Below, in pieces: positions 1-64,000 of a DNA stretch of 64,000 nucleotides. The notes below the pieces were generated by a model that saw only the letters and a program-made list of their open reading frames with translations, did not search any database and had not been told where the DNA came from. Origin of the DNA: Chryseobacterium glaciei (lineage in GTDB: Bacteria > Bacteroidota > Bacteroidia > Flavobacteriales > Weeksellaceae). Within the stretch, counting starts at the first letter, position 1, and the number at the start of each line of letters is the position of its first letter. The stretch spans positions 1,374,501 to 1,438,500 of the forward strand of contig NZ_CP015199.1 of the NCBI RefSeq assembly GCF_001648155.1, given 5' to 3'. The translations under genes and the position numbers were made by a program.

Positions 1-2254
1 CTTTCGGCATCTTTCTGTGATTATAAAGAGAATCCTGCCATTTTTCCAACTGCTCTTCCGGAGTGAAACATTTATCAGCTTCCGGCTCGCCTAAGCTTAC
101 CAAAACGCCATGCTCCAAATGCTCGATCATTTGTTGAGGAGACATTTTACCCCATGTTGGTTGAGTTGATTCAGCTAAACCTTTTACAATTTTCTGAACA
201 TTTTTAAGGTCGATAAAAGGAGAATGTTTTGCTACCAATGTTAAAATAGTCGCTACGCAAACTACTTCCTCTCTCTGATTCACAACTTCCACCAACCATT
301 TTACCACACCGGAAGGAATATTTCTTCCTTTTACTCCACGGTTGATTTTTTCTTTTGCAGTTAAATAAACCGTAATCGTATCTCCTGCATAAACAGGCTT
401 GAAGAACGAACAGTTTTCTAATCCATAATTTGCGATAACTGGTCCTTTTTTCCCTGATACGAACAATCCAGCCGCAGCAGAAAGAATGAAATATCCGTGA
501 GCCACTGTTTTATCAAAAATAGTTCCCGTTAAACTTGTAGCATCTGTATGGGCGTAGAAATGATCCCAAGAAACATTAGAGAAGTTCACGATGTCTGCAT
601 CAGTAACTGTTCTCCCTGCTGTTTCCAACGAATCTCCAACCTCAACATCTTCAAAATATTTCTGGAAAGGATGTTTGTCTGCATATTTTTTCTCTGCTCC
701 TTGTTGATATACTTTCGTAATAGCTGTCAAAATATCCGGAGAACCTTGAATTGCCGTTTTTTGAAGGAAGAAATGAAGACCATTCAATCCACCCATTTCT
801 TCGCCTCCTCCTGCTCTACCAGGACCTCCGTGCATTAATGTCGGAAGTGGAGAACCATGACCTGTACTTTCTTTTGCATTATCTCTGTTTAACACGAAAA
901 TTCTACCGTGCTGAGAAGCCATTTTCCAAGAAGTTTCTGCCACGAATTTCTCATCGTGAGAAACAATAGAACCTACCAAACTTCCTTTTCCTCTTTTTGC
1001 CAAAGCTGCAGCTTCATCCGCATCTTTGTAAGGCATCAAAGTAGAAACCGGACCGAAAGCTTCAACATCGTGAGAGATGTTTTTAGTAAACGGAGAATTA
1101 TTTAAGAACAATTTCGGAGACATAAATGCACCATTTTCATAGTCTGCATCTACAAGCTCGTGTTTTCCGTCGTATACAAGTTCGTTTTCAGTTTTTAAGA
1201 TATTTATTTTTCTCAAAACCTCATCATACTGCTGTTTTCCAACCAAAGAACCCATTCTTGTATCTCTGCTTAACGGGTTTCCGATTTTAGTTTGATCTAA
1301 AGCTTTAGACAAAGCATTTTGAACATCACCAATTAAGTTTTCAGGAACAATAATTCTTCTGATCGCTGTACATTTCTGACCTGCTTTTGTTGTCATTTCT
1401 GTACGAACTTCTTTGATGAACAAATCAAATTCAGGAGTTCCTGGTTTTGCGTCCAATCCAAGAATTGAACAGTTCAAAGAATCTGCTTCCATATTGAAAC
1501 GAACAGAATTTCCTGAAACAGAAGGCAAAGCTTTTAATTTTCTACCCGTCGTTGCAGAACCTGTGAACAATACAGAATCTCCATCCTGAACATAATCCAA
1601 AATATTTCCTGGCTCCCCACAAACCAATTGAAGCGCTCCTTCAGGAAGAACTCCGCTTTCAATCATATCCTGGAAAACTGCATTCGTCAAATAAGAACCA
1701 AAAGGAGAAGGCTTCACAATGGATGGAACACCCGCCAACAATGAAGTCGATAATTTCTCCAACATTCCCCAAACAGGAAAGTTATATGCATTGATTTGCA
1801 CAGAAACTCCTTCACTTGGCGTCAAAATGTGAGTACCTAAGAAAGTTCCGTTTGCAGAAATTTTCTGAGTTTCCCCATCTACCCAAAACGGAGTGTTAGG
1901 AAGCATTCTCTTTGCCAACCCTGAATATGTAAAGAAAGTACCAAAACCTCCTTCAATATCTACCCAAGAATCTGCGTGAGTCGCCCCTGTTTTATATGAT
2001 AGTTCGTAATATTTTTTCTTTCTTTCTAAAATGTAAAGCGCCACTTTTTTCAACATTTCTCCACGATCGTAGAACGTCATTGAAGAAAGATTTTTGTACC
2101 CTACCGTTCTACCGTAATCAAGAGCTTGTTCAAAATTCAGTCCTTCAGTATCGGAAACAGCAACCTGCTCTCCCGTCACAGCATTGTATAAAGGAATTCC
2201 GTTTCCGGTACCTTCGATCCATTCTCCGTGGATGTAGTTTTTTAACTTTTCCAT
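1..2254 (-). CDS. paaZ: Bifunctional ring-opening enzyme PaaZ (oxepin-CoA hydrolase / semialdehyde dehydrogenase), C-terminus cut by window edge
   Basis: The gene starts with ATG at 2254 and stays open to base 1 (751 codons visible). In the PaaZ family it hydrolyses the oxepin-CoA ring and oxidises the resulting aldehyde to 3-oxo-5,6-dehydrosuberyl-CoA, in the cytoplasm. Residues 1 to about 520 form an aldehyde dehydrogenase domain with nucleophile Cys295 in GQKCTAIRR. Residues of about 530-680 form a MaoC-type hydratase with the motif DHFYAH (Asp564, His569). From about residue 690 there is an extra segment containing PTWGKMSPQQMIEHL, like DUF1569/DinB-type proteins. The E. coli protein (about 680 residues) ends before this. 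It is the last visible gene of the paa cluster. Identity is secure; the role of the extra tail is unknown. Confidence 0.95.
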   Translation of the reverse strand, partial: MEKLKNYIHGEWIEGTGNGIPLYNAVTGEQVAVSDTEGLNFEQALDYGRTVGYKNLSSMTFYDRGEMLKKVALYILERKKKYYELSYKTGATHADSWVDIEGGFGTFFTYSGLAKRMLPNTPFWVDGETQKISANGTFLGTHILTPSEGVSVQINAYNFPVWGMLEKLSTSLLAGVPSIVKPSPFGSYLTNAVFQDMIESGVLPEGALQLVCGEPGNILDYVQDGDSVLFTGSATTGRKLKALPSVSGNSVRFNMEADSLNCSILGLDAKPGTPEFDLFIKEVRTEMTTKAGQKCTAIRRIIVPENLIGDVQNALSKALDQTKIGNPLSRDTRMGSLVGKQQYDEVLRKINILKTENELVYDGKHELVDADYENGAFMSPKLFLNNSPFTKNISHDVEAFGPVSTLMPYKDADEAAALAKRGKGSLVGSIVSHDEKFVAETSWKMASQHGRIFVLNRDNAKESTGHGSPLPTLMHGGPGRAGGGEEMGGLNGLHFFLQKTAIQGSPDILTAITKVYQQGAEKKYADKHPFQKYFEDVEVGDSLETAGRTVTDADIVNFSNVSWDHFYAHTDATSLTGTIFDKTVAHGYFILSAAAGLFVSGKKGPVIANYGLENCSFFKPVYAGDTITVYLTAKEKINRGVKGRNIPSGVVKWLVEVVNQREEVVCVATILTLVAKHSPFIDLKNVQKIVKGLAESTQPTWGKMSPQQMIEHLEHGVLVSLGEPEADKCFTPEEQLEKWQDSLYNHRKMPK

Positions 2255-2310
2255 ATAGTTTTTAATTTAATAATGTATCAAATACATTTTTAGATTGTTA
2301 TATTTTAAAT

Positions 2311-3138
2311 TTATTTCGGTTCCTGATAAGGAAATATTTTCACCAAACCTTCATACAAACTTCTATGAAGAATCGTTGCATGATTATCTCCTTCCATCAT
2401 TTTATATTCTACTGTCCAGTTTTTCTTATTTGATTTCTTTAGAACATCATATAAATCTTCTGCGTCTTTTACCATCACAGGATGTTCGCCTTTCCCTACA
2501 GAAACATAAACGAATTTTTTAGTATCCGGAATTTTGGATAATAATTGATTGGCCTGTTTCAAAAGACTTTCATCATCCCACCACAAACTTGAACTGATAA
2601 TGAAATAGTTATTAAACATTTCAGGCTTTTTTAATAAAATCTCTGTTGCTAAAAGTCCACCAAGAGATTGACCGAAAATATACGTATCGGTAGTTTTAAA
2701 CTGACTTTCGATATAAGGTTTTAATTCTTTTTCAAGAAAACTGATGAATTTATCCGAATGTCCAGTTGTCGGATAATCTTTCTGTAAATCTTTTAAATCT
2801 GTGTGAAAAGTAAAGTCTCTTTTTCTATCGATATTGGCAATTCCGACAACGATCGTTTCCGGCATTGCATACATTTGATTAAAGAACTGAACCAATCCCG
2901 TAACATGAATAAAATCTTCATTCATGCTTCCATCCAAAAGATAGATAATTGGGTAAGATTTTGTTTTATCAAAATTCTGAGGAAGATAGATGTTTAAAAT
3001 TCTGTCTTCATTTAAAATTTTAGATTTTATGGTTCTGATTTCTCCAATAGTCAATGGTTTTACATTTCCTATCTGGGCAAAAAACACAGATTGAAATACA
3101 AAGAGAAAACTGCAGAAAATGAGAATCTTTTTAATCAT
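2311..3138 (-). CDS. Exported alpha/beta-hydrolase, esterase D / COG2819-like
   Basis: This 275-residue protein has a signal peptide (hydrophobic residues 5-20, cleavage near FFAQ). The nucleophile elbow GQSLGG places the catalytic Ser at 158, and the likely catalytic His is 253 in GDNHATILH. A segment RKRDFTFHTD near residue 107 fits predicted hydrolases of the COG2819 / ferri-enterobactin esterase-like group. The substrate cannot be told from sequence. It lies between the RAYT gene and paaZ on the same strand, so it may be cotranscribed with the paa genes, but no phenylacetate role is known for this family. Confidence 0.8.
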   Translation of the reverse strand: MIKKILIFCSFLFVFQSVFFAQIGNVKPLTIGEIRTIKSKILNEDRILNIYLPQNFDKTKSYPIIYLLDGSMNEDFIHVTGLVQFFNQMYAMPETIVVGIANIDRKRDFTFHTDLKDLQKDYPTTGHSDKFISFLEKELKPYIESQFKTTDTYIFGQSLGGLLATEILLKKPEMFNNYFIISSSLWWDDESLLKQANQLLSKIPDTKKFVYVSVGKGEHPVMVKDAEDLYDVLKKSNKKNWTVEYKMMEGDNHATILHRSLYEGLVKIFPYQEPK

Positions 3139-3197
3139 TTCTTTTTAAATTTTAATTTTTTTCTTGTCTAAATATTTTCATTAAACTAATCTTATTG

Positions 3198-3230
3198 AAA
3201 CCTAACGGGTTTTAAAAACCCGTTAGGTTT
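3198..3230. repeat. REP-like hairpin, copy 1 (downstream of RAYT)
   Basis: A perfect inverted repeat: 15-base arms AAACCTAACGGGTTT (3198-3212) and its complement (3216-3230) around the 3-base loop TAA. It ends 14 bases from the RAYT stop codon. The arms are identical to the copy at 3839-3871, and the copy at 39412-39444 has the same 15+3+15 design. It is probably a REP element handled by the neighbouring transposase; it could also act as a transcription terminator. Confidence 0.85.
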
Positions 3231-3244
3231 GGTTTGTGTAACAA

Positions 3245-3823
3245 TTATTCTAAATTTAAGAAGTCATATTCAACATTAGACTGGTGATAATTTCTAAAAA
3301 CCTCAAGCGAATCAAAATATTGCATAATCTCCGTTCTATTCAATTTACTTTCTTTTTCATGATTTAAATATGAATTATATGAAGAGTGCTTCCATTGATC
3401 AATTTTATTTACAAATCCATGATTAACTGGATTATTGTGGATATAATGTAAGACTTTTAGTAAATATTTCTCATCTGATATTTTCTTCCGTTTTACTGCA
3501 TTAAGAAAAAGAGCTCCTTTTCGGTTATACTTTTTATTAAATGCTTTTGCATAGGAATTCAGAAAATTACCAAAATTCTTCATTAAAGACCGATGTTCAT
3601 CTTCCACATTTATACCTTCAATATTTTTAAATCTTAATAATAAATGAAAATGATTCGGCAACAAACAGTATGCATAAATATCTGCAATTTGAGTAATATA
3701 TTTATCTAATTGTTTCAGAAAAAATTGATAGTTCGTCTCTTCACGGAAGATCAATTCTTTCCCATTCACATGAGAAAAAATGTGATATACAGATTCAAAC
3801 TCAAAATTTTCTGTATTAATCAT
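3245..3823 (-). CDS. REP-associated tyrosine transposase (RAYT, Y1_Tnp / IS200-like)
   Basis: A 192-residue HUH-type single-strand nuclease of the Y1 transposase family. The metal-binding motif is HFH (residues 58-60, in LLPNHFHLLL) and the likely nucleophile is Tyr127 in LHYIHNNP. RKGALF near residue 102 is also typical of RAYTs. These are domesticated relatives of IS200/IS605 transposases that process REP hairpins as single-stranded DNA. The gene is framed by two identical hairpins, ending 14 bases past its stop and beginning 15 bases before its start, which supports a RAYT/REP unit. It is inserted among the paa genes in the same orientation. No accessory tnpB or second IS gene is seen. Confidence 0.9.
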   Translation of the reverse strand: MINTENFEFESVYHIFSHVNGKELIFREETNYQFFLKQLDKYITQIADIYAYCLLPNHFHLLLRFKNIEGINVEDEHRSLMKNFGNFLNSYAKAFNKKYNRKGALFLNAVKRKKISDEKYLLKVLHYIHNNPVNHGFVNKIDQWKHSSYNSYLNHEKESKLNRTEIMQYFDSLEVFRNYHQSNVEYDFLNLE

Positions 3824-3838
3824 TTTGCTTTTATAATA

Positions 3839-3871
3839 AAACCTAACGGGTTTCGAAAACCCGTTAGGTTT
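3839..3871. repeat. REP-like hairpin, copy 2 (upstream of RAYT)
   Basis: A perfect inverted repeat with the same 15-base arms as 3198-3230 (left arm 3839-3853, right arm 3857-3871) and loop CGA. It lies 15 bases upstream of the RAYT start. Only the loop differs from copy 1. Confidence 0.85.
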
Positions 3872-3901
3872 GGGTAACTTATTTAATTTGTTTAATAAAA
3901 A

Positions 3902-4495
3902 TTATTTCACGTCATCCCAAATACTGTAATCAACAACTTTCGTAGGAATTTGCTGAACATATTCAGTAAAAGGTTCACAAGGCAAAATGGCATCTTTTCC
4001 CTCTCTCGCCAATTCCTGATACAATTTTGTTCCTTCAGTTTTCCATTTAATCATTTCATCAGAAACATCACGGATGATTTTTGCAGGACTTCCCACAATT
4101 AATTTTCTTGCATCACATCTAAAGTTTGCAGGAACAAAGGCTAATGCGCCGATAATACATTCATCACCGATAATAGCTTTGTCCATCACAACTGAATTCA
4201 TTCCCACTAAACAGTTTTTCCCGATATGCCCCGAATGAATAATTGCACCGTGACCGATGTGCGCACCTTCTTCTAAAATGGTTTCAATACCCGGAAAAAC
4301 ATGAAGCGTACAGTTTTCCTGAACATTGGCTCCGTCTTTGATAATAATTTTACCCCAGTCGCCACGGATCACCGCATTGGGACCGATATAAACTTCTTCG
4401 CCAATTTCTACATTTCCAATAATCACCGCTTGTGGGTGAATGTATGCAGAAGGCTTAATGATCGGACGAATTCCGTGATATGAGTAAACATTCAT
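3902..4495 (-). CDS. paaY: Hexapeptide-repeat thioesterase PaaY (gamma-carbonic-anhydrase fold)
   Basis: The 197-residue protein is a left-handed beta-helix of hexapeptide repeats (IIGNVEIGEEVYIGPNAVIRG and onward). It has three likely zinc-ligand histidines, in CTLHVF, GHGAIIH and HSGHIG. PaaY removes stalled ring-opened CoA esters formed in the phenylacetate pathway. I chose the start at 4495: the reading frame extends to 4552, but its first 19 codons are low-complexity sequence lying in an intergenic repeat, while the start at 4495 gives MNVYSYHG and the length of E. coli PaaY (196). Its neighbours paaJ and RAYT are on the same strand. Confidence 0.9.
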   Translation of the reverse strand: MNVYSYHGIRPIIKPSAYIHPQAVIIGNVEIGEEVYIGPNAVIRGDWGKIIIKDGANVQENCTLHVFPGIETILEEGAHIGHGAIIHSGHIGKNCLVGMNSVVMDKAIIGDECIIGALAFVPANFRCDARKLIVGSPAKIIRDVSDEMIKWKTEGTKLYQELAREGKDAILPCEPFTEYVQQIPTKVVDYSIWDDVK

Positions 4496-4509
4496 AAATT
4501 TATTTTTCT

Positions 4510-4675
4510 TATTAAATTCTTTTGTCTTGAAACAAAAGAAACAAAAATTCAAGACTGTAAACTTTTATGCTACAAATTGAAAAATTCCCTAAAAAGTTTA
4601 AAAATCGCTTCGCTCAAACATAAAACTTTTCTTAACGGTAATTTTGAAATTTGCTTAACGCTAAAAGTTTAGATG
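4510..4675. repeat. Composite palindromic intergenic repeat between paaY and paaJ
   Basis: It holds a 9-bp hairpin TTCTTTTGT/ACAAAAGAA (4517-4540) and then a long imperfect palindrome whose outer arms are AAACTTTTA (4559-4567) and TAAAAGTTT (4662-4670), with weaker pairing inside. No coding sequence is present. From memory, similar repeats are common between genes in Chryseobacterium; this was not checked. Confidence 0.55.
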
Positions 4676-4680
4676 TCGTT

Positions 4681-5886
4681 TTAGACACGCTCAATAATCA
4701 TTGCATAACCTTGTCCAACACCGATACAAAGCGTACACAATGCATATTTTTTATTTTGTTTTTGAAGTTCTAAAGCTGCAGAACCGATGATTCTTGCTCC
4801 GGAAACTCCAAGTGGATGACCAATTGCAATCGCTCCTCCGTTTGGATTTACTCTTGAATCATCATCTTTTAAACCTAAACTTCTTGTTACCGCTAAAGAT
4901 TGAGCGGCAAATGCTTCGTTCAATTCAATAACATCTATATCGTCTAAAGAAAGATTTAATCTTTTCAATAATTTCTGAGTAGCTTCAACTGGGCCGATTC
5001 CCATAATTCTTGGCTCAACACCTGCAACTGAAGATCCTAAAATTTTAGCTTTTGGCTTCAACCCATATTTTTTCACAGCCTCTTCACTTGCTAAAATTAA
5101 AGCTGCTGCTCCGTCATTCATTCCTGAAGCATTTCCTGCCGTTACCGTTCCTTCTTTTCTGAAAGCCGGACGAAGTTTCCCTAATCCTTCCATTGAAGAA
5201 GTTGGTTTGATGAATTCGTCTTTATCGAAAATTTTCGGTTCGCCTTTCTTTTGTGGAATTTCAATTTTTACAATCTCTTCAGCCAATCTTCCACTTTCCT
5301 GAGCTTTTGTAGCTTTTTGTTGAGACCAAAGGGCAAATTTATCCTGATCTTCACGACTGATATTATGCATATCTGCTAAGTTTTCAGCAGTATCTCCCAT
5401 TCCGTCAACACCGTATAATTCTTTCATTTTTGGATTGATAAATCTCCATCCAAAAGTGGTATCAAACATCTGGCTGTCTCTACCAAAAGCAGCACTTGGT
5501 TTTGACATTACATAAGGTGAACGCGTCATATGCTCAACTCCACCTGCGATGTAAATTTCACCTTCGCCAGAAGCAATCGAACGGAAAGCATTAGCAACCG
5601 CAGACATTCCTGAAGCGCAAAGTCTATTTACCGTTTCACCTCCGATTTTGTAAGGAAGTCCAGCTAATAAAAGTCCCATTCTTGCTACGTTTCGATTGTC
5701 TTCACCTGCTTGGTTAGCGCATCCGAAAATAACATCCTCAATTTCCTCAATAGGAACTTCTGGGTTTCTTGCTACGATTTCTTTAAGGACAACTGCTGCC
5801 AAATCATCGGCTCTAACTTCTGATAAACCTCCCTGTAGTTTTGAAATAGGAGTTCTGATATAATCTATGATGTATACGTTGTTCAT
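4681..5886 (-). CDS. paaJ: 3-oxoadipyl-CoA / 3-oxo-5,6-dehydrosuberyl-CoA thiolase
   Basis: This 401-residue thiolase cleaves 3-oxoadipyl-CoA to succinyl-CoA and acetyl-CoA and also acts on the dehydrosuberyl intermediate. The acylated nucleophile is Cys90 in NRLCASGM. The C-terminal His is in IAIGHPLG and the second Cys in CTLCIGVGQG. The length equals E. coli PaaJ. I chose the start at 5886: the frame opens at 5937, but those 17 extra codons fall in a heptameric DNA repeat and the family begins at MNNVYIIDYIRTP. It sits between paaI and paaY. Confidence 0.95.
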   Translation of the reverse strand: MNNVYIIDYIRTPISKLQGGLSEVRADDLAAVVLKEIVARNPEVPIEEIEDVIFGCANQAGEDNRNVARMGLLLAGLPYKIGGETVNRLCASGMSAVANAFRSIASGEGEIYIAGGVEHMTRSPYVMSKPSAAFGRDSQMFDTTFGWRFINPKMKELYGVDGMGDTAENLADMHNISREDQDKFALWSQQKATKAQESGRLAEEIVKIEIPQKKGEPKIFDKDEFIKPTSSMEGLGKLRPAFRKEGTVTAGNASGMNDGAAALILASEEAVKKYGLKPKAKILGSSVAGVEPRIMGIGPVEATQKLLKRLNLSLDDIDVIELNEAFAAQSLAVTRSLGLKDDDSRVNPNGGAIAIGHPLGVSGARIIGSAALELQKQNKKYALCTLCIGVGQGYAMIIERV

Positions 5887-5893
5887 AATTTTT

Positions 5894-5977
5894 GCTTTAG
5901 GCTTTAAGCTATATGCAGTAGGCTTTATCAGCTTCAAAAAAAGCTTACTGCCTATTGCCTGAAGCTTACCGCTTATT
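5894..5977. repeat. Degenerate heptamer tandem repeat (GCTTAnn-like)
   Basis: Starting at 5894 the spacer reads as successive 7-base units beginning GC: GCTTTAG, GCTTTAA, GCTATAT, GCAGTAG, GCTTTAT, then a 2-base slip, GCTTCAA, five A, and GCTTACT, GCCTATT, GCCTGAA, GCTTACC, GCTTATT. The array fills the paaI-paaJ gap and reaches the paaI stop codon. A short related run (GCAATAA twice) is at 31748-31761. Confidence 0.65.
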
Positions 5978-6390
5978 TATAATTCTGTTACTTTTTTTCC
6001 GATTTTATAGACTGTTCCGACAAATTTCGCAATAAGTTCTTCGTTCTGATTGGTAATTTTAATATCGTAAACAGCGGTTTTTCTGGTATCATTTACCAAA
6101 ATACTTTCTGCTCTGAAAATATCACCTTCTTTTCCAGCTTTTGTAAAATTGATGATGCAATTCAATGCAACGGCAGCGTCTCCAGTGTTGTTAGACGAAA
6201 ATGCCAATGCAGAATCTGCAAAAGCAAACGTAACACCTCCGTGAACGGTTTTCAACCCATTGATCATATCTTTTTTAATGGGCATTTCCAATAAACAATA
6301 ATTTTCTTTGACTTCGATCATTTTGATATTCATCCATCGGGAAAAATAATCCTGATCGAACATATATTCTGCAACTTGTCTTGGATTCAT
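5977..6390 (-). CDS. paaI: Hydroxyphenylacetyl-CoA thioesterase PaaI (hot-dog fold)
   Basis: 137 residues with the hot-dog thioesterase signature: INGLKTVHGGVTFAFADSA near residue 44, with the HGG motif and the Asp that serves in catalysis, followed by NCIINFTKAGKEGD. PaaI frees CoA from dead-end hydroxyphenylacetyl-CoA esters in the cytoplasm. Length matches E. coli PaaI (140). It is followed by paaJ and preceded by two genes of unknown function that split it from paaH. Confidence 0.93.
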   Translation of the reverse strand: MNPRQVAEYMFDQDYFSRWMNIKMIEVKENYCLLEMPIKKDMINGLKTVHGGVTFAFADSALAFSSNNTGDAAVALNCIINFTKAGKEGDIFRAESILVNDTRKTAVYDIKITNQNEELIAKFVGTVYKIGKKVTEL

Positions 6391-6465
6391 TTCTAATTTA
6401 CGTTTGTTATTTTATATGTAGATATTTATTGTTTTTATAGGTCATATATAATCGTGCCTTCTTCA

Positions 6466-6795
6466 TCAATGTTTGTGCTTCCGAATCATGGCGATTTCTT
6501 CATATAATTCTTCAACCAACTTCTCATAAATACTCATCGTTTTACCAAGAATTATTTGTTCGTATGAAAGGTTTTCTGAATTTGACGGATTAGATTTATT
6601 TTGATAAGGAGCATTTAACTCAATTCCATTTTCATTGGCTAATCTTTTGATCAGCTCTTTATATTTTTCATTAAATTTCCCTAATAGCTCAAGTCTTTCC
6701 TGATCGTCATCGATTGACGAAAGTTCTTGAATTATATATTCTTTTTCAATTAAAAGCCTTGTTTCTAATTCGGCTCTGAATCCATCTATATCCAT
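6466..6795 (-). CDS. Small unknown protein in the paa operon (109 residues)
   Basis: I do not recognise this protein. It is hydrophilic, rich in Glu/Lys/Leu and probably helical (residues 5-55 and 75-107 look amphipathic), with no signal peptide or membrane segment and a His/Lys-rich end (IRKHKH). It starts 17 bases after the stop of the preceding exported unknown protein and lies 75 bases before paaI, so it is probably cotranscribed. It is not a known paa gene. A pairing with its neighbour, such as partner or inhibitor, is possible but unsupported. Confidence 0.6.
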   Translation of the reverse strand: MDIDGFRAELETRLLIEKEYIIQELSSIDDDQERLELLGKFNEKYKELIKRLANENGIELNAPYQNKSNPSNSENLSYEQIILGKTMSIYEKLVEELYEEIAMIRKHKH

Positions 6796-6812
6796 TTAAA
6801 TATTCTCTAATG

Positions 6813-7409
6813 TCATTTTTGAACTATATTTACTACCCTTTCCCACCAATTTTCATAAAATCTTTTAGCTTTATAAAATCTATTACTAGATTCTGAATAA
6901 ATATCGGAGCTATACAAGCCTAAAGTTTTTGCTTTATTTTTACCTATAAAATTTAAATGGGTTGTACTGGCATCTGCAATAATATCTCTTCTGTTAAAAA
7001 TAGTATCTCCGTCGAAAGTGATTAAATAATTTTTTTTATATGTATTTAATTCAACATTATCTATTTCCCAAATTTTATTAGCATTAAAATAGGCAATAAG
7101 CTCATTATATTTTTCCGAGGATGGTTGTTTTTTAACTTTATTAAACTTAATTTTTTCATTTTTATAATAACTCTCCCAAACTTGCCATCCTTTTTTATTT
7201 AAAGCTATTATTTTATAATAATTTTTGTCTCCAAACCAATAGCCAGTTGTGTGGTAACTTAAGATAAAATCAAATTTCTTGGAAAAATCAATTAGATCTT
7301 TATTGTATATTGAATCATTTTTAGAATAATTATTTTCGAATTCTGGAATTTGTGCATTTGCAAAAGTTCCTATAAAACATAGTAATATAAAAATTCTAAA
7401 AATAAACAT
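6813..7409 (-). CDS. Exported protein of unknown function in the paa operon
   Basis: 198 residues with a clear signal peptide (MFIFRIFILLCFIGTFANA, cleavage near ANAQ). The mature part is rich in Lys, Asn, Tyr and Phe, including KFDFILSYHTTGYWFGD and YENWWERVV. I recognise no domain. The start codon lies only 3 bases after the paaH stop, so translation is likely coupled. An exported protein with no pathway role in the middle of a cytoplasmic catabolic operon looks like a passenger insertion. Confidence 0.65.
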   Translation of the reverse strand: MFIFRIFILLCFIGTFANAQIPEFENNYSKNDSIYNKDLIDFSKKFDFILSYHTTGYWFGDKNYYKIIALNKKGWQVWESYYKNEKIKFNKVKKQPSSEKYNELIAYFNANKIWEIDNVELNTYKKNYLITFDGDTIFNRRDIIADASTTHLNFIGKNKAKTLGLYSSDIYSESSNRFYKAKRFYENWWERVVNIVQK

Positions 7410-7412
7410 ATA

Positions 7413-8546
7413 CTATTTTAATCTTTTTAATAACGGACTTTGTCTATACCTTTCTTCCTGATATTCTTCGTAAAGATTTTGCAGGGTTTCGGAGATTTTT
7501 CCATATCCGATTTCTTTTCCCCAAGCCAATAATCCTTTTGGATAGTTCACGCCTTTTTGCATTGCTAATTCGATATCTTCATCGTTGGCAACACCTAATC
7601 TTTTGGCTTCAACCGCTTCATTAATCAACATTGAAATAATTCTTAAAAATATTTTTTGATAAAGAGCATCGTCTTTTTGAGCGACAGGTTTTTCTACTCC
7701 TTCACTGTAATCGTAGAAGCCTTTTCCTGTTTTTCTGCCATGAAGTTTGGCTTCTGACATTCTTTGTTGAAGAAGAGATGGTTTGTATTTCGGATCATAG
7801 AAATACTCTTTGTAAACCGTTGTGGTTACTGAGAAATTTACATCAACACCTATTAAATCCATTAATTCAAAAGGCCCCATTTTGAAGTTTCCGATTGTTT
7901 TCATCGCTTCATCAACTTGTTCAATAGTTGCGATGTTTTCTTCAACAATTCTCAGTCCTTCACCGTAGTAAGGACGAGCAATTCTGTTAACGATAAATCC
8001 AGGAATATCTTTAGCAATCACAGGCGTTTTACCCCAATCTTTCATCAGATTGTAGATCTTTTCCGCTAACGATTTTTCTGTCAATAAAGATGGAATGACC
8101 TCAACTAAAGGCATCAAAGGAGCAGGATTGAAGAAGTGAATTCCAATAAAACGCTCCGGTTTTTGTAATTCCGCACCGAGAGAGGTGATGGAAATGGATG
8201 ATGTATTGGAACCGATGATACAGTTTTCTGAAACGTAAGTCTCTAATTCTGTGAAAACTTTGGTTTTAATTTCTTTGTTTTCGATAATGGCTTCAATCAC
8301 TAAATCAGAATCTTTTAAATCCTGTAAAGTTTCACCTTTAACGATATTATTTCTGATTTCTGTGGCTTTTTCCTGAGAAATTTTAGCTTTTTCAACTAAT
8401 TTATTTAATGTTTTCTCTAAGCCTGAAAGTGCTTTATCAATTTGCGGAGTATTTGCATCGAATAAAACAACTTTGCGACCCGCTGTTGCAGCGACCTGAG
8501 CGATTCCTACGCCCATAGTTCCTGCACCAATAATTCCTACATTCAT
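7413..8546 (-). CDS. paaH: 3-hydroxyadipyl-CoA dehydrogenase
   Basis: 377 residues. The N-terminal Rossmann domain has the NAD motif GIIGAGTMGVGIAQVAA (residues 4-20). The 3-hydroxyacyl-CoA dehydrogenase core has NTSSISIT and the catalytic His in IHFFNPAPLMPLVEVI, and the C-terminal helical 3HCDH domain contains GPFELMDLIGVDV. It oxidises 3-hydroxyadipyl-CoA to 3-oxoadipyl-CoA, the substrate of PaaJ. It is shorter than E. coli PaaH (475), lacking the extra C-terminal part. By sequence alone a 3-hydroxybutyryl-CoA dehydrogenase role is possible; the operon position favours PaaH. Confidence 0.9.
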   Translation of the reverse strand: MNVGIIGAGTMGVGIAQVAATAGRKVVLFDANTPQIDKALSGLEKTLNKLVEKAKISQEKATEIRNNIVKGETLQDLKDSDLVIEAIIENKEIKTKVFTELETYVSENCIIGSNTSSISITSLGAELQKPERFIGIHFFNPAPLMPLVEVIPSLLTEKSLAEKIYNLMKDWGKTPVIAKDIPGFIVNRIARPYYGEGLRIVEENIATIEQVDEAMKTIGNFKMGPFELMDLIGVDVNFSVTTTVYKEYFYDPKYKPSLLQQRMSEAKLHGRKTGKGFYDYSEGVEKPVAQKDDALYQKIFLRIISMLINEAVEAKRLGVANDEDIELAMQKGVNYPKGLLAWGKEIGYGKISETLQNLYEEYQEERYRQSPLLKRLK

Positions 8547-8551
8547 AATTT

Positions 8552-8649
8552 AACAGTGTATCAATATAACAATGTAACAATCACATTATGTCATGCTGAA
8601 CTTTTCAAAGCATATCAATTGGTAAATTGTTACATTGATAAATTGTTAT
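8552..8649. repeat. Inverted octamer array with palindromic core, paaH-paaG spacer
   Basis: The left side (8552-8583) is four 8-base units AACAGTGT, ATCAATAT, AACAATGT, AACAATCA. The right side (8618-8649) is four units ATTGGTAA, ATTGTTAC, ATTGATAA, ATTGTTAT, the reverse-complement phase. The core (8584-8617) contains an imperfect palindrome ATGCTGAACTTTTCAAAGCAT. The same design is at 13188-13283. Confidence 0.75.
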
Positions 8650-8656
8650 ATTAATT

Positions 8657-9457
8657 TTATTTTCCTTTATAATTAGGCTTTCTTTTTTGTAAAAAGGCGC
8701 TTACCCCTTCTTTGAAATCTTCTGTTTCAGCTGCTTCCTGTTGTAGATCACCTTCTAATTCAAGCTGTTCTCTCAGAGTATTTGTATAAGACTGAGCGAA
8801 AGCTTTTTTAGTCAATTTAATCGCTGCAGTTGGCATATTTGACATTTTTTCAAGGATTTCCATTGATTTTGGAGCGAATTCTTCTTCATTGAAAATTTCA
8901 GCAACCAAACCGTACGATTTTGCTTCATCAGCAGATAATCTTTTTCCTGTGAATGCTAAATAATTTGCCAATTGTCTTCCCAATAATTTTGGTAAGAAAT
9001 ACGTTCCACCTGTATCAGGAATCAATCCAATATTTGAAAATGCCTGAGCAAAATATGATTTATCAACCGCCAAAACGAAGTCACAGATCAATGCCAACAT
9101 TGCGCCAGCTCCTACTGCAGGACCATTTACCAATGCAACAACAGGTTTTTTACATTTTGTAATCTCTGTCACCAAAGGGTTATAATAATCTACCACAATC
9201 TTTCTGATGATATCGTGGTCGTGGTGTTCGTTACCTTGTACGAAAGCATCATCCAAGTTTTGACCAGAGCAAAAAGCTTTTCCTCTTCCTGAAATTGCCA
9301 CACATCTTACTGTATCATCGTCGCTACATTCTTTAATGAAATCTTTTAGATCTGATAAAGACGGCTTTGTAAGAGCGTTCATTGTGTCTGGTTGATTGAG
9401 ATAAGCAATTTTAAGTTTTCCGTCAAAATGCGTTTCAATATCAAGTTGTGTATACAT
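8657..9457 (-). CDS. paaG: 1,2-epoxyphenylacetyl-CoA isomerase PaaG (crotonase family)
   Basis: 266 residues. Crotonase-fold features are the oxyanion-hole loop AFCSGQNL near residue 63, GPAVGAGAMLAL near 115, and LGLIPDTGGTYF-like IGLIPDTGGTYF near 142. The C-terminal EGVSAFLQKRKPNYKGK closely follows E. coli PaaG (262 residues). It isomerises the ring epoxide to oxepin-CoA, the substrate of PaaZ. It follows paaD. PaaF is a related crotonase; the end motif and position favour PaaG. Confidence 0.9.
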   Translation of the reverse strand: MYTQLDIETHFDGKLKIAYLNQPDTMNALTKPSLSDLKDFIKECSDDDTVRCVAISGRGKAFCSGQNLDDAFVQGNEHHDHDIIRKIVVDYYNPLVTEITKCKKPVVALVNGPAVGAGAMLALICDFVLAVDKSYFAQAFSNIGLIPDTGGTYFLPKLLGRQLANYLAFTGKRLSADEAKSYGLVAEIFNEEEFAPKSMEILEKMSNMPTAAIKLTKKAFAQSYTNTLREQLELEGDLQQEAAETEDFKEGVSAFLQKRKPNYKGK

Positions 9458-9506
9458 GGTTTTAAATTTAATGTTTAAAGAATTAAAAAATTACACTGCT
9501 CTAATT

Positions 9507-9536
9507 TAACAATATTAAATAACGTAGCAATGTATC
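9507..9536. repeat. Left-half octamer array remnant, paaG-paaD spacer
   Basis: The sequence starting AACAATAT and ending GCAATGTATCA resembles the left arms of the octamer arrays at 8552 and 13188. The matching right-half type lies at 12100-12133, so the two halves bracket paaD plus the beta-helix gene. Confidence 0.4.
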
Positions 9537-9571
9537 ATTTTAATGACATTTAAAATAATCAAAAGGCTCTA
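9537..9571. repeat. 35-base direct repeat, copy 1 (native paaD 3' end)
   Basis: This segment encodes the last ten PaaD residues (LEPFDYFKCH) and the stop. It is identical, base for base, to 11973-12007 and in the same orientation. This is the functional copy because it is in frame with intact paaD. Confidence 0.9.
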
Positions 9572-10007
9572 AACAGTCTAAACACTGATACGAAGCCTTG
9601 CATAATGTAGACCCGAATCTGCTAATCTGTTTTGAATGCATAGAACCACAACGCGGACATTTTTTCGGTTTCCCGATGTGATGTTCGTCTGCTCCTTTTT
9701 CTGGAGGTGAAATTCCGTACACACGAAGTTTTTCTCTCGCTTCATCCGTCAACCAATCTGTTGTCCAAATCGGAAACATTTTGGTGACTACTTTCGCATC
9801 CCAACCGTTTTCCTTCATGATTTTCATGATGTCTTCCTCAATGGTAAACATAGCGGGACAGGCAGAATAAGTAGGCGTAATAGTTACTTCACAAGAATTC
9901 TCGCTCGTAACTTTCGCTTCTCTTACAATACCTAATTCCACGATATTGATTACCGGAATTTCCGGATCGGGGACTTGTGTTAATATGTTTAAAATATTGT
10001 TTTGCAT
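9540..10007 (-). CDS. paaD: Phenylacetyl-CoA epoxidase maturation/accessory subunit PaaD
   Basis: 155 residues. The N-terminal DUF59/MIP18 domain (about 5-85) contains VPDPEIPVINIVELGIVRE and TPTYSACPAM. The C-terminal zinc ribbon has CPRCGS and further cysteines in TLCKASYQCLDCLEPFDYFKCH. PaaD is needed for active epoxidase and is thought to act in iron-sulfur maturation of the complex. It is normally directly after paaC; here a beta-helix gene separates them. Its last 10 codons are duplicated at 11973-12007. Confidence 0.95.
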   Translation of the reverse strand: MQNNILNILTQVPDPEIPVINIVELGIVREAKVTSENSCEVTITPTYSACPAMFTIEEDIMKIMKENGWDAKVVTKMFPIWTTDWLTDEAREKLRVYGISPPEKGADEHHIGKPKKCPRCGSMHSKQISRFGSTLCKASYQCLDCLEPFDYFKCH

Positions 10008-10045
10008 AATTAAAAAGAAAGATATGCTTTTTTAATTTTAAAGCT

Positions 10046-11833
10046 TTATATAGGAAGATTATTGTGATAATTACCTACTTTAATGTTATCAGTATAATCT
10101 TCTAAAAATGGTTGTACACAATCATAAAAGATATTGTCTTTTACAAAATTTTCATGACATCTTAAAAATAGACCATATTTAACATTATTTATTTCATTAC
10201 TTGATATGGCAATCCTATCATCAAGAGAACTTACTGTTACTAAAGGTTCAACATTAATTATATTTATAGTAACACCACTTCCTTTGCTATTCCCTGAAAT
10301 AAAATTATCATTTATACGCATTCGCCCCATAAAAGTATGATTTCCTGATAGGCCATTTACCTGAACCCCAATAAAGCCAACAAACTGTGCCTCTTTTCTT
10401 CCATTAAGATGATTATCATTAATATAAATTTTTTCTACATTATTAGATTGTAGAAGTGAAGTATCATAACCTCTTTTAAATCCGTCAATTTCTATACCTA
10501 TACCTATAAGATTCATTACTTGGTTATTATTAATCGATACAACACTTACATCACCATGAATTTTAACTCCATATCTTAAATTATACATTTTATTATGGGA
10601 AATTTCAATATTTTCTGCTGCACAAAAAGGGGATAATCCTTGTATCGTAATTCCATGGCTAAATTCACTAGATGAATCTAAAATATTATTATTTATACTT
10701 ATATTCTTAAATTCTGTTTGATTATATTTGGGTTCTTCTCTAGAGGAGGACATAATCATTCCATCTTCGTCGGCAATTAATTGATGAATAATATTATTAC
10801 TAATAATTCCATTTTTTCTGGTTCCGTCAAATCTAATAACACCCCAAATCATATTTTCAAAAATATTATTAGAAATGATAAAATTATTCACATTATCATA
10901 AAAATCTATTGCATAGAGCCTGTGTCCTCCGGCATGGTTTCTTCCACAATATTCAAAGTAGTTATTATTTACTAAAACTGATTTAAACTCACCAAGATCA
11001 AAAGCAAAAATTGCAACAACACCATGATCCGGATTTGTGTTCTCTGCATTTTTGAAGGAATTATTTTCTATAACGACTTCTGCATAACGAGATTGCGCTA
11101 TAACTAAGTGTTCCATTACATATTTTTGTTCTTGCACTCCACTTTCAAAAAGATTATTACGAACTAATATATGTCCTCTATGGCAAGAATAGATATTTAC
11201 AGCACGATTATATAAATCAAAAAAACTACAATCTGTAATTTCAATATTGCTTGATTCTGTTATATAAATACTACCGTTAAATTCTTTTGGTGCTGGGGAA
11301 GCTGCATTATCGTCAGAATTATAAACAGGTAAATTCCTTTTATTTTGGTCAAATCTAAGTCCTTCAATAATGAAATTATGACAGTCATTAAAACTTAAAT
11401 AAAATCCTTCGACACGATCATTTGTACTAGGCTTAATTAGTGTGTGTTGCTTATCCCCCAAAAGTTTAAAACAGGAAATACCATCAAAACTTAATTGTTC
11501 ATTAACAATATATTCTTTCGCATCAAATCTTAAAGTTGCTCCTAAATATGCTGCAGTATTAATTGCTTTAGTTAGCATGACTTTATCTCCGGTCCCATTT
11601 GTTAAATCAGTGGGATAAGTACATCTGTACCATTCTATATTAATGGTATTCTCTGTATAAATGGCTTTATAATATTTCCCATTTTCTTGTTTCAGAACAA
11701 CATCATCTAGTAAGCTAGTACTAATAGGGTCTATTTCTTGATAACGGATAATTTCTCCGGTATTGTGAAATGTTTTAGTAAGAGTGGATTCCTGACATGT
11801 TGATGGAAATTTCAGGCTGTTGCAATTTGTCAT
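10046..11833 (-). CDS. Right-handed beta-helix protein (pectate-lyase-like), passenger in the paa operon
   Basis: 595 residues. After an N-terminal part of about 90 residues comes a tailspike/pectate-lyase-like opening (NGTGDKVMLTKAINTAAYLGATLRFDAKEYIVNEQL). It is followed by many parallel beta-helix coils rich in Asn and Ile, such as IEITDCSFFDLYNRAVNIYS, ILVRNNLFESG, VVIENNSF and FIISNNIFEN (roughly residues 130-570). No signal peptide or lipobox is visible, unusual for a carbohydrate-active beta-helix protein. It sits between paaC and paaD, next to a fragment of paaD, so it was probably acquired. It could be a phage tailspike-like protein or a cytoplasmic epimerase/lyase; the substrate is unknown. 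Confidence 0.75.
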   Translation of the reverse strand: MTNCNSLKFPSTCQESTLTKTFHNTGEIIRYQEIDPISTSLLDDVVLKQENGKYYKAIYTENTINIEWYRCTYPTDLTNGTGDKVMLTKAINTAAYLGATLRFDAKEYIVNEQLSFDGISCFKLLGDKQHTLIKPSTNDRVEGFYLSFNDCHNFIIEGLRFDQNKRNLPVYNSDDNAASPAPKEFNGSIYITESSNIEITDCSFFDLYNRAVNIYSCHRGHILVRNNLFESGVQEQKYVMEHLVIAQSRYAEVVIENNSFKNAENTNPDHGVVAIFAFDLGEFKSVLVNNNYFEYCGRNHAGGHRLYAIDFYDNVNNFIISNNIFENMIWGVIRFDGTRKNGIISNNIIHQLIADEDGMIMSSSREEPKYNQTEFKNISINNNILDSSSEFSHGITIQGLSPFCAAENIEISHNKMYNLRYGVKIHGDVSVVSINNNQVMNLIGIGIEIDGFKRGYDTSLLQSNNVEKIYINDNHLNGRKEAQFVGFIGVQVNGLSGNHTFMGRMRINDNFISGNSKGSGVTINIINVEPLVTVSSLDDRIAISSNEINNVKYGLFLRCHENFVKDNIFYDCVQPFLEDYTDNIKVGNYHNNLPI

Positions 11834-11892
11834 AATTAATTTTTTTTTGTATTGATTATTTTAAATATGATCATTAAAAAATGATACTGAAG

Positions 11893-11900
11893 CAAAAATA
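11893..11900 (-). promoter_or_regulatory. Possible Bacteroidota -7 box upstream of the beta-helix gene
   Basis: The minus strand reads TATTTTTG, matching TAnnTTTG, 59 bases before the start codon. The nearest TTTTG upstream is only 14 bases away, shorter than usual, so the call is weak. Confidence 0.3.
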
Positions 11901-11972
11901 AATGCTAGTAACGACAAAACTCGTCGTATTATTTACATGAAGTAATTTATTTTGTAAATGACTTCTTCATAT

Positions 11973-12007
11973 TTTTAATGACATTTAAAATAATCAAAAG
12001 GCTCTAA
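11973..12007 (-). pseudogene. paaD 3'-end fragment (direct repeat copy 2)
   Basis: An exact 35-base copy of 9537-9571, encoding the last ten residues and stop of PaaD, with no upstream paaD sequence. It is left over from a duplication, replacement or insertion event that put the beta-helix gene between paaC and paaD. Confidence 0.85.
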
Positions 12008-12099
12008 TTATTAAGTTCGCAAAGGCATTTGATTTCACTCAGCAAAGTCAACAAAGAGTAAAACTCTCTCAATGACACTTTAATATTTCACTTTTAAAC

Positions 12100-12133
12100 T
12101 TGTTACATTGGTAAATTGCTTCATTGTTACATT
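12100..12133. repeat. Right-half octamer array upstream of the paaC stop
   Basis: Units TTGTTAC, ATTGGTAA, ATTGCTTC, ATTGTTAC match the right arms of the arrays at 8618-8649 and 13249-13283. No left arm is present here; the nearest left-type arm is at 9507-9536. Confidence 0.55.
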
Positions 12134-12140
12134 TAAAAGT

Positions 12141-12890
12141 TTACCACGTACAACCAGGATACGCTCTTTGCATATATTGCAATTCGCAAAGCATAAATCC
12201 GAAATATTCTGTATGATAACCTGTTCTTGATTTTGGTTGCATAAAAGGATTTGTCGGATATTCTAAACCGAAATCTGCAAAATCTTTTTTGGTAATAGAA
12301 AGAAAATCTTCATACAACGCATCAACATTTGGAGCGATGTTTAAAGCAATTAAATCATCTTCTCCTTCCACTTTTGCGAATAAACCTTTTGAATATTCCC
12401 AGATATTTTCAAGAGATTTCACCAAACGAGCTTTACTTTCTTCTGTTCCCTGAGCGAAAATTTTCATCCAAGATGCAGCGTGAGTATAATGATACCTTAC
12501 TTCTTTCAAAGATTTTTGAGCAAGAGCAAAAAGTTCTTCATCTGCAGAATTTGACAATGCCTCGTACATCAATTTCTGATACACTGCGAAAATATACACT
12601 TTAAGAATCGTCTGCGCATAATCTTCATTCGGAAGTTCAACCCAATGCGCATTTACGTATTCGTGCTCGTATCTTAAAAATGCTAAATCATCTTCACTTT
12701 TACCGTTATCGGCAACTCTTGAAGCATAAACATAAAAGTTGTTTGCTTGTCCAAGCTCGTCTAATGCGATGTTTGTTAATGCAATATCTTCCTCTAAATA
12801 AGGACCTTCACCGCACCACGCAGACAATCTCTGTCCCATGATGAAACTGTCGTCAGCAAACTTTAATAAATAATTGAATAGTGCGCTCAT
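12141..12890 (-). CDS. paaC: 1,2-phenylacetyl-CoA epoxidase structural subunit PaaC
   Basis: 249 residues, a ferritin-like four-helix protein that forms the core dimer with PaaA. Family features include LSAWCGEGPYLEEDIALTNIALDELGQA near residue 22 and the C-terminal GYHTEYFGFMLCELQYMQR. Its start codon overlaps the paaB stop (TAATG, one base shared), so translation is probably coupled. Length matches E. coli PaaC (248). Confidence 0.96.
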   Translation of the reverse strand: MSALFNYLLKFADDSFIMGQRLSAWCGEGPYLEEDIALTNIALDELGQANNFYVYASRVADNGKSEDDLAFLRYEHEYVNAHWVELPNEDYAQTILKVYIFAVYQKLMYEALSNSADEELFALAQKSLKEVRYHYTHAASWMKIFAQGTEESKARLVKSLENIWEYSKGLFAKVEGEDDLIALNIAPNVDALYEDFLSITKKDFADFGLEYPTNPFMQPKSRTGYHTEYFGFMLCELQYMQRAYPGCTW

Positions 12891-13171
12891 TACATGTTTT
12901 TTACATCGTTAGGAATATCGTAGAACGTCGGGTGACGGTACAATTTATCATCAGCCGGATCGAAGAATGCTTCTTTATCAATTCCTTCTGAAGTCACAAT
13001 ATATTTACTTGGTACAACCCAAACGGAAGTTCCTTCTTTTCTTCTTGTATAAACGTCTCTTGCGTTCTGCAAAGCCATTTCTGCTGTTGGCGCCTGTACT
13101 ATTCCAACGTGTTTGTGAGATAATCCCGGTTTAGTCTGAATAAACACTTCCCACATATCTAAATTTGCCAT
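12890..13171 (-). CDS. paaB: 1,2-phenylacetyl-CoA epoxidase subunit PaaB
   Basis: 93 residues, MANLDMWEVFIQTKPGLSHKHVG to the end, the usual size for this small bridging subunit of the epoxidase. The open frame extends to 13216, but that extension lies in the octamer array and has no family counterpart, so I use the ATG at 13171. The stop overlaps the paaC start. Confidence 0.95.
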   Translation of the reverse strand: MANLDMWEVFIQTKPGLSHKHVGIVQAPTAEMALQNARDVYTRRKEGTSVWVVPSKYIVTSEGIDKEAFFDPADDKLYRHPTFYDIPNDVKNM

Positions 13172-13187
13172 AAATAAAATTAAATTT

Positions 13188-13283
13188 AACAATGTATCAA
13201 TGTACCAGTTTACCAATGAAATGCTTCGACAAGCTCAGCATGACAATGATTGTTACATTTTTACATTGGTATATTGTTATATT
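13188..13283. repeat. Inverted octamer array with palindromic core, paaA-paaB spacer
   Basis: Left units: AACAATGT, ATCAATGT, ACCAGTTT, ACCAATGA (13188-13219). Right units: ATTGTTAC, ATTTTTAC, ATTGGTAT, ATTGTTAT, ATTG (13249-13284). The core has ATGCTTCGACAAGCTCAGCAT, a sequence familiar between genes of many Bacteroidota (from memory). The right array runs into the paaA stop codon (13277-13279). Confidence 0.75.
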
Positions 13284-14215
13284 GAAATTTTTTCTTGTTT
13301 CTCCGCAAAAGCAATCGCCGCTTCTTTTACCCAAAGGTTTTCCTGCTGCGCTTTTACTTTTGTCTGTAATCTTTTCTTGTTACAAGGTCCGTTTCCTTTT
13401 AAGATCTCCATAAATTCATCCCAAGGAAGTTCTCCGAAATCATAATGTTGTCTTTCCTCATTCCATTTAAGATCTTTATCAGGCATGGTTAATCCTAAGA
13501 ATTCAGCCTGAGAAACGGTAACATCGATGAACCTCTGACGAAGACTGTCGTTACTTTCTCTTTTTACTCTGTAATTCATAGAGATTTTAGAGTTTGGCGA
13601 ACTGTCGTCATTTGGACCAAACATCATTAAAGCCGGCCACCAGAAACGGTTTAATGAAGCCTGAGCCATTTCTTTCTGTTGTTTTGTACCACGACAAAGT
13701 GCCATCAAAATCTCGTAACCTTGTCTTTGGTGGAAAGATTCTTCTTTACAAATTTTCACCATTGCTCTTGAATAAGGACCGTAAGAATTTCCCATCAACA
13801 TTACCTGATTCATGATTGCAGCACCATCCACCAGCCAACCGATCGCTCCGATGTCTGCCCAACTTAATGTAGGATAGTTAAAAATACTTGAATATTTCGC
13901 TTTTCCTTCCAACATATCATCATAGGTTGCGTCTCTATCCGCTCTGATGGTTCCGTTTCCTAAAGTTTCAGTAGCAGAATAAAGGTATAAACCGTGACCT
14001 GCTTCATCCTGAACTTTAGCTAAAAGAGCCATTTTTCTTCTCAATGAAGGCGCTCTGGAAATCCAGTTCGCTTCCGGCAACATTCCGACAATCTCAGAAT
14101 GCGCGTGCTGTGAAATCTGACGAACCAATAATTTTCTGTAATCATCGGGCATTACATCTTTTGGTTCTACTTTATTTTCGTCGTGAACGTATTGAACAAA
14201 TTTTTCTAAGTCCAT
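13277..14215 (-). CDS. paaA: 1,2-phenylacetyl-CoA epoxidase catalytic subunit PaaA
   Basis: 312 residues, the di-iron monooxygenase subunit that epoxidises the aromatic ring of phenylacetyl-CoA. Iron-ligand motifs are DEAGHG (in [20 protein letters not shown], about residues 68-87) and [11 protein letters not shown] (about residues 156-166). Length matches E. coli PaaA (309). It is between paaE and paaB. Confidence 0.97.
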
Positions 14216-14254
14216 CTTTTTTTAGTTTTAATAATGAAAAAAATTCATTAAAAA

Positions 14255-15340
14255 TTATACATCATAATTAAGCATCACCACATTGGTTGTCGGGTGACAT
14301 TGGCAAGTAAGAACAAATCCTCTTGCTACCTCGTCTTCGGTAAGCGCGAAATTTTTCTCCATGAAAACTTCCCCTTCCAAAACCTGCGCTTTACACGTAC
14401 AACAAACCCCTCCTTTGCATGCAAAAGGTACAGGAAGATTGTCTTTCAATGCTTTATCTAAGATACTCTCTTTTTTAGAATTAAGGTGAAACGAATATTC
14501 ATCATCATCGATGATCACCGTTACCATACTTTCTAAGTTAGCAATTGCCTTGAATTCATCGCTCATTTCCTCAGAATTTTCTTCGTCAGGCGCGGTGAAA
14601 TATTCAAATAAAACCTGAATAGCAGGTACTTTTTTATCTTTCTTTAAATAATCTGCAATCCCTTTAATCATTTCTGAAGGTCCGCAAATGAAGAATGTAG
14701 ATTCTTTAACATCAATATCTGCATATCTTTCAAATAAATGATCTAATTTTTCAGGAGAAATTCTTCCTTCAAAAATCGGATCTTCATGCTGCTCACGGCT
14801 TACTAAATAAACAACTTTCAGTCTTCCGTTAAAAGTTTCAACCAATTTATCGATTTCAGTCTTTTTCATCACATGATTCATACTTCTGTTGCTGTAGAAC
14901 AGATAAGCGTTTGAATTAGGCTCTTGATAAAGACTTTCTTTGATATTTGATAAAACCGGAGAAATTCCGCTTCCCGCCGCCAAACCAACATAAGTTTTTA
15001 CGTTTGTCGGGTGATAAGATGTATTAAAACCGCCCATCGGAGGCATCACTTCAAGAACTTCATCCATGTGAAGATGCTCGTTGAAATAACCTGAAACTTT
15101 TCCATTTTCTAAAAGCTTAACCAATACTTCCAGCGTGTTGCTTTTTTCACTCGGAGCATTGCAGATAGAATAAGAACGTCTCTCTTCGTTTCCGTCGATC
15201 ATCATTCTGAAGTTAAGATACTGCCCCTGCTTGAATCTGAATTTATCCTTCAGTTCCTCAGGAATTTCAACGGCTACATTGACTGCGTCGTTGGTATCTT
15301 TCTGAACCCTTACAGTTTTTAATTTATAAAATGAATTCAT
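14255..15340 (-). CDS. paaE: Phenylacetyl-CoA epoxidase reductase PaaE
   Basis: 361 residues. An FAD-binding ferredoxin-reductase domain (RRSYSICNAP near residue 55; NAD-site GLAAGSGISPVLSNIKE near 120) is joined to a C-terminal plant-type 2Fe-2S ferredoxin domain with C-x4-C-x2-C (CKGGVCCTC) and a final Cys in LTCQCHP. It passes electrons from NADPH to PaaA. Its start overlaps the paaK stop by 4 bases (ATGA), showing tight coupling. Confidence 0.96.
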   Translation of the reverse strand: MNSFYKLKTVRVQKDTNDAVNVAVEIPEELKDKFRFKQGQYLNFRMMIDGNEERRSYSICNAPSEKSNTLEVLVKLLENGKVSGYFNEHLHMDEVLEVMPPMGGFNTSYHPTNVKTYVGLAAGSGISPVLSNIKESLYQEPNSNAYLFYSNRSMNHVMKKTEIDKLVETFNGRLKVVYLVSREQHEDPIFEGRISPEKLDHLFERYADIDVKESTFFICGPSEMIKGIADYLKKDKKVPAIQVLFEYFTAPDEENSEEMSDEFKAIANLESMVTVIIDDDEYSFHLNSKKESILDKALKDNLPVPFACKGGVCCTCKAQVLEGEVFMEKNFALTEDEVARGFVLTCQCHPTTNVVMLNYDV

Positions 15341-16662
15341 TTTGTTTTTAGTATTCTATTAATTTTTCCACCTTCGCACTTAGGCAAACTGTCCTGAGTA
15401 TGAATTTTCACTTTTGTGGTGATTCCTACTCGCTTTTTTATTTCGTTTTCTATACTTTTTCCAAAGTTTCCGACAAAAATAGTATAATCATCGGTATTTA
15501 TTTCAATTTGTTGCGCTTTCACAAATTCATCATCAATTTCCAGATCGATATCAAGAGCAACACACATTTGTTCTTTCTCAATCGGTGTTAAATAATAATT
15601 CGGAACTACTCCTTCCACATGAGAAAATGCTTCTTCAATCTGACTTGGATACACATTTACGCCTCTCACAATCAGCATATCATCGGCTCTTCCAAGAATT
15701 GGTTTCATTTTGACCATTGTTCTTTTTGAGTTTTCTTCATAATAAAGACTTGTGATATCGTTCGTCCAATAACGTAAAAGCGGCATTGCTTTTTTCGTCA
15801 AAGTTGTAATCACCAAAACCCCTTCTTCACCAAAAGGAACGGGTTGTTTTGTAATCGGATCTAAAATTTCAGGATAAAAATGATCTTCCCAAATATAAGA
15901 ACCCCCTTTTTCCTCAAAATCTTCCATCGAAACTCCTGGTCCGATAATTTCACTTAATCCATAAATATTAGTAGCGTGAACACCCAATTTTTCTTCAATG
16001 TGATGTCTTATAATTTCCGTCCACGGCTCTGAACCTAAAACGGCATATTTTAAACTGATTTCGTCTGCTGAGATTCCTCTTTTAGCAAATTCATCAGCGA
16101 TTGTTAAAGCATAAGAAGGTGAGCAACAGATCACTTCCGGTTTAAAGTCTATGATTAAATCAACCTGTCTCGTTGTCATTCCTCCTGAAATCGGAAGAAC
16201 GCTCATTCCTAATTTTTCTGCTCCGTAATGAAGTCCAAGCCCGCCCGTGAAAATTCCGTATCCATAAGCGTTATGTAACTGCATTCCCGGTTTTGCTCCG
16301 GCTGCATTCAAAGATCTTGCTACGACTTCGCTGAATAAATCAACATCTTCTTTTGTATATCCTACTACCGTTGGTTTTCCTGTTGTTCCGCTTGAACAGT
16401 GAATTCTCTGTAATTCATTCTTTGGAACCGTAAATAATCCAAACGGATAATTGTCTCTTAAATCCTGTTTGTAAGTAATCGGTAGTTTTGTAATATCTTC
16501 AATTGTCCTTATTTCCTGTGGAGATATTCCTAATTCATCAAATTTTCCTTTATAAAAATCCGACTTCTCCTCAAGATAACCCACCAAATCCACCAATCTT
16601 TCCGACTGGAGCTGTCTCAATTGGTCGAGCTGTAAGTATTCAACTGAAAAATCCACATTCAT
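15337..16662 (-). CDS. paaK: Phenylacetate-CoA ligase
   Basis: 441 residues, adenylate-forming enzyme that activates phenylacetate to phenylacetyl-CoA. The ATP/AMP loop is CSSGTTGKPTVVGYT near residue 95; further AMP-binding motifs are YGLSEIIGPG and GRADDMLIVRGVNVYPSQIEE. It is the first gene of the catabolic run after the regulator, with its own promoter and a palindrome at the transcription start region. Confidence 0.96.
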   Translation of the reverse strand: MNVDFSVEYLQLDQLRQLQSERLVDLVGYLEEKSDFYKGKFDELGISPQEIRTIEDITKLPITYKQDLRDNYPFGLFTVPKNELQRIHCSSGTTGKPTVVGYTKEDVDLFSEVVARSLNAAGAKPGMQLHNAYGYGIFTGGLGLHYGAEKLGMSVLPISGGMTTRQVDLIIDFKPEVICCSPSYALTIADEFAKRGISADEISLKYAVLGSEPWTEIIRHHIEEKLGVHATNIYGLSEIIGPGVSMEDFEEKGGSYIWEDHFYPEILDPITKQPVPFGEEGVLVITTLTKKAMPLLRYWTNDITSLYYEENSKRTMVKMKPILGRADDMLIVRGVNVYPSQIEEAFSHVEGVVPNYYLTPIEKEQMCVALDIDLEIDDEFVKAQQIEINTDDYTIFVGNFGKSIENEIKKRVGITTKVKIHTQDSLPKCEGGKINRILKTK

Positions 16663-16668
16663 GACTAA

Positions 16669-16682
16669 CTAACATTTGTTAG
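16669..16682. promoter_or_regulatory. Probable TetR-type operator of the paa operon
   Basis: Inverted repeat CTAACA-TT-TGTTAG, arms 6 bases with a 2-base centre. It lies directly downstream of the -7 box at 16686-16693 and 6 bases before the paaK start codon, so a bound repressor would cover the transcription start. The neighbouring TetR protein is the likely ligand; binding is inferred. Confidence 0.6.
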
Positions 16683-16685
16683 GTG

Positions 16686-16717
16686 TAAATTTAAAAAGAA
16701 TTTGGGAGCTGACAAAA
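16686..16717 (-). promoter_or_regulatory. Promoter of paaK and the paa operon
   Basis: Minus strand: TTTTG (16713-16717), a 19-base spacer, then TAAATTTA (16686-16693), close to the Bacteroidota TTTG / TAnnTTTG pattern. Transcription would start near 16679, inside the palindrome. Confidence 0.5.
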
Positions 16718-16781
16718 TTTTTATGACTTTCGTCATATTTTGAATGATTCTAAATAATTAAGGCTAGAAATTATAGTGTGA

Positions 16782-16866
16782 TTTGTCATTCAGAGCGGAA
16801 CGAAGTGGAGCGTGGAATCTATACATCGTTTTTGTTGTAGCTGTCGAGATTCCTACGGATGACAAA
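16782..16866. repeat. Palindromic intergenic repeat upstream of paaK
   Basis: The ends are TTTGTCAT (16782-16789) and ATGACAAA (16859-16866), with an inner pair TGGAATCT / AGATTCC. It has the look of the widespread Bacteroidota repeat that begins GTCATTC and ends with its complement. It sits between the regulator and paaK promoter and is unlikely to be coding. Confidence 0.55.
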
Positions 16867-16908
16867 GATTTTGGTTAAACCTTTGTGCAAAATCTTTAAG
16901 ATTGAAAA

Positions 16909-17487
16909 TTACTGTTTGTGATTTCCTAAAAGACCAAAAAGAACTTTATCCCTAATTTCATCAGTAATTTCAGTAGTGGATTCTATATTTCTTTTGAACC
17001 AGAAATAAGAATTGTTTAATGTATGAAGAATAAATCTTGTAGTAAAAGTAGATGATTTGAGTTCCCAGTTTTCGGCTTGATAAATTTCAGAAATCAGTTC
17101 TTCTACTTCCTGTTGATATTTTTTTCTTAATTCTACGAATTCGGGAAGTCTTTCCTCCAAATGTTTCCATTCATTAGAATAAATATGCGTAACATCACGA
17201 TTTCTAAGAACTATTGATAAATGTTTATCGATGAATAAATTTAATTTATCTTTTGGATTGATGTCTGTATTTTTCACCAACTGAAGTTCGTCAAAGAATT
17301 CCTGAGCGATGCCAAAACAAATCCATTCCAGAATTTCTTCTTTAGAACGGATGTGCGCATATAAAGAAGCAGCTTTAATATTAAGCTTTGTCGCCAAGTC
17401 CCTCACAGAGCTGCCCATATACCCTTTCTCTTTGAAAAGTTCTACGGCAACGTCTAGTATTTTCCTTTGTTTTTCTTTTAACTCCAT
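16909..17487 (-). CDS. TetR-family regulator, probable paa repressor
   Basis: 192 residues. The N-terminal TetR helix-turn-helix is VELFKEKGYMGSSVRDLATKLNIKAASLYAHIRSKEEIL split over residues 15-55, followed by an all-helical ligand domain. It is upstream of paaK in the same direction, with about 246 bases between them. A TetR-type regulator responding to phenylacetyl-CoA (PaaR) is known in other bacteria, and the palindrome at 16669-16682 is a fitting operator. The assignment to PaaR is inference. Confidence 0.85.
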   Translation of the reverse strand: MELKEKQRKILDVAVELFKEKGYMGSSVRDLATKLNIKAASLYAHIRSKEEILEWICFGIAQEFFDELQLVKNTDINPKDKLNLFIDKHLSIVLRNRDVTHIYSNEWKHLEERLPEFVELRKKYQQEVEELISEIYQAENWELKSSTFTTRFILHTLNNSYFWFKRNIESTTEITDEIRDKVLFGLLGNHKQ

Positions 17488-17834
17488 CTGGTAAACGCAA
17501 AAGTAATTATTTTGATTTTAATCTGTAGTTTTTTGAGCAATAAAACCCAGAAAAGTTTTAGGTTACATTTTAACACTGACGATTTTTCCATCATTTTAAT
17601 TCAAATTATTATGAATCGGAAATTTTGTCGTTTTGTTTTTAATTAAAAATGCATATTTCGGAAATTATGTCTTAAATATTTGAAAATTTAATAATAGAAC
17701 ACTTTTTGCGATAAAGTAATCGAATTAAATGATAAATAATTGATAGCATTAAGAAACTGAGCCTTGAAATTTGGTTTCTTGATGTTTTTTAAGAAAATTA
17801 GACCAGATGTAACCATTACAAAAAATATAAAAAT
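17488..17834. other. 347-base intergenic region between the TetR gene and clpB
   Basis: This is a divergent promoter region. It contains an inverted repeat AAGAAAC (17751-17757) / GTTTCTT (17774-17780) about 55 bases before clpB. I find no exact TAnnTTTG box and no CIRCE-type operator, so control of clpB cannot be read here. No gene is seen. Confidence 0.5.
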
Positions 17835-20429
17835 ATGAACTTAAATCAATATACAGTAAAATCACAGGAAGCCATCCAGGCAGCACAGCAAGTTGCCATG
17901 GAATTTGGCAATCAAAGCATAGAACCTCAACATTTATTGGAAGGAATCTTTCAAATAGATGAAAATATATCGCCTTTCTTATTAAAAAAATCTGAAGCAG
18001 ATGCCAATTTGGTAAGAGAGCGAAACCGTGAAAATTTAGAAAAGCTTCCAAAAGTACAGGGAGGAAATATTTACCTTTCACAATCAGCAAATAAAGTTTT
18101 GCTTGATGCTCCCAACATCGCCAAAAAAATGGGTGATGAATTCGTAACGATCGAACATTTGTGGCTTTCACTTTTAGAAACCAATTCTGAAGTGTCGAAA
18201 ACATTGAAAGATATAGGCGTTACAAAAAGTCTTTTGGAAGGCGGAATTAAAGAATTAAGAAAAGGCAGTACTGCGACATCTGCAAGTTCAGAAGAAACCT
18301 ATCAATCCTTAAAAAAATATGCTAAAAACTTCAACGAATTAGCAGCAGAAGGAAAATTAGATCCAGTTATTGGTCGTGATGAAGAAATCAGGAGAGTTTT
18401 ACAGATTCTTTCAAGAAGAACGAAAAATAATCCGATTTTAATTGGTGAACCTGGCGTTGGTAAAACTGCCATCGCAGAAGGAATTGCCCACAGAATCATC
18501 AGCGGAGATATTCCTGAAAATTTGATGGATAAAACGTTGTATTCATTGGATATGGGAGCGTTGATTGCCGGTGCAAAATATAAAGGAGAATTTGAAGAAA
18601 GGTTAAAATCAGTTATCAATGAGGTTACAAAATCGGACGGACAAATTATCCTTTTCATCGACGAGATTCATACTTTGGTCGGAGCCGGAGGCGGTGAAGG
18701 CGCGATGGATGCTGCAAATATTCTAAAACCAGCCTTAGCAAGAGGAGAATTAAGAGCGATCGGTGCGACAACTTTAAATGAATATCAGAAATATTTTGAA
18801 AAAGATAAAGCCCTTGAAAGACGTTTCCAGAAAGTAATGGTGGAAGAACCGGATACTGAATCTGCAATCTCGATTCTTCGTGGAATTAAAGATAAATATG
18901 AAGCTCACCACAAAGTAAGAATCAAAGATGAAGCGATTATTGCTGCGGTAGAAATGTCTCAACGATATATTTCAGACCGATTTTTACCGGATAAAGCGAT
19001 TGACCTTATTGATGAGGCTTCGGCTAAGTTGAGAATGGAAATCAATTCAAAACCTGAAGAATTGGATGTTTTAGACAGAAAATTAATGCAGATGGAAATT
19101 GAATTGGCTGCGATTTCACGAGAAGGCAATCAGACAAAAATTGACCATTTAAAAGAAGATATTTCGAAAATTTCTGAGGAAAGAAATGAAATTAATGCTA
19201 AATGGCTTAAAGAAAAACAAAAATCTGAGGATTTAACACAGATTAAAAAAGATATTGAATCTCTGAAATTAGAAGCAGAAAGAGCTTCAAGAGCAGGAGA
19301 TTACGCAAAAGTTGCTGAAATTCAGTACGGAAAAATAAAAGAGAAAGAAGATGCTTTGCAAAAACTAGAATTAGAAATGCAAAATCATCAGAATGAATTG
19401 ATTAAAGAAGAAGTAACCGCAGACAACATCTCTGAAGTCATTGGAAAATGGACGGGAATTCCTGTAACCAAACTTTTACAATCAGAAAGAGAAAAATTAT
19501 TACATCTTGAGACAGAACTTCATCACAGAGTTGTTGGTCAAGAAGAAGCAATCGGTGCGGTTGCAGATGCGATCAGAAGAAACAGAGTTGGATTGAGCGA
19601 CGAGAAAAAACCAATCGGATCTTTTCTTTTCTTAGGAACGACAGGTGTTGGTAAGACTGAACTTGCAAAAGCGTTGGCTGAGTTTTTATTCGACGATGAA
19701 AATAATATGACGAGAATTGATATGAGTGAATATCAGGAAAGACACAGTGTGTCTAGACTTGTTGGTGCGCCTCCGGGATATGTTGGATATGATGAAGGCG
19801 GTCAATTGACGGAAGCAGTGAGAAGAAGACCTTATTCAGTTGTGCTTTTAGATGAAATTGAAAAAGCGCATCCTGATGTTTTCAACACGTTGTTGCAAGT
19901 TTTGGATGATGGTCGTTTGACGGATAATAAAGGTAGAGTTGTAAATTTCAAAAACTCGATCATCATTATGACTTCGAATTTAGGTTCGCACATCATTCAG
20001 GAAAATTTTGAGAATATTACTGAAGAGAATCAAGATGAAATTGTTGATAAAACTAAAATTGAGGTTTTCGATCTATTGAAACAGACGTTACGTCCAGAAT
20101 TCTTAAACAGAATTGACGAGACCGTATTGTTCCAACCTTTAAGAAAAAAAGAAATTGGAAAAATCGTTCAATATCAATTGAGAGGTTACAATGATCTGTT
20201 GGCAAAACGAAATATTATCATGACTTCTACTCAGGATGCTGTAGATTATTTAATGAACAAAGGTTATGATCCGGCTTTCGGAGCAAGACCCTTGAAAAGA
20301 GTAATTCAACAGGAAGTTTTAAATAAATTATCCAGAGAGATTCTTGCAGGAACGGTGAATGAAGGCGATAGAATCACATTAGATTATTTCGAGGAAACAG
20401 GTTTGGTGTTTAGACCTGCTGAAAAATAA
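17835..20429 (+). CDS. clpB: ATP-dependent disaggregase ClpB
   Basis: 864 residues, Hsp100 chaperone that pulls proteins out of aggregates together with DnaK. The N-terminal Clp repeat domain covers about residues 3-145. The first AAA+ domain has Walker A GEPGVGKT near residue 203 and Walker B ILFIDEIHTLVGAG. The coiled-coil M domain (about 400-520) separates ClpB from ClpA/C. The second AAA+ domain has GTTGVGKT near residue 601 and VVLLDEIEKAHPDV. No ClpP-binding loop is evident. A strong terminator follows. Confidence 0.97.
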   Translation: MNLNQYTVKSQEAIQAAQQVAMEFGNQSIEPQHLLEGIFQIDENISPFLLKKSEADANLVRERNRENLEKLPKVQGGNIYLSQSANKVLLDAPNIAKKMGDEFVTIEHLWLSLLETNSEVSKTLKDIGVTKSLLEGGIKELRKGSTATSASSEETYQSLKKYAKNFNELAAEGKLDPVIGRDEEIRRVLQILSRRTKNNPILIGEPGVGKTAIAEGIAHRIISGDIPENLMDKTLYSLDMGALIAGAKYKGEFEERLKSVINEVTKSDGQIILFIDEIHTLVGAGGGEGAMDAANILKPALARGELRAIGATTLNEYQKYFEKDKALERRFQKVMVEEPDTESAISILRGIKDKYEAHHKVRIKDEAIIAAVEMSQRYISDRFLPDKAIDLIDEASAKLRMEINSKPEELDVLDRKLMQMEIELAAISREGNQTKIDHLKEDISKISEERNEINAKWLKEKQKSEDLTQIKKDIESLKLEAERASRAGDYAKVAEIQYGKIKEKEDALQKLELEMQNHQNELIKEEVTADNISEVIGKWTGIPVTKLLQSEREKLLHLETELHHRVVGQEEAIGAVADAIRRNRVGLSDEKKPIGSFLFLGTTGVGKTELAKALAEFLFDDENNMTRIDMSEYQERHSVSRLVGAPPGYVGYDEGGQLTEAVRRRPYSVVLLDEIEKAHPDVFNTLLQVLDDGRLTDNKGRVVNFKNSIIIMTSNLGSHIIQENFENITEENQDEIVDKTKIEVFDLLKQTLRPEFLNRIDETVLFQPLRKKEIGKIVQYQLRGYNDLLAKRNIIMTSTQDAVDYLMNKGYDPAFGARPLKRVIQQEVLNKLSREILAGTVNEGDRITLDYFEETGLVFRPAEK

Positions 20430-20458
20430 GTAGTTTTTTTCATATATATTATTTTTGT

Positions 20459-20498
20459 AATAAGTGCTGTAGACCCAATCTACGGCACTTATTTTTTT
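20459..20498 (+). terminator. Rho-independent terminator after clpB
   Basis: Stem arms 20461-20473 and 20479-20491 (TAAGTGCTGTAGA / TCTACGGCACTTA, one T-G wobble), 5-base loop, then a run of seven T. Confidence 0.85.
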
Positions 20499-20649
20499 AT
20501 ACAAATACGCCCAAACACTTAATAATTTTAATTAAACATAACAATCCGTAAAATCACGGAGAATTAATAGGAAAAAAACGTATCATTTAACATAAAAAAT
20601 TTACGAAATTTGCAATACCAACTAACATTCTACTATAAAAGCTAACATT

Positions 20650-21210
20650 ATGAAAACAAAACCTATCTTTAACGGAGACACTATCGAACTAACTGATGCT
20701 CCAAACACCATGTCTTCAGTATTTGTTAAAAAATTAATTGACAACTATCGTGATAATCAATTAGTTGCAATCAATACTAAATTCGGAATTCAAGATGCTC
20801 ATTCTATCCGTTTCGATTTAACAACTTTGAAAAAATTCATTTCAGACATTGAGAATGAAGCGCAAAAAGTAAATCCAGCAATTACTGAAAATGATCTGGG
20901 CGTTAGATTTTACTACGCAGCATATCCACAGGCTAACAACTGGGATATCATGGAAGATACTCCGATCGGAACAAACTACGCAGGAAAACATACTTTAGTA
21001 ATGATTCCAACATTAAAAATGGGGAATGCTGAAGGAGAAATTTTAAGCTATGACTTCAATCCTTTGGATGCTTCCACCTATAATCAAAACAATGATAATG
21101 ACGGCGAACAGGAAGAAGTAATGGCTATGAATAAAGCTTTAACAGCTGTTTTATGTCAAAACCACGGAAACCTTATACCACCGGATGATAAAAAAGTTGA
21201 AGAATACTAA
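20650..21210 (+). CDS. Conserved hypothetical protein, 186 residues
   Basis: I do not recognise a domain. There is no signal peptide or membrane segment, so it is probably cytoplasmic. The C-terminal third is acidic and low in complexity (NQNNDNDGEQEEVMAMN) and holds one Cys in AVLCQNHGN. The gene is 47 bases upstream of the membrane-protein/kinase/regulator group on the same strand and may be cotranscribed, although the AT-rich gap could also hold a promoter. Confidence 0.65.
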   Translation: MKTKPIFNGDTIELTDAPNTMSSVFVKKLIDNYRDNQLVAINTKFGIQDAHSIRFDLTTLKKFISDIENEAQKVNPAITENDLGVRFYYAAYPQANNWDIMEDTPIGTNYAGKHTLVMIPTLKMGNAEGEILSYDFNPLDASTYNQNNDNDGEQEEVMAMNKALTAVLCQNHGNLIPPDDKKVEEY

Positions 21211-21256
21211 AAATTTTAATTAATATTAACGTAACAATATTTTAAGCATAAACACA

Positions 21257-21904
21257 ATGACTGATTTCCAAAAATTGATATACGAATCTATGTTCTGGAG
21301 CGAGGGTATCGCTGCATTAATATCCGTTCTGTATTACAACCGTATAAAAAACCAATATTGGAAATACTTTGTGTTTTATCTGATCTTCATTTTCCTGTGT
21401 GAAGCTGTAGGAAAATGGGGAGGTAAGTTCATGGATTATGATAAAGCCGCGTTTTACAATTATTTTGTGATTCCCGTTCAGTTTACATTTTTCTATTGGC
21501 TGTACGCCTCAAAATCTTTTGGAAAGCCCAAACTCTTCATCACTTTATCCTTGGTCTATTTATTATCATTTATCCCCAGTGAGCTTCTTTTTTCAACAGA
21601 TAAAGTCATGTTTTCTTTAAACTATACTTTAGGCTGCCTGATCTTGATGATCCTCGTAGTCATGGAATATTATCAACAGGTTAATTCCTCAAACATCCTG
21701 AATTTCAACAAAAACCCGATGTTTTATATTAATCTGGGCGTGACGTTATTTTATATCGGAACCTTACCTTTCTGGACGTTTTTTGCTTTTATTAAAACCT
21801 ATAGAGAGATTTACGATATTTACTTTGCCTACTTTCTTATTTCAGGAATTATCATGTACTTATTATTCTCAATTTCATTCATATGGGGAAAACAGAGCTC
21901 TTAA
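21257..21904 (+). CDS. Polytopic membrane protein preceding a histidine kinase
   Basis: 215 residues with about seven hydrophobic segments (roughly 12-28, 38-56, 68-86, 93-110, 120-140, 155-177, 187-208). I know no named domain for it. Its last 22 bases overlap the start of the kinase gene in another frame, so the two are translationally linked. The following kinase has only one membrane segment and no sensor domain, so this protein may be its sensory or anchoring partner; that is inference. Confidence 0.75.
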   Translation: MTDFQKLIYESMFWSEGIAALISVLYYNRIKNQYWKYFVFYLIFIFLCEAVGKWGGKFMDYDKAAFYNYFVIPVQFTFFYWLYASKSFGKPKLFITLSLVYLLSFIPSELLFSTDKVMFSLNYTLGCLILMILVVMEYYQQVNSSNILNFNKNPMFYINLGVTLFYIGTLPFWTFFAFIKTYREIYDIYFAYFLISGIIMYLLFSISFIWGKQSS

Positions 21905-22668
21905 TAACGTTAATCCTATTCAACATATTTTTTGTGTTGTTTGTCGCCGCGATCATGGTTTATATCCGAAAATATAAGCAGCGTAAAAAGGAATATTTAA
22001 CTGAAATTGAAATAAAAAACGAGATCCATCAGAAAGAACTTCTGGCAACACAGTTGGAAATTCAGCAGGCGACCATGCAGCAGATCGGGCGTGAGCTTCA
22101 TGATAATATCGGACAGAAATTAACCCTTGTAAGCCTTTACACTCAGCAACTTTTATACGAAAATAAGGTTCCTGAGGTGAGTGAAAGAATAGAACAGGTT
22201 TCACAGATCATCAACCAATCTTTACAGGATTTGAGGAGCCTTTCAAAAACATTGACGGATGACAATATAAGTCAAAAGGAAATCGTAACTTTAATACAGG
22301 AAGAAGTAGACAATACCAACAGCTTTAAAAAGTGTAAAGTAAATTTTCAGCATAATTTCGAAAACCTTGATTTAGACTTTGTTCAGAAAAATATGCTTTT
22401 AAGAATTACTCAGGAATTCATTCAGAACAGTATAAAACACGCAAAATGTAAAAATATTTTCATTAATCTTAACACTTCAGATGAATCTTTTTGGGAATTG
22501 AATATCAAGGATGACGGCTTGGGATTTGACCGTTCGAAGATCACTTCAAACGGAATCGGTTTAACCAACATGAAAAACAGAGCCGAGATCATCGGGGCAG
22601 ATTTCAGCCTTGAAAGCCAGAAAAACCTCGGAACTACACTCAATATTATTTTAAAAAAACAGCCATGA
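21883..22668 (+). CDS. Sensor histidine kinase, HisKA_3 (NarL/DesK-type)
   Basis: 261 residues. One transmembrane helix (residues 7-28) is followed by a coiled linker, the phospho-acceptor helix with His in IGRELHDNIGQKLTLVSLY (near residue 72), and an HATPase_c domain with N box FIQNSIKHA, DDGLGFD and NGIGLTNMKNRA. It lacks any extracytoplasmic sensing domain. The gene overlaps the membrane-protein gene before it and the regulator gene after it (ATGA). Confidence 0.92.
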   Translation: MGKTELLITLILFNIFFVLFVAAIMVYIRKYKQRKKEYLTEIEIKNEIHQKELLATQLEIQQATMQQIGRELHDNIGQKLTLVSLYTQQLLYENKVPEVSERIEQVSQIINQSLQDLRSLSKTLTDDNISQKEIVTLIQEEVDNTNSFKKCKVNFQHNFENLDLDFVQKNMLLRITQEFIQNSIKHAKCKNIFINLNTSDESFWELNIKDDGLGFDRSKITSNGIGLTNMKNRAEIIGADFSLESQKNLGTTLNIILKKQP

Positions 22669-23309
22669 AAAAAACTATAGTTATTGTTGATGATCATGTA
22701 CTTATCGCAAAAGCTTTAGAAGGAATTATTGATAATTTTAAAGATTTTGAAGTAATTTATGTTGCTGAAAACGGTAAAGATCTCATTCAAAAATTTGAAA
22801 ACAACAGCAAAATTCCGGATATCATTCTTTTAGACATCAGTATGCCGATTATGGATGGTTTTGAAACTGTATTTTGGCTCAAAGAAAATCATCCGAACAT
22901 CAAAGTAATGGCGCTGAGCATGCAGGGTGACGATAAAAGTGTCATTAAAATGATCAAAAACGGAGCAAAAGGATATTTACTGAAAAATACCCATCCAAAA
23001 GAACTTGAGAATGCTCTTATTAAATTAAATTCAGACGGTTTTTTCTATCCGGAATGGGCTTCAAAGATCATTTTCTCCAACATGAATAATGATAAAGGCA
23101 CTGAAAACGGAGTAAGAATTTCTGACCGTGAAAGAGAGTTTTTACGATACACTGTAACCGAACTCAGCTATAAAGAAATTGCCGATAAAATGTGCTGCAG
23201 TCCGAGAACAGTTGAAAGTTACAGAGATCAGCTTTGTGATAAATTAGACCTAAAAACGCGTGTTGGCTTGGCGGTTTTTGCTATTAAAAATGGTTTTGCG
23301 GAATCATAA
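22665..23309 (+). CDS. Response regulator, NarL/LuxR family
   Basis: 214 residues. The receiver domain (about 1-120) has the acidic pair in IVDDH, the phosphorylated Asp in ILLDISMPIMDGFET (near residue 57) and the Lys in GYLLKNTHPKEL. The C-terminal LuxR-type helix-turn-helix is YKEIADKMCCSPRTVESYRDQL. It is the cognate partner of the kinase it overlaps by 4 bases. Confidence 0.94.
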   Translation: MKKTIVIVDDHVLIAKALEGIIDNFKDFEVIYVAENGKDLIQKFENNSKIPDIILLDISMPIMDGFETVFWLKENHPNIKVMALSMQGDDKSVIKMIKNGAKGYLLKNTHPKELENALIKLNSDGFFYPEWASKIIFSNMNNDKGTENGVRISDREREFLRYTVTELSYKEIADKMCCSPRTVESYRDQLCDKLDLKTRVGLAVFAIKNGFAES

Positions 23310-23342
23310 TTTACATATTTTCAAATAAACATTTAAACATAA

Positions 23343-23378
23343 AAAATCCTTTTCAGACCGAAAAGGATTTTGTTTTTT
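23343..23378. terminator. Bidirectional terminator between convergent genes
   Basis: Perfect 12-bp stem AAAATCCTTTTC (23343-23354) / GAAAAGGATTTT (23360-23371), loop AGACC, T-rich tract on both sides. It serves the response regulator (plus) and the M1 peptidase (minus). Confidence 0.85.
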
Positions 23379-23390
23379 ATTTAATTATTT

Positions 23391-25256
23391 CTATAAATTC
23401 TTAGAATTATCTGCCGGTGTATAATCCATAAAAAGACCGCCGTCTAAATTCACAGATTTCACTTTCTTTTTAATAGGAATCGTTAAAACAGCCTGTTTTT
23501 GATCTTTCTCCCAAAGTGATGGCGGGAAATGAAGTTTTTCCACAGTTCCGTCTTCATAGGTCAATATCGCTTCAAAAGGAATGGCAAAACCTCCCACATT
23601 ATCAATATTAACGGTTAAAAGATCATTTAGCTGAGAAACGTTGGCGATTTTTAAATCAATATAATTATTGGTGTAAAACCAGTTATTGAAAAACCAATTT
23701 AAGTTTTTCCCTGAACCTGAATTCATTGAGTAAAAATAATCCCACGGAATTGGGTGTTTCCCATTCCAGTTATCCATGTAATGATGTAACGCTTTTTTGA
23801 AAACCTCATCACCTAAATAATCTTTCAAAGCCAAATAAGAGAGAGATGCTTTTACATAAGAATTATTTCCATAACCTGCTCCACTTACCTGCGTACTCAT
23901 AGAAATAATCGGTTGGTCTTGCTCTGCAGAAGGATCGTTGATCCATTTTTTAACCCTAAAATTTTGATAGAATTCTTTGGCTGCAGCTTCTCCGTTTTCA
24001 TCAATTCCGATTAGATATTCCAAAGTTGTTGCCCAACCTTCATCCATAAAAGCGTAACGCGTTTCGTTGATGCCCATGTAGAAAGGGAAATACGTGTGCG
24101 CAATTTCGTGATCTGCCGTTAATCTCGCATCCTGAAAATTATCCGGAACCGTTGAATCATTGATCATCATTGGATATTCCATATCAGCATACCCTTGAAT
24201 TGCCGTCATTACATTGTACGGATATTCTACACCCGGCCAGTTTTTTGAGAACCAATCCAGATTATAACGCATCCAGTCTACATAATGTTCAAAATCTTTT
24301 GTTCCTGCTTTGTATCCGGCCTGAACACTTGCTCTTTTTGTTTTTAACTGAACACTTGCCGCATCCCAAACATAATGATTGCTTAATGCAAAACAAAAAT
24401 CGGTGATATTATTGGCCTTAAATTTCCAAATATTCCATTTATTAGGTTTGGTTACTTTCCCCGATTTCATCTCCTGCTCGGTAGCAACGTGTATTACTTT
24501 GTCACTTTTTAATGAAGATTTATATCTTTTTAAATATTCCGGTTGAAGAACTGCATCAGGATTTAAAAAATCTCCCGTTGACCAAACCACATAGTTTTTC
24601 GGAGCCGTGATCGCGAAACTATAATCATTAAAATCGTTATAAAACTCCTGTCTGTCCGAGTGCGGAAGCATATCCCAACCATTGTAATCGTCGTACACAG
24701 AAATTCTTGGGAAAGAATAGGCTACATAAAAAGTTTCGGGGTCAATTTGCCCTTCTCTTCCACTTTGCACAGATAACGGATATTCCCATTCAATTTTAAC
24801 CTCAGCTTTGGCTTTAGATTTTAAAACTGAATTTAATTTTACTTTTTCGACTGTTCCCCAATCTTCACTATTCACTTCATATTTTTCACCATTTACGATA
24901 AACAATTTGATGTGTAAACCTGAAGACAAAAAGTCTTTGGAAACAGATCCTGACCTCGGCGACTGTGGTTTATGTAAATTATTAACAAATCTTATCGCTA
25001 ATTCATCCAAATCTTTTGGGCTGTTGTTGGTATAAATAATTGTCTCTTTTCCGGAAACTATTTTAGTATTGGCATCAACCTTTACATCAACTGTATAAAT
25101 CCCTTTATTTTGCCAATAATTTTTCCCGGGAGCTCCAGAAATATCTCTTGTTCCATTTTCATACGCTTTCTTAATATTTCTCGGCATATACAGTTCCTGC
25201 GCAGAAGAAATCTGCCATGAAGTGATCATTATTAATCCGAAAAGTAATTTGTTCAT
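23391..25256 (-). CDS. M1-family zinc metallopeptidase, exported
   Basis: 621 residues with a signal peptide (cleavage near ISSAQ). The zinc site is HEIAHTYFP near residue 383, with the third ligand Glu about 20 residues later in MDEGWATTLEYL. The upstream exopeptidase-type GAMEN motif is replaced by ADMEYP, as in many secreted Bacteroidota M1 proteins. The N-terminal beta-domain (about 40-250) and C-terminal region match the usual layout. It is likely to degrade peptides in the periplasm or outside. Confidence 0.9.
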   Translation of the reverse strand: MNKLLFGLIMITSWQISSAQELYMPRNIKKAYENGTRDISGAPGKNYWQNKGIYTVDVKVDANTKIVSGKETIIYTNNSPKDLDELAIRFVNNLHKPQSPRSGSVSKDFLSSGLHIKLFIVNGEKYEVNSEDWGTVEKVKLNSVLKSKAKAEVKIEWEYPLSVQSGREGQIDPETFYVAYSFPRISVYDDYNGWDMLPHSDRQEFYNDFNDYSFAITAPKNYVVWSTGDFLNPDAVLQPEYLKRYKSSLKSDKVIHVATEQEMKSGKVTKPNKWNIWKFKANNITDFCFALSNHYVWDAASVQLKTKRASVQAGYKAGTKDFEHYVDWMRYNLDWFSKNWPGVEYPYNVMTAIQGYADMEYPMMINDSTVPDNFQDARLTADHEIAHTYFPFYMGINETRYAFMDEGWATTLEYLIGIDENGEAAAKEFYQNFRVKKWINDPSAEQDQPIISMSTQVSGAGYGNNSYVKASLSYLALKDYLGDEVFKKALHHYMDNWNGKHPIPWDYFYSMNSGSGKNLNWFFNNWFYTNNYIDLKIANVSQLNDLLTVNIDNVGGFAIPFEAILTYEDGTVEKLHFPPSLWEKDQKQAVLTIPIKKKVKSVNLDGGLFMDYTPADNSKNL

Positions 25257-25354
25257 TTCTCTACATTTAAAAGATAGGTCTCAAAATTAAGGAAATTGTA
25301 ACAGACAGCCATCAATTCTTCGTCCTATCATTATAAATTTTAATTAAAAACACT

Positions 25355-27727
25355 TTACATTCGATCTTGTTCATCCGCTTTTTTAATTGCCTTAACATTT
25401 TTCACTGCTTGATTTCCAAAATTAAATTTTAACGAAATAATAAAATTCTGAGTATCTCTATAATCCAGAAAATAGTTATCCTGATTTCCGTATTTTGTAC
25501 TCACCTTTTCTTTGGAAGTTTTAAAAATATCATTAAACATCAGACTTCCTTCCAGTTTTTTGTTGAAAAACTTTTTGTTCATCACCAGATATGTAGCCGA
25601 AGAACTCGATATTCTGAAAGTTCCTTGTATAGCAGGCGAATTATAACGATGCCCTACTTCCAATTTCCAATCACTGCTTTTCTGCAAAGTGAAACTTGTA
25701 GAAACATCAGACGCAAAATTCCAAACTTTGTTTTTGTATAGAAGATCATCAATGCCAATAAAATAATTTTCATTATGTTCAATATTTTCAGAAACACTCA
25801 AGCTCCACCAAGGCTTGATTTGGAAATTTTTATAAACACTCAATCCATACGCCTGCCCTTTTTCAATATTTGTGTAATGATAAATTAAATTATTATTACT
25901 CGGTTCCTGATAAGAGATTTCCATTGATGGCGCAATTTCTTTACGGTAATAAAAATCAAGGTTCCATTCTTTCCAAGTATACGTGAAATTAAGATTATGA
26001 ATAATCGTTGCTTTCAATTTTGGATCTCCCTGAAAATAAGAAAATAGATTGTAGTATGATTTTGCTGGATTCAACCAAGAATAAGACGGTCTGCTGATTC
26101 TTTTTCCGTAAGACAAACCAAATTGATGATTTCCTTCTGTGGTATATTGGGCGTATAAAGTGGGAAATAATTTCCAATAGTTATTTTTATTCACCTCATA
26201 AGGTTCTGAAACAACTCCTTCTAAATCAGTTTTTTCCGCACGAAGTCCTGCTTTAAAATTCCATTTTCCGGGATTGTAAGAAAGCGATGAATAAAGAGCA
26301 AAATTGTGTTCTTTGTAATCAAAAACATTGCTTTTGTCGGCTCTGTATTGCAATTGTTCATTTTCATTATCTGAAAAATCTAATTGGCTACTGGTTTTTA
26401 CAAAACTATATTTGGACCCGGATTCTAATTCCCATTTGTCGTTTTTCCATTGATAATCAAATTGAGTAGAATACAACTGGACATCACTTTTATTATTGGT
26501 CACAAAGTTATTTTCTTTTGGAGATTGATTTACAAAATCAAGATACGTCAATACATTTTGATATTTCTGATTGTTGTTTCCTGCAAAATAATTCGTCCAT
26601 GTCAACTTACTTTTCTTATTCAGTTTTCTATCTGCCTGAAAACTCACCGTATTATTGATGGTGCGAGAATGATGATCATTAATTGTTGTATAATTAGACT
26701 CTACAACATCCTGACTGTTATAAATTAAAGTGGGCACATTATACGTCCCAAAAGATTTCGGATTAAAAGAACCTGAATAATTAAGACTTACATTCGTAAG
26801 ACTGTCTATTTCATATTCTACATTAAAATTCAAAGTATTCTGGCTTTTATTTTGGTCTTTACGGTTCATTGTGCTGACCCATCTTTGCTGATCTTCTATA
26901 TAATTTACATAATCCGTCCCTTCTCTGTAATACGTTCCGGTTCCACGGTAATAGCTTCCCATTACAGAAAGTTTATCTTTCTTATAATATTGAGAAATTC
27001 CCGCTACCCCTTTTGCATACTGACTTTGTACATATTTAGAAGAAAGAATCCCACGATAACCTTCTATCTTATTTTTCTTTAACACAATGTTCAATACGGC
27101 GCTTCCCGATGCTTCATATTTTGCAGGTGGATTGGTAATTACTTCCACCGATTTCATATCGCTACCTTGCGTGTTTTCCAATAGATTTTTCAACTCATCA
27201 CCCGTCAGCATTATTTTTTTATCGTTAATGGTTACGAGAATACTTTGACTTCCTTTGATCGCTAATACATCATTACTTGAGGTTACGCCTGGTGTCTTTT
27301 TAAGAATTTCCCATGCGTTGAGCGAGGAAATATTACTATTTTCTACATTAAATTCTAAACGGTCAATTTTTCTTTTTACTAAAGGCTTTTGCTTGGTCAT
27401 CACAACCTCTTGGATATCCTGAATGTCTTTCTTCAAAACAATCAGTAAAGGCTGATTCTGTTTTTCCAGATCCAGGTCTTTTTCAAATTTGGAATATTCT
27501 AAATCTTTAATAACCAACTTCACAGAATTTTCGGGAATGCCTTCCAGCATAAAAACGCCATTTTCATTGGTCATCAATGTTTTTAGCAATATATTTTGAG
27601 AATTATAAACTTCAATAGAGACCAAAGAAAGTTTTTCATTCTGAGCATTCGAAACTGTGCCTTCAATCTTTTGTTTTTGTGAAAACATAAAAATTGGAAA
27701 ACATAAAAAAAGAAAAAATTTATACAT
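25355..27727 (-). CDS. Outer-membrane beta-barrel protein with CarboxypepD_reg-like and plug domains (TonB-dependent-receptor relative)
   Basis: 790 residues. Signal peptide 1-17, then a CarboxypepD_reg-like domain (about 20-95), a plug-like domain with PGVTSSNDVLAIKGSQSILVTIND split over about 145-170 and VEVITNPPAKYEASGSAVLNIVLKK near 195, and a long barrel rich in aromatic strands to the end (OMP_b-brl_3 type). Such proteins belong to a family whose roles in uptake are mostly unproven. It is divergent from the kinase/regulator pair at 27890, whose target it may be. Confidence 0.88.
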   Translation of the reverse strand: MYKFFLFLCFPIFMFSQKQKIEGTVSNAQNEKLSLVSIEVYNSQNILLKTLMTNENGVFMLEGIPENSVKLVIKDLEYSKFEKDLDLEKQNQPLLIVLKKDIQDIQEVVMTKQKPLVKRKIDRLEFNVENSNISSLNAWEILKKTPGVTSSNDVLAIKGSQSILVTINDKKIMLTGDELKNLLENTQGSDMKSVEVITNPPAKYEASGSAVLNIVLKKNKIEGYRGILSSKYVQSQYAKGVAGISQYYKKDKLSVMGSYYRGTGTYYREGTDYVNYIEDQQRWVSTMNRKDQNKSQNTLNFNVEYEIDSLTNVSLNYSGSFNPKSFGTYNVPTLIYNSQDVVESNYTTINDHHSRTINNTVSFQADRKLNKKSKLTWTNYFAGNNNQKYQNVLTYLDFVNQSPKENNFVTNNKSDVQLYSTQFDYQWKNDKWELESGSKYSFVKTSSQLDFSDNENEQLQYRADKSNVFDYKEHNFALYSSLSYNPGKWNFKAGLRAEKTDLEGVVSEPYEVNKNNYWKLFPTLYAQYTTEGNHQFGLSYGKRISRPSYSWLNPAKSYYNLFSYFQGDPKLKATIIHNLNFTYTWKEWNLDFYYRKEIAPSMEISYQEPSNNNLIYHYTNIEKGQAYGLSVYKNFQIKPWWSLSVSENIEHNENYFIGIDDLLYKNKVWNFASDVSTSFTLQKSSDWKLEVGHRYNSPAIQGTFRISSSSATYLVMNKKFFNKKLEGSLMFNDIFKTSKEKVSTKYGNQDNYFLDYRDTQNFIISLKFNFGNQAVKNVKAIKKADEQDRM

Positions 27728-27856
27728 GATTAATTTTTTAACGTAAACTGATTTTTACAAACAGAAAAAAAACAGTCGACAAATATTCTGATACAAAAGT
27801 CTAGTTTACCCGAGAGAATTTCGGTTAATGAAAGGTTAATGATGAGTTAACGGTTA

Positions 27857-27884
27857 TTGGAGAAGTACTAAAGTTTTATATTTG
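27857..27884 (+). promoter_or_regulatory. Promoter of the kinase/regulator pair at 27890
   Basis: TTG (27857-27859), 17-base spacer, TATATTTG (27877-27884), an exact TAnnTTTG match. The start codon is only 5 bases beyond the box, so the transcript would have almost no leader. Confidence 0.6.
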
Positions 27885-27889
27885 TTATC

Positions 27890-29209
27890 ATGATTTTGAA
27901 AAGTAAAAATCTTATTGCACTCTTTGCGGCCTTATTTCTGCTTCTTTTGGGGATTCAGGCTTATTTCATGTATAAAACCTATCAGGTTAAAGAGCGGGAA
28001 ATTTACAGAAGTGTACACAATAAACTTACTCAATACACCGATAATCTTGAAGATAGAAGAGGTTTAAAAAAAGCGTCTGACGAATCTTTACAGCATATTT
28101 TCATTGAGTATACCGATAAAAAAATCGACAAAAAAGACTTTTTAGATCTGTTTGAACAAAATAGAAAAAGCACCAAAGATCAGCTCAGTAATTATGTAGA
28201 TAAACAGTTTGAAAAAGAAGGCTATAAAGTTGCGGTGAGAATAGAATATTTATCAATTATCTTTCTCCCTAGCAATACCAATTTGCTTGAAAAACCTATC
28301 ATCTTATTTGAAACAAGAAATAAAATTGTAAAACCAGGAATTTCAAATACGGGAAATTGGCAAACCTCATCTAAATCAACATCAGACGATGATAAGAAAA
28401 TAATTAAGAATAACAGCTTCCGTGTAAAAAGCCAGACAGACTTCGAAATATTAAATATTAAAAGTATCGTTTTCAGGGAATTGACCCTGCTTTTTCTATG
28501 TTGTATTGCGCTCCTGACAAGTGTATTAGTACTTTATATTTTTACCTTTAAAAATTTAATTAAACAACAGAAACAAGTTGAAATCTTACATACCGTAGTA
28601 GATAATATCTCTCATGAGTTTAAAACGCCTATTGCCACTTTAAAAATAGCCTCCAAAGCATTGAAGAAAGATTGGAACCCGGACACGCTTCCATTAGTAG
28701 AACGACAGATCAGCCGTCTTGAAAGTCTCATGCAACAGCTTCATAAAGACGAAACAGAAAATGAAATTCCAGAAATACAACCTGAAGATTGGAATTTCTT
28801 CATTCAAGATCTTGCTTTTACCTATCCTCAGATTCAATTTATTTTAAAAAATAAAATTTCGCAGCAACTTCCTTTTGATAAAAACCTCATGGAAACTGTC
28901 ATTAAAAATCTCTGCGAAAACAGTGTAAAATATGGTTCATTAATTGTTGAGATAAAAATTTCTAACCCTCAAAAAAAATTGGAAATCACCGTTTCAGATA
29001 ATGGACAAGGCATCGAAAAAAAAGAATTTAAAAATGTTTTTGAAAAGTTTTACAGAATACAATCCAACAACATCCATAATACAAAAGGATTAGGATTGGG
29101 TCTTTATTTCGTTAAAAAGATCATTGAAAAATACAACGGAAAAATAGAAGCAGAAAGTACGATTAAAGAAGGAACAACTTTTAAAATAACCATTCCTTAT
29201 GAAAATTAA
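27890..29209 (+). CDS. Membrane-bound sensor histidine kinase (HisKA type)
   Basis: 439 residues. Transmembrane helices at about 8-28 and 196-218 frame a periplasmic sensor region with no recognised fold. The H box is NISHEFKTPIATLK near residue 243; the ATPase domain has NLCENSVKYG, DNGQGIE and GLGLGLYFVKKIIEKYNG. It overlaps the regulator gene by 11 bases. It resembles the kinase at 33644 in layout. Confidence 0.93.
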   Translation: MILKSKNLIALFAALFLLLLGIQAYFMYKTYQVKEREIYRSVHNKLTQYTDNLEDRRGLKKASDESLQHIFIEYTDKKIDKKDFLDLFEQNRKSTKDQLSNYVDKQFEKEGYKVAVRIEYLSIIFLPSNTNLLEKPIILFETRNKIVKPGISNTGNWQTSSKSTSDDDKKIIKNNSFRVKSQTDFEILNIKSIVFRELTLLFLCCIALLTSVLVLYIFTFKNLIKQQKQVEILHTVVDNISHEFKTPIATLKIASKALKKDWNPDTLPLVERQISRLESLMQQLHKDETENEIPEIQPEDWNFFIQDLAFTYPQIQFILKNKISQQLPFDKNLMETVIKNLCENSVKYGSLIVEIKISNPQKKLEITVSDNGQGIEKKEFKNVFEKFYRIQSNNIHNTKGLGLGLYFVKKIIEKYNGKIEAESTIKEGTTFKITIPYEN

Positions 29210-29885
29210 AATTCTATTGGTGGAAGACGATACTGATTTTGGAATGATTCTTAAACAGTATCTCGAGCTGGAAGACTTCGACGTAACATGGTTTCAAAAT
29301 CCTGAAGATGTTGTAACGATTTTAACCTCAGATTTCAATTTTCAAATCGGTATCTTAGATATTATGATGCCTAATATTGATGGATTTTCTCTTTCTAAAA
29401 TAATTTTAAAAGAAAAACCACAGTTCCCTATCCTTTTTTTAACCGCAAAAAATCAAAAAATAGATCGTCTGACAGGACTTAAAATTGGAGCCGACGATTA
29501 TATTGCAAAACCCTGCGACCCAGAAGAATTAATTCTCAGAATTAAAAATATTTTAAAAAGAACATCCCATTCTACATTGCAAATGCATGTGAAAATCGGA
29601 GACTATAATTTGGATTCAGAAAAGCTGTTGTTATCTCATCCAAGAGGAGATATTCGCTTAACGATCCGTGAAAAAGACCTTCTTTTGTACCTTTTAAAAC
29701 ACAATCATCAAATGATAAAACGCGATGATATTCTAGACACTCTTTGGGAAACCAACGATTATTTTACCGGAAGAAGCCTCGATGTATTCATCAGTCGATT
29801 GAGAAAATACTTTATTGAAGATCCCACAATTAAAATTCAATCGCTGAGAGGAATAGGTTTTGAAATTGATTTTCCTGAAAAATAA
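29199..29885 (+). CDS. OmpR-family response regulator
   Basis: 228 residues. The receiver domain has LLVEDDTDFG, phospho-Asp in GILDIMMPNIDGFSLSK (near residue 52) and Lys in DDYIAKPCDPEEL, where the usual KPF is KPC. The C-terminal winged helix includes LTIREKDLLLYLL, DVFISRLRKYF and RGIGFEIDF. It pairs with the kinase just upstream. Confidence 0.94.
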   Translation: MKIKILLVEDDTDFGMILKQYLELEDFDVTWFQNPEDVVTILTSDFNFQIGILDIMMPNIDGFSLSKIILKEKPQFPILFLTAKNQKIDRLTGLKIGADDYIAKPCDPEELILRIKNILKRTSHSTLQMHVKIGDYNLDSEKLLLSHPRGDIRLTIREKDLLLYLLKHNHQMIKRDDILDTLWETNDYFTGRSLDVFISRLRKYFIEDPTIKIQSLRGIGFEIDFPEK

Positions 29886-29912
29886 GTTTTGTAAAAAAGA
29901 ATTGCTAATTTT

Positions 29913-29942
29913 ATAACAATGAAAACTAATATTCATTGTTAT
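29913..29942 (+). terminator. Hairpin after the first OmpR-type pair
   Basis: Perfect 11-bp stem ATAACAATGAA / TTCATTGTTAT with an 8-base loop, 27 bases after the regulator stop. The T tract behind it is weak, so termination is likely but not certain. Confidence 0.45.
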
Positions 29943-29972
29943 AGCCTTTAATTAATTAACTAAAAAAATAGA

Positions 29973-30788
29973 ATGATGATTGATTTCAAAAAAGCAATCC
30001 ATTTAGTATACAGCAACCCTGGAAGAGGAAGTTTGGAATCTTATTTCAAAACTCATTTTCCGGAGGATAAAATACAAATTCACTGTATTTATAATGACTT
30101 AACGACGGGACCTTTGAGCGATTTCACGTCTGCTCCTGACTTTGAGAAATTCAGTTCATACTGGAAAGCCATCGATGCTGTCTACTCACCCGATACAATT
30201 GAAAACAATGAGGAAAACAGCATAAATTTCAATGATTTATCAACTGAATTTAGTATTGATTTCCCAAAAGAGAAAACCTTAATTATCTGGCATGGAAGCG
30301 ATGCTGGCGAAAAACTCATGTTATATCGTTATTGTAGTCTTTTAAAGAACAGGGATTTGCATGAAATCAATCTGGATGATTGGCCAACAACGTTAAAGAA
30401 CGATTATAGAACCAATTGTTTAGCCATACAAAACCCGGAAGATCTTGATGGAATTTTCAACATTTTAAACGAGATTAACGAAAATACGAAATCATCTTAC
30501 GCAAATGAATGGGAAAGGCTGAAAAAAGATCAAAAAACAAATAGAATATTGCAAGATGACCGTCTAATTTCTGTAAACGAGGATTATTATGATCAAAGTA
30601 TTTTAGATAACTGTACTTCAGACTATCAAAAAGTTGCGAGAGTGATTGGCGAAACAATGGGGAAGCAAAAATCTACGATTGGAGATTATTATCTTCTGTA
30701 TAGAATTCACATGTTGATCAATCAGCAACTATTAGAATATCAAGGTGATGTATCAACAATGCGAGAGTTAGAAATCAGAAAAAAATAA
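29973..30788 (+). CDS. DUF1835 domain protein
   Basis: 271 residues, no signal peptide. The N-terminal DUF1835 signature is visible in HLVYSNPGRGSLESYF and IYNDLTTGPLSDF, with a middle motif IIWHGSDAGEKLMLYRYCSLL. The C-terminal part (about 175-260), with RISVNEDYYDQSILDN-like and IGETMG elements, fits the DUF3658 region usually found with it. Biochemical function is not known. Confidence 0.8.
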   Translation: MMIDFKKAIHLVYSNPGRGSLESYFKTHFPEDKIQIHCIYNDLTTGPLSDFTSAPDFEKFSSYWKAIDAVYSPDTIENNEENSINFNDLSTEFSIDFPKEKTLIIWHGSDAGEKLMLYRYCSLLKNRDLHEINLDDWPTTLKNDYRTNCLAIQNPEDLDGIFNILNEINENTKSSYANEWERLKKDQKTNRILQDDRLISVNEDYYDQSILDNCTSDYQKVARVIGETMGKQKSTIGDYYLLYRIHMLINQQLLEYQGDVSTMRELEIRKK

Positions 30789-30818
30789 GCTTCATCCATA
30801 GAATAAAGCTCATTTTTA
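30788..30818. terminator. Weak bidirectional terminator between convergent genes
   Basis: Short interrupted stem AGCTT-AT / AT-AAGCT (30788-30810), T-rich tract on the plus side and a T-run on the minus side. It lies between the DUF1835 gene and the convergent exonuclease-family gene. Confidence 0.4.
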
Positions 30819-30831
30819 TTTTAATATTTTA

Positions 30832-31665
30832 TTAAAACTGTACATCTACCAAGACCGGAAAATGATCGGAAGGATACAATAAGTTTTCTCTTCTGTCATT
30901 GATGTGTCTGTGAGATTTTATTTTCAAACCTTTTACAAAAATATAGTCGATTCTGTTTTTCGGAACTTCATTAACGTTGAAAGCTGTAAAAGTGCCAATT
31001 GGACCATAATGTTTTGATTCTGAATTATAAAAACTGTCTTTCATATTTTGAGAAAGAATTTTAATGGGCTCAGAATCATCTGTCAAATTAAAATCGCCAG
31101 TCAATGTTACCGGTAAATTTTTAGGGTTGATTTCCTTGATTTTCTTTAGAATTAAATCTGCAGACTTCACTCTTGCAACATTTCCGATATGATCGAAGTG
31201 AAGATTCATTGCTAAAAATTCTTTCTTTGATTTTTTATCTTTAAAAACAGCATACGTGCAAATTCTGTTCAAAGCAGCATCCCATCCTTTTGACGGTTTT
31301 TCAGGCGTTTCAGAAAGCCAAAACGTTCCAGAATTTACAACCTGAAGCCTGTTTGTATCATAAAATATAGCCGAAAACTCTCCTTTTTCTTTACCGTCAT
31401 CTCTTCCGACGCCTACATAATCGTAATTTTTCAATCCGTTTTTGATATCTTTCATCTGCTCGGGAAGCGCTTCCTGAACTCCGAAATAATCCGGGTGATA
31501 ATAATTTAATAAATCCACTGCATCTTGTTTTCTCTCTGTCCATGCATTTTCCTTATCCGATTCTACCTGAAGTCTAATGTTGAAACTCATCACTTTTAGA
31601 TCCTGCGAAAATCCCAATGCAAAAAACATCAGGAATACCATTGAAAATCTGAGATTCATATTCAT
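30832..31665 (-). CDS. Exported endonuclease/exonuclease/phosphatase-family protein
   Basis: 277 residues with a signal peptide (cleavage near GFSQ). Family motifs are MSFNIRL (residue about 25), the Glu in DYFGVQEALPEQ, DHIGNVARVKSA, LPVTLTGDFNLTDDSEP, and the C-terminal NRIDYIFVKG and SDHFPVLVDV, with the catalytic Asp and His. It is a periplasmic or secreted phosphodiesterase; substrate (sugar phosphate, lipid or nucleic acid) cannot be told. Confidence 0.88.
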   Translation of the reverse strand: MNMNLRFSMVFLMFFALGFSQDLKVMSFNIRLQVESDKENAWTERKQDAVDLLNYYHPDYFGVQEALPEQMKDIKNGLKNYDYVGVGRDDGKEKGEFSAIFYDTNRLQVVNSGTFWLSETPEKPSKGWDAALNRICTYAVFKDKKSKKEFLAMNLHFDHIGNVARVKSADLILKKIKEINPKNLPVTLTGDFNLTDDSEPIKILSQNMKDSFYNSESKHYGPIGTFTAFNVNEVPKNRIDYIFVKGLKIKSHRHINDRRENLLYPSDHFPVLVDVQF

Positions 31666-31693
31666 CTGTTTTAAATTAATAAGTCACAAAAAT

Positions 31694-31720
31694 AAAACTT
31701 CTCCGTGACAGAGAAGTTTT
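31694..31720 (-). terminator. Terminator after the dienoyl-CoA reductase-like gene
   Basis: Perfect 10-bp stem AAAACTTCTC / GAGAAGTTTT with a 7-base loop; the minus strand continues with ATTTTTG. It separates the two minus-strand genes. Confidence 0.75.
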
Positions 31721-31784
31721 AGATGTATAATTATTATGTTAATTCTTGCAATAAGCAATAAGCAAAATTAACTTATCGTTTCCT

Positions 31785-32666
31785 TTAGTTTGACTTTTTT
31801 GCTTTGATCATTGCTTCCAATGCATCCCACATTTCCTGTGGAATATCTTCCAGCATATTAAATTCGCCTGCGCCTTGTAGCCATTCACCACCATCGATTG
31901 TTACAACTTCTCCATTCACAAAAGATGAAAAATCAGAAACTAAATAAGCAGCAAGATTCGCCAATTCCTGATGTTCCCCTACTCTTTTCAACGGATTTTT
32001 TTTCGCTAAATCAAATTGATCTTTCATATCTCCCGGAAGCAACCTGTCCCAAGCTCCTTTCGTTGGAAATGGCCCCGGCGCGATGGCATTGAATCGAATA
32101 TTATATTTCCCCCACTCCACGGCAAGAGATCTTGTCATTGCCAACACTCCAGCTTTTGCACAAGCGGATGGAACAACGTAAGCAGAACCTGTCCATGCGT
32201 AAGTTGTTACGATATTTAAAACCGTTCCCGGCGTTTTTGAATCAATCCAATGTTTTCCAACGGAAAGTGTACAGTTTTTTGTTCCTTTTAATACAATATC
32301 TAAAATAGAATCAAAAGCAGAATGTGTTAATCTTTCTGTTGGAGAGATGAAATTTCCTGCTGCGTTATTTAATAGAATATCAATTCTTCCGAATTCTTTC
32401 AAAGCAGCTTCTTTCATTGCTTCTACCTCATCCCAATTTCTTACGTCACACGCAACGCAAAGAACTTTTCCGCCCGTTTCTTCTTCCAATTCTTTCGCTG
32501 TTCCTTGTAATTTTTCCAAATTTCTGGAAGTGATCACTACTTTTGCGCCTAATTGAAGAAAATATTTGGTCATTGCTTTTCCTAGACCGCTTCCGCCACC
32601 TGTAACGATGGCTACTTTATCTTTCAGTGCATCTTCACGCAACATCGGTTGTGTATATAGATTCAT
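31785..32666 (-). CDS. Short-chain dehydrogenase, 2,4-dienoyl-CoA reductase-like
   Basis: 293 residues. Rossmann motif VTGGGSGLGKAMTKYF near residue 21 and NNAAGNF near 100. The region VTTYAWTGSAYVVPSACAKAG and the run EWGKYNIRFNAIAPGPFPTKGAW closely follow mitochondrial DECR1, in which the active Tyr lies earlier than in the usual YxxxK pair; here that residue is the Tyr in TTYAWTG and the Lys is in CAKAG. It probably reduces 2,4-dienoyl-CoA with NADPH during breakdown of unsaturated fatty acids. A more general SDR role is possible. Confidence 0.85.
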   Translation of the reverse strand: MNLYTQPMLREDALKDKVAIVTGGGSGLGKAMTKYFLQLGAKVVITSRNLEKLQGTAKELEEETGGKVLCVACDVRNWDEVEAMKEAALKEFGRIDILLNNAAGNFISPTERLTHSAFDSILDIVLKGTKNCTLSVGKHWIDSKTPGTVLNIVTTYAWTGSAYVVPSACAKAGVLAMTRSLAVEWGKYNIRFNAIAPGPFPTKGAWDRLLPGDMKDQFDLAKKNPLKRVGEHQELANLAAYLVSDFSSFVNGEVVTIDGGEWLQGAGEFNMLEDIPQEMWDALEAMIKAKKSN

Positions 32667-32868
32667 ATTGTTTTAATTTTTCCTAAAAATAACAAATATT
32701 AAAATGCAATGCTTTAAAATAAATCAAGAAATGATGCTATAAATAACTGTTTTAAATTTTATAGTCTTAATTGTAAAAGAAATGACAATTTTACTTTAAC
32801 TATTTTTTACTTTTTTCTTTTAAATTTACCCAAAAAATTGGCGATTTTTTCCAAATGTTTAAATAGGA

Positions 32869-32995
32869 GACTGCAACCCTAGCCCCGATTGCAGCTTTGT
32901 TTGAGCTCATTTTTCAGGATTTGGGTTTCGGCGGCTTCGCCCCCGAAACCCAAATCCTGAAAAATAGCGAGTGCGGAAAGCGGGAATAGCTTCAA
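32869..32995 (+). ncRNA. Structured non-coding element, copy 1 (Flavo-1-like candidate)
   Basis: The outer stem pairs AGC/CCCG (32881-32887) with CGGG-AATA-GCT (32981-32991), leaving an AATA bulge. The centre is a perfect 22-bp stem (32910-32931 with 32943-32964) around 11 bases. A small hairpin CTGCAA/TTGCAG is at the 5' side. Conserved edges AGCCC-GA-TTG and GAGTG-GGAAAGCGG are shared with 39452-39538. From memory this resembles the Flavo-1 RNA family of flavobacteria; not verified. It lies between two minus-strand genes and is read here on the plus strand. Confidence 0.55.
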
Positions 32996-33005
32996 ATAAA
33001 AAATA

Positions 33006-33041
33006 AAAAGCAGCCTGACAATAAATTATCAGGCTGCTTTT
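33006..33041 (-). terminator. Terminator of the DUF1573 gene
   Basis: Perfect 13-bp stem AAAAGCAGCCTGA (33006-33018) / TCAGGCTGCTTTT (33029-33041), followed on the minus strand by a T-rich tract. It may also end the plus-strand element before it. Confidence 0.85.
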
Positions 33042-33063
33042 ATATTGAACAAGATTAAATTAA

Positions 33064-33474
33064 TTATGCAGTAACAGTTCCTTTAAACGAAAGTGTTTTA
33101 GGAGTTTTGCTTTCGCTTGTTGTAACGTTAACCGTTTTCATGAATGGACCTGCAGCTGCAGCATTAAAACTAGCTTCTACAAATCCTTTTTTACCAGGAA
33201 GAATTGGAGTTTTAGTATAATCTGCTGTAGTACATCCACAAGACGGTGCTACATTTTCGATAACAATTGGCTTTTTAGATGTGTTTGTAAATTCGAATCT
33301 GATCAATTTTGGTTTTCCCTGAGGAATATTTCCAACGTCAATAGATTCTGATTTCCATGTGATATCAGCTTTAATTGTTCTCACAACAGGAGTTCCTTCA
33401 GCGGGAAATACATTTGCGTAAAATGGAGAACATGCTAACACTGCTAAAAGAGCTGTAATTTTTAAATTTTTCAT
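33064..33474 (-). CDS. Exported DUF1573 domain protein
   Basis: 136 residues with a signal peptide (cleavage near FYANV). The DUF1573 immunoglobulin-like domain has the typical FEFTNTSKKPIVIENVAPSCGCTTADYTKTPILPGKKG, given here in parts: FEFTNTSKKPIVIENV, then SCGCT, then LPGKKG. Such proteins are secreted in Bacteroidota; role unknown. It is a monocistronic gene with its own terminator. Confidence 0.88.
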   Translation of the reverse strand: MKNLKITALLAVLACSPFYANVFPAEGTPVVRTIKADITWKSESIDVGNIPQGKPKLIRFEFTNTSKKPIVIENVAPSCGCTTADYTKTPILPGKKGFVEASFNAAAAGPFMKTVNVTTSESKTPKTLSFKGTVTA

Positions 33475-33591
33475 GAGTATAAATTTTATTAATAGTTAAA
33501 TATAAAAAACAATTATTATTTTTTGATATAACAAATGTAAAGCTGATTGTTACTCCAACATGTTAACCGCTATCAAACATTTGTTAATAAG

Positions 33592-33624
33592 TTGTTAATG
33601 ATAAAAGATTAATAGATATTTTTG
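33592..33624 (+). promoter_or_regulatory. Promoter of the second kinase/regulator pair
   Basis: TTG (33592-33594), 22-base spacer, TATTTTTG (33617-33624), an exact TAnnTTTG box, 20 bases before the kinase start. Confidence 0.55.
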
Positions 33625-33643
33625 GATAATATTGCTTCACTAA

Positions 33644-34888
33644 ATGGAAATAAAGAAACTCAATATTATTATTACCCTCGGCTTTGTCGCTATTATCGGA
33701 ATTTTGATAGCCCAACTTCTATGGACAAGACAAGCCTATAATATTGAAGATGAAAAATTTAACCAAACCGTAAATATTGCTTTACTCGAAGTTGTGGAAA
33801 AATTGTCGGGAGGAAAAACTTCTTTTAGTGAAAATCCGGTTCAAAATATTTCCAACGACTATTATGTGGTTAATATCAATAATGAATTTCATCCCGAAGT
33901 ATTGGAATATTATCTGAAAACAGAATTCACACGTTTACAGATAAATACAGATTATGTTTACGCATTATACAATTGCCAAAGTGATAGAATGATGTATGGA
34001 AAATATGTTTCTAAGCATCAGGAAAGTCCGAATATGGCTATTAAATTTCCAAAACATAAAAATTTAGTCTATTATTTTTCTATACGCTTTCCGGATAAAA
34101 CTACGTATCTGATCAGTTCATTACGTTTTTGGTACGTGCTCACCTTTGCTCTTATTATCATTCTTTTGGTGTATGTTTATTCTATATATACCATTATTCA
34201 GCAAAAAAAATTCTCTGAACTGCAGCGAGATTTTATCAATAATATGACCCATGAGTTTAAAACTCCTCTTTCTTCTATACTTTTGGCTTCAGAAGCACTC
34301 ACGAAGCAACAACTCATAAAAGAAAACCCTAAGCTACAGACCTACACCTCTATCATCACCGATCAAGGCTATAAGCTTAATAATCATATTGAAAAAATAT
34401 TAAATATTGCTAAAAATGATGCTTCCGGACTGTCATTAAAACCTCAGAAAATCGTTTTATTGCCGTTTATTCAGGAAATTGCAGACACGATAAAACAAAA
34501 GAATGAAAATCTTTCTGTTGAAATAGAAATTGATAGCAATACGTCAATCATTGCCGATGAATTTCACTTTACAAATATCATTTATAATATTTTAGATAAT
34601 TCAATCAAGTACTGCGAAACGAAACCTACTATTAGAATTTCTTCCTTTAAAGATTCAAAAGGTTTATATTTAAAATTTAAAGATAATGGAATGGGAATTC
34701 CGCCTAAAAATATTCCTCATATTTTTGATAAATTTTACAGAGTAAATACAAAAAAAAGTGATGAGGTAAACGGTTTTGGATTAGGTTTATTTTACGTAAA
34801 AAAAATCGTTCAGCAACATAACTGGAAAATTTCAGTTGAAAACAATAAGGATGAAGGGATTACGATAACTCTATTTTTACCGTCTTAA
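33644..34888 (+). CDS. Membrane-bound sensor histidine kinase (HisKA type), second pair
   Basis: 414 residues. Transmembrane helices at about 9-28 and 164-186 frame a periplasmic region of about 135 residues. H box in NNMTHEFKTPLSSILLASEA near residue 205; ATPase motifs NILDNSIKYCE, DNGMGIPPKN, and GFGLGLFYVKKIVQQHNW. It has the same layout as the kinase at 27890, pointing to paralogy. It is followed 17 bases later by its regulator. Confidence 0.93.
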   Translation: MEIKKLNIIITLGFVAIIGILIAQLLWTRQAYNIEDEKFNQTVNIALLEVVEKLSGGKTSFSENPVQNISNDYYVVNINNEFHPEVLEYYLKTEFTRLQINTDYVYALYNCQSDRMMYGKYVSKHQESPNMAIKFPKHKNLVYYFSIRFPDKTTYLISSLRFWYVLTFALIIILLVYVYSIYTIIQQKKFSELQRDFINNMTHEFKTPLSSILLASEALTKQQLIKENPKLQTYTSIITDQGYKLNNHIEKILNIAKNDASGLSLKPQKIVLLPFIQEIADTIKQKNENLSVEIEIDSNTSIIADEFHFTNIIYNILDNSIKYCETKPTIRISSFKDSKGLYLKFKDNGMGIPPKNIPHIFDKFYRVNTKKSDEVNGFGLGLFYVKKIVQQHNWKISVENNKDEGITITLFLPS

Positions 34889-34905
34889 AAATATCAGTGC
34901 AAACC

Positions 34906-35586
34906 ATGGAAAAATCTAAAATTTTATATGCAGAAGATGACAATACAATCGCTTTCCTGATTCAGGATAGCTTGGAGAGTTATTATGATATAGATTGTTA
35001 TCCTGATGGAAAATCAGCGCTTGAAGCATTCAATAGCAAAAGTTTTGACATTTGTCTTTTAGATATTATGATGCCCGAACTCAACGGGTTTGAATTAGCA
35101 CAATTCATCCGCGATAAAAACTCTGAAATCCCCATTATTTTTATTTCTGCAAAAGCTTTAAAAGAAGACAGGATTAAAGGTTTGAAAATTGGCGCAGACG
35201 ATTATTTGGTAAAGCCTTTCAGTATTGAAGAACTCATTCTAAAAATTGAAGTTTTCTTAAAACGTTCAAAGAAAACAAGTACCACTACATCAAAATACAA
35301 AGTCGGAAAATATGACTTTGATCCTAAAAACTATACTTTACAAGATTCATTAAGCACGATTACTCTTACCCAAAGAGAGTCTGAACTGTTATTATATTTC
35401 ATCAACCATAAGAATAGTGTTGTAAAAAGACAAGACATCCTTAAAGCTATTTGGGGAGATGACGATTACTTTATGGGACGAAGTCTTGATGTATTTATTT
35501 CAAGATTGCGAAAATTATTGGCTGATGAACAAAATGTAATCATTGAAAATTTGCATGGAATAGGTTTTAGGTTTTCTGAAAAATAG
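34906..35586 (+). CDS. OmpR-family response regulator, second pair
   Basis: 226 residues from the ATG at 34906 (an in-frame GTG lies 9 bases earlier, but the ATG gives the normal MEKSKILYAEDD start). Receiver with phospho-Asp in CLLDIMMPELNGFELA and Lys in DDYLVKPFSIEEL. The winged helix has LTQRESELLLYF, DVFISRLRKLL and LHGIGFRF. Closely similar to the regulator at 29199. Confidence 0.94.
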   Translation: MEKSKILYAEDDNTIAFLIQDSLESYYDIDCYPDGKSALEAFNSKSFDICLLDIMMPELNGFELAQFIRDKNSEIPIIFISAKALKEDRIKGLKIGADDYLVKPFSIEELILKIEVFLKRSKKTSTTTSKYKVGKYDFDPKNYTLQDSLSTITLTQRESELLLYFINHKNSVVKRQDILKAIWGDDDYFMGRSLDVFISRLRKLLADEQNVIIENLHGIGFRFSEK

Positions 35587-35897
35587 TCTTTCAATAATTT
35601 ACTACATTTTCGTTTTATCTATAAACTTTGAAACTATTAAAATTTAACCGTAAAAGAGACAAAAGCTCTCTGCAGATTTAACCATTGTTTTATCATTATA
35701 AAGCAAAAGCCACTCAAAAGAATAAAAATCAAAGATTTTTTTTAAACTTATGTACTCTTATTAGCAGTTTAATAATTTACTTAAAACACTAAAGTGTTAA
35801 TCTTTTGTCTCTTTTGTGGTTAAAATAAACACTTTTTTTAAATAAATAATTATTCTTTGATTTTGATTACTTTTATCATTCGAAAATTTACTTATCC
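35587..35897. other. 311-base intergenic region before the GH92 gene
   Basis: It is mostly taken up by the inverted-repeat element at 35643-35824. The last 70 bases are AT-rich leader for the glycosidase. No gene is seen. Confidence 0.6.
35643..35824. repeat. 182-base element with 23-base terminal inverted repeats
   Basis: Left arm 35643-35665 begins TTTAACCGTAAAAGAGAC; right arm 35802-35824 is its complement with two mismatches. The inside (about 136 bases) is AT-rich, without an open frame, and has a small palindrome ACACTAAAGTGT (35786-35797). The layout is MITE-like, but no target-site duplication is evident. Confidence 0.6.
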
Positions 35898-38195
35898 ATG
35901 AAAAATTCGGGAACTTCTGTTTTTCTATTATTTTTATTATTTAGTTTAAATCTTAAAGCTCAACAATTCGAAAAGCTCTATCAATATGTCAATCCATTAA
36001 TTGGAACTGAAAAAATGGGGCATACCTATCCCGGAGCAACCGCACCTTTTGGAGCAATCCAATTAAGCCCTGAAACAGATACAATTTCTTATGAACTCAA
36101 CGGAAAATACAACGGTGATGTCTATAAATATTGTGCCGGATATCGTTACGAAGACAAAACAATTGTTGGTTTCAGTTCAACCCATTTTAGTGGAACGGGA
36201 CATTCTGATTTAGGAGATTTTCTTATCATGCCAACGGTTGGGAAATTACAATTGAATCCCGGAACTGCTTCAAATCCTGAAAGTGGATACCGAAGTAGAT
36301 TCTCCCATCAAAACGAGAAAGCAGAAGCAGGATATTATAAAGTAAAACTTGACGATCATAATATTTTAGCTGAATTAACAGCTACAACCAGAGTTGGAGT
36401 TCATCGCTACACATTCCCTAAGTCTGACCAAGCTTATATTATTTTAGACTTGATGGCTGGAATTTACAATTATGAGGGTAAAAATGTCTGGACATATGTT
36501 CGAGTAGAAAACGGAAATACCATTACAGGTTACCGACAAACCAATGGTTGGGCAAGAACAAGAACCGTTTATTTTGCCATGAAATTTTCAAAACCATTTA
36601 AATCTTATGGCCAGAAAAATTATGATGGAAAACAGGTTTACAATGGTTTTTGGAGAAAATTTGACCAAACTAAAAACTTTCCGGAGATCGCTGGAAAGAA
36701 TCTGAAAATGTATTTTGATTTTGATACGAATGAAAATGAAGCCATTGAAGTTAAATTAGCTATTTCACCTGTAAGTCAAGTGAATGCATTAGAAAATTTA
36801 GAAAAGGAAGTTGGTAATTTATCTTTTGATGAGATAAAAGCAAAAACTCAGGAAAATTGGAATAAAGAATTAAATAAAATTATCATCAAAGGTTCTGAAA
36901 ACGAAAAGATAAATTTCTATACCGCGATGTACCATACGTTTATCAACCCGACAACCTATACAGATGTTAACGGAGAGTACAAAGGTTTAGACCAAAACAT
37001 TCATAAAGCGGAAGGTTTTACTAATTATACTACCTTCTCGATTTGGGATACGTATCGTGCGCTTCATCCATTTTTTAACATTATTCAACCTAAAAGAAAT
37101 GGAGATATGGTAAAGTCGATGATGGCTCATTACGATCAATTTTCAATGAAAATGTTGCCGATTTGGTCTCATTATGCGAATGATAATTGGTGTATGAGTG
37201 GTTATCACAGCGTGAGCGTGGTTGCCGATGCCATTATTAAAGGAAATTATAACGGTGATGCAAAAGCTGCCTTAATGGCTTGCGTTGAAACAGCCAACAA
37301 AAGGGATTACGAAGGCATCGGGCAATATATTGATTTGGGATATATTCCTGCAGAAAAAAGTGGAACTTCCGTTTCCAATACGTTAGAATATGCTTATGAT
37401 GATTGGGCGATTGCTCAATTGGCGAAACATTTAGGGGAAACAGAAATCTACAACCAATTCATTAAACGTTCTGAAAACTGGAAAAACAATTTTGATAAAA
37501 CCATCGGATTTATGCGGCCCCGTTTAGCAGATGGAAGTTTCAAGAAAGATTTTAATGCATTAAGCACTCACGGACAAGGTTTTATTGAAGGAAATTCGTG
37601 GAATTACAGTTTCTTTGTTCCTCAAAATCCGGATGAATTAATTAAAATGATGGGCGGAAAGAAAAAATTCGCTTCAAAATTAGATGAGTTATTCACAATG
37701 CATTTGCCTGACGAGTTTTTTGCAGACACAGAAGATATTACAAGAGAAGGAATTATTGGCGGATACGTTCACGGAAATGAACCGGCTCATCATGTTGCCT
37801 ATTTTTACAATTGGGCAGGGCAACCTTGGAAAACTCAGGCTCAGATTAGAAGAATTTTAGAAATGCAATACAAAGCCACTCCCGATGGATTGGGCGGAAA
37901 TGATGATACCGGACAAATGAGTGCTTGGTATATTTTGAGTTCGCTTGGTTTTTATCCTGTCGCTCCGGGTTCGGAAGATTATGCGATTGGAAGTCCAGCG
38001 ATTGATAATGCTATTTTAAATTTAGAAAATGAAAAAACTTTTGAAATTGAAGCGATCAATCAAAGTCCGAAAAATGTATATGTTGAAAAAATTCTTCTCA
38101 ATGGAAAAGAAATAAAAAACTTTACATTGAAACATTCTGATATTATGAATGGTGGGAAATTGAGTTTTTATATGAATTCTAAAGCTAGGAAATAA
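35898..38195 (+). CDS. GH92 family glycoside hydrolase (exo-alpha-mannosidase-like), exported
   Basis: 765 residues with a signal peptide (cleavage near LKAQQ). The N-terminal beta-sandwich begins YVNPLIGTEKMGHTYPGATAPFG, the hallmark of GH92. The catalytic (alpha/alpha)6 domain has FSIWDTYRALHPFF, GYIPAEKSGTSVSNTLEYAYDDW-type segments and GNEPAHHVAYFYNWAGQPW, and GGNDDTGQMSAWYILSSLG near the C-terminus. These enzymes are calcium-dependent and trim alpha-mannose from glycans in the periplasm. No SusC/D pair is nearby. Confidence 0.93.
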   Translation: MKNSGTSVFLLFLLFSLNLKAQQFEKLYQYVNPLIGTEKMGHTYPGATAPFGAIQLSPETDTISYELNGKYNGDVYKYCAGYRYEDKTIVGFSSTHFSGTGHSDLGDFLIMPTVGKLQLNPGTASNPESGYRSRFSHQNEKAEAGYYKVKLDDHNILAELTATTRVGVHRYTFPKSDQAYIILDLMAGIYNYEGKNVWTYVRVENGNTITGYRQTNGWARTRTVYFAMKFSKPFKSYGQKNYDGKQVYNGFWRKFDQTKNFPEIAGKNLKMYFDFDTNENEAIEVKLAISPVSQVNALENLEKEVGNLSFDEIKAKTQENWNKELNKIIIKGSENEKINFYTAMYHTFINPTTYTDVNGEYKGLDQNIHKAEGFTNYTTFSIWDTYRALHPFFNIIQPKRNGDMVKSMMAHYDQFSMKMLPIWSHYANDNWCMSGYHSVSVVADAIIKGNYNGDAKAALMACVETANKRDYEGIGQYIDLGYIPAEKSGTSVSNTLEYAYDDWAIAQLAKHLGETEIYNQFIKRSENWKNNFDKTIGFMRPRLADGSFKKDFNALSTHGQGFIEGNSWNYSFFVPQNPDELIKMMGGKKKFASKLDELFTMHLPDEFFADTEDITREGIIGGYVHGNEPAHHVAYFYNWAGQPWKTQAQIRRILEMQYKATPDGLGGNDDTGQMSAWYILSSLGFYPVAPGSEDYAIGSPAIDNAILNLENEKTFEIEAINQSPKNVYVEKILLNGKEIKNFTLKHSDIMNGGKLSFYMNSKARK

Positions 38196-38382
38196 TACTT
38201 AAACACAAATTACTCTAATGTTTTGCACTAATTTTCACAAATAAAACTCGTAATACTGTCATTCGGAACGAAATTAGATTAAAATTCATTCATCCGTAAT
38301 TTGAATACGACAATCATGGTTTTGCATACATCAGATTCTTAATTTCTGTTCAATTTTGTATTATAAAATCAACAACAAGAAT

Positions 38383-39384
38383 ATGGACAAAGTAAAATTA
38401 GGAAATCAAGGATTAATAATCCCCAATATAGGTTTGGGATGCATGGGAATGACAGGTTTTGGTGATGCCGATATGTATGGTAAAACCGATGAAAAAGAAG
38501 CTATCGCAACAATTCACCGTTCTTTAGAATTGGGAGGTAATTTTCTGGACACCGCGGATTTGTATGGCCCTTTCAAAAATGAACAATTAATTGCAAAAGC
38601 TATTGAAGGTAATCGAGATCAATATATTATCGCAACAAAATTCGGATGGGAAATTGATGATAATGAACAAATTACTTGGAAAATCAACGGAACGAAAGAT
38701 TATGTGAAAAAATCTGTAGAACGGTCTCTTAAAAATCTAAAAACGGATTACATCGATTTGTATTATATGCACCGTCTCGATAAAAACACCCCAATTGAAG
38801 AAACAGTAGAAGCAATGGCTGAATTGGTGAAAGAGGGAAAAATCGGATATATTGGTTTATCTGAAGTCTCTTCTGAGACTGTGAAAAAAGCGCATGCCGT
38901 TCATCCAATTTCGGCAGTGCAAAGTGAATTTTCTCTTTTTGAAAGAACAGTAGAAGAAAAAGGAGTAATCAAAACGTTGAATGAATTGGGAATTGGTTTC
39001 GTTGCCTATTCACCTTTGGGAAGAGGATTTTTATCCGGACAGATTCGTTCTATTGATGATTTGCCTGAAAATGATTTCCGAAGAGGAATTCCGCGTTTTC
39101 AAGGGGAACATTTTCATAAAAATATTGAATTGGTAGAAGCGATTGAAAATCTGGCAAAGGAAAACGAAATTACCTCTTCCCAATTAGCATTAGTTTGGAT
39201 TATTAGCAAAGGAATTATTCCAATTCCGGGAACGAAACGTAGAAAATATGTAGAACAAAATATTGAAGCAAGTAAAATTGTGCTAAGTGAAGTTGATCTA
39301 CAAAAACTGGAAAGTATTGTACCGTTGGGGACAGATACCGGAGCAACGTATGACGAATTCGGAATGGGACTTTTGGATTATTAA
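38383..39384 (+). CDS. Aldo/keto reductase
   Basis: 333 residues, a TIM-barrel NADPH oxidoreductase. The active-site set is Asp and Tyr in NFLDTADLYGP, Lys in YIIATKFGW and His in DLYYMHRLD; the cofactor region has IPIPGTKRRKYVEQNI near the end. The frame opens at a TTG nine codons upstream, but the ATG at 38383 begins MDKVKLGNQGL as in homologues. It is followed by an AraC-type regulator on the same strand that may control it. The substrate is unknown. Confidence 0.92.
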   Translation: MDKVKLGNQGLIIPNIGLGCMGMTGFGDADMYGKTDEKEAIATIHRSLELGGNFLDTADLYGPFKNEQLIAKAIEGNRDQYIIATKFGWEIDDNEQITWKINGTKDYVKKSVERSLKNLKTDYIDLYYMHRLDKNTPIEETVEAMAELVKEGKIGYIGLSEVSSETVKKAHAVHPISAVQSEFSLFERTVEEKGVIKTLNELGIGFVAYSPLGRGFLSGQIRSIDDLPENDFRRGIPRFQGEHFHKNIELVEAIENLAKENEITSSQLALVWIISKGIIPIPGTKRRKYVEQNIEASKIVLSEVDLQKLESIVPLGTDTGATYDEFGMGLLDY

Positions 39385-39411
39385 TTTGTAATTTTGATAG
39401 GTTAGAAACTC

Positions 39412-39444
39412 AAACCTAACAGGTTTTTGAAACCTGTTAGGTTT
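39412..39444. repeat. REP-like hairpin, distant copy with compensatory change
   Basis: 15-base arms AAACCTAACAGGTTT (39412-39426) and the complement (39430-39444), loop TTG. Compared with the copies at 3198 and 3839, one G in the left arm is A and the paired C in the right arm is T, so the stem stays perfect. Confidence 0.8.
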
Positions 39445-39451
39445 TATGACA

Positions 39452-39538
39452 CAATACGATCTCAGCCCGACTTGAACGGAAATCCTTTTGTGAGGAACGA
39501 ACAAAAGATTGGGAGTGGAAGGCGGATAAAGCTGCCCA
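39452..39538 (+). ncRNA. Structured non-coding element, copy 2 (Flavo-1-like candidate)
   Basis: The outer stem pairs CAGC/CCG (39463-39469) with CGG-ATAAA-GCTG (39523-39534), leaving a bulge like that of copy 1. The inner stem AATC-TTTTGT / ACAAAA-GATT surrounds GAGGAACGA. Edge motifs AGCCC-GA-TTGAA and GAGTGGAAGGCGG match 32869-32995. It ends about 28 bases before the AraC start, so it could be a leader or a separate RNA. Confidence 0.5.
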
Positions 39539-39565
39539 AATTATTATTAAAAAAGTTTAAAAATT

Positions 39566-40462
39566 ATGAACACTATACAATCTATTTCGGCATTTCACAG
39601 GTTGCTTTCACTTCCCGAACCTAAGCATCCGATGGTAAGTGTCATTAACCTTCATGAAAGCGTTTTTATTGAAGACGATGTCTGGAAAGGCTTTGTAAGC
39701 AGATATTATTGTGTTGCCCTGAAACGAAATGCGAAAGGAAAGATAAAATACGGTCAGCAACATTATGATTATGATAAGGGTGTTTTGAGTTTTACGGCAC
39801 CCAATCAGGTTCAGTATTTGGATTTGCAGACGATGGATTGTGAAAACACCGGTTATCTGCTGATTTTTCACGAAGATTTTTTGTTGAAACATTCGTTAGC
39901 AAAGACTATTTCTTCTTATGGATTTTTCTCGTATGCAGTGAATGAAGCCCTTCATTTATCTGAAGATGAAGAGAATGATTTGCTTGAAATCATGAATAAA
40001 ATTGATAAAGAATGTCTGCATATCGACCATCATACGCAGGAAATTATCTTATCACAAATTGAATTATTACTGAATTATTCGAAACGATTTTACGAAAGAC
40101 AATTCATCACCCGAAAAAGTGGAAGTCATCAGCTTCTAACTAAATTTGAATCTTTTTTGAATGATTATTTTGATAAAGAATCTTCTGATAAAGGACTTTT
40201 AACTGTTCATCAAATTGCCGAGGCAATGAATCTTTCTGCGAATTATTTAAGTGATCTTTTGCGGGTTCATACGGGACAAAATACACAACAGCATATTCAC
40301 GAAAAGCTGATTAGTAAAGCAAAGGAAAAGCTTTCGACTACTGAACTTTCGGTAAGCGAAATTGCTTATGAATTGGGATTTGAGCATTCGCAGTCTTTTT
40401 CTACTTTATTTAAAAAGAAAACGAATATGTCGCCTTTGGAATTTAGGCAGTCTTTTAATTAA
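39566..40462 (+). CDS. AraC-family transcriptional regulator
   Basis: 298 residues. An N-terminal cupin-like sensing region (about 20-190) is followed by the C-terminal AraC double helix-turn-helix: first QIAEAMNLSANYLSDLLRVHTG, second VSEIAYELGFEHSQSFSTLFKKKTNMSP. It probably regulates the aldo/keto reductase upstream, as is common for this pair in flavobacteria; the target is inferred. Confidence 0.92.
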   Translation: MNTIQSISAFHRLLSLPEPKHPMVSVINLHESVFIEDDVWKGFVSRYYCVALKRNAKGKIKYGQQHYDYDKGVLSFTAPNQVQYLDLQTMDCENTGYLLIFHEDFLLKHSLAKTISSYGFFSYAVNEALHLSEDEENDLLEIMNKIDKECLHIDHHTQEIILSQIELLLNYSKRFYERQFITRKSGSHQLLTKFESFLNDYFDKESSDKGLLTVHQIAEAMNLSANYLSDLLRVHTGQNTQQHIHEKLISKAKEKLSTTELSVSEIAYELGFEHSQSFSTLFKKKTNMSPLEFRQSFN

Positions 40463-40463
40463 G

Positions 40464-40528
40464 TCTCCCACAGATTTCTCAGATGATTGCGTTTAAATAT
40501 CTGCGTTATCTGCAAAATCTGTGAGAGA
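40464..40528. repeat. Palindromic intergenic repeat (CACAGATTT family)
   Basis: Left arm TCTCCCACAGATTT (40464-40477) and right arm AAATCTGTGAGAGA (40515-40528), pairing with one mismatch. It starts directly after the AraC gene stop. From memory a similar repeat is widespread between genes of flavobacteria. Confidence 0.55.
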
Positions 40529-40539
40529 AAAATTATGTT

Positions 40540-40553
40540 TTGGCTAAAGCCAA
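40540..40553. repeat. GGCTAAAGCC hairpin
   Basis: Short palindrome TTGGCT-AA-AGCCAA with T-rich flanks. The hairpin at 40574-40591 has the same CT-AA-AG centre. Confidence 0.5.
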
Positions 40554-40573
40554 TTTTGAATATTAAATAAAAA

Positions 40574-40591
40574 AGTGGACTAAAGCCCACT
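40574..40591 (-). terminator. Terminator of the dihydroorotase gene (GGACTAAAGCCC hairpin)
   Basis: Read on the minus strand: AGTGGGCT-TT-AGTCCACT then six T, 29 bases after the gene stop. One mismatch in the stem. It belongs to the same hairpin family as 40540-40553. Confidence 0.7.
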
Positions 40592-40619
40592 CCTATTGAT
40601 ATAATTAGTTTGTTATATT

Positions 40620-41957
40620 TTATTCCTGAACTTCAAAAAGCAAACGCTCCCCGAATTTTTGGTCATTAATTTTTCCGTTATCGTAAACCAGATTTCCGTT
40701 AACAAAAGTGTGGGTAACTTTAGAATGGAAATTCGTTCCTTCCAGCGGGCTCCAACCGCATTTGTAAAGGATATTTTCTTTGGCAACTGTCCAGTTTTCA
40801 TTTAAATCAACCAAAACTAAATCAGCTTTATACCCTTCTCTTACGAAACCTCTTTTCTCAACTCTGAAAAGAATCGCAGGATTGTGAGACATTTTTTCAA
40901 CGATTTTTTCTAAAGAAATTTTTCCGTTGATATAGTTTTCCAGCATCACAACCAGAGAATGTTGAACTAAAGGCGCTCCCGAAGGACATTTTGTGTAGAC
41001 ATTTTGCTTTTCTTCCCAAGTGTGAGGAGCGTGGTCTGTTGCGATCACATCAATCCTGTCGTCCAGCAAAGCTTCCCAAAGTGCATCTTTGTCTTTTTGC
41101 ATTTTTACGGCAGGATTCCATTTGATTAATCCGCCTTTTGTATCGTAATCTTCATTGGTGAACGTCAAGTGATGTACACAAACTTCTGCCGTTATTTTTT
41201 TATCTTTTAAAGGAATATCATTTCTGAAAAGTTCCATTTCTTTTGCAGTTGAAAGATGGAAAACGTGAAGTCTTGCTCCTGTTTTTTGTGCTAATTCAAT
41301 TGCTTTTGATGAAGATTTATAACAAGCTTCCTCACTTCTGATCAAATGATGGAATTTCACGGGAATATCTTCACCATACTCATCCATATATTTCTGAGTA
41401 TTTGCTCTTATCGTCGCTTCATCTTCACAATGAACAGCGATCAGCATTTTTGTATTGCTGAAAATATTTTCCAATGTTTCAGGATTATCGACCAACATAT
41501 TTCCTGTAGAAGATCCTAAAAACAACTTAATTCCGGGAACATTTCTTGGATTTGTTTTCAAAACTTCTTCCAAATTATCATTGGTTCCGCCCATCATAAA
41601 GCCATAATTCGCATATGCTTTTTGAGAACCTATTTCATATTTATTCGCCAATAATTCCTGCGTAACAGCATTCGGAACTGTGTTTGGCTGATCAATAAAA
41701 CTTGTAATTCCGCCTGCGATGGCAGCACGAGATTCGGTTTCAATATCGCCTTTGTGAGTCAGTCCCGGATCACGGAAATGCACCTGATCATCAATAACTC
41801 CCGGCAAAAGATATTTTCCTTCACCCTCAATAATTTGATCTGCTTCTTCCGAGATATTGGAATCTATTTTAGATATTAAATCATTTTCAATTAAAATATC
41901 ACCTTCAAAGATCTGGCCTTCGTTAACGATTTTTACATTTTTGATTAAGGTCTTCAT
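40620..41957 (-). CDS. pyrC: Dihydroorotase
   Basis: 445 residues, amidohydrolase fold. Metal-site motifs are DDQVHFRDPGLTHKGD near residue 56, HVFHLSTAKE near 235 and TDHAPHTWEEKQ near 305. It closes carbamoyl-aspartate to dihydroorotate in pyrimidine synthesis. Flavobacterial dihydroorotases of this class I type share the HFRDPG motif. Allantoinase is the main alternative, but the motif and length favour dihydroorotase. Confidence 0.88.
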   Translation of the reverse strand: MKTLIKNVKIVNEGQIFEGDILIENDLISKIDSNISEEADQIIEGEGKYLLPGVIDDQVHFRDPGLTHKGDIETESRAAIAGGITSFIDQPNTVPNAVTQELLANKYEIGSQKAYANYGFMMGGTNDNLEEVLKTNPRNVPGIKLFLGSSTGNMLVDNPETLENIFSNTKMLIAVHCEDEATIRANTQKYMDEYGEDIPVKFHHLIRSEEACYKSSSKAIELAQKTGARLHVFHLSTAKEMELFRNDIPLKDKKITAEVCVHHLTFTNEDYDTKGGLIKWNPAVKMQKDKDALWEALLDDRIDVIATDHAPHTWEEKQNVYTKCPSGAPLVQHSLVVMLENYINGKISLEKIVEKMSHNPAILFRVEKRGFVREGYKADLVLVDLNENWTVAKENILYKCGWSPLEGTNFHSKVTHTFVNGNLVYDNGKINDQKFGERLLFEVQE

Positions 41958-42086
41958 TTATTTTTTAGATATTAGATTTAAGGAATTATATTTAAAATAC
42001 TAATTGTTATATTTCAAGTATAAAAGCAAAATTAAGGTTTATGAATGAATTTTAAGATCGTTCACAAAAATCTATTTCTAAATATT

Positions 42087-42094
42087 TACATTTG
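42087..42094 (+). promoter_or_regulatory. -7 box of the flippase gene
   Basis: TACATTTG matches TAnnTTTG and places the transcription start about 10 bases before the TTG start codon at 42112, which supports that unusual start. Confidence 0.5.
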
Positions 42095-42111
42095 CAGAAA
42101 AAATTTCGACA

Positions 42112-43539
42112 TTGTATAAGAAACTATTAGGGCAGACAATCATATACGGAGTAGGTGCAATTGCGCCAAGAATTATTTTATTTATTCTTAATCCGCTTTT
42201 GATCTATAAAATTCCCAATGAAGGTTTTGCTACTTTCACACAGCTTTACGCATGGATTTCGTTTGTGAACATCATACTTTCTTTTGGTTTTGAAACGGCT
42301 TATTTTAGATTTTCTGCAGAAGAAGGAAATGAGAAAAAGACTTTCAATACTTCTTTTTGGTTTTTATTTTCAACCTCTACTGTTTTCCTCGCATTGTGCT
42401 ACTTATTCAATCAGCAGTTAGCAGATTATGCCGGATACCATGATAATCCTGAATACATTAAATGGTTTGCAATGATTGCTTTTTTTGACAACTTATTGGT
42501 GATACCTTTTGCTTGGTTACGTTTTCATAATAAACCAATCAAATATTCAGTAGTAAGGATCGTTCAAGCTATATTTCAGGCGGTTTTTACGGCTGCGTTA
42601 TTTTTCTGGATTCCACAAAGTATTTCAAGAAGCTTTGGACTAGACCAAAATGTAGATTATCCGTTCTTTAGTAATCTTGCGGGAAGTGCATTAGGCTTTT
42701 TATTATTGCTTCCGATTATAGTAAAGGTAAGATTTCAATTCATTACTTCATTGTTTAGACGAATGATTAAATATTCATTCCCATTGATGTTAGCTGGTTT
42801 GGCATTTATGGTTAATGAGAACTTCGATAAATCTATTCAAAAAGGTCTTATATCAGATGAGGAGGCCGGTGCTTATGGCGGTTGTTATAAGTTAGCCGTT
42901 TTGATGACACTATTTGTTACCGCTTACAGAATGGGTATTGAGCCTTTCTTCTTTAAACAAATGGACAAAGGCGATTCTAAAAAAACGTATGCAAAAGTCG
43001 CTGAATATTTTGCATTTTTTGCCTGTGCCGTTGCATTAGGAATTATTGCGAATATTTCTTGGTTAAAAAGCGTTTTTATTCCTAACAAATCGTATTGGAT
43101 TGCAATAGATATTATACCAATTATTGTCCTAGCCAATCTTTGCTTCGGAATTTACTATAACTTTTCGACTTGGTATAAAGTAACAGATAGAACGAGCGTT
43201 GGAACGATTATTTCTTGGCTTGGAGCGGGGATCAATATTGCATTGAATCTTTTAGCATTAAAATATTTCCGCAGTATGATTGGTTCTGCATGGGCTACTT
43301 TCGGAGCTTATGTCATTATGATGATCGTTTCTTATCTATTAGGTCAGAAATATTATCCTATACCTTATAGAATGAAAAAAATGTCATTTTTCTTGATATT
43401 ACTTGGCGTTTTCAGTTTTATCATTGTGAAATATCTTAACTATAATATCTTAATGAGTAATGTTTTATTCTTAATTTTCATTGGAATTTTATTTTACTCC
43501 GAAAAAGATATGATCCTCTCCCGAATCAAAAAAAGCTAA
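42112..43539 (+). CDS. Oligosaccharide flippase / polysaccharide biosynthesis membrane protein
   Basis: 475 residues with about 13-14 hydrophobic helices and few charged residues, of the MOP (MVF/Wzx-like) exporter superfamily. The start is TTG at 42112: there is no early ATG, and the protein start MYKKLLGQTIIYG is the usual beginning of flavobacterial homologues. It probably moves lipid-linked sugars across the inner membrane. A sugar nucleotidyltransferase follows 156 bases later, consistent with a surface glycan role. Confidence 0.88.
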   Translation: MYKKLLGQTIIYGVGAIAPRIILFILNPLLIYKIPNEGFATFTQLYAWISFVNIILSFGFETAYFRFSAEEGNEKKTFNTSFWFLFSTSTVFLALCYLFNQQLADYAGYHDNPEYIKWFAMIAFFDNLLVIPFAWLRFHNKPIKYSVVRIVQAIFQAVFTAALFFWIPQSISRSFGLDQNVDYPFFSNLAGSALGFLLLLPIIVKVRFQFITSLFRRMIKYSFPLMLAGLAFMVNENFDKSIQKGLISDEEAGAYGGCYKLAVLMTLFVTAYRMGIEPFFFKQMDKGDSKKTYAKVAEYFAFFACAVALGIIANISWLKSVFIPNKSYWIAIDIIPIIVLANLCFGIYYNFSTWYKVTDRTSVGTIISWLGAGINIALNLLALKYFRSMIGSAWATFGAYVIMMIVSYLLGQKYYPIPYRMKKMSFFLILLGVFSFIIVKYLNYNILMSNVLFLIFIGILFYSEKDMILSRIKKS

Positions 43540-43695
43540 AAATTGGTCTCTCTTTTGATAGTAATCAATTCTGTTTTTAAAAATTAAACAAACTCACTAA
43601 AGCTGATAAATATTACGAATAACAATAGTTTTAATTATTATCTTTAGCCGACAAATAAAAAATACTTAAATTATAAAACACTTAGAATTATATAA

Positions 43696-44712
43696 ATGAA
43701 AATTATAGTACCTATGGCTGGACGCGGTTCCAGATTACGTCCACATACATTAACTGTTCCAAAACCTCTTATTCCGATTGCCGGAAAACCGATTGTTCAA
43801 AGATTGGTAGAAGATATTGCTAAAGTTGCAGGAGAAGAAATTGAAGAAGTTGCTTTTATCATCGGAGATTTTGGTCCTGAAATCGAAAAATCATTACTTC
43901 ATATCGCTGAAAAATTAGGAGCAAAAGGAAGCATTTATTATCAGAATGATCCTCTTGGAACGGCTCACGCTATCAAATGTGCAGAAGCTTCCATGACAGG
44001 AGATGTTGTGATTGCATTCGCAGATACGCTTTTCCGTGCAGATTTTGTTTTAGATAAAAACTCAGATGGTGTAATTTGGGTAAAAAGTGTGGAAGATCCT
44101 TCTGCTTTTGGTGTTGTAAAATTAGACAACTACGGTTTCATTACCGATTTTGTTGAAAAACCAACGACATTCGTTTCAGACCTTGCAATTATTGGTATTT
44201 ATTACTTTAACAGTGCTGAAAAATTGATGAGCGAAATCAACTATATCATGGATAATGATATTAAAAATGGTGGAGAATATCAATTAACAACAGCATTAGA
44301 AAACCTTAGAGCAAAAGGTGCGAAATTCTCTCTAGGAAAGGTAAACGACTGGATGGATTGTGGAAATAAAAACGCAACCGTAGAAACAAACAGTAAAATT
44401 CTTGCCTACGAGATTGAGGAAATGTCAACCTATCCGGCTTCTGCAGTTATCGAAAACTCTTTGATTATTCAACCTTGTTTTATTGGTGAAAATGTGAAAA
44501 TTTCAAACTCAAAAGTGGGTCCTGGAGTTTCTTTAGGAAACAATACAATTATTGTAAATTCAAATATTGAGAACTCGCTGATTCAGGAGAATACAAGAAT
44601 CAACCACGGAAACCTTTCTAATTCGATGATCGGAAATTCGGCTCAGTATTTTGGAGTTTCAAGAGAGATTTCTTTAGGAGATTATTCTGTTTTAGATTTT
44701 TTATCTAGATAA
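43696..44712 (+). CDS. Sugar-phosphate nucleotidyltransferase with C-terminal hexapeptide repeats
   Basis: 338 residues. N-terminal NTP_transferase domain starting PMAGRGSRLRPHTLTVPKPL (nucleotide-binding loop), with YYQNDPLGTAHAI and VEKPTTFVSDLAIIGIYYF. A left-handed beta-helix tail (about 245-330) has ENSLIIQPCFIG and repeated isoleucine-centred hexapeptides. It makes a nucleotide sugar; glucose-1-phosphate thymidylyltransferase-like or mannose-1-phosphate guanylyltransferase-like activity is possible. Confidence 0.88.
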   Translation: MKIIVPMAGRGSRLRPHTLTVPKPLIPIAGKPIVQRLVEDIAKVAGEEIEEVAFIIGDFGPEIEKSLLHIAEKLGAKGSIYYQNDPLGTAHAIKCAEASMTGDVVIAFADTLFRADFVLDKNSDGVIWVKSVEDPSAFGVVKLDNYGFITDFVEKPTTFVSDLAIIGIYYFNSAEKLMSEINYIMDNDIKNGGEYQLTTALENLRAKGAKFSLGKVNDWMDCGNKNATVETNSKILAYEIEEMSTYPASAVIENSLIIQPCFIGENVKISNSKVGPGVSLGNNTIIVNSNIENSLIQENTRINHGNLSNSMIGNSAQYFGVSREISLGDYSVLDFLSR

Positions 44713-44746
44713 GGTCAGAATTTATTATATTTAAATAACATATCTT

Positions 44747-44776
44747 CAAACCACACAAAATGTTTTGTGTGGTTTG
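44747..44776. repeat. Perfect palindrome upstream of the DUF4292 gene
   Basis: Arms CAAACCACACAAAA (44747-44760) and TTTTGTGTGGTTTG (44763-44776) with centre TG. No T tract follows on the plus strand. It is 45 bases before the DUF4292 start and could be an operator or a terminator of the preceding gene. Confidence 0.6.
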
Positions 44777-44821
44777 GCGTTAATATTGCAAAGTATTATT
44801 TTTAATCGAAAAGATAAATAC

Positions 44822-45667
44822 ATGAAAAACTGGATACCATTAATTTTATTACTTCTCGTTTTGTCGTCCTGTAAGACAAGAAATGCCGCTAAAAAGAACA
44901 ACAGCAACTCACAAGACAGCACTATCGTAGTAAAAGACGATGGAAATCCTAAAGACGCCAATGAACCTGTAAGAGATAAAATTACATTCTTCGAACATGT
45001 AATTATTCCACCAAAATTTGATCAGATAAAGATCAGTAGTAAGGTAAATGTTGAAACAGGAAGTTTCATCCCAACTCTTGACGCTACTATTTATATTGAA
45101 AATAATAAAAAAGTGTGGATGAATTTAACTGCATTTTTATTTACTGTTGCACGAGGAATTGCAACACCTGATGGCGTAAAAGGGCAAGATAAGACCAGCA
45201 AAACTTACATTGATTCAGATTTTGAATATCTTAACAACTTATTGAATGTCAACTTCATTGATTATAAATCTTTGGAGAAAATTTTAATGGGAAGAACGTT
45301 TGTAAAAATCAGTGACTCTCAATTTACCCTTACCAAAAACGCTCAGGGATTTAAAATGACATCCAATGGAAATCAAAAAATCGTTACTGATGAAAAAACT
45401 AGGGAATATAAAATTACCTTGCAATATGACACGAATTATGATTTATTGAATGTAAATTTAAAAGATGTTTTATCTCCCGACGAATTAGAAATATCTTACA
45501 GCAATTGGGATGAATATAATGGAATTCGTTTACCTAAAAATGTTAAAATAATTATAAAAGGGTCAAAAAGCAGTCAGATTTTACTAGAAAATACGAAATT
45601 TGACTTTTCCCCGATGGAAACACCGTATTCAGTACCATCCAGTTATAAGAAAATCGAGATTAAATGA
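44822..45667 (+). CDS. DUF4292 lipoprotein
   Basis: 281 residues from the ATG at 44822; the frame runs 19 codons further up, but these fall in the palindrome region and the chosen start gives a lipoprotein signal (LLLLVLSSCKTRN, lipid on Cys near residue 16). The domain, with VWMNLTAFLFTVARGIATPDGVK split near residue 100 and beta-rich LolA-like spacing, is the DUF4292 family, perhaps in lipoprotein handling. It shares a 4-base overlap with the next gene. Confidence 0.85.
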   Translation: MKNWIPLILLLLVLSSCKTRNAAKKNNSNSQDSTIVVKDDGNPKDANEPVRDKITFFEHVIIPPKFDQIKISSKVNVETGSFIPTLDATIYIENNKKVWMNLTAFLFTVARGIATPDGVKGQDKTSKTYIDSDFEYLNNLLNVNFIDYKSLEKILMGRTFVKISDSQFTLTKNAQGFKMTSNGNQKIVTDEKTREYKITLQYDTNYDLLNVNLKDVLSPDELEISYSNWDEYNGIRLPKNVKIIIKGSKSSQILLENTKFDFSPMETPYSVPSSYKKIEIK

Positions 45668-47223
45668 TTAAAAAAATTAGCTTTTTAATAGGTATTTTGC
45701 TGTTCTCATTGCAATATGGGCAAAAAAAAGAGCAATTACAAAAGCAGAATGCTGACCTTAAAAAACAAATTGCACAAATAAATACAGATTTAGCTAAGAC
45801 CAGAAGCGAGTCTAAACTTTCTATATCCTACCTTACCAACGTTAATAAAAAATTAGCTTTAAGAGAAAAGGTTTATACTAATACTCAAAAAGAAAAACGT
45901 TTTATTGAGGATGATATCTATCTTCGTCAGTTGGAAATCAACCGTCAGAACAAAGAATTAGCAGTTCTCAGAAAGAACTATGCTGAAGTTTTGGTAAATG
46001 CCTATAAAAATAAAGGTGTGCAGAATAAAGTAACTTTTATTCTTTCCGCTAAAAATATGGGTGAAGCGATAAGAAGAGTTCAATATTTAAAAGAATATTC
46101 TGATTATCAGGACAAAAAAGCTGCTGAAATTACAAATGCTGCGACTCAGATAAAAAATACTATTACTCAGCGACAAAAATCAATTAAAGATAAAGAACAT
46201 CTTTTGGTTAATCAACAAAAAGATTTAACCACAATCAATGCTGAAAGAGCGCAGAAAGAACAACTTGTTGCAGAATTCAAGAAAAATGAATCTCAATTAA
46301 CGGTTGAGCTTAAGCAAAAACAAACTCAGTCTAAAGCTCTTGAAGGACAGATCAGATCTATTATTGCTGAAGAAATCAGAATCGCAAAAGCTGAAGAAGA
46401 AGCAAGAAGAAAAGCAGACGCCGAAAAAATACGTTTAGCTAAAATCGCTGCAGAAAGAGAAAAAGCAAGAATTGAAGCTGAAAACAGAGCCAGAGCAGAA
46501 GCGCTGGAAAAAGAAAGGTTATTAGCCGAGGCAGAATCTAAAAGAGCAACAGAATTAGCTGCAAAAAGAGCTGCTGAGGAAAAGAAACGTACAGAGGAAG
46601 CTGCAAGAGCAGAATCTAATGCAAAAGATGCTGAAAGAAAAATAGCTGCTACTAAAGCATCCGAAGAAGCTAATGCAAGAGCAAGAGAAGCATCAAACAA
46701 ATTGATTGCTGCAAGAGCCGCAGAAGCCGCATTAACAAAGAAAAAAGACGACGAGAAAAAAGCTGCAGAAACCAAAGTAATGACCAACTTCGGGGTAAAT
46801 TCTACAGTTGCAGGAAGTAACTTCGCAGAAAACAAAGGAAGATTAGGATTCCCGGTAGATAAAGGACAAATTACCCACCGATTCGGAAGACAGCCTCACC
46901 CGGTTTTCAAAAATATTGTTGAAGAAAATAATGGGATCAAGATTTCTGTGCCTTCAGGTACACGCGCAAAATCTGTGTTCCCGGGAACAGTTTCTTCGGT
47001 GTTGGCCAACAGTGACGGTACTAAAACCGTTATGATCAAACACGGAACCTACTTTACAATCTATTCTAACTTAGGGGCAGTAAATGTTTCTAAAGGACAA
47101 CAGGTTTCAGCAGGTACTCCTGTAGGTGTTGTAGGTCAGGATTTTGACGGGTCTTATACCCTTGATTTCCAAGTATGGAGCGGAACTAATCCAGTTGATC
47201 CATTAGGTTGGGTTTCCTATTAA
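45664..47223 (+). CDS. EnvC-like murein hydrolase activator (coiled coil plus degenerate LytM domain)
   Basis: 519 residues. Signal peptide 1-18, coiled coils at about 20-115 and 150-245, then an Ala/Glu/Arg-rich segment (about 235-375), and a C-terminal LytM/M23 domain (about 385-519). The zinc site is degenerate: the His-x3-Asp region reads HPVFKNIVEENNGIKI, and the final HxH is TIYSNL. E. coli EnvC has the same loss and activates amidases instead of cutting peptidoglycan itself. It overlaps the DUF4292 stop by 4 bases. Confidence 0.88.
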   Translation: MIKKISFLIGILLFSLQYGQKKEQLQKQNADLKKQIAQINTDLAKTRSESKLSISYLTNVNKKLALREKVYTNTQKEKRFIEDDIYLRQLEINRQNKELAVLRKNYAEVLVNAYKNKGVQNKVTFILSAKNMGEAIRRVQYLKEYSDYQDKKAAEITNAATQIKNTITQRQKSIKDKEHLLVNQQKDLTTINAERAQKEQLVAEFKKNESQLTVELKQKQTQSKALEGQIRSIIAEEIRIAKAEEEARRKADAEKIRLAKIAAEREKARIEAENRARAEALEKERLLAEAESKRATELAAKRAAEEKKRTEEAARAESNAKDAERKIAATKASEEANARAREASNKLIAARAAEAALTKKKDDEKKAAETKVMTNFGVNSTVAGSNFAENKGRLGFPVDKGQITHRFGRQPHPVFKNIVEENNGIKISVPSGTRAKSVFPGTVSSVLANSDGTKTVMIKHGTYFTIYSNLGAVNVSKGQQVSAGTPVGVVGQDFDGSYTLDFQVWSGTNPVDPLGWVSY

Positions 47224-47254
47224 AAAATAGATTAACTTTGTAAAAAATTAAGCA

Positions 47255-47464
47255 ATGCAAACACTAACAATATTAGCCTTATCTTGGCAACATATCCTTA
47301 TCGTAGCTGTACTTCTTGTGTTACTTTTTGGAGGTAAAAAAATTCCGGAACTAATGAGAGGTGTTGGTTCGGGTATCAAAGAATTTAAAGATGCTGTAAA
47401 AGAAGAAGACAAACCAGGTTCTGAAAAGAAATCTTCTACTGATAATAACCCTACCAGCAACTAA
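47255..47464 (+). CDS. tatA: Twin-arginine translocase subunit TatA
   Basis: 69 residues: one N-terminal helix (about 13-26), then the TatA hinge LFGGKKIPELMRGVGSGIKEF and a short amphipathic helix with an acidic, Ser-rich tail. It forms the pore part of the Tat exporter for folded proteins. It follows the EnvC-like gene by 31 bases and DUF4254 follows by 15. No tatC is in the window. Confidence 0.93.
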   Translation: MQTLTILALSWQHILIVAVLLVLLFGGKKIPELMRGVGSGIKEFKDAVKEEDKPGSEKKSSTDNNPTSN

Positions 47465-47479
47465 AATTCTACACAATTA

Positions 47480-48091
47480 ATGAACTTTACAGAGATTGCA
47501 TGGCAAGTCTTTAATACTTCTATTGAAGATTATCACGTGCTTGATGACGTTAACACTCTAGTTAATAACCCGTTCGAAAAAGATAGTTTGGAACGAATTT
47601 TGTATGCAAAGAACTGGATTGATACCGTTCAATGGCATTTGGAAGATATTATTAGAGATGAGAATATAGACCCGACCGAAGCTCTTCAATTAAAGAGAAC
47701 TATCGATGCTTCTAATCAGAAAAGAACTGATTTAGTGGAATTTATAGACAGTTGGTTTCTTACAAAGTATGAAAATATAACTCCTAAATCTGATGCAAAG
47801 ATCAATACTGAAACTCCCGCTTGGGCTGTAGACAGATTATCGATTCTTGCATTAAAGGTTTATCACATGTCATTAGAAGCCAACAGAGAATCCGCTTCTG
47901 AAGAGCACCGCCAGAATTGCCAGGCAAAACTAGATGTGCTTCTTGATCAGAAACAAGATCTGTTTACTTCTATTAATCAGTTGCTTACTGATATTGAGAA
48001 CGGTAACGTTAAGATGAAAGTGTACAAACAAATGAAAATGTACAATGATGATAGTCTTAACCCAATCCTTTATCAAAAGGGGCAAAAATGA
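47480..48091 (+). CDS. DUF4254 domain protein
   Basis: 203 residues, cytoplasmic, mainly helical. It begins MNFTEIAWQVFNTSIEDYHV, with INTETPAWAVDRLSILALKVYHM near residue 115, both typical of DUF4254. In other flavobacteria it lies beside sugar-transfer genes; function unproven. Overlaps the next gene by 4 bases (ATGA). Confidence 0.88.
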   Translation: MNFTEIAWQVFNTSIEDYHVLDDVNTLVNNPFEKDSLERILYAKNWIDTVQWHLEDIIRDENIDPTEALQLKRTIDASNQKRTDLVEFIDSWFLTKYENITPKSDAKINTETPAWAVDRLSILALKVYHMSLEANRESASEEHRQNCQAKLDVLLDQKQDLFTSINQLLTDIENGNVKMKVYKQMKMYNDDSLNPILYQKGQK

Positions 48092-48546
48092 AACGACTAT
48101 TTTTTTTCGGAGTACTAATAATTCTAACAACTTCCTGCGCAACGGAAAAATTAAATTTTTCTCCGCTGTCTAATAATTTTTATAGCGAAGCCAAAGGTTC
48201 GGATTCTGATAGAGGAGTAAAGAAAAGCATTGACATCAACATTAAAGAAAATGTAAATGCATCTGAGATCTCTAACCTTATTTCAACTTTTCCTAAATTC
48301 AAAAATGTGAATTTAAATGAGGAAGTATTAAATTTGAAATATAGTTTACAGAATTACCTGTATGCAATTGACGCCAACAATCTTTCAGGAAAAAATAGAG
48401 CAATTAAAAGCTTCGAAAAATCTTATAAAAAAATTCAGAAACTGAGACAGAGTCTTAACAAAGATGATGACGAAGTACTTAACAGATATTTGGTAAGATT
48501 AAAAACCAATATCACCGTTATCGAAGATTCCTTAAAAGGAAATTAA
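48088..48546 (+). CDS. Small lipoprotein of unknown function
   Basis: 152 residues with a lipoprotein signal (ILTTSCATEK, lipid on Cys near residue 17). The rest is Lys/Asn-rich and probably helical (SFEKSYKKIQKLRQSL). No domain recognised. Translationally linked to DUF4254 by the ATGA overlap and followed 25 bases later by ribA. Confidence 0.75.
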   Translation: MKRLFFFGVLIILTTSCATEKLNFSPLSNNFYSEAKGSDSDRGVKKSIDINIKENVNASEISNLISTFPKFKNVNLNEEVLNLKYSLQNYLYAIDANNLSGKNRAIKSFEKSYKKIQKLRQSLNKDDDEVLNRYLVRLKTNITVIEDSLKGN

Positions 48547-48571
48547 AACAACAAACAACAATTGAGCTTTA

Positions 48572-49168
48572 ATGATTAAAATTCAGGCGGAGGCCAACGT
48601 TCCTACAGAACACGGCAGTTTCCGAATGATTGCTTTCTCTGAAAATGAAAATGATTGGATGCCTCACATGGCTATTATTGCCGAAAACACAGACTTTTCT
48701 AAGCCTGTAAATGTACGTTTCCACTCAGAATGTATTACCGGAGAAGTTTTCCATTCAAAAAAATGTGAATGCGGGCAGCAACTTGATGCCGCAATGAAAT
48801 ATACCCATGAAAATGGAGGAATGATAATTTACCTTCGACAGGAAGGGAGAAATATAGGAATCATCAATAAGCTTAAAGCTTACTCTCTTCAGGAAAAAGG
48901 TTTTGACACCGTAGAAGCCAACCTAAAACTAGGACTTCCGGCAGATGACAGAAACTTTGAAGTAGCCATTGACATCCTTAATATATTAGATGTAAAAGAT
49001 ATCAACTTACTTACAAACAATCCTGAAAAGGTGAAACATGTAGAGAAAAGTAATATTCATCTCACCTCAAGGATACCTTTACAGATTCCGGCCAACGAGA
49101 ATAGTAAAGAATACTTACAAACAAAGAAAGATTATTTTGGACATCTCCTTGATGACAACGATAATTAA
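48572..49168 (+). CDS. ribA: GTP cyclohydrolase II
   Basis: 198 residues, first step of riboflavin synthesis from GTP. Zinc-binding cysteines are in SECITGEVFHSKKCECGQQL, and the active-site region is YLRQEGRNIGIINKLKAY. Length is that of stand-alone RibA, without a fused RibB. Last gene of its group before a strong terminator. No FMN riboswitch-like sequence is seen upstream. Confidence 0.95.
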   Translation: MIKIQAEANVPTEHGSFRMIAFSENENDWMPHMAIIAENTDFSKPVNVRFHSECITGEVFHSKKCECGQQLDAAMKYTHENGGMIIYLRQEGRNIGIINKLKAYSLQEKGFDTVEANLKLGLPADDRNFEVAIDILNILDVKDINLLTNNPEKVKHVEKSNIHLTSRIPLQIPANENSKEYLQTKKDYFGHLLDDNDN

Positions 49169-49179
49169 AACTTAATAAA

Positions 49180-49218
49180 AGCAAAGGCTCCGAAAGAAAT
49201 TCTTCCGGAGCCTTTTTT
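49180..49218 (+). terminator. Terminator after ribA (copy A of a duplicated terminator)
   Basis: Stem GGCTCCG.. / ..CGGAGCC with flanking AAA/TTT (16 paired positions, one mismatch), then seven T. The 38 bases from 49180 are identical to 50314-50351. Confidence 0.85.
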
Positions 49219-49290
49219 TATTTAAAATTTACAAGACTATTTTGTTCTTTGATTAATATTTCACCAATAAGTGTATTTAATTAAAATCAT

Positions 49291-49298
49291 TATCTTTG
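49291..49298 (+). promoter_or_regulatory. -7 box of the orphan lipoprotein gene
   Basis: TATCTTTG followed by CA, a very good TAnnTTTG match, 28 bases before the start codon. No clear TTG lies at the expected distance. Confidence 0.5.
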
Positions 49299-49326
49299 CA
49301 CCCTTAAAAAACATATATACTATTTT

Positions 49327-50289
49327 ATGAAAAAACAATTATTAGTATTATCGTCACTTCTACTAATTAGCTGTGGTGGTAGTGATTTCCTTAATTCACA
49401 AGAAGAAGTTCAAACTCCCAAAGTTTTAGATAAAAATTCTTTAATTCAATCTAAAACAAGTTCCATTACAAATAAGACTGAAACAGTTTTAATGAATTTA
49501 TCCTTTGATACAGGGGTTAGAAGTGAAAATGGAGGTTGCTCTTTTGAATATATATTAGGTCCTCCAGGACATGAAAACACTCATACTTCAACACAATGTT
49601 TTGGTCCAAACCCAATATCTCAAAATGGCTATTTAGTTAGGGGATATGGAAAGCCTCGCAGGTCTGCTTTTAATTATGATGATTGGTTTGGAGTTATGCT
49701 TATATCTAAAAACGAAGGTAAAATGACAAATTTACAAGGACAATCTGTATTAGTAGATAATCCGCTTTCAAATGCAATTTCAATACAACAACATTTTCAA
49801 GCAAATCAAACATATGAAATAACTCTGTCTACAATTATTGAAGATCAAATATACACATCTAAACATAGCCAATATAGCTCTAATACTTACAGTATAGATA
49901 AAAGTGAAGCATTTCCTACGCTTGCAATAGAACTTAAAGACACACCAGAAATCTCTGGAACTGATCCTTGTGCAGCAAGACCTAATGTAGGAAATGGTCT
50001 AACTCAAGCAAATAATTATAAGAAACAAACAGTTGAAAAAACAAGTCAGTGGGCAAAAGAAAACAAAACCTTTGTATTTAATTTTTCAACAAAAGAGGAG
50101 AAAAATGGACTAGTAATATATTTTTTACCTGAAGTTTCTGGGCAAAGACCTGCCCAACATGTACCTGAGAGTTACTTTAGAATGGATATTAGAAATGTAA
50201 AAGTAATACAAAAACCTTTTGATCCTATTTACGTTGTCCCTGATACTCGACCTAACACTAATCCATGTGGATTTAGAGGAGGATGCTAA
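49327..50289 (+). CDS. Orphan lipoprotein of unknown function
   Basis: 320 residues with a lipobox (LLLISCGGS, lipid on Cys near residue 16). The mature part is Ser/Thr/Asn-rich and looks beta-sandwich-like, with WFGVMLISKNEGKMTN near residue 122 and a Cys-ended tail (CGFRGGC) that could form disulfides with CSFEYI and CAARPN. I recognise no family. The gene stands alone, with its own promoter, between two identical terminators. Confidence 0.7.
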   Translation: MKKQLLVLSSLLLISCGGSDFLNSQEEVQTPKVLDKNSLIQSKTSSITNKTETVLMNLSFDTGVRSENGGCSFEYILGPPGHENTHTSTQCFGPNPISQNGYLVRGYGKPRRSAFNYDDWFGVMLISKNEGKMTNLQGQSVLVDNPLSNAISIQQHFQANQTYEITLSTIIEDQIYTSKHSQYSSNTYSIDKSEAFPTLAIELKDTPEISGTDPCAARPNVGNGLTQANNYKKQTVEKTSQWAKENKTFVFNFSTKEEKNGLVIYFLPEVSGQRPAQHVPESYFRMDIRNVKVIQKPFDPIYVVPDTRPNTNPCGFRGGC

Positions 50290-50313
50290 TTAAACAAATT
50301 ATATAATTGTCAA

Positions 50314-50351
50314 AGCAAAGGCTCCGAAAGAAATTCTTCCGGAGCCTTTTT
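50314..50351. terminator. Terminator after the orphan lipoprotein (copy B, identical to copy A)
   Basis: Same 38-base sequence as 49180-49217, ending in five T. It lies between convergent genes, but the minus side has a poorer T tract. Confidence 0.85.
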
Positions 50352-50379
50352 AATTATAAAAAATTGAAAAGATATATTC

Positions 50380-50907
50380 TTAATTTACTTTAGTGTTAGT
50401 AACATTAGAATCATTAAGATTATAATATTTAACTACAGCATTGTAATCGTTATAATCTACACTTGCTGATTTAGAAGCTTTTCCAGCAGCATTAGCAGGA
50501 ACAAGTACAATTCTAAATGTCTGGTTTGTTAAATATTGATTTGTTTCTGTCCCTGTCATCTGTGTTGCCTGATTAAAGTTAGCAGTAGTTCTAATTTCAA
50601 CATCCTGAGATGTAAAATCGAAATTATAATCTAATTCTCTGCCTGTTGGCAAGTTTTGAACATCATCTAAATAATATGTCTTAGGTATAATTTGCCAAAC
50701 ATTCCCTACTCTTCTATATACTAAAACTACATCTGTACCTTCAATATTAATATCTAATCCAAGTGTAAAATTATTTCCACTTGAAAATGTTCCTGTAGCA
50801 TCTTTCATTATAGCAACAGTATCGCTGTCAACATCATCTTTATTATCACAGCTAAATATGAATAAGCTCACAAAAGCTAATAGCAAAATTGGAAGAAATT
50901 TTTTCAT
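50380..50907 (-). CDS. Lipoprotein of unknown function
   Basis: 175 residues with a lipobox (LFIFSCDNKDD, lipid on Cys near residue 20) and an acidic start of the mature part, which may favour surface exposure in flavobacteria. The beta-rich body has no recognised domain. It is divergent from the GH3 gene and stands alone. Confidence 0.7.
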   Translation of the reverse strand: MKKFLPILLLAFVSLFIFSCDNKDDVDSDTVAIMKDATGTFSSGNNFTLGLDINIEGTDVVLVYRRVGNVWQIIPKTYYLDDVQNLPTGRELDYNFDFTSQDVEIRTTANFNQATQMTGTETNQYLTNQTFRIVLVPANAAGKASKSASVDYNDYNAVVKYYNLNDSNVTNTKVN

Positions 50908-50972
50908 TTTATAAAAGTTTAATTTATTATTGATATGGCTTATTCAAAACATATACCAAAAAACTCAAAAAC

Positions 50973-51005
50973 TTTGTTTTCATCATTTTTTTAATTGTAT
51001 TTTTG
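50973..51005 (+). promoter_or_regulatory. Promoter of the GH3 operon
   Basis: TTTG (50973-50976), 21-base spacer, TATTTTTG (50998-51005), matching the Bacteroidota pattern, 17 bases before the ATG at 51023. It supports that start over the upstream frame. Confidence 0.65.
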
Positions 51006-51022
51006 TTCATATTCAAAAAGTC

Positions 51023-52765
51023 ATGAAGAAAGCAGTTTATATTTCCCTCTTTGTATTCTTATGTATTGGCACAAAAATTACAGCGCAATACCAACCGAAA
51101 AACATTTCCCAAGCAGACATAAACAAAGCCAACCAATGGGTTGACACTACATATAAATCTCTTTCTCAGGACGAAAAATTAGGTCAGCTTTTCATTGTTG
51201 CTTTATACACCAATAAAGACGAAAACCACATCAGTCAGGTCAGAAACATTGTTTTAAACGATAAAATCGGTGGTTTAATTCTGATGCAGGATGATGCAGC
51301 GAGAGAAATTAATCTGGTTAATGAATTCCAGCAAAAATCTAAAATCCCATTAATGATCGGGATGGATGCAGAATGGGGTTTATATCAAAGAATTGCAGCT
51401 GCACATAAATTCCCTTGGGCAATGACTTTGGGAGCTATTCAGGATAAAAATTTAATTGAGCAAATGTCTGCCAAAATAGCCGAAGACTGCCACAGAATGG
51501 GCATCAATTGGGACTTTGCGCCAGTTGTTGACGTGAATACAAATCCTAATAATCCGATTATTGGAAACAGAAGTTTCGGTTCTGAGGTTGATAATGTAAT
51601 TAATTCGGCATTGTCTTATTCCAACGGACTTCAAAATAACAATATTCTTGCTGCAATAAAGCATTTTCCGGGACATGGGGACACGAGTACAGATTCACAT
51701 CTTGACCTCCCTGTTGTTTCTCATAGTTTAGAAAGATTAAACAGTATTGAATTAGCACCATTCAAAGCATTGATGAATAAAGGAATTGGAGGTGTTATGG
51801 TGGCGCACTTGTACGTTCCAAGTTTAGAATCAGGAAAAGGAATTCCGGCTTCGGTTTCTAAAAATATTATTACAGGTTTATTGAAAGAAAAATTAGGCTA
51901 CAAAGGTTTAATTATCACTGATGCTCTAAATATGGGTGCTGTAGCCAACAAATACAATCCAGGAGAACTAGATGCAATGGCTTTCAAAGCTGGAAACGAT
52001 ATTATGCTGTTTTCTCAAGGTGTGGCTAACGGTAAAAAATTAATCCAAAAGGCAATTGACAACGGAGAAATTCCTCAAGCTAGAGTTGAAGAAAGTGTAA
52101 AGAAAATTTTATTGACAAAATATTATTTAGGATTGACTCAATACACTCCAAAAAATCCTGAAAATGTTAATCAAGATCTTAATAATGATTCTCATAAAAA
52201 TTTAGTTCAAAATTTATATTCAAACGCTTTAACATTACTAAAAGACGATAAAAAGCTGCTACCATTGAACGGAAAACAAGTGTATTATGTTCCATTGGAA
52301 GAAGCGCCTTATCAGACATTTGCAACTCAATTGGGTTCAAATGTCATTATTAAAAAAGCTGGAGAAATTAATTCAATTCCAAAAAATTCTACTGTAATTG
52401 TTGGTTTTCATAAAGATAATTCTACAGCTTACAAACCTTATAAAATATCAGATGCTTCTAAAAAAGTTTTATCTGATTTAACGAAAAATCAAAAAGTAAT
52501 TTTAAATGTTTTCGGAAGTGCTTACGCTTTGAAAGACATTGATATTTCAAAAGTTTCAACCGTTCTCGTTTCTTACGAAAACAATGATGATTCAATGACT
52601 GCAACAGCAAACGCATTCAACGGAAAAACAAAAATCTGGGGCAGACTTCCTGTTTCGGTAAATGATAATTTGAAAGCAGGAATGGGAATTGATTTAAACC
52701 CAACTTCCGCTTCCAATACAAAAGTAAGTTCAACAGTGTTTACAACATCCAAAAAACAACAATAA
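51023..52765 (+). CDS. GH3 beta-N-acetylhexosaminidase (NagZ-like), exported
   Basis: 580 residues. Signal peptide (cleavage near ITAQY). The GH3 N-terminal domain has KHFPGHGDTSTDSHLDLPVV (the His/Asp dyad of NagZ enzymes) near residue 210 and the nucleophile Asp in IITDALNMGAV near residue 300. A C-terminal GH3 domain follows. It probably releases N-acetylglucosamine from peptidoglycan fragments. No fused beta-lactamase domain, unlike many flavobacterial GH3 proteins. The longer frame from 50930 is rejected: it would begin before the promoter and adds no known sequence. Confidence 0.9.
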   Translation: MKKAVYISLFVFLCIGTKITAQYQPKNISQADINKANQWVDTTYKSLSQDEKLGQLFIVALYTNKDENHISQVRNIVLNDKIGGLILMQDDAAREINLVNEFQQKSKIPLMIGMDAEWGLYQRIAAAHKFPWAMTLGAIQDKNLIEQMSAKIAEDCHRMGINWDFAPVVDVNTNPNNPIIGNRSFGSEVDNVINSALSYSNGLQNNNILAAIKHFPGHGDTSTDSHLDLPVVSHSLERLNSIELAPFKALMNKGIGGVMVAHLYVPSLESGKGIPASVSKNIITGLLKEKLGYKGLIITDALNMGAVANKYNPGELDAMAFKAGNDIMLFSQGVANGKKLIQKAIDNGEIPQARVEESVKKILLTKYYLGLTQYTPKNPENVNQDLNNDSHKNLVQNLYSNALTLLKDDKKLLPLNGKQVYYVPLEEAPYQTFATQLGSNVIIKKAGEINSIPKNSTVIVGFHKDNSTAYKPYKISDASKKVLSDLTKNQKVILNVFGSAYALKDIDISKVSTVLVSYENNDDSMTATANAFNGKTKIWGRLPVSVNDNLKAGMGIDLNPTSASNTKVSSTVFTTSKKQQ

Positions 52766-52769
52766 ACTA

Positions 52770-53918
52770 ATGAAAATAGGCATACTTTGCTATCCAACAT
52801 ACGGCGGAAGCGGAATCGTAGCTACCGAACTGGGAATGTCGCTGGCCAATAAAGGCTATGAAGTACATTTCATCAGCTCCGCGCTTCCCGCAAGACTAGA
52901 TATCACCAATCCGAATATTTTCTTTCACAGAGTGAATGTTCAGACTTACCCGCTTTTCCAATATCAGCCTTATGATATCGCGTTAAGTTCGATGATTTAC
53001 CGTGTCGTGAATCTTTACAAACTGGATTTGCTTCACGCTCATTATGCGATTCCTTACGCTTATGCGGCTTTTACAGCTAAGCAAATGTTACAGGAGGACA
53101 ACAACGACGTTCCGTTGGTAACAACGCTTCACGGGACGGACATTACGCTTGTTGGACAACATCCAAGTTACAAACATGCGGTAGAATTCTCTATTAATCA
53201 ATCAGATGCGATCACTTCTGTTTCTGAAAGTTTAAAAAGAGATACGTTGCAGTTTTTCAAGATTAAAAAAGAGATTCAGGTGATTACCAATTTTATTGAT
53301 AATTCTGAATTTGATGAACCAAGTGATTGTCAGAGAACGCAATTTGCAAATCCTGACGAAAAAATATTGATTCACGTATCCAATTTACGTCCTGTAAAAC
53401 GTGTAGAAGAGGTTCTTCAGATCTTTAAAAATGTTCAGAAAAAAGTAAAATCTAAACTTATCATCATCGGAGAAGGTCCGGATATGGAAAAAGTTAATCA
53501 GTTTTTAGAAGAAAATCCTGATTTGATCTCGAAAATTCGTCTTTTAGGAAAAGTAAATGATTTGTATAGAATTCTTCAGCTTTCAGACGTATTTTTATTG
53601 CCATCTGAGCAGGAAAGTTTCGGTTTGGCAGCATTGGAAGCGATGGCAGCAAACACTCCGGTTATCAGTTCAAATGCAGGTGGAATTCCGGAAGTTAACA
53701 TTCAGGGAGAGACAGGTTTCTTGGCCGAAATTGGAAATGTTGAGGCAATGAGCAACTACACGATCAAATTATTGAGCAACGAGGAACTTTTAACCCAAAT
53801 GAAGAAAAACGCGAAAGAACAAGCGATAAAATTCGATTTGAAAAACATTCTTCCTATATATGAAGAAATGTATAGAACAACGATAGAAAATTTTAAAAAA
53901 GAGTTGTCTAAAGTATAG
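52770..53918 (+). CDS. bshA: N-acetyl-alpha-D-glucosaminyl L-malate synthase BshA
   Basis: 382 residues, GT4 glycosyltransferase starting MKIGILCYPTYGGSGIVATE, the typical BshA N-terminus. The sugar-nucleotide site has PSEQESFGLAALEAMA near residue 277. First step of bacillithiol synthesis, joining GlcNAc to malate. It follows GH3 by 4 bases, so the two are one operon. bshB and bshC are not in the window. Confidence 0.93.
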   Translation: MKIGILCYPTYGGSGIVATELGMSLANKGYEVHFISSALPARLDITNPNIFFHRVNVQTYPLFQYQPYDIALSSMIYRVVNLYKLDLLHAHYAIPYAYAAFTAKQMLQEDNNDVPLVTTLHGTDITLVGQHPSYKHAVEFSINQSDAITSVSESLKRDTLQFFKIKKEIQVITNFIDNSEFDEPSDCQRTQFANPDEKILIHVSNLRPVKRVEEVLQIFKNVQKKVKSKLIIIGEGPDMEKVNQFLEENPDLISKIRLLGKVNDLYRILQLSDVFLLPSEQESFGLAALEAMAANTPVISSNAGGIPEVNIQGETGFLAEIGNVEAMSNYTIKLLSNEELLTQMKKNAKEQAIKFDLKNILPIYEEMYRTTIENFKKELSKV

Positions 53919-53944
53919 CAGTCTGCTATATTTGTAAGACACTC

Positions 53945-55210
53945 ATGACGGAAAAACTACTTCAATATCTTTGGAACTTTAAGATTTTCAAAAATTTTGA
54001 CTTCAAGGATATTGAAGAAAATTCCGTTGAAATATTAGATTTCGGCAAATGGAATACCGATTCCGGACCCGATTTTTTATTGGCGAAAATTAAAATCAAC
54101 AATGTAATTTTTGCAGGAAACATCGAACTTCACGTAAAATCCTCCGACTGGATATTTCACAATCATTCTATAGATCCCAATTACCAAAACATTATTCTTC
54201 ACGTTGTTTTCCAAAACGATGCTGATATTGATGAACTGAAAAATAAAAATATTCCAACGTTGGAATTGAAAAGTTTCATCGATGAAAATATTCTTTGGAA
54301 ATATGAAAAATTGGTCAGTGAAAATCAATTTATTCCTTGTGAAAATATTTTTGATACAAATAAAATCCCTGTCAATTTTCATGAAGAAAACGTTCTTAAA
54401 AAGCTTCATCAAAAATCTTTAGAAATAGAGAAAAGTTTAGAACTGTATAAAAATAATTTTGAAGCCGTTCTTTTTCACAACCTCGCCTACTCTTTTGGCT
54501 TAAAAGTGAACGCTTTTATCTTTAAACAAATTGCAGAAAGCATCAACTTCACTACCATCAATAAAATAAAACAAAATGAAACTCAGCTTGAAGCTTTATT
54601 TTTCGGAATTTCTGGTTGGTTAGATGTTCCAGAAGACGACCAAATGCAAGTTTGGAAACGAGAATTTGATTTTATTAAGGCTAAATTCAATATTTCAGAA
54701 TTAAAATTTCGTCCAAAATTTTTAAGATTAAGACCTCCGAATTTCCCAACCATTCGTTTGTCGCAGTTGGCGAATCTTTATTACCAACATCACAATTTAT
54801 TTTCAAAGGTAATTTTCGCAAAAAACTCAGCTGAATTATTCGAAATTTTCAAAGACGTAAAAGCTTCAGAATACTGGGATAATCATTTTAATTTCGGTAA
54901 AATATCAACAGTCGATCAACCTAAAGTTTTGACTAAAGATTTCATTGAATTAATAATTTTAAATGCAATTCTTCCTTTAAAATACACCTATCATAAATAT
55001 CACAATGAAGAAATTACCGATGAAATTTTAGAATTTTACACGAACATTTCATCAGAAAAAAATTCAATTATTGATCAATGGAAAAGTCTTGGTTTAAAAA
55101 CTAAAAATGCTCTGGAAAGTCAGAGTCTGATTTATCACTATAAAAATTCCTGTGAAGAAAAAAATTGCTTAAATTGCAGTATTGGATTTAAACTTTTAAA
55201 AGAAACCTAA
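53945..55210 (+). CDS. DUF2851 family protein
   Basis: 421 residues, cytoplasmic. The signature NTDSGPDFLLAKIKINN near residue 38 and GNIELHVKSSDW near 60 is the start of DUF2851, and the C-terminal part has four Cys in CEEKNCLNCSIGFK. Function unknown. It follows bshA by 26 bases and is followed by the PspC gene with one base between. Confidence 0.88.
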   Translation: MTEKLLQYLWNFKIFKNFDFKDIEENSVEILDFGKWNTDSGPDFLLAKIKINNVIFAGNIELHVKSSDWIFHNHSIDPNYQNIILHVVFQNDADIDELKNKNIPTLELKSFIDENILWKYEKLVSENQFIPCENIFDTNKIPVNFHEENVLKKLHQKSLEIEKSLELYKNNFEAVLFHNLAYSFGLKVNAFIFKQIAESINFTTINKIKQNETQLEALFFGISGWLDVPEDDQMQVWKREFDFIKAKFNISELKFRPKFLRLRPPNFPTIRLSQLANLYYQHHNLFSKVIFAKNSAELFEIFKDVKASEYWDNHFNFGKISTVDQPKVLTKDFIELIILNAILPLKYTYHKYHNEEITDEILEFYTNISSEKNSIIDQWKSLGLKTKNALESQSLIYHYKNSCEEKNCLNCSIGFKLLKET

Positions 55211-55211
55211 A

Positions 55212-55433
55212 ATGTTCGATAATATTCGCCACAAAATGGAAAGAGAATGGTTTGGCGTTCTTACGAGAACCGGCGCTAAACTTGGAATTCCTGTATCAAA
55301 ACTGAGAGTTTTCTTTATCTACTCAACTTTTGCAACAGCAGGTTTTTTCTTTTTAATTTACCTTGGATTGGCGTTTACTTTGTGGATCAAAGATATGTTC
55401 ATTACAAGGCGTCCTAACGTATTTGATCTTTAA
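55212..55433 (+). CDS. PspC domain protein
   Basis: 73 residues with one membrane helix (about 35-58). The PspC signature is GVLTRTGAKLGIPVSKLRVFFIYSTFA. PspC proteins belong to membrane-stress responses; no other psp gene is near. One base after the DUF2851 stop. Confidence 0.85.
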   Translation: MFDNIRHKMEREWFGVLTRTGAKLGIPVSKLRVFFIYSTFATAGFFFLIYLGLAFTLWIKDMFITRRPNVFDL

Positions 55434-55435
55434 TC

Positions 55436-55948
55436 ATGGAATTTTTACAAATTACTTCTCCTGAAGATTACAGAGTTCAGGAAATTTTCAATTCATATTG
55501 TTCAACTTTTCCTGAAGACGAAAGAAGAGATTGGAATAAATTTAAAAACCTTTTTTCAAATTCGAACGTTAAAATAATTTCTGTTTTACACGAATCAAAA
55601 ACGGTTGGTTATCTCATCCTTTGGGAATTGAGCAATTATGTTTTTGTGGAGCATTTCGAGGTTTTTGAGGAATTTAGAAGTCAGAAATTCGGATCGCATA
55701 TCACGGGGTATTTATTCGAAAATTATCCACGAATTATTTTAGAAATAGAACCTGAACATTTAGGTGAAGACGCGAAAAGACGCTATTCTTTTTATCAGAG
55801 AAATGGTTTTAAACTTCTTGATGAAATGTATGTACAACCAAGTTATGGTGAAGGCAAAAAACCGCTAGACCTTTGGTTGCTATCAAATTATACTCCCGAA
55901 AATTTGAAAGAAGTTAAAGATGAAATTTATGATATTGTTTATCATTAA
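55436..55948 (+). CDS. GNAT-family N-acetyltransferase
   Basis: 170 residues. The acetyl-CoA binding region is FEEFRSQKFGSHITGYLFENYP near residue 80, followed by RRYSFYQRNGFKLLD. The substrate is unknown. Last gene of the GH3-bshA run, with a strong terminator after it. Confidence 0.85.
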   Translation: MEFLQITSPEDYRVQEIFNSYCSTFPEDERRDWNKFKNLFSNSNVKIISVLHESKTVGYLILWELSNYVFVEHFEVFEEFRSQKFGSHITGYLFENYPRIILEIEPEHLGEDAKRRYSFYQRNGFKLLDEMYVQPSYGEGKKPLDLWLLSNYTPENLKEVKDEIYDIVYH

Positions 55949-55953
55949 AATAT

Positions 55954-55990
55954 AAATCCGAAGTATAAAAACTTCGGATTTTTTATTTTT
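55954..55990 (+). terminator. Terminator after the GNAT gene
   Basis: Perfect 11-bp stem AAATCCGAAGT / ACTTCGGATTT, 6-base loop, followed by a T-rich tract. Confidence 0.85.
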
Positions 55991-55996
55991 TTAAAT

Positions 55997-56015
55997 TGAG
56001 CCTTGACAAGGCTCA
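55997..56015. repeat. TGAGCCTTG-A-CAAGGCTCA palindrome
   Basis: 9-bp perfect arms with a one-base centre, 23 bases after the end of the SIMPL gene on the minus strand. It may end that gene, although the trailing tract is A/T mixed. Similar hairpins are common in flavobacterial spacers (from memory). Confidence 0.55.
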
Positions 56016-56037
56016 TCGCTCATAATTAAAAGAAAAT

Positions 56038-56772
56038 TTAATTCACTTCATATTCCAACTTAATTGTAATACTCGCTTCTTTTTCTTTAGAAGAAGTATT
56101 AAAAGTTCCGCCGTAAGAATAATCTTCATTAGAATTTGGAGCTGTAATTTGGATAACTCCCATCGTTGCTTTTTTAAGATTGCCTAATTTACTTCCAGAA
56201 TTCTCAGCAATTTTTTCTGCTCTTTCTTTGGCATCTTTCGTTGCAGAAGCAATCATTTCCTGCTTTACAGTCGCCAATTTTGTATAAAAATAAGAGGGTG
56301 AAGAAGAAGTAAATTCTATTCCACGATTGATAATTTCCGTAATATTTCTAGAAAGATTTTCGATTTTTGCCACCTCTTTGCTTTCAATAGAAACTTTTTG
56401 CGTTAGACTATATCCCGAAAATTCTCCCTGTACATTATTTCCATTTGAATCCGTATAATTTCTAAACTGCTTCTGAATATCTACCGAAGAAAAAACGATT
56501 TCATTCTGTTTGATTCCTTTTGAAATAAGATAATCATTAATAACTTTTCTGTCCATCGCCAATTCATCGTAAGCAGATTTCAAATCGGCGTTGTTTTTAG
56601 AAAAACTCCCCGACCAGGTAATTAAATCGGAAGTAAATTGTTTCGTTCCCAAACCGGTAATAGAAATGGTGTTTTCAGATTTATTTCTGTTTTTAATAGC
56701 GCTTCCTAAAAGTCCAAGACCAATAATGAAGCCTAAAGAGGCAACCGCGATTGCAATAATGTTTTTATTCAT
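56038..56772 (-). CDS. SIMPL domain (DUF541) protein
   Basis: 244 residues with an N-terminal membrane anchor or signal (residues 6-24). The SIMPL domain covers about 35-240, with ISITGLGTKQFTSDLITWSG near residue 36 and a KDAKERAEKIAENSGSKLG segment near 180. Periplasmic, role not established. The gene stands alone. Confidence 0.88.
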   Translation of the reverse strand: MNKNIIAIAVASLGFIIGLGLLGSAIKNRNKSENTISITGLGTKQFTSDLITWSGSFSKNNADLKSAYDELAMDRKVINDYLISKGIKQNEIVFSSVDIQKQFRNYTDSNGNNVQGEFSGYSLTQKVSIESKEVAKIENLSRNITEIINRGIEFTSSSPSYFYTKLATVKQEMIASATKDAKERAEKIAENSGSKLGNLKKATMGVIQITAPNSNEDYSYGGTFNTSSKEKEASITIKLEYEVN

Positions 56773-56856
56773 AAAAATTCGTGAATTTGATTGATTTTAA
56801 TTCTAAGAGTATATCAATTTCTATTCCGAAATTTTAAGATTTTATTAACATTTAAA

Positions 56857-57633
56857 TTATTGCTTAATCTGCTTTAATCTTTCAACGTAAAGAGGGATTG
56901 TTTCTTCGAGGCTTAATAATACTCCGGACAGGTTTTTGGCTTTAACGTAAGTTCTCGTGTGAGGTTTTGTGAGAAAAGAAAATTCTATAAACTCAGAAAT
57001 TCTTTCAGCAGGAATTCCTGCTTTTGTAAAATAGTCATCATCTACTCTTTTACGAATCCACAAAATATGTTCCTGCAAATCATCATATCGATATTGACGT
57101 TTTTGCCTTCTCGCTTTTCCACTTACAAGGTCATAAACACCCTGTACATTAAGATTTCCCAAAAGAATCGGAAGTAATACACTTTTTACTTCGGCAGGCG
57201 TTTCTCTCATTTTACCGATAGGTTGCGGAAGTCCGACCGCCTGTTGAACGATTTCACCTTTGTCTACTTTTGCGACAGCTCTGGAATCATCAGCCAAATC
57301 GCCTGTCAATCTTTTGGCGACTTTAACCTCTTCTATCTCTTCAGGAATTTTAATTAATGTTATAAATAATTGAGAATTTATCCCGTCCGTCATTACTCTT
57401 TTGGAAACTCTTTCATAACCGGCTCTGACAAATCTCAATTCATTATTATTAAAGGCTTCAATAGAAAATTCTCCTTGAGAATTAGTGAATACTTTTTGAT
57501 CTGTCGAAATATTAATTACCGTAACGGAGCCAAGATTAATATCATTATCATCAGTAATTTTTCCTGTAACTGTCTGCTGAGAAAATATAGATTCAAATAA
57601 AAACATCAAGATTAGAAAAAGTGTCTTTTTCAT
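56857..57633 (-). CDS. Exported protein with CarboxypepD_reg-like domain (paralogue 2)
   Basis: 258 residues. Signal peptide (cleavage near FSQQ), CarboxypepD_reg-like beta-sandwich (about 20-110: VTGKITDDNDINLGSVTVIN, then FVRAGYERVSKRV), then a helical C-terminal part. It resembles the protein just upstream in the same order of features (both carry RLTGDL/GLTGDL after the domain), so they are tandem paralogues. Function unknown; there is no barrel, so it is not a TonB receptor. Confidence 0.8.
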   Translation of the reverse strand: MKKTLFLILMFLFESIFSQQTVTGKITDDNDINLGSVTVINISTDQKVFTNSQGEFSIEAFNNNELRFVRAGYERVSKRVMTDGINSQLFITLIKIPEEIEEVKVAKRLTGDLADDSRAVAKVDKGEIVQQAVGLPQPIGKMRETPAEVKSVLLPILLGNLNVQGVYDLVSGKARRQKRQYRYDDLQEHILWIRKRVDDDYFTKAGIPAERISEFIEFSFLTKPHTRTYVKAKNLSGVLLSLEETIPLYVERLKQIKQ

Positions 57634-57646
57634 CTGTTAAAAGGAT

Positions 57647-58393
57647 TTATTTTTGAGTTTGAGGAGCACGATAAGACGAAATTCTCGTTAAAACAAATCG
57701 TTGGAATCTATACAAATCCGCATCGCTACAATAACCATATTTTAAGATATTCTTTCTCTCAAAACCGCCTGCAAAAACATAATAAATGAAATTCTGGGTC
57801 AGTGCTTTATCAATCTTTAGATCTGTAAAATACTGTTCTCCTAATGCTTTAGTAAGATAATCCATCAAATCAACATCATCCCATTTATTTTTAATTTTAC
57901 CAATAGAAAAACCCTGTCCTTTCGGTTGAACAAATTCTCCCGCTCTCGCAGCCAGAAGTCTTGGATCGGATTTTTGAGACATATAAACTGCCAGATCGCT
58001 TTTTAGTTTCTCAACTTTTTTTGGTTGATTAAGATTTTTAGAATCAATTTTTAAATCTCCGGTGAGTCCTTTTTTTATTTCAACCTCAGCAATTAATGCC
58101 GCAGATCTTATCAAAGTAATATTGATCGCAGAACTGATATTTTCTGAAGTTACCTTTTTATTGAGTCTTTCATAACCGGATTTTACAAAACGAAGTTCAT
58201 CACCTTGTCTTCCAAAAATCATAAAATGTCCGTCTCGGTTTGTGGATACTCTTTCATCAGTTCGGATATTGATAACAGTAACATCCGGCATTTCAATATT
58301 TTCTTCAGAAGATATCTTCCCAAAAATATAATCTTGAGCATTGATATTGATGAAAAATATGGTAAATAAGAAAAAGAGTAGTTTAAATTTCAC
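57647..58393 (-). CDS. Exported protein with CarboxypepD_reg-like domain (paralogue 1)
   Basis: 248 residues from a GTG at 58393; the frame is open to a GTG at 58432, but a -7-like TAGTTTTG at 58412-58419 would put the transcript start between them, and the shorter form begins directly with a good signal peptide (cleavage near ININAQ). The domain has ISSEENIEMPDVTVINI and FVKSGYERLNKKV. It ends 13 bases before its paralogue, so the two are cotranscribed. Start uncertain; function unknown. Confidence 0.78.
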   Translation of the reverse strand: MKFKLLFFLFTIFFININAQDYIFGKISSEENIEMPDVTVINIRTDERVSTNRDGHFMIFGRQGDELRFVKSGYERLNKKVTSENISSAINITLIRSAALIAEVEIKKGLTGDLKIDSKNLNQPKKVEKLKSDLAVYMSQKSDPRLLAARAGEFVQPKGQGFSIGKIKNKWDDVDLMDYLTKALGEQYFTDLKIDKALTQNFIYYVFAGGFERKNILKYGYCSDADLYRFQRFVLTRISSYRAPQTQK

Positions 58394-58576
58394 GGAAAGT
58401 TTTTTATAACGCAAAACTAAAGCTATTTTCACTGTATTTAATAAGTTTAACCACAGTTAACGCGTTTTAGGAAATTTTTGTGAATTTTCTGTTTCCAAAT
58501 TGTTAAATAGTGAATTCAAATTGTTAAAATTTCACTTAAAAATTAGCTAACTTGCACTCTCAATTCTTTCAAAAAA

Positions 58577-61500
58577 ATGCAAAATTCTTATACAGTTATC
58601 AACGCTTCTGCGGGCTCGGGGAAAACTTACGCCTTGGTTCAGAGACTTTTGATGATCTGTCTTCGTTATCCTAATCAGCAACACGCAATAAGAAACATCT
58701 TGGCTTTGACCTTTACGAATAAAGCAGCCAATGAAATGAAAGAAAGGATTTTATCTTGGCTAAATAATTTCGCAGCAGATACTTTTGCTGAAAATGCAGA
58801 TTTAAAAAATATTCAGAAAGAATTTGAAGAACAGGGTTTAAGAATAACGATTGATGAGTTGCATGTTCGTTCTAAAAAACTGTTAGATTATGTTCTTCAC
58901 AATTATTCTACATTAAATATTGGTACGATTGACCGTTTCAACGCCCGGTTGGTGAGAAGTTTTTCTTATGAATTAGGTTTAGCTAAAAATTTTAATCTTG
59001 AAATTGATGCAGAACCTTTTTTAATTGAGGCGGTAGATAAAATGCTTGATCAGATCGGCGAAAATGAGTCTATTTCCAATTCTTTCATGGATTACGTAGA
59101 TTACAGCCTTGAAAATAACGAAAGAATCAACCTTAATAAAAACCTTTACGACTCCGCAAAAGAGTTTGTAAAAGACATTCATTATGAGCAACTGAAAAAC
59201 AATAAAAGTTTTGATGACACGAATTATGAAAGTATAAAGAATACGCTCCGAAAAGAGATCATTTTCAATAAAAAGCATTCTTTAGAAGTTGGGACAAAAT
59301 CAATTGAATTATTTAAATCAAGAAATATTGAGATTGAAGATTTTGCTCAGGGAAAAAATGGAATTGGCGGTTTTTTCACCAAGGTTTTAGATTTTTACAA
59401 TCAAAAAAGACCAGGATTTCCTTTTCCGACTACTCAGGAGGAATCGGTTGTTAATAATTACAGAAAAGGAGCTTCTGCAAAATCAAAAAGTAAAGAATCT
59501 GAAATTTTTGAGATTTTAGAACAATTGCTAGAAAACAGAATGCAGCTCATCCTTTTATTCATCGAAACTCAAAAAAAAGAGAAAATTTTATCCGCACTTC
59601 TTCCTTTGAAAGTTAATAAAGATATTCAGGATGAATTGAAAAAAATTGAGGATGAAAATGATCTTGTTTTACTTTCAAAGTTTAATATTTTAATTAACGA
59701 AAACCTTAAAAACGAGCCGTCAGCGTTTATTTATGAAAAAGTAGGCTCACAGTTCCAGCATTATTTCTTTGATGAATTTCAAGATACTTCTGAGCTTCAA
59801 TGGCAGAATTTTGTTCCGTTAAGAGATCACAGTGTTTCAACGGACAATACATCTTTTACGTTGGTTGGTGATCCGAAGCAAAGTATCTACAGATTCCGTG
59901 GTGGAGAAAGTAAATTGATGCTCGATATTATCAATAAAAAAGAAATTTCACCCAAAGAAGCAGAGTTACTTGTTTTAAAAGACAACTGGCGAAGTGCAAA
60001 AAATATTGTTCAGTTCAATAATGAATTGTACGAATATCATTCTATAGATCTTGAAGAAGAACATAAAAATATTTTCGGTACTGATGCCGAACAAAACGCA
60101 AAATCCGCACATGAAGGTCGCGTAAAAGTAAATCTCATTGAAAATCTTACCAACGAAGATTTTTACAACGATACTTCCGAAAGGATGAAAACAAATATTC
60201 AGGAATGTCTGAATAATGGTTTTAAGTTTTCTGATATTACGATTCTTTGTCGTGGGAATTTTGACATTTTCAGTTATTCTCAAAAACTGGGAAATCTGAA
60301 AGTCAATTATCGTGGGGAAGAAACGAATATTAAAACCATTTCTGATAAAGGATTGACCTTAGAATTATCCAACACTCTACAGGCTGTTATCGAGTTTTTG
60401 AAGTGGGAAACCAATCCGAAAAACAAACCTAATCTGATCATGATGATGTATCATCTGAATACATTAGGAAGAGTAAATATGCCGGATTTCACTTTGGAAA
60501 TGAAGGAAATTCTAGATATTGAAACGCATGAGGAGATTTTACAATTTCTTCAACTAAAATATGCTTTACAATTAAAACAGGAGAATTTCCCGAGATTTAA
60601 TTTATACAACTTTGTAGAATATTACGTTAACGAATTTTCGCTTGAAAATAAAGAAACTGATTTTCTTTTGAACTTTTTGGAAATGCTTTTCAACTTCACA
60701 CAAAATGCAGGGGCAAGCACCAAAGAATTTTTGAAATATTGGGATGAAGAAGCTTCTACCTACACGATTCAAGCTTCGGAAAACATTGACGCCATTCAGA
60801 TCATGACGATTCACAAATCTAAAGGACTGGAATTCCCTATTGTTTTTATTCCGATGATGAATAAAAATCGTGACAGCGAATTTACCAATTGGTTTGAAAC
60901 GAGCAGCGATGAAGCGTTGAAATCTGTTAATATCAATCAGTTCAGTAAAAATCTTGAAGTTTACGATCAGGAAATTGAGAAATTCAACAAACAAAATTCT
61001 TATAAAAACCTTGTCGACAGGCTCTGTCTGCAATATGTTGCGACCACCCGACCTGTGGAACAATTATTTTTTTATCTTCAAAAAGCAAACAAAACCTCAA
61101 ATAATCTTGAGCTTTTAGAATTTCTTCAAACTAAAAATGTCAATGAAAGTGACGAATTTGATTTGTATGAAGTAAAGCCCGAAATGCTGAAAAAGTATTC
61201 GAAAGACAAAACGTCTTCTTTCAAAACAAAAAATATTGAGAATCTTAAAAATATCAATGAAAAAAGTAATTCAGTAAAAATTGCTACTCCATCAAAAAAT
61301 TATCAGGTTCGAAATGAGAAAGTGAGAATTGGTCTTTTCGTTCACGAATTATTATCAAAAATCAATACCGAAAAGGATATTGCAAAAGTTCTTGAAAGTT
61401 ATCTTTTGGAAGGACAAATTACCTTAGAAGAGAAAAATGATATTCAGGAAACACTACAAGAGATCGTCAATACTCATTCTGAATTTTTTGATGAAAAATG

Positions 61501-61717
61501 GGAAGTGATCAATGAACAGGATATTATGGTCTCAGAAAATGGAGAAAGCCGAATCTACAGACCCGACCGAATTTTAAAAGGTAGTGAGGGTTATATTATT
61601 GTGGATTTCAAAACCGGTGAAGAAACAGCAAAGAATGACAGACAGATTGAACGATATAAAAATGTTTTGGAACATTTAGGAAGAAAGGTTTTAAGAACTC
61701 AGCTTATTTACTTATAA
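58577..61717 (+). CDS. UvrD-type helicase-nuclease (RecB/AddA-like)
   Basis: 1046 residues. Superfamily 1 helicase: Walker A NASAGSGKTYALVQRLL near residue 10, LALTFTNKAANEMKERI, motif II FDEFQDTSELQ near 400, GDPKQSIYRFRGGE, and IMTIHKSKGLEFPIVFIP near 745. The C-terminus has a PD-(D/E)XK nuclease-like part (GLFVHELLS, then YRPDRILKG and IIVDFKTGEE). It should act in double-strand break resection with an AddB-like partner, which is not next to it here; in flavobacteria the two may be apart. Confidence 0.92.
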   Translation: MQNSYTVINASAGSGKTYALVQRLLMICLRYPNQQHAIRNILALTFTNKAANEMKERILSWLNNFAADTFAENADLKNIQKEFEEQGLRITIDELHVRSKKLLDYVLHNYSTLNIGTIDRFNARLVRSFSYELGLAKNFNLEIDAEPFLIEAVDKMLDQIGENESISNSFMDYVDYSLENNERINLNKNLYDSAKEFVKDIHYEQLKNNKSFDDTNYESIKNTLRKEIIFNKKHSLEVGTKSIELFKSRNIEIEDFAQGKNGIGGFFTKVLDFYNQKRPGFPFPTTQEESVVNNYRKGASAKSKSKESEIFEILEQLLENRMQLILLFIETQKKEKILSALLPLKVNKDIQDELKKIEDENDLVLLSKFNILINENLKNEPSAFIYEKVGSQFQHYFFDEFQDTSELQWQNFVPLRDHSVSTDNTSFTLVGDPKQSIYRFRGGESKLMLDIINKKEISPKEAELLVLKDNWRSAKNIVQFNNELYEYHSIDLEEEHKNIFGTDAEQNAKSAHEGRVKVNLIENLTNEDFYNDTSERMKTNIQECLNNGFKFSDITILCRGNFDIFSYSQKLGNLKVNYRGEETNIKTISDKGLTLELSNTLQAVIEFLKWETNPKNKPNLIMMMYHLNTLGRVNMPDFTLEMKEILDIETHEEILQFLQLKYALQLKQENFPRFNLYNFVEYYVNEFSLENKETDFLLNFLEMLFNFTQNAGASTKEFLKYWDEEASTYTIQASENIDAIQIMTIHKSKGLEFPIVFIPMMNKNRDSEFTNWFETSSDEALKSVNINQFSKNLEVYDQEIEKFNKQNSYKNLVDRLCLQYVATTRPVEQLFFYLQKANKTSNNLELLEFLQTKNVNESDEFDLYEVKPEMLKKYSKDKTSSFKTKNIENLKNINEKSNSVKIATPSKNYQVRNEKVRIGLFVHELLSKINTEKDIAKVLESYLLEGQITLEEKNDIQETLQEIVNTHSEFFDEKWEVINEQDIMVSENGESRIYRPDRILKGSEGYIIVDFKTGEETAKNDRQIERYKNVLEHLGRKVLRTQLIYL

Positions 61718-61720
61718 AAC

Positions 61721-61753
61721 AGTTTCGGCGGCACCAAAGGTGCCGCCGAAACT
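61721..61753 (+). terminator. GC-rich terminator after the helicase gene
   Basis: Perfect 15-bp stem AGTTTCGGCGGCACC (61721-61735) / its complement (61739-61753), loop AAA, then TTATCTT. It also separates the convergent ferritin gene. Confidence 0.8.
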
Positions 61754-61782
61754 TTATCTTAAATTTTATTTAAAGCTAAATC

Positions 61783-62292
61783 CTAAGCCGTTGCATTCGC
61801 AACAAAAACTCTTTGAGACAATTCCTGATCAAAAAGATACAATGCAGATGGATTATCAGAAACCATTTTGATTTTTGTTACATACTGAGAAGCACTAGCC
61901 TCCTCTTCTACCTGCTCATTGATGAACCACTGTAAGAAAGAAGTTGTAGCGAAATCTCCTTCGTCGTTCGCATTTTTTACGATGTTGAAAATACTTTTCG
62001 TTACTTTTTTCTCGTGTTCCAATGCTTTTTCAAAAATGTCGATGGCATTTGCAAATTCGTGTGGTGGTTTTGCAATTTCTCCGATGATGATTTGTCCTCC
62101 AACATCGTTTAGATAATCAAACATTTTATCAGCATGCATCAATTCTTCTTTGCTTTGTACTCTGAAATAATTGGCGATCCCATCAAGGTCTTTGCTAGAA
62201 AACCAAGCAGACATTGAAAGATAATATTGTGCGGCGTATTGTTCGTGAGCTATTTGTTCGTTAATTAGTTGTGCAATTTTATCGCTTACCAT
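61783..62292 (-). CDS. Ferritin
   Basis: 169 residues, bacterial non-haem ferritin. Ferroxidase-centre residues are in NEQIAHEQYAAQYYLSMSAWF near residue 10, KEELMHADKMFDYL near 47 and WFINEQVEEEASAS near 120. It stores iron. I use the ATG at 62292 (MVSDKIAQLINEQI); the frame opens 20 codons earlier, but that part lies over the promoter at 62310-62340. Confidence 0.94.
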   Translation of the reverse strand: MVSDKIAQLINEQIAHEQYAAQYYLSMSAWFSSKDLDGIANYFRVQSKEELMHADKMFDYLNDVGGQIIIGEIAKPPHEFANAIDIFEKALEHEKKVTKSIFNIVKNANDEGDFATTSFLQWFINEQVEEEASASQYVTKIKMVSDNPSALYLFDQELSQRVFVANATA

Positions 62293-62309
62293 AATAATAA
62301 ATTTTACAG

Positions 62310-62340
62310 TAAAATTATGGAATAAAACCCCGAAATCAAA
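62310..62340 (-). promoter_or_regulatory. Promoter of the ferritin gene
   Basis: Minus strand: TTTG (62337-62340), 19-base spacer, TAATTTTA (62310-62317), near the TAnnTTTG pattern; transcription would start about 10 bases before the ATG at 62292. Confidence 0.5.
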
Positions 62341-62359
62341 AGATTTAATCAAATTTAAT

Positions 62360-62388
62360 ACAAAAAGGACAGAAATATATCCGTCCTT
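62360..62388 (-). terminator. Terminator of the Spy-like gene
   Basis: Minus strand: AAGGAC, 12 bases with weak pairing, GTCCTT, then a T tract. It follows the gene end at 62419 by about 30 bases. Confidence 0.6.
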
Positions 62389-62418
62389 AACACATTAAAA
62401 AATCAAAATTGAAAACTC

Positions 62419-62877
62419 TTAATTCACAGCAGGAGCGGCCGTATCCATTGATCTCTTCATTTTTCCACCCTTCATTCCTCTGTCTTTCATTGCTGCTTTT
62501 CTTTGCTCCATTTTAGCCTGTCTGTCAGCTTGCCATTTACCGTACTGCTCAGGAGTTAAGATTTTTTTCATATCTGCATCCATTTGCTCTCTCTTCCCTT
62601 TCATCTGCTCCATTTTAGCTTGTCTTTCTCCTTTGTTTTTATCAAAATCAGCTTTCATTTCAGCTTTTCTCTTTTCATGAAGACCTTTTATCTGAGCTAC
62701 CTGTGATTGATTTAAGTTTAAATCTTTCTGCATTTTATCTAAATGCTCTTGCTCCTTTTGTTGCATTTTCTGTTGCATTTCTGCTCTTTTAGCTTGTTTG
62801 TCCTGAGGAGTAGTTTGTTGTGCCATTGCAAAACTTCCCATTCCGATAAATGCTATTGCTAATACTAATTTTTTCAT
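62419..62877 (-). CDS. Spy/CpxP-like periplasmic protein (DUF4890-like)
   Basis: 152 residues with a signal peptide (cleavage near FAMAQQ). The mature part is highly charged and helical, rich in Gln, Lys, Glu and Met, with two LTxxQ-like segments: LNLNQSQVAQIKGL near residue 55 and ILTPEQYGKWQ near 107. Spy-like chaperones bind unfolded proteins in the periplasm. Function by family likeness only. Confidence 0.85.
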   Translation of the reverse strand: MKKLVLAIAFIGMGSFAMAQQTTPQDKQAKRAEMQQKMQQKEQEHLDKMQKDLNLNQSQVAQIKGLHEKRKAEMKADFDKNKGERQAKMEQMKGKREQMDADMKKILTPEQYGKWQADRQAKMEQRKAAMKDRGMKGGKMKRSMDTAAPAVN

Positions 62878-63007
62878 CTTTTTAAATATTTAATTATTAA
62901 TTAATTGTTATACATCTTTTTGATACTTAATTAAAACAGAAGTTAAAGCAGAATATTCATAAAAAATGTTAAATTTTACCATCAAAATAATAAAACATAA
63001 AATAAAA

Positions 63008-63033
63008 AGGACAGATTATAAAATCTGCCCTTC
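63008..63033 (-). terminator. Terminator of the GGFR-repeat gene
   Basis: Minus strand: AAGGGCAGATT / AATCTGTCCTT (one mismatch) followed by TTTTATTTT. Confidence 0.65.
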
Positions 63034-63060
63034 ACACCACTTAAATATAATATATGAAAA

Positions 63061-64000
63061 TTAATTACTCGTTAATCTGAAGCCTCCGGAAGCACTTCTA
63101 TTCCCTCCTCCATTATTACCTTGTCTTGGAGCAGAACTCTCAGATCTTTGCTGTCTGAAACCTCCGTTGCTTTCTCTTGGTGCAGAAGATTCTCTTCTTG
63201 TTTCAGTTCTGAATCCGCCAGAGCTTCTGTTTCCACCGCTGTTGCCTGCATTTCCTCTAAACCCCCCGGTATTTTCTCTAGGAGCAGAAGGTTCTGTTCT
63301 CACATCATTTCTGAATCCTCCCGTATTTCTGGTTCCACCAGTGTTTTCAGTTCCTGCTCTAAAACCTCCGTTATTTCTTGTTCCGTTATTTCCAGAACCG
63401 CGGAAACCTCCTGAATTATTATTAGGCCGATTATGGAATCCTGAGTTATTATTATCTCTTCCAGATCCTCCTCTAAATCCGTTATTTTCTCTTTGGCTCG
63501 TTCTTGCAATATTAAAGGAAGGATTATTATTTCCTCTAAATTTGGCTCTGTCTACTCTATAAATATTGATATTTACGTTTCTGTAGCGAGGCATCGGCCT
63601 GCAAATGGAAGCATAATGAGTTCTTCTGTAAGTTTGAAAATATACAACCGGGCTAGCTCCTCTGTAATAATTGTTTTGAAAACTAACAAAAATCTGCGGT
63701 CCCATAATTCTTTGTAACGCATAGAATCTATCATAATACCATCTGTCCGGATTGTATCTGTAATAGTTATCCCATGTTGAAAAGCTTACATACAGATTAT
63801 TCAATCTTAAGATTTGATCAATCTGCCAACGGTTCAATCTATTTTGATTGAAGAACACATTCCAGTTGACATTTACGATACTGCTTCTGTAATCGTTATA
63901 GTTATTCTGATAATAGTCTGTTGGATAATAATCCTGAGGATAGTTGTAGTAATAATCATCAGGGAAATAATTCTGATCATCTTCGTTAGAATAATATCCG
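63061..64000 (-). CDS. Gly/Asn/Arg-rich protein with GGFR repeats, N-terminus beyond the window
   Basis: The frame is open from the stop at 63061 to the right edge (313 codons visible), so an internal start at 63858 is not the real one. The visible N-terminal part is Tyr/Asp/Asn-rich (DYYYNYPQDYYP), followed by a folded part (WQIDQILRLNNLYVSF, WYYDRFYALQRIMGP). The C-terminal 130 residues are disordered, with seven GGFR motifs and three SAPR motifs. I do not recognise the family. Localisation is unknown because the N-terminus is missing. Confidence 0.75.
   Translation of the reverse strand, partial: GYYSNEDDQNYFPDDYYYNYPQDYYPTDYYQNNYNDYRSSIVNVNWNVFFNQNRLNRWQIDQILRLNNLYVSFSTWDNYYRYNPDRWYYDRFYALQRIMGPQIFVSFQNNYYRGASPVVYFQTYRRTHYASICRPMPRYRNVNINIYRVDRAKFRGNNNPSFNIARTSQRENNGFRGGSGRDNNNSGFHNRPNNNSGGFRGSGNNGTRNNGGFRAGTENTGGTRNTGGFRNDVRTEPSAPRENTGGFRGNAGNSGGNRSSGGFRTETRRESSAPRESNGGFRQQRSESSAPRQGNNGGGNRSASGGFRLTSN

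Follow-up and report, generated by a model that had tools for sequence, protein, structure and literature searches.

Insertion with long target duplication has been described for restriction-modification genes of Helicobacter pylori (Nobusato et al., 2000, as cited in PMC1643837 and PMC3154945), where, according to the citing text, an accessory gene lies between direct copies of host sequence and a mobility mechanism was suggested. The locus studied here resembles that case in its arrangement and differs in that the duplicated target would be an entire gene, the cargo is tailspike-like, and related units are present in 17 genomes, with either copy apparently lost later. A validated pathway of such a shape is found in the transformation of Streptococcus pneumoniae, in which merodiploids arise when a fragment pairs at two places of sister chromosomes, followed by unequal crossing-over and tandem duplication; the duplications, which start from repeats (IS copies, for example) and span about 100-900 kb, were shown in the laboratory, as described in the merodiploid account of PMC3784515. 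The pairing is like that proposed below, whereas our duplication, deduced from genomes, would measure about 0.5 kb and start from the two ends of a single gene in permuted order. Islands of the integrase type contain a recombinase gene within the element, unlike the present unit. The beta-helix tailspikes of phages (Pam1 7EEA, Sf6, HK620 and phi29 gp12) were compared with the inserted protein, which, judging by its structure model, shares their right-handed beta-helix fold; in contrast to them it is accompanied by no adjoining phage genes. No paper on the paaD/beta-helix locus was found among the matches listed for searches on Chryseobacterium paaD/beta-helix, insertion-duplication and long target duplication, which mostly covered literature outside the subscription journals.

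The window, i.e., the whole stretch of 64,000 nucleotides of Chryseobacterium glaciei that was analyzed, contained, on the minus strand, a phenylacetate (paa) operon with the order paaK, paaE, paaA, paaB, paaC, bh, paaD and a paaG-like gene in the list of open reading frames (ORFs), where bh denotes the inserted beta-helix gene. The genes paaC and paaD were named by profile match, whereas the names of paaK, paaE, paaA, paaB and the paaG-like gene are presumed; the enoyl-CoA hydratase ORF at 8657..9457 was taken to be paaG-like from its position as well. Elsewhere in the window, a 192-aa ORF at 3245-3823, which we take to resemble a REP-associated (TnpA-type) transposase, had no Pfam match at E 0.001. 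The features of the locus are as follows.

12141..12890, minus strand: paaC, the gene before the insertion (PF05138, 252.7 bits)
12008..12140, minus strand: native paaC-paaD spacer, initial portion (alignment to bh-less relatives)
11973..12007, minus strand: 35-base "tail", the putative remnant of paaD1 with its final 10 codons and the stop (repeat search)
11834..11972, minus strand: bh leader, arriving with bh (upstream of bh in the window as well as the 16 other carriers)
11893..11929, minus strand: promoter-like motif ATACGACGAGTTTTGTCGTTA and -7-like TATTTTTG (motif scan)
11852..11871, plus strand: imperfect inverted repeat of the paaD 3' end (repeat search)
10046..11833, minus strand: bh, predicted 595-aa right-handed beta-helix, tailspike- and lyase-like
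9985..10045, minus strand: "head" of the unit, the gap behind bh and the first paaD codons, unit-type (comparison with relics)
9540..10007, minus strand: intact paaD (paaD2), of native type starting near codon 9 (profile and comparison)
9538..9572, minus strand: 3' end of the intact paaD, the other copy of the 35-mer (repeat search)
8657..9457, minus strand: paaG-like enoyl-CoA hydratase, the gene after the insertion (homologue there in 16/16 other carriers, tblastn)

The identical 35-base direct repeat, which an earlier note on this DNA had reported, was real, with its first copy lying at 9538-9572 and not at 9537-9571; this copy comprised the last 10 codons and the stop of paaD plus two bases. 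Between the two copies the ORF list held the intact paaD (155 aa) and the 595-aa bh and no other gene, hence no recombinase; paaD matched TIGR02159 PaaD (167.3 bits, above the curated threshold of 108.15) and bh matched Pfam Beta_helix PF13229 (32.8 bits against a cut-off of 25.9). In the genome of 4.87 Mb exactly two copies of the 35-mer were found with up to 3 mismatches, compared with 0 for the control, and not the many copies that the earlier note would have counted against its reading. Chance and a dispersed repeat were both excluded by this count, and an origin from a dispersed repeat was rejected for want of a third copy. That note does not mention the paaD 3'-end copy lying inverted at 11852-11871.

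The sample consisted of 173 genomes of the genus, including the one under study; 172 matched the PaaD query, of which 117 were viewed at the paa locus (window included) and 55 were not fetched. The bh query matched 27 of the 173 genomes at E 0.001. The gene lay beside paaD in 17 of them, while the 10 other matches were weaker (best E from 1.7e-43 to 1e-3) and located elsewhere. All 16 other carriers showed the order paaC - intact paaD - bh - paaG, with an extra gene in some, and the window was the exception and their mirror image, having the paaD 3' relic before bh and the intact paaD behind it. A paaD2 relic was found behind bh in 7 of the 16; it was a 5' part in six (L064, L069, L070, L072, L074, and L075), where a second paaD start stopped after about 27 codons at a similar place, and the 3' end in L065. 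No paaD relic was found behind bh in the remaining 9/16, among them L078, whose check fell on the wrong stretch. None of the loci viewed held both paaD copies intact; one copy was a relic or not found in 17/17 carriers, and a complete long duplicate was absent. No second paaD was detected in the 100 bh-less loci at E 1e-6, a setting that also missed the short relic of L064, so that at this setting the host sequence flanking the insert, present twice in the window as the 35-mer, occurred once in the insert-free relatives. The paaD-paaG gap of all 100 bh-less loci viewed was 63-245 nt and without a gene, and the paaC-paaD gap contained other genes in some of them.

Several further observations were made around paaD. 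The paaD gene ended in TGTCAT in 15/16 carriers and 26/100 bh-less genomes (Fisher p 2.8e-7, from counts that ignore kinship); this association was left out as proof because related genomes are not independent. A protein of about 950 aa, in which an FG-GAP repeat scored above the cut-off and a T9SS sorting domain fell slightly short of it, was found between paaC and paaD in L066, L076, L078, L259, and L270 and behind bh in L063 (4326-7214), which reads as another change of side around paaD.

At the left junction, a query of 175 nt (30 nt of the paaC end, stop and spacer, and the first 9 nt of the relic) aligned over 166-167 nt at 80-85% to the bh-less L083, L087, and L097, and the same native end point, CTTTG.GAACTTAA, was found against the bh-less L231 and L256. 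The window spacer followed these five relatives up to CTTTGCGAACTTAA (one base off in L087, L231, and L256), past which, at about 12007-12013, it jumped to the tail, skipping the remaining spacer and the paaD body. The 33 bases of the tail up to the stop were identical in L231 and L256; with the native spacer before them, they agree with the earlier proposal that the orphan tail marks the original end of paaD. In the tail the window has TTAGAGCCT, which was present in 0/16 other carriers, 10 of which have CTGGAGCCG; from this comparison the relic of the window is of native type and not of donor type. Beyond the tail the sequence turned into the leader common to the carriers. Since native and unit sequence are nearly identical within the tail, the left crossover cannot be placed inside it.

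At the right junction, the window bases before and in the first paaD codons matched the paaD2 relics that follow bh in other carriers such as L069, and differed from bh-less starts. The relic of L069 reads TTTTTAAATTATGCAAAACAATATTTTAAACAT and the window reads the same minus one A. The change from unit to native sequence was located within about 9985-9993, so that only the first approximately 9 codons of the intact paaD are unit-type and the gene reads onward like the bh-less L079 and L080; the donor-like 5' part of paaD anticipated in the earlier note thus held for these codons, and the remainder was native. Behind the paaD stop, 82 of 83 bases equaled each of the bh-less L231, L256, L079, and L089 (1 mismatch). 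Across the whole paaD, 21-29 positions differed from those four and L080, which leaves none of the fetched relatives as the exact parent. The head is short, with three differences from L079 in the 18 aligned bases 7-24 of paaD, in addition to its longer start. Its exact 21 bases were found in 5/173 genomes, namely four carriers (own included) and the bh-less G122, and with 0 or 1 mismatch it was the start of paaD itself in G062, G099, G122, and G159. The clade of these four genomes may be the source of the head; that the head is an ordinary paaD start in a clade with a bh-less member weighs against the duplicative insertion proposed below.

We consider it likely that the stray paaD piece is the scar of a duplicative insertion of bh by homologous recombination, after which the opposite paaD copy was lost than in the sister strains. 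The relics behind bh in other carriers are most simply read as remains of a whole paaD that once stood there, and an ancestral paaD1 - bh - paaD2 from which either copy was later lost would fit this pattern. The native spacer and native relic, together with a unit-type sequence limited to the head, suggest that bh arrived in the form [paaD tail - leader - bh - paaD head]. In the proposed mechanism this unit would travel between Chryseobacterium strains and pair at two sites, through its tail at the 3' end of the paaD already present and through its head at the 5' start of another paaD copy, e.g., on the sister chromosome, in an ends-in (interchromatid) manner. Because the ends of paaD are permuted on the unit (tail left, head right), such recombination would yield paaD1 - bh - paaD2, with bh inserted, paaD duplicated and its function kept. 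In the window a later deletion would have removed some 70-100 bases of spacer together with the paaD1 body and spared the tail, whereas in the sister genomes paaD2 would have been trimmed instead. Two full copies of paaD could recombine and eject bh, so the trimming may lock bh in. Both relic types and the contrast of native and unit junctions are read directly from the alignments; the two-full-copy intermediate and the order of events are reconstructed rather than seen. Natural competence has been reported for Riemerella, a related genus. Competence was not found under the same conditions in Flavobacterium johnsoniae, and Chryseobacterium is not mentioned in the main text of that study (PMC7965970), so the uptake of the unit by natural transformation is a guess.

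The leader with ATACGACRAGTTTTGTCGTTA and a TANNTTTG-like box was common to the 17 carriers, with slight departures in L068 and of one base in L072 and L077. In Flavobacterium, the -7 element is usually a box of this kind. The inverted paaD 3'-end copy was also found before bh in the carriers, more weakly in L066, L076, and L078. The tail might have been kept as the arm of a regulatory hairpin, or as part of an inverted repeat flipping the bh promoter; tail and inverted arm were predicted to form a long hairpin (z-score -6.48, 0/200 shuffles as good), and their similarity was 32.9 as against 17.5 (sd 3.2) for shuffled arms. We regard this as improbable, since the own tail matched its own arm (32.9) and the arms of other genomes (32.4) equally, which gives no sign of co-variation; the tails of 100 bh-less genomes scored 32.6 against an arm, and those of carriers 37.0. 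Co-variation of tail and arm was looked for and none was seen. The orientation of the motif was constant in 17/17 carriers and no invertase was seen; moreover, a hairpin could account for a spared tail, but not for the arrival of bh. No Rfam family matched positions 9400-12200 at gathering scores.

Vertical descent from an old tandem duplication of paaD-bh within the lineage, with no transfer, would have a precedent in the two tandem bh genes behind paaD in L066 (G062), each with a leader motif. It appears highly improbable, since paaD is chimeric, with a unit-type head and a native-type body, and the bh tree contradicts the host tree. In the AU test with 16 genomes, bh rejected the host topology (p 1.6e-50) and the host genes rejected the bh topology (p 8e-6), where the host tree was built from six paa proteins of one operon, which may itself recombine. 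L078 (G159), with broken reading frames, was left out of both trees and the second bh of L066 was left out of the bh tree. Compared with the window, and without the broken L078, the bh proteins differed by 28-55%, whereas paaC, paaD, paaG, and paaH differed by at most about 15%. The closest relatives of the window in the host tree of 36 tips, L089 and L080, had no bh. These trees and distances show, at the level of sequence, that bh spreads horizontally. The closest of 55 bh homologues had 72% identity to that of the window, and every named organism among them was Chryseobacterium, many rows being without a name; 41 of the 55 were used in alignment A1 and 14 were dropped.

Site-specific integration at the 3' end of paaD, with the 35-mer as the attachment core, could explain an exact direct repeat at a gene end and the repeated use of the paaD-paaG slot (bh in 16/116 loci); it is very doubtful, because the gene body lies within the repeats, the paaD relics include the 5' end and vary in extent among carriers, and no recombinase was read among the ORFs between paaC and paaG. 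Besides paaD, this interval contained bh alone in the window and, in the 16 carriers, bh and two other ORF families of at least 80 aa (gaps scanned), neither of which was read as a recombinase, one of them after a Pfam scan; the preference of the earlier note for recombination or duplication over an integrase is in line with these results. Its own version, in which a segment with bh and a complete new paaD replaced the old one, would account for the unit-type head and is scarcely credible, since the paaD body past codon 9, its 3' end and the downstream flank are as in bh-less relatives.

With duplicative insertion as the preferred reading, the nature of the cargo was considered. The structure model of bh, a monomer, was a right-handed beta-helix resembling phage tailspikes and polysaccharide lyases, in line with the earlier note, which had suggested a structure search against both, and lyases and epimerases scored nearly as high as the tailspikes over a shorter stretch (RbmB 29.3, AlgE6 28.5). 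In Foldseek with this model, RbmB was at rank 1 and Pam1 at rank 11, with all TM-scores below 0.5 in the best 50 rows. The N-terminus, MTNCNSLKFPSTCQ..., judged by eye, showed no signal peptide, in agreement with the earlier note. No match was found for bh in the PDB by sequence (E up to 0.1), in PADLOC, NCBIfam and PHROGs (E up to 0.01) or in 50,697 phage records, and no second bh-like paralogue that could serve as a source was found in the own genome at E 0.001 with the bh query. Distant paralogues of bh were found beside typA in seven fetched genomes (L100, L104, and L106-L110), and relatives of bh with a signal-peptide-like start were found inside surface-polysaccharide clusters (L101-L103, and L105), the gene names in both cases being assigned by reading. 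The contractile sheath Phage_sheath_1 (PF04984) had matches in 62/173 genomes, 31 above the cut-off, and none in the own genome, so bh could not be linked to a sheath; other particle types lay outside this search. Our proposal for bh is a tailspike-like protein, synthesized without a signal peptide, that binds or cleaves polysaccharides.

The promoter-like motif of the leader was searched as a degenerate 19-mer and was found in 103/173 genomes, compared with 0 for the reversed control. In the own genome the motif had 14 sites (five of them at 1,866-1,879 kb) when up to 3 mismatches were allowed, and the control had 2. Some of the motif sites preceded genes for an M15 endolysin, a patatin, a Tox-MPTase4-domain protein and two further beta-helix-like proteins (one supported by Pfam), and others preceded a WYL-domain protein and several family-less or ambiguous proteins. 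The downstream genes were followed for 49 distinct sites in the fetched loci, a non-random sample in which four were the paaD-site bh itself, and A..TTTG was found at a fixed distance from the motif in 41 of the 49. When the proteins after the motif were grouped by similarity, two groups, with 14 and 5 members, were beta-helix or pectate-lyase-like, one of 5 was endolysin-like, one of 4 was a giant protein without a Pfam match, and another of 4 had an RHS-like neighbor, with 11 singles besides; some of these labels were given by reading only. The motif was also seen at L177, L178, L179, L182, L183, and others. The occurrence of the motif before endolysin, toxin and beta-helix genes suggests that bh is part of a scattered gene set of phage and toxin flavor, and we propose that it is produced together with this set.

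A wider reading, which we offer tentatively and hold to be possible rather than probable, sees in the unit [gene tail - cargo - gene head] a mobile gene free of a recombinase, the cargo serving as the exchangeable tailspike of a dispersed weapon. The permuted target ends would allow entry into any strain of the genus via ordinary homologous recombination, the target would always be duplicated and never broken, and the decay of either copy would then fix the unit, while the parts of the weapon (endolysin, toxins, and beta-helix proteins) would share one promoter motif.

The event is ordinary in its parts, and what is unusual is the completeness of its record. The locus offers a natural case in which a gene would have entered an operon with no visible recombinase and no harm, both outcomes being preserved in sister genomes. 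This suggests that a stray copy of a gene end elsewhere may carry the same meaning, and integration through permuted ends becomes directly testable. The common promoter-like motif may serve as a handle on the phage- and toxin-like genes in Chryseobacterium.
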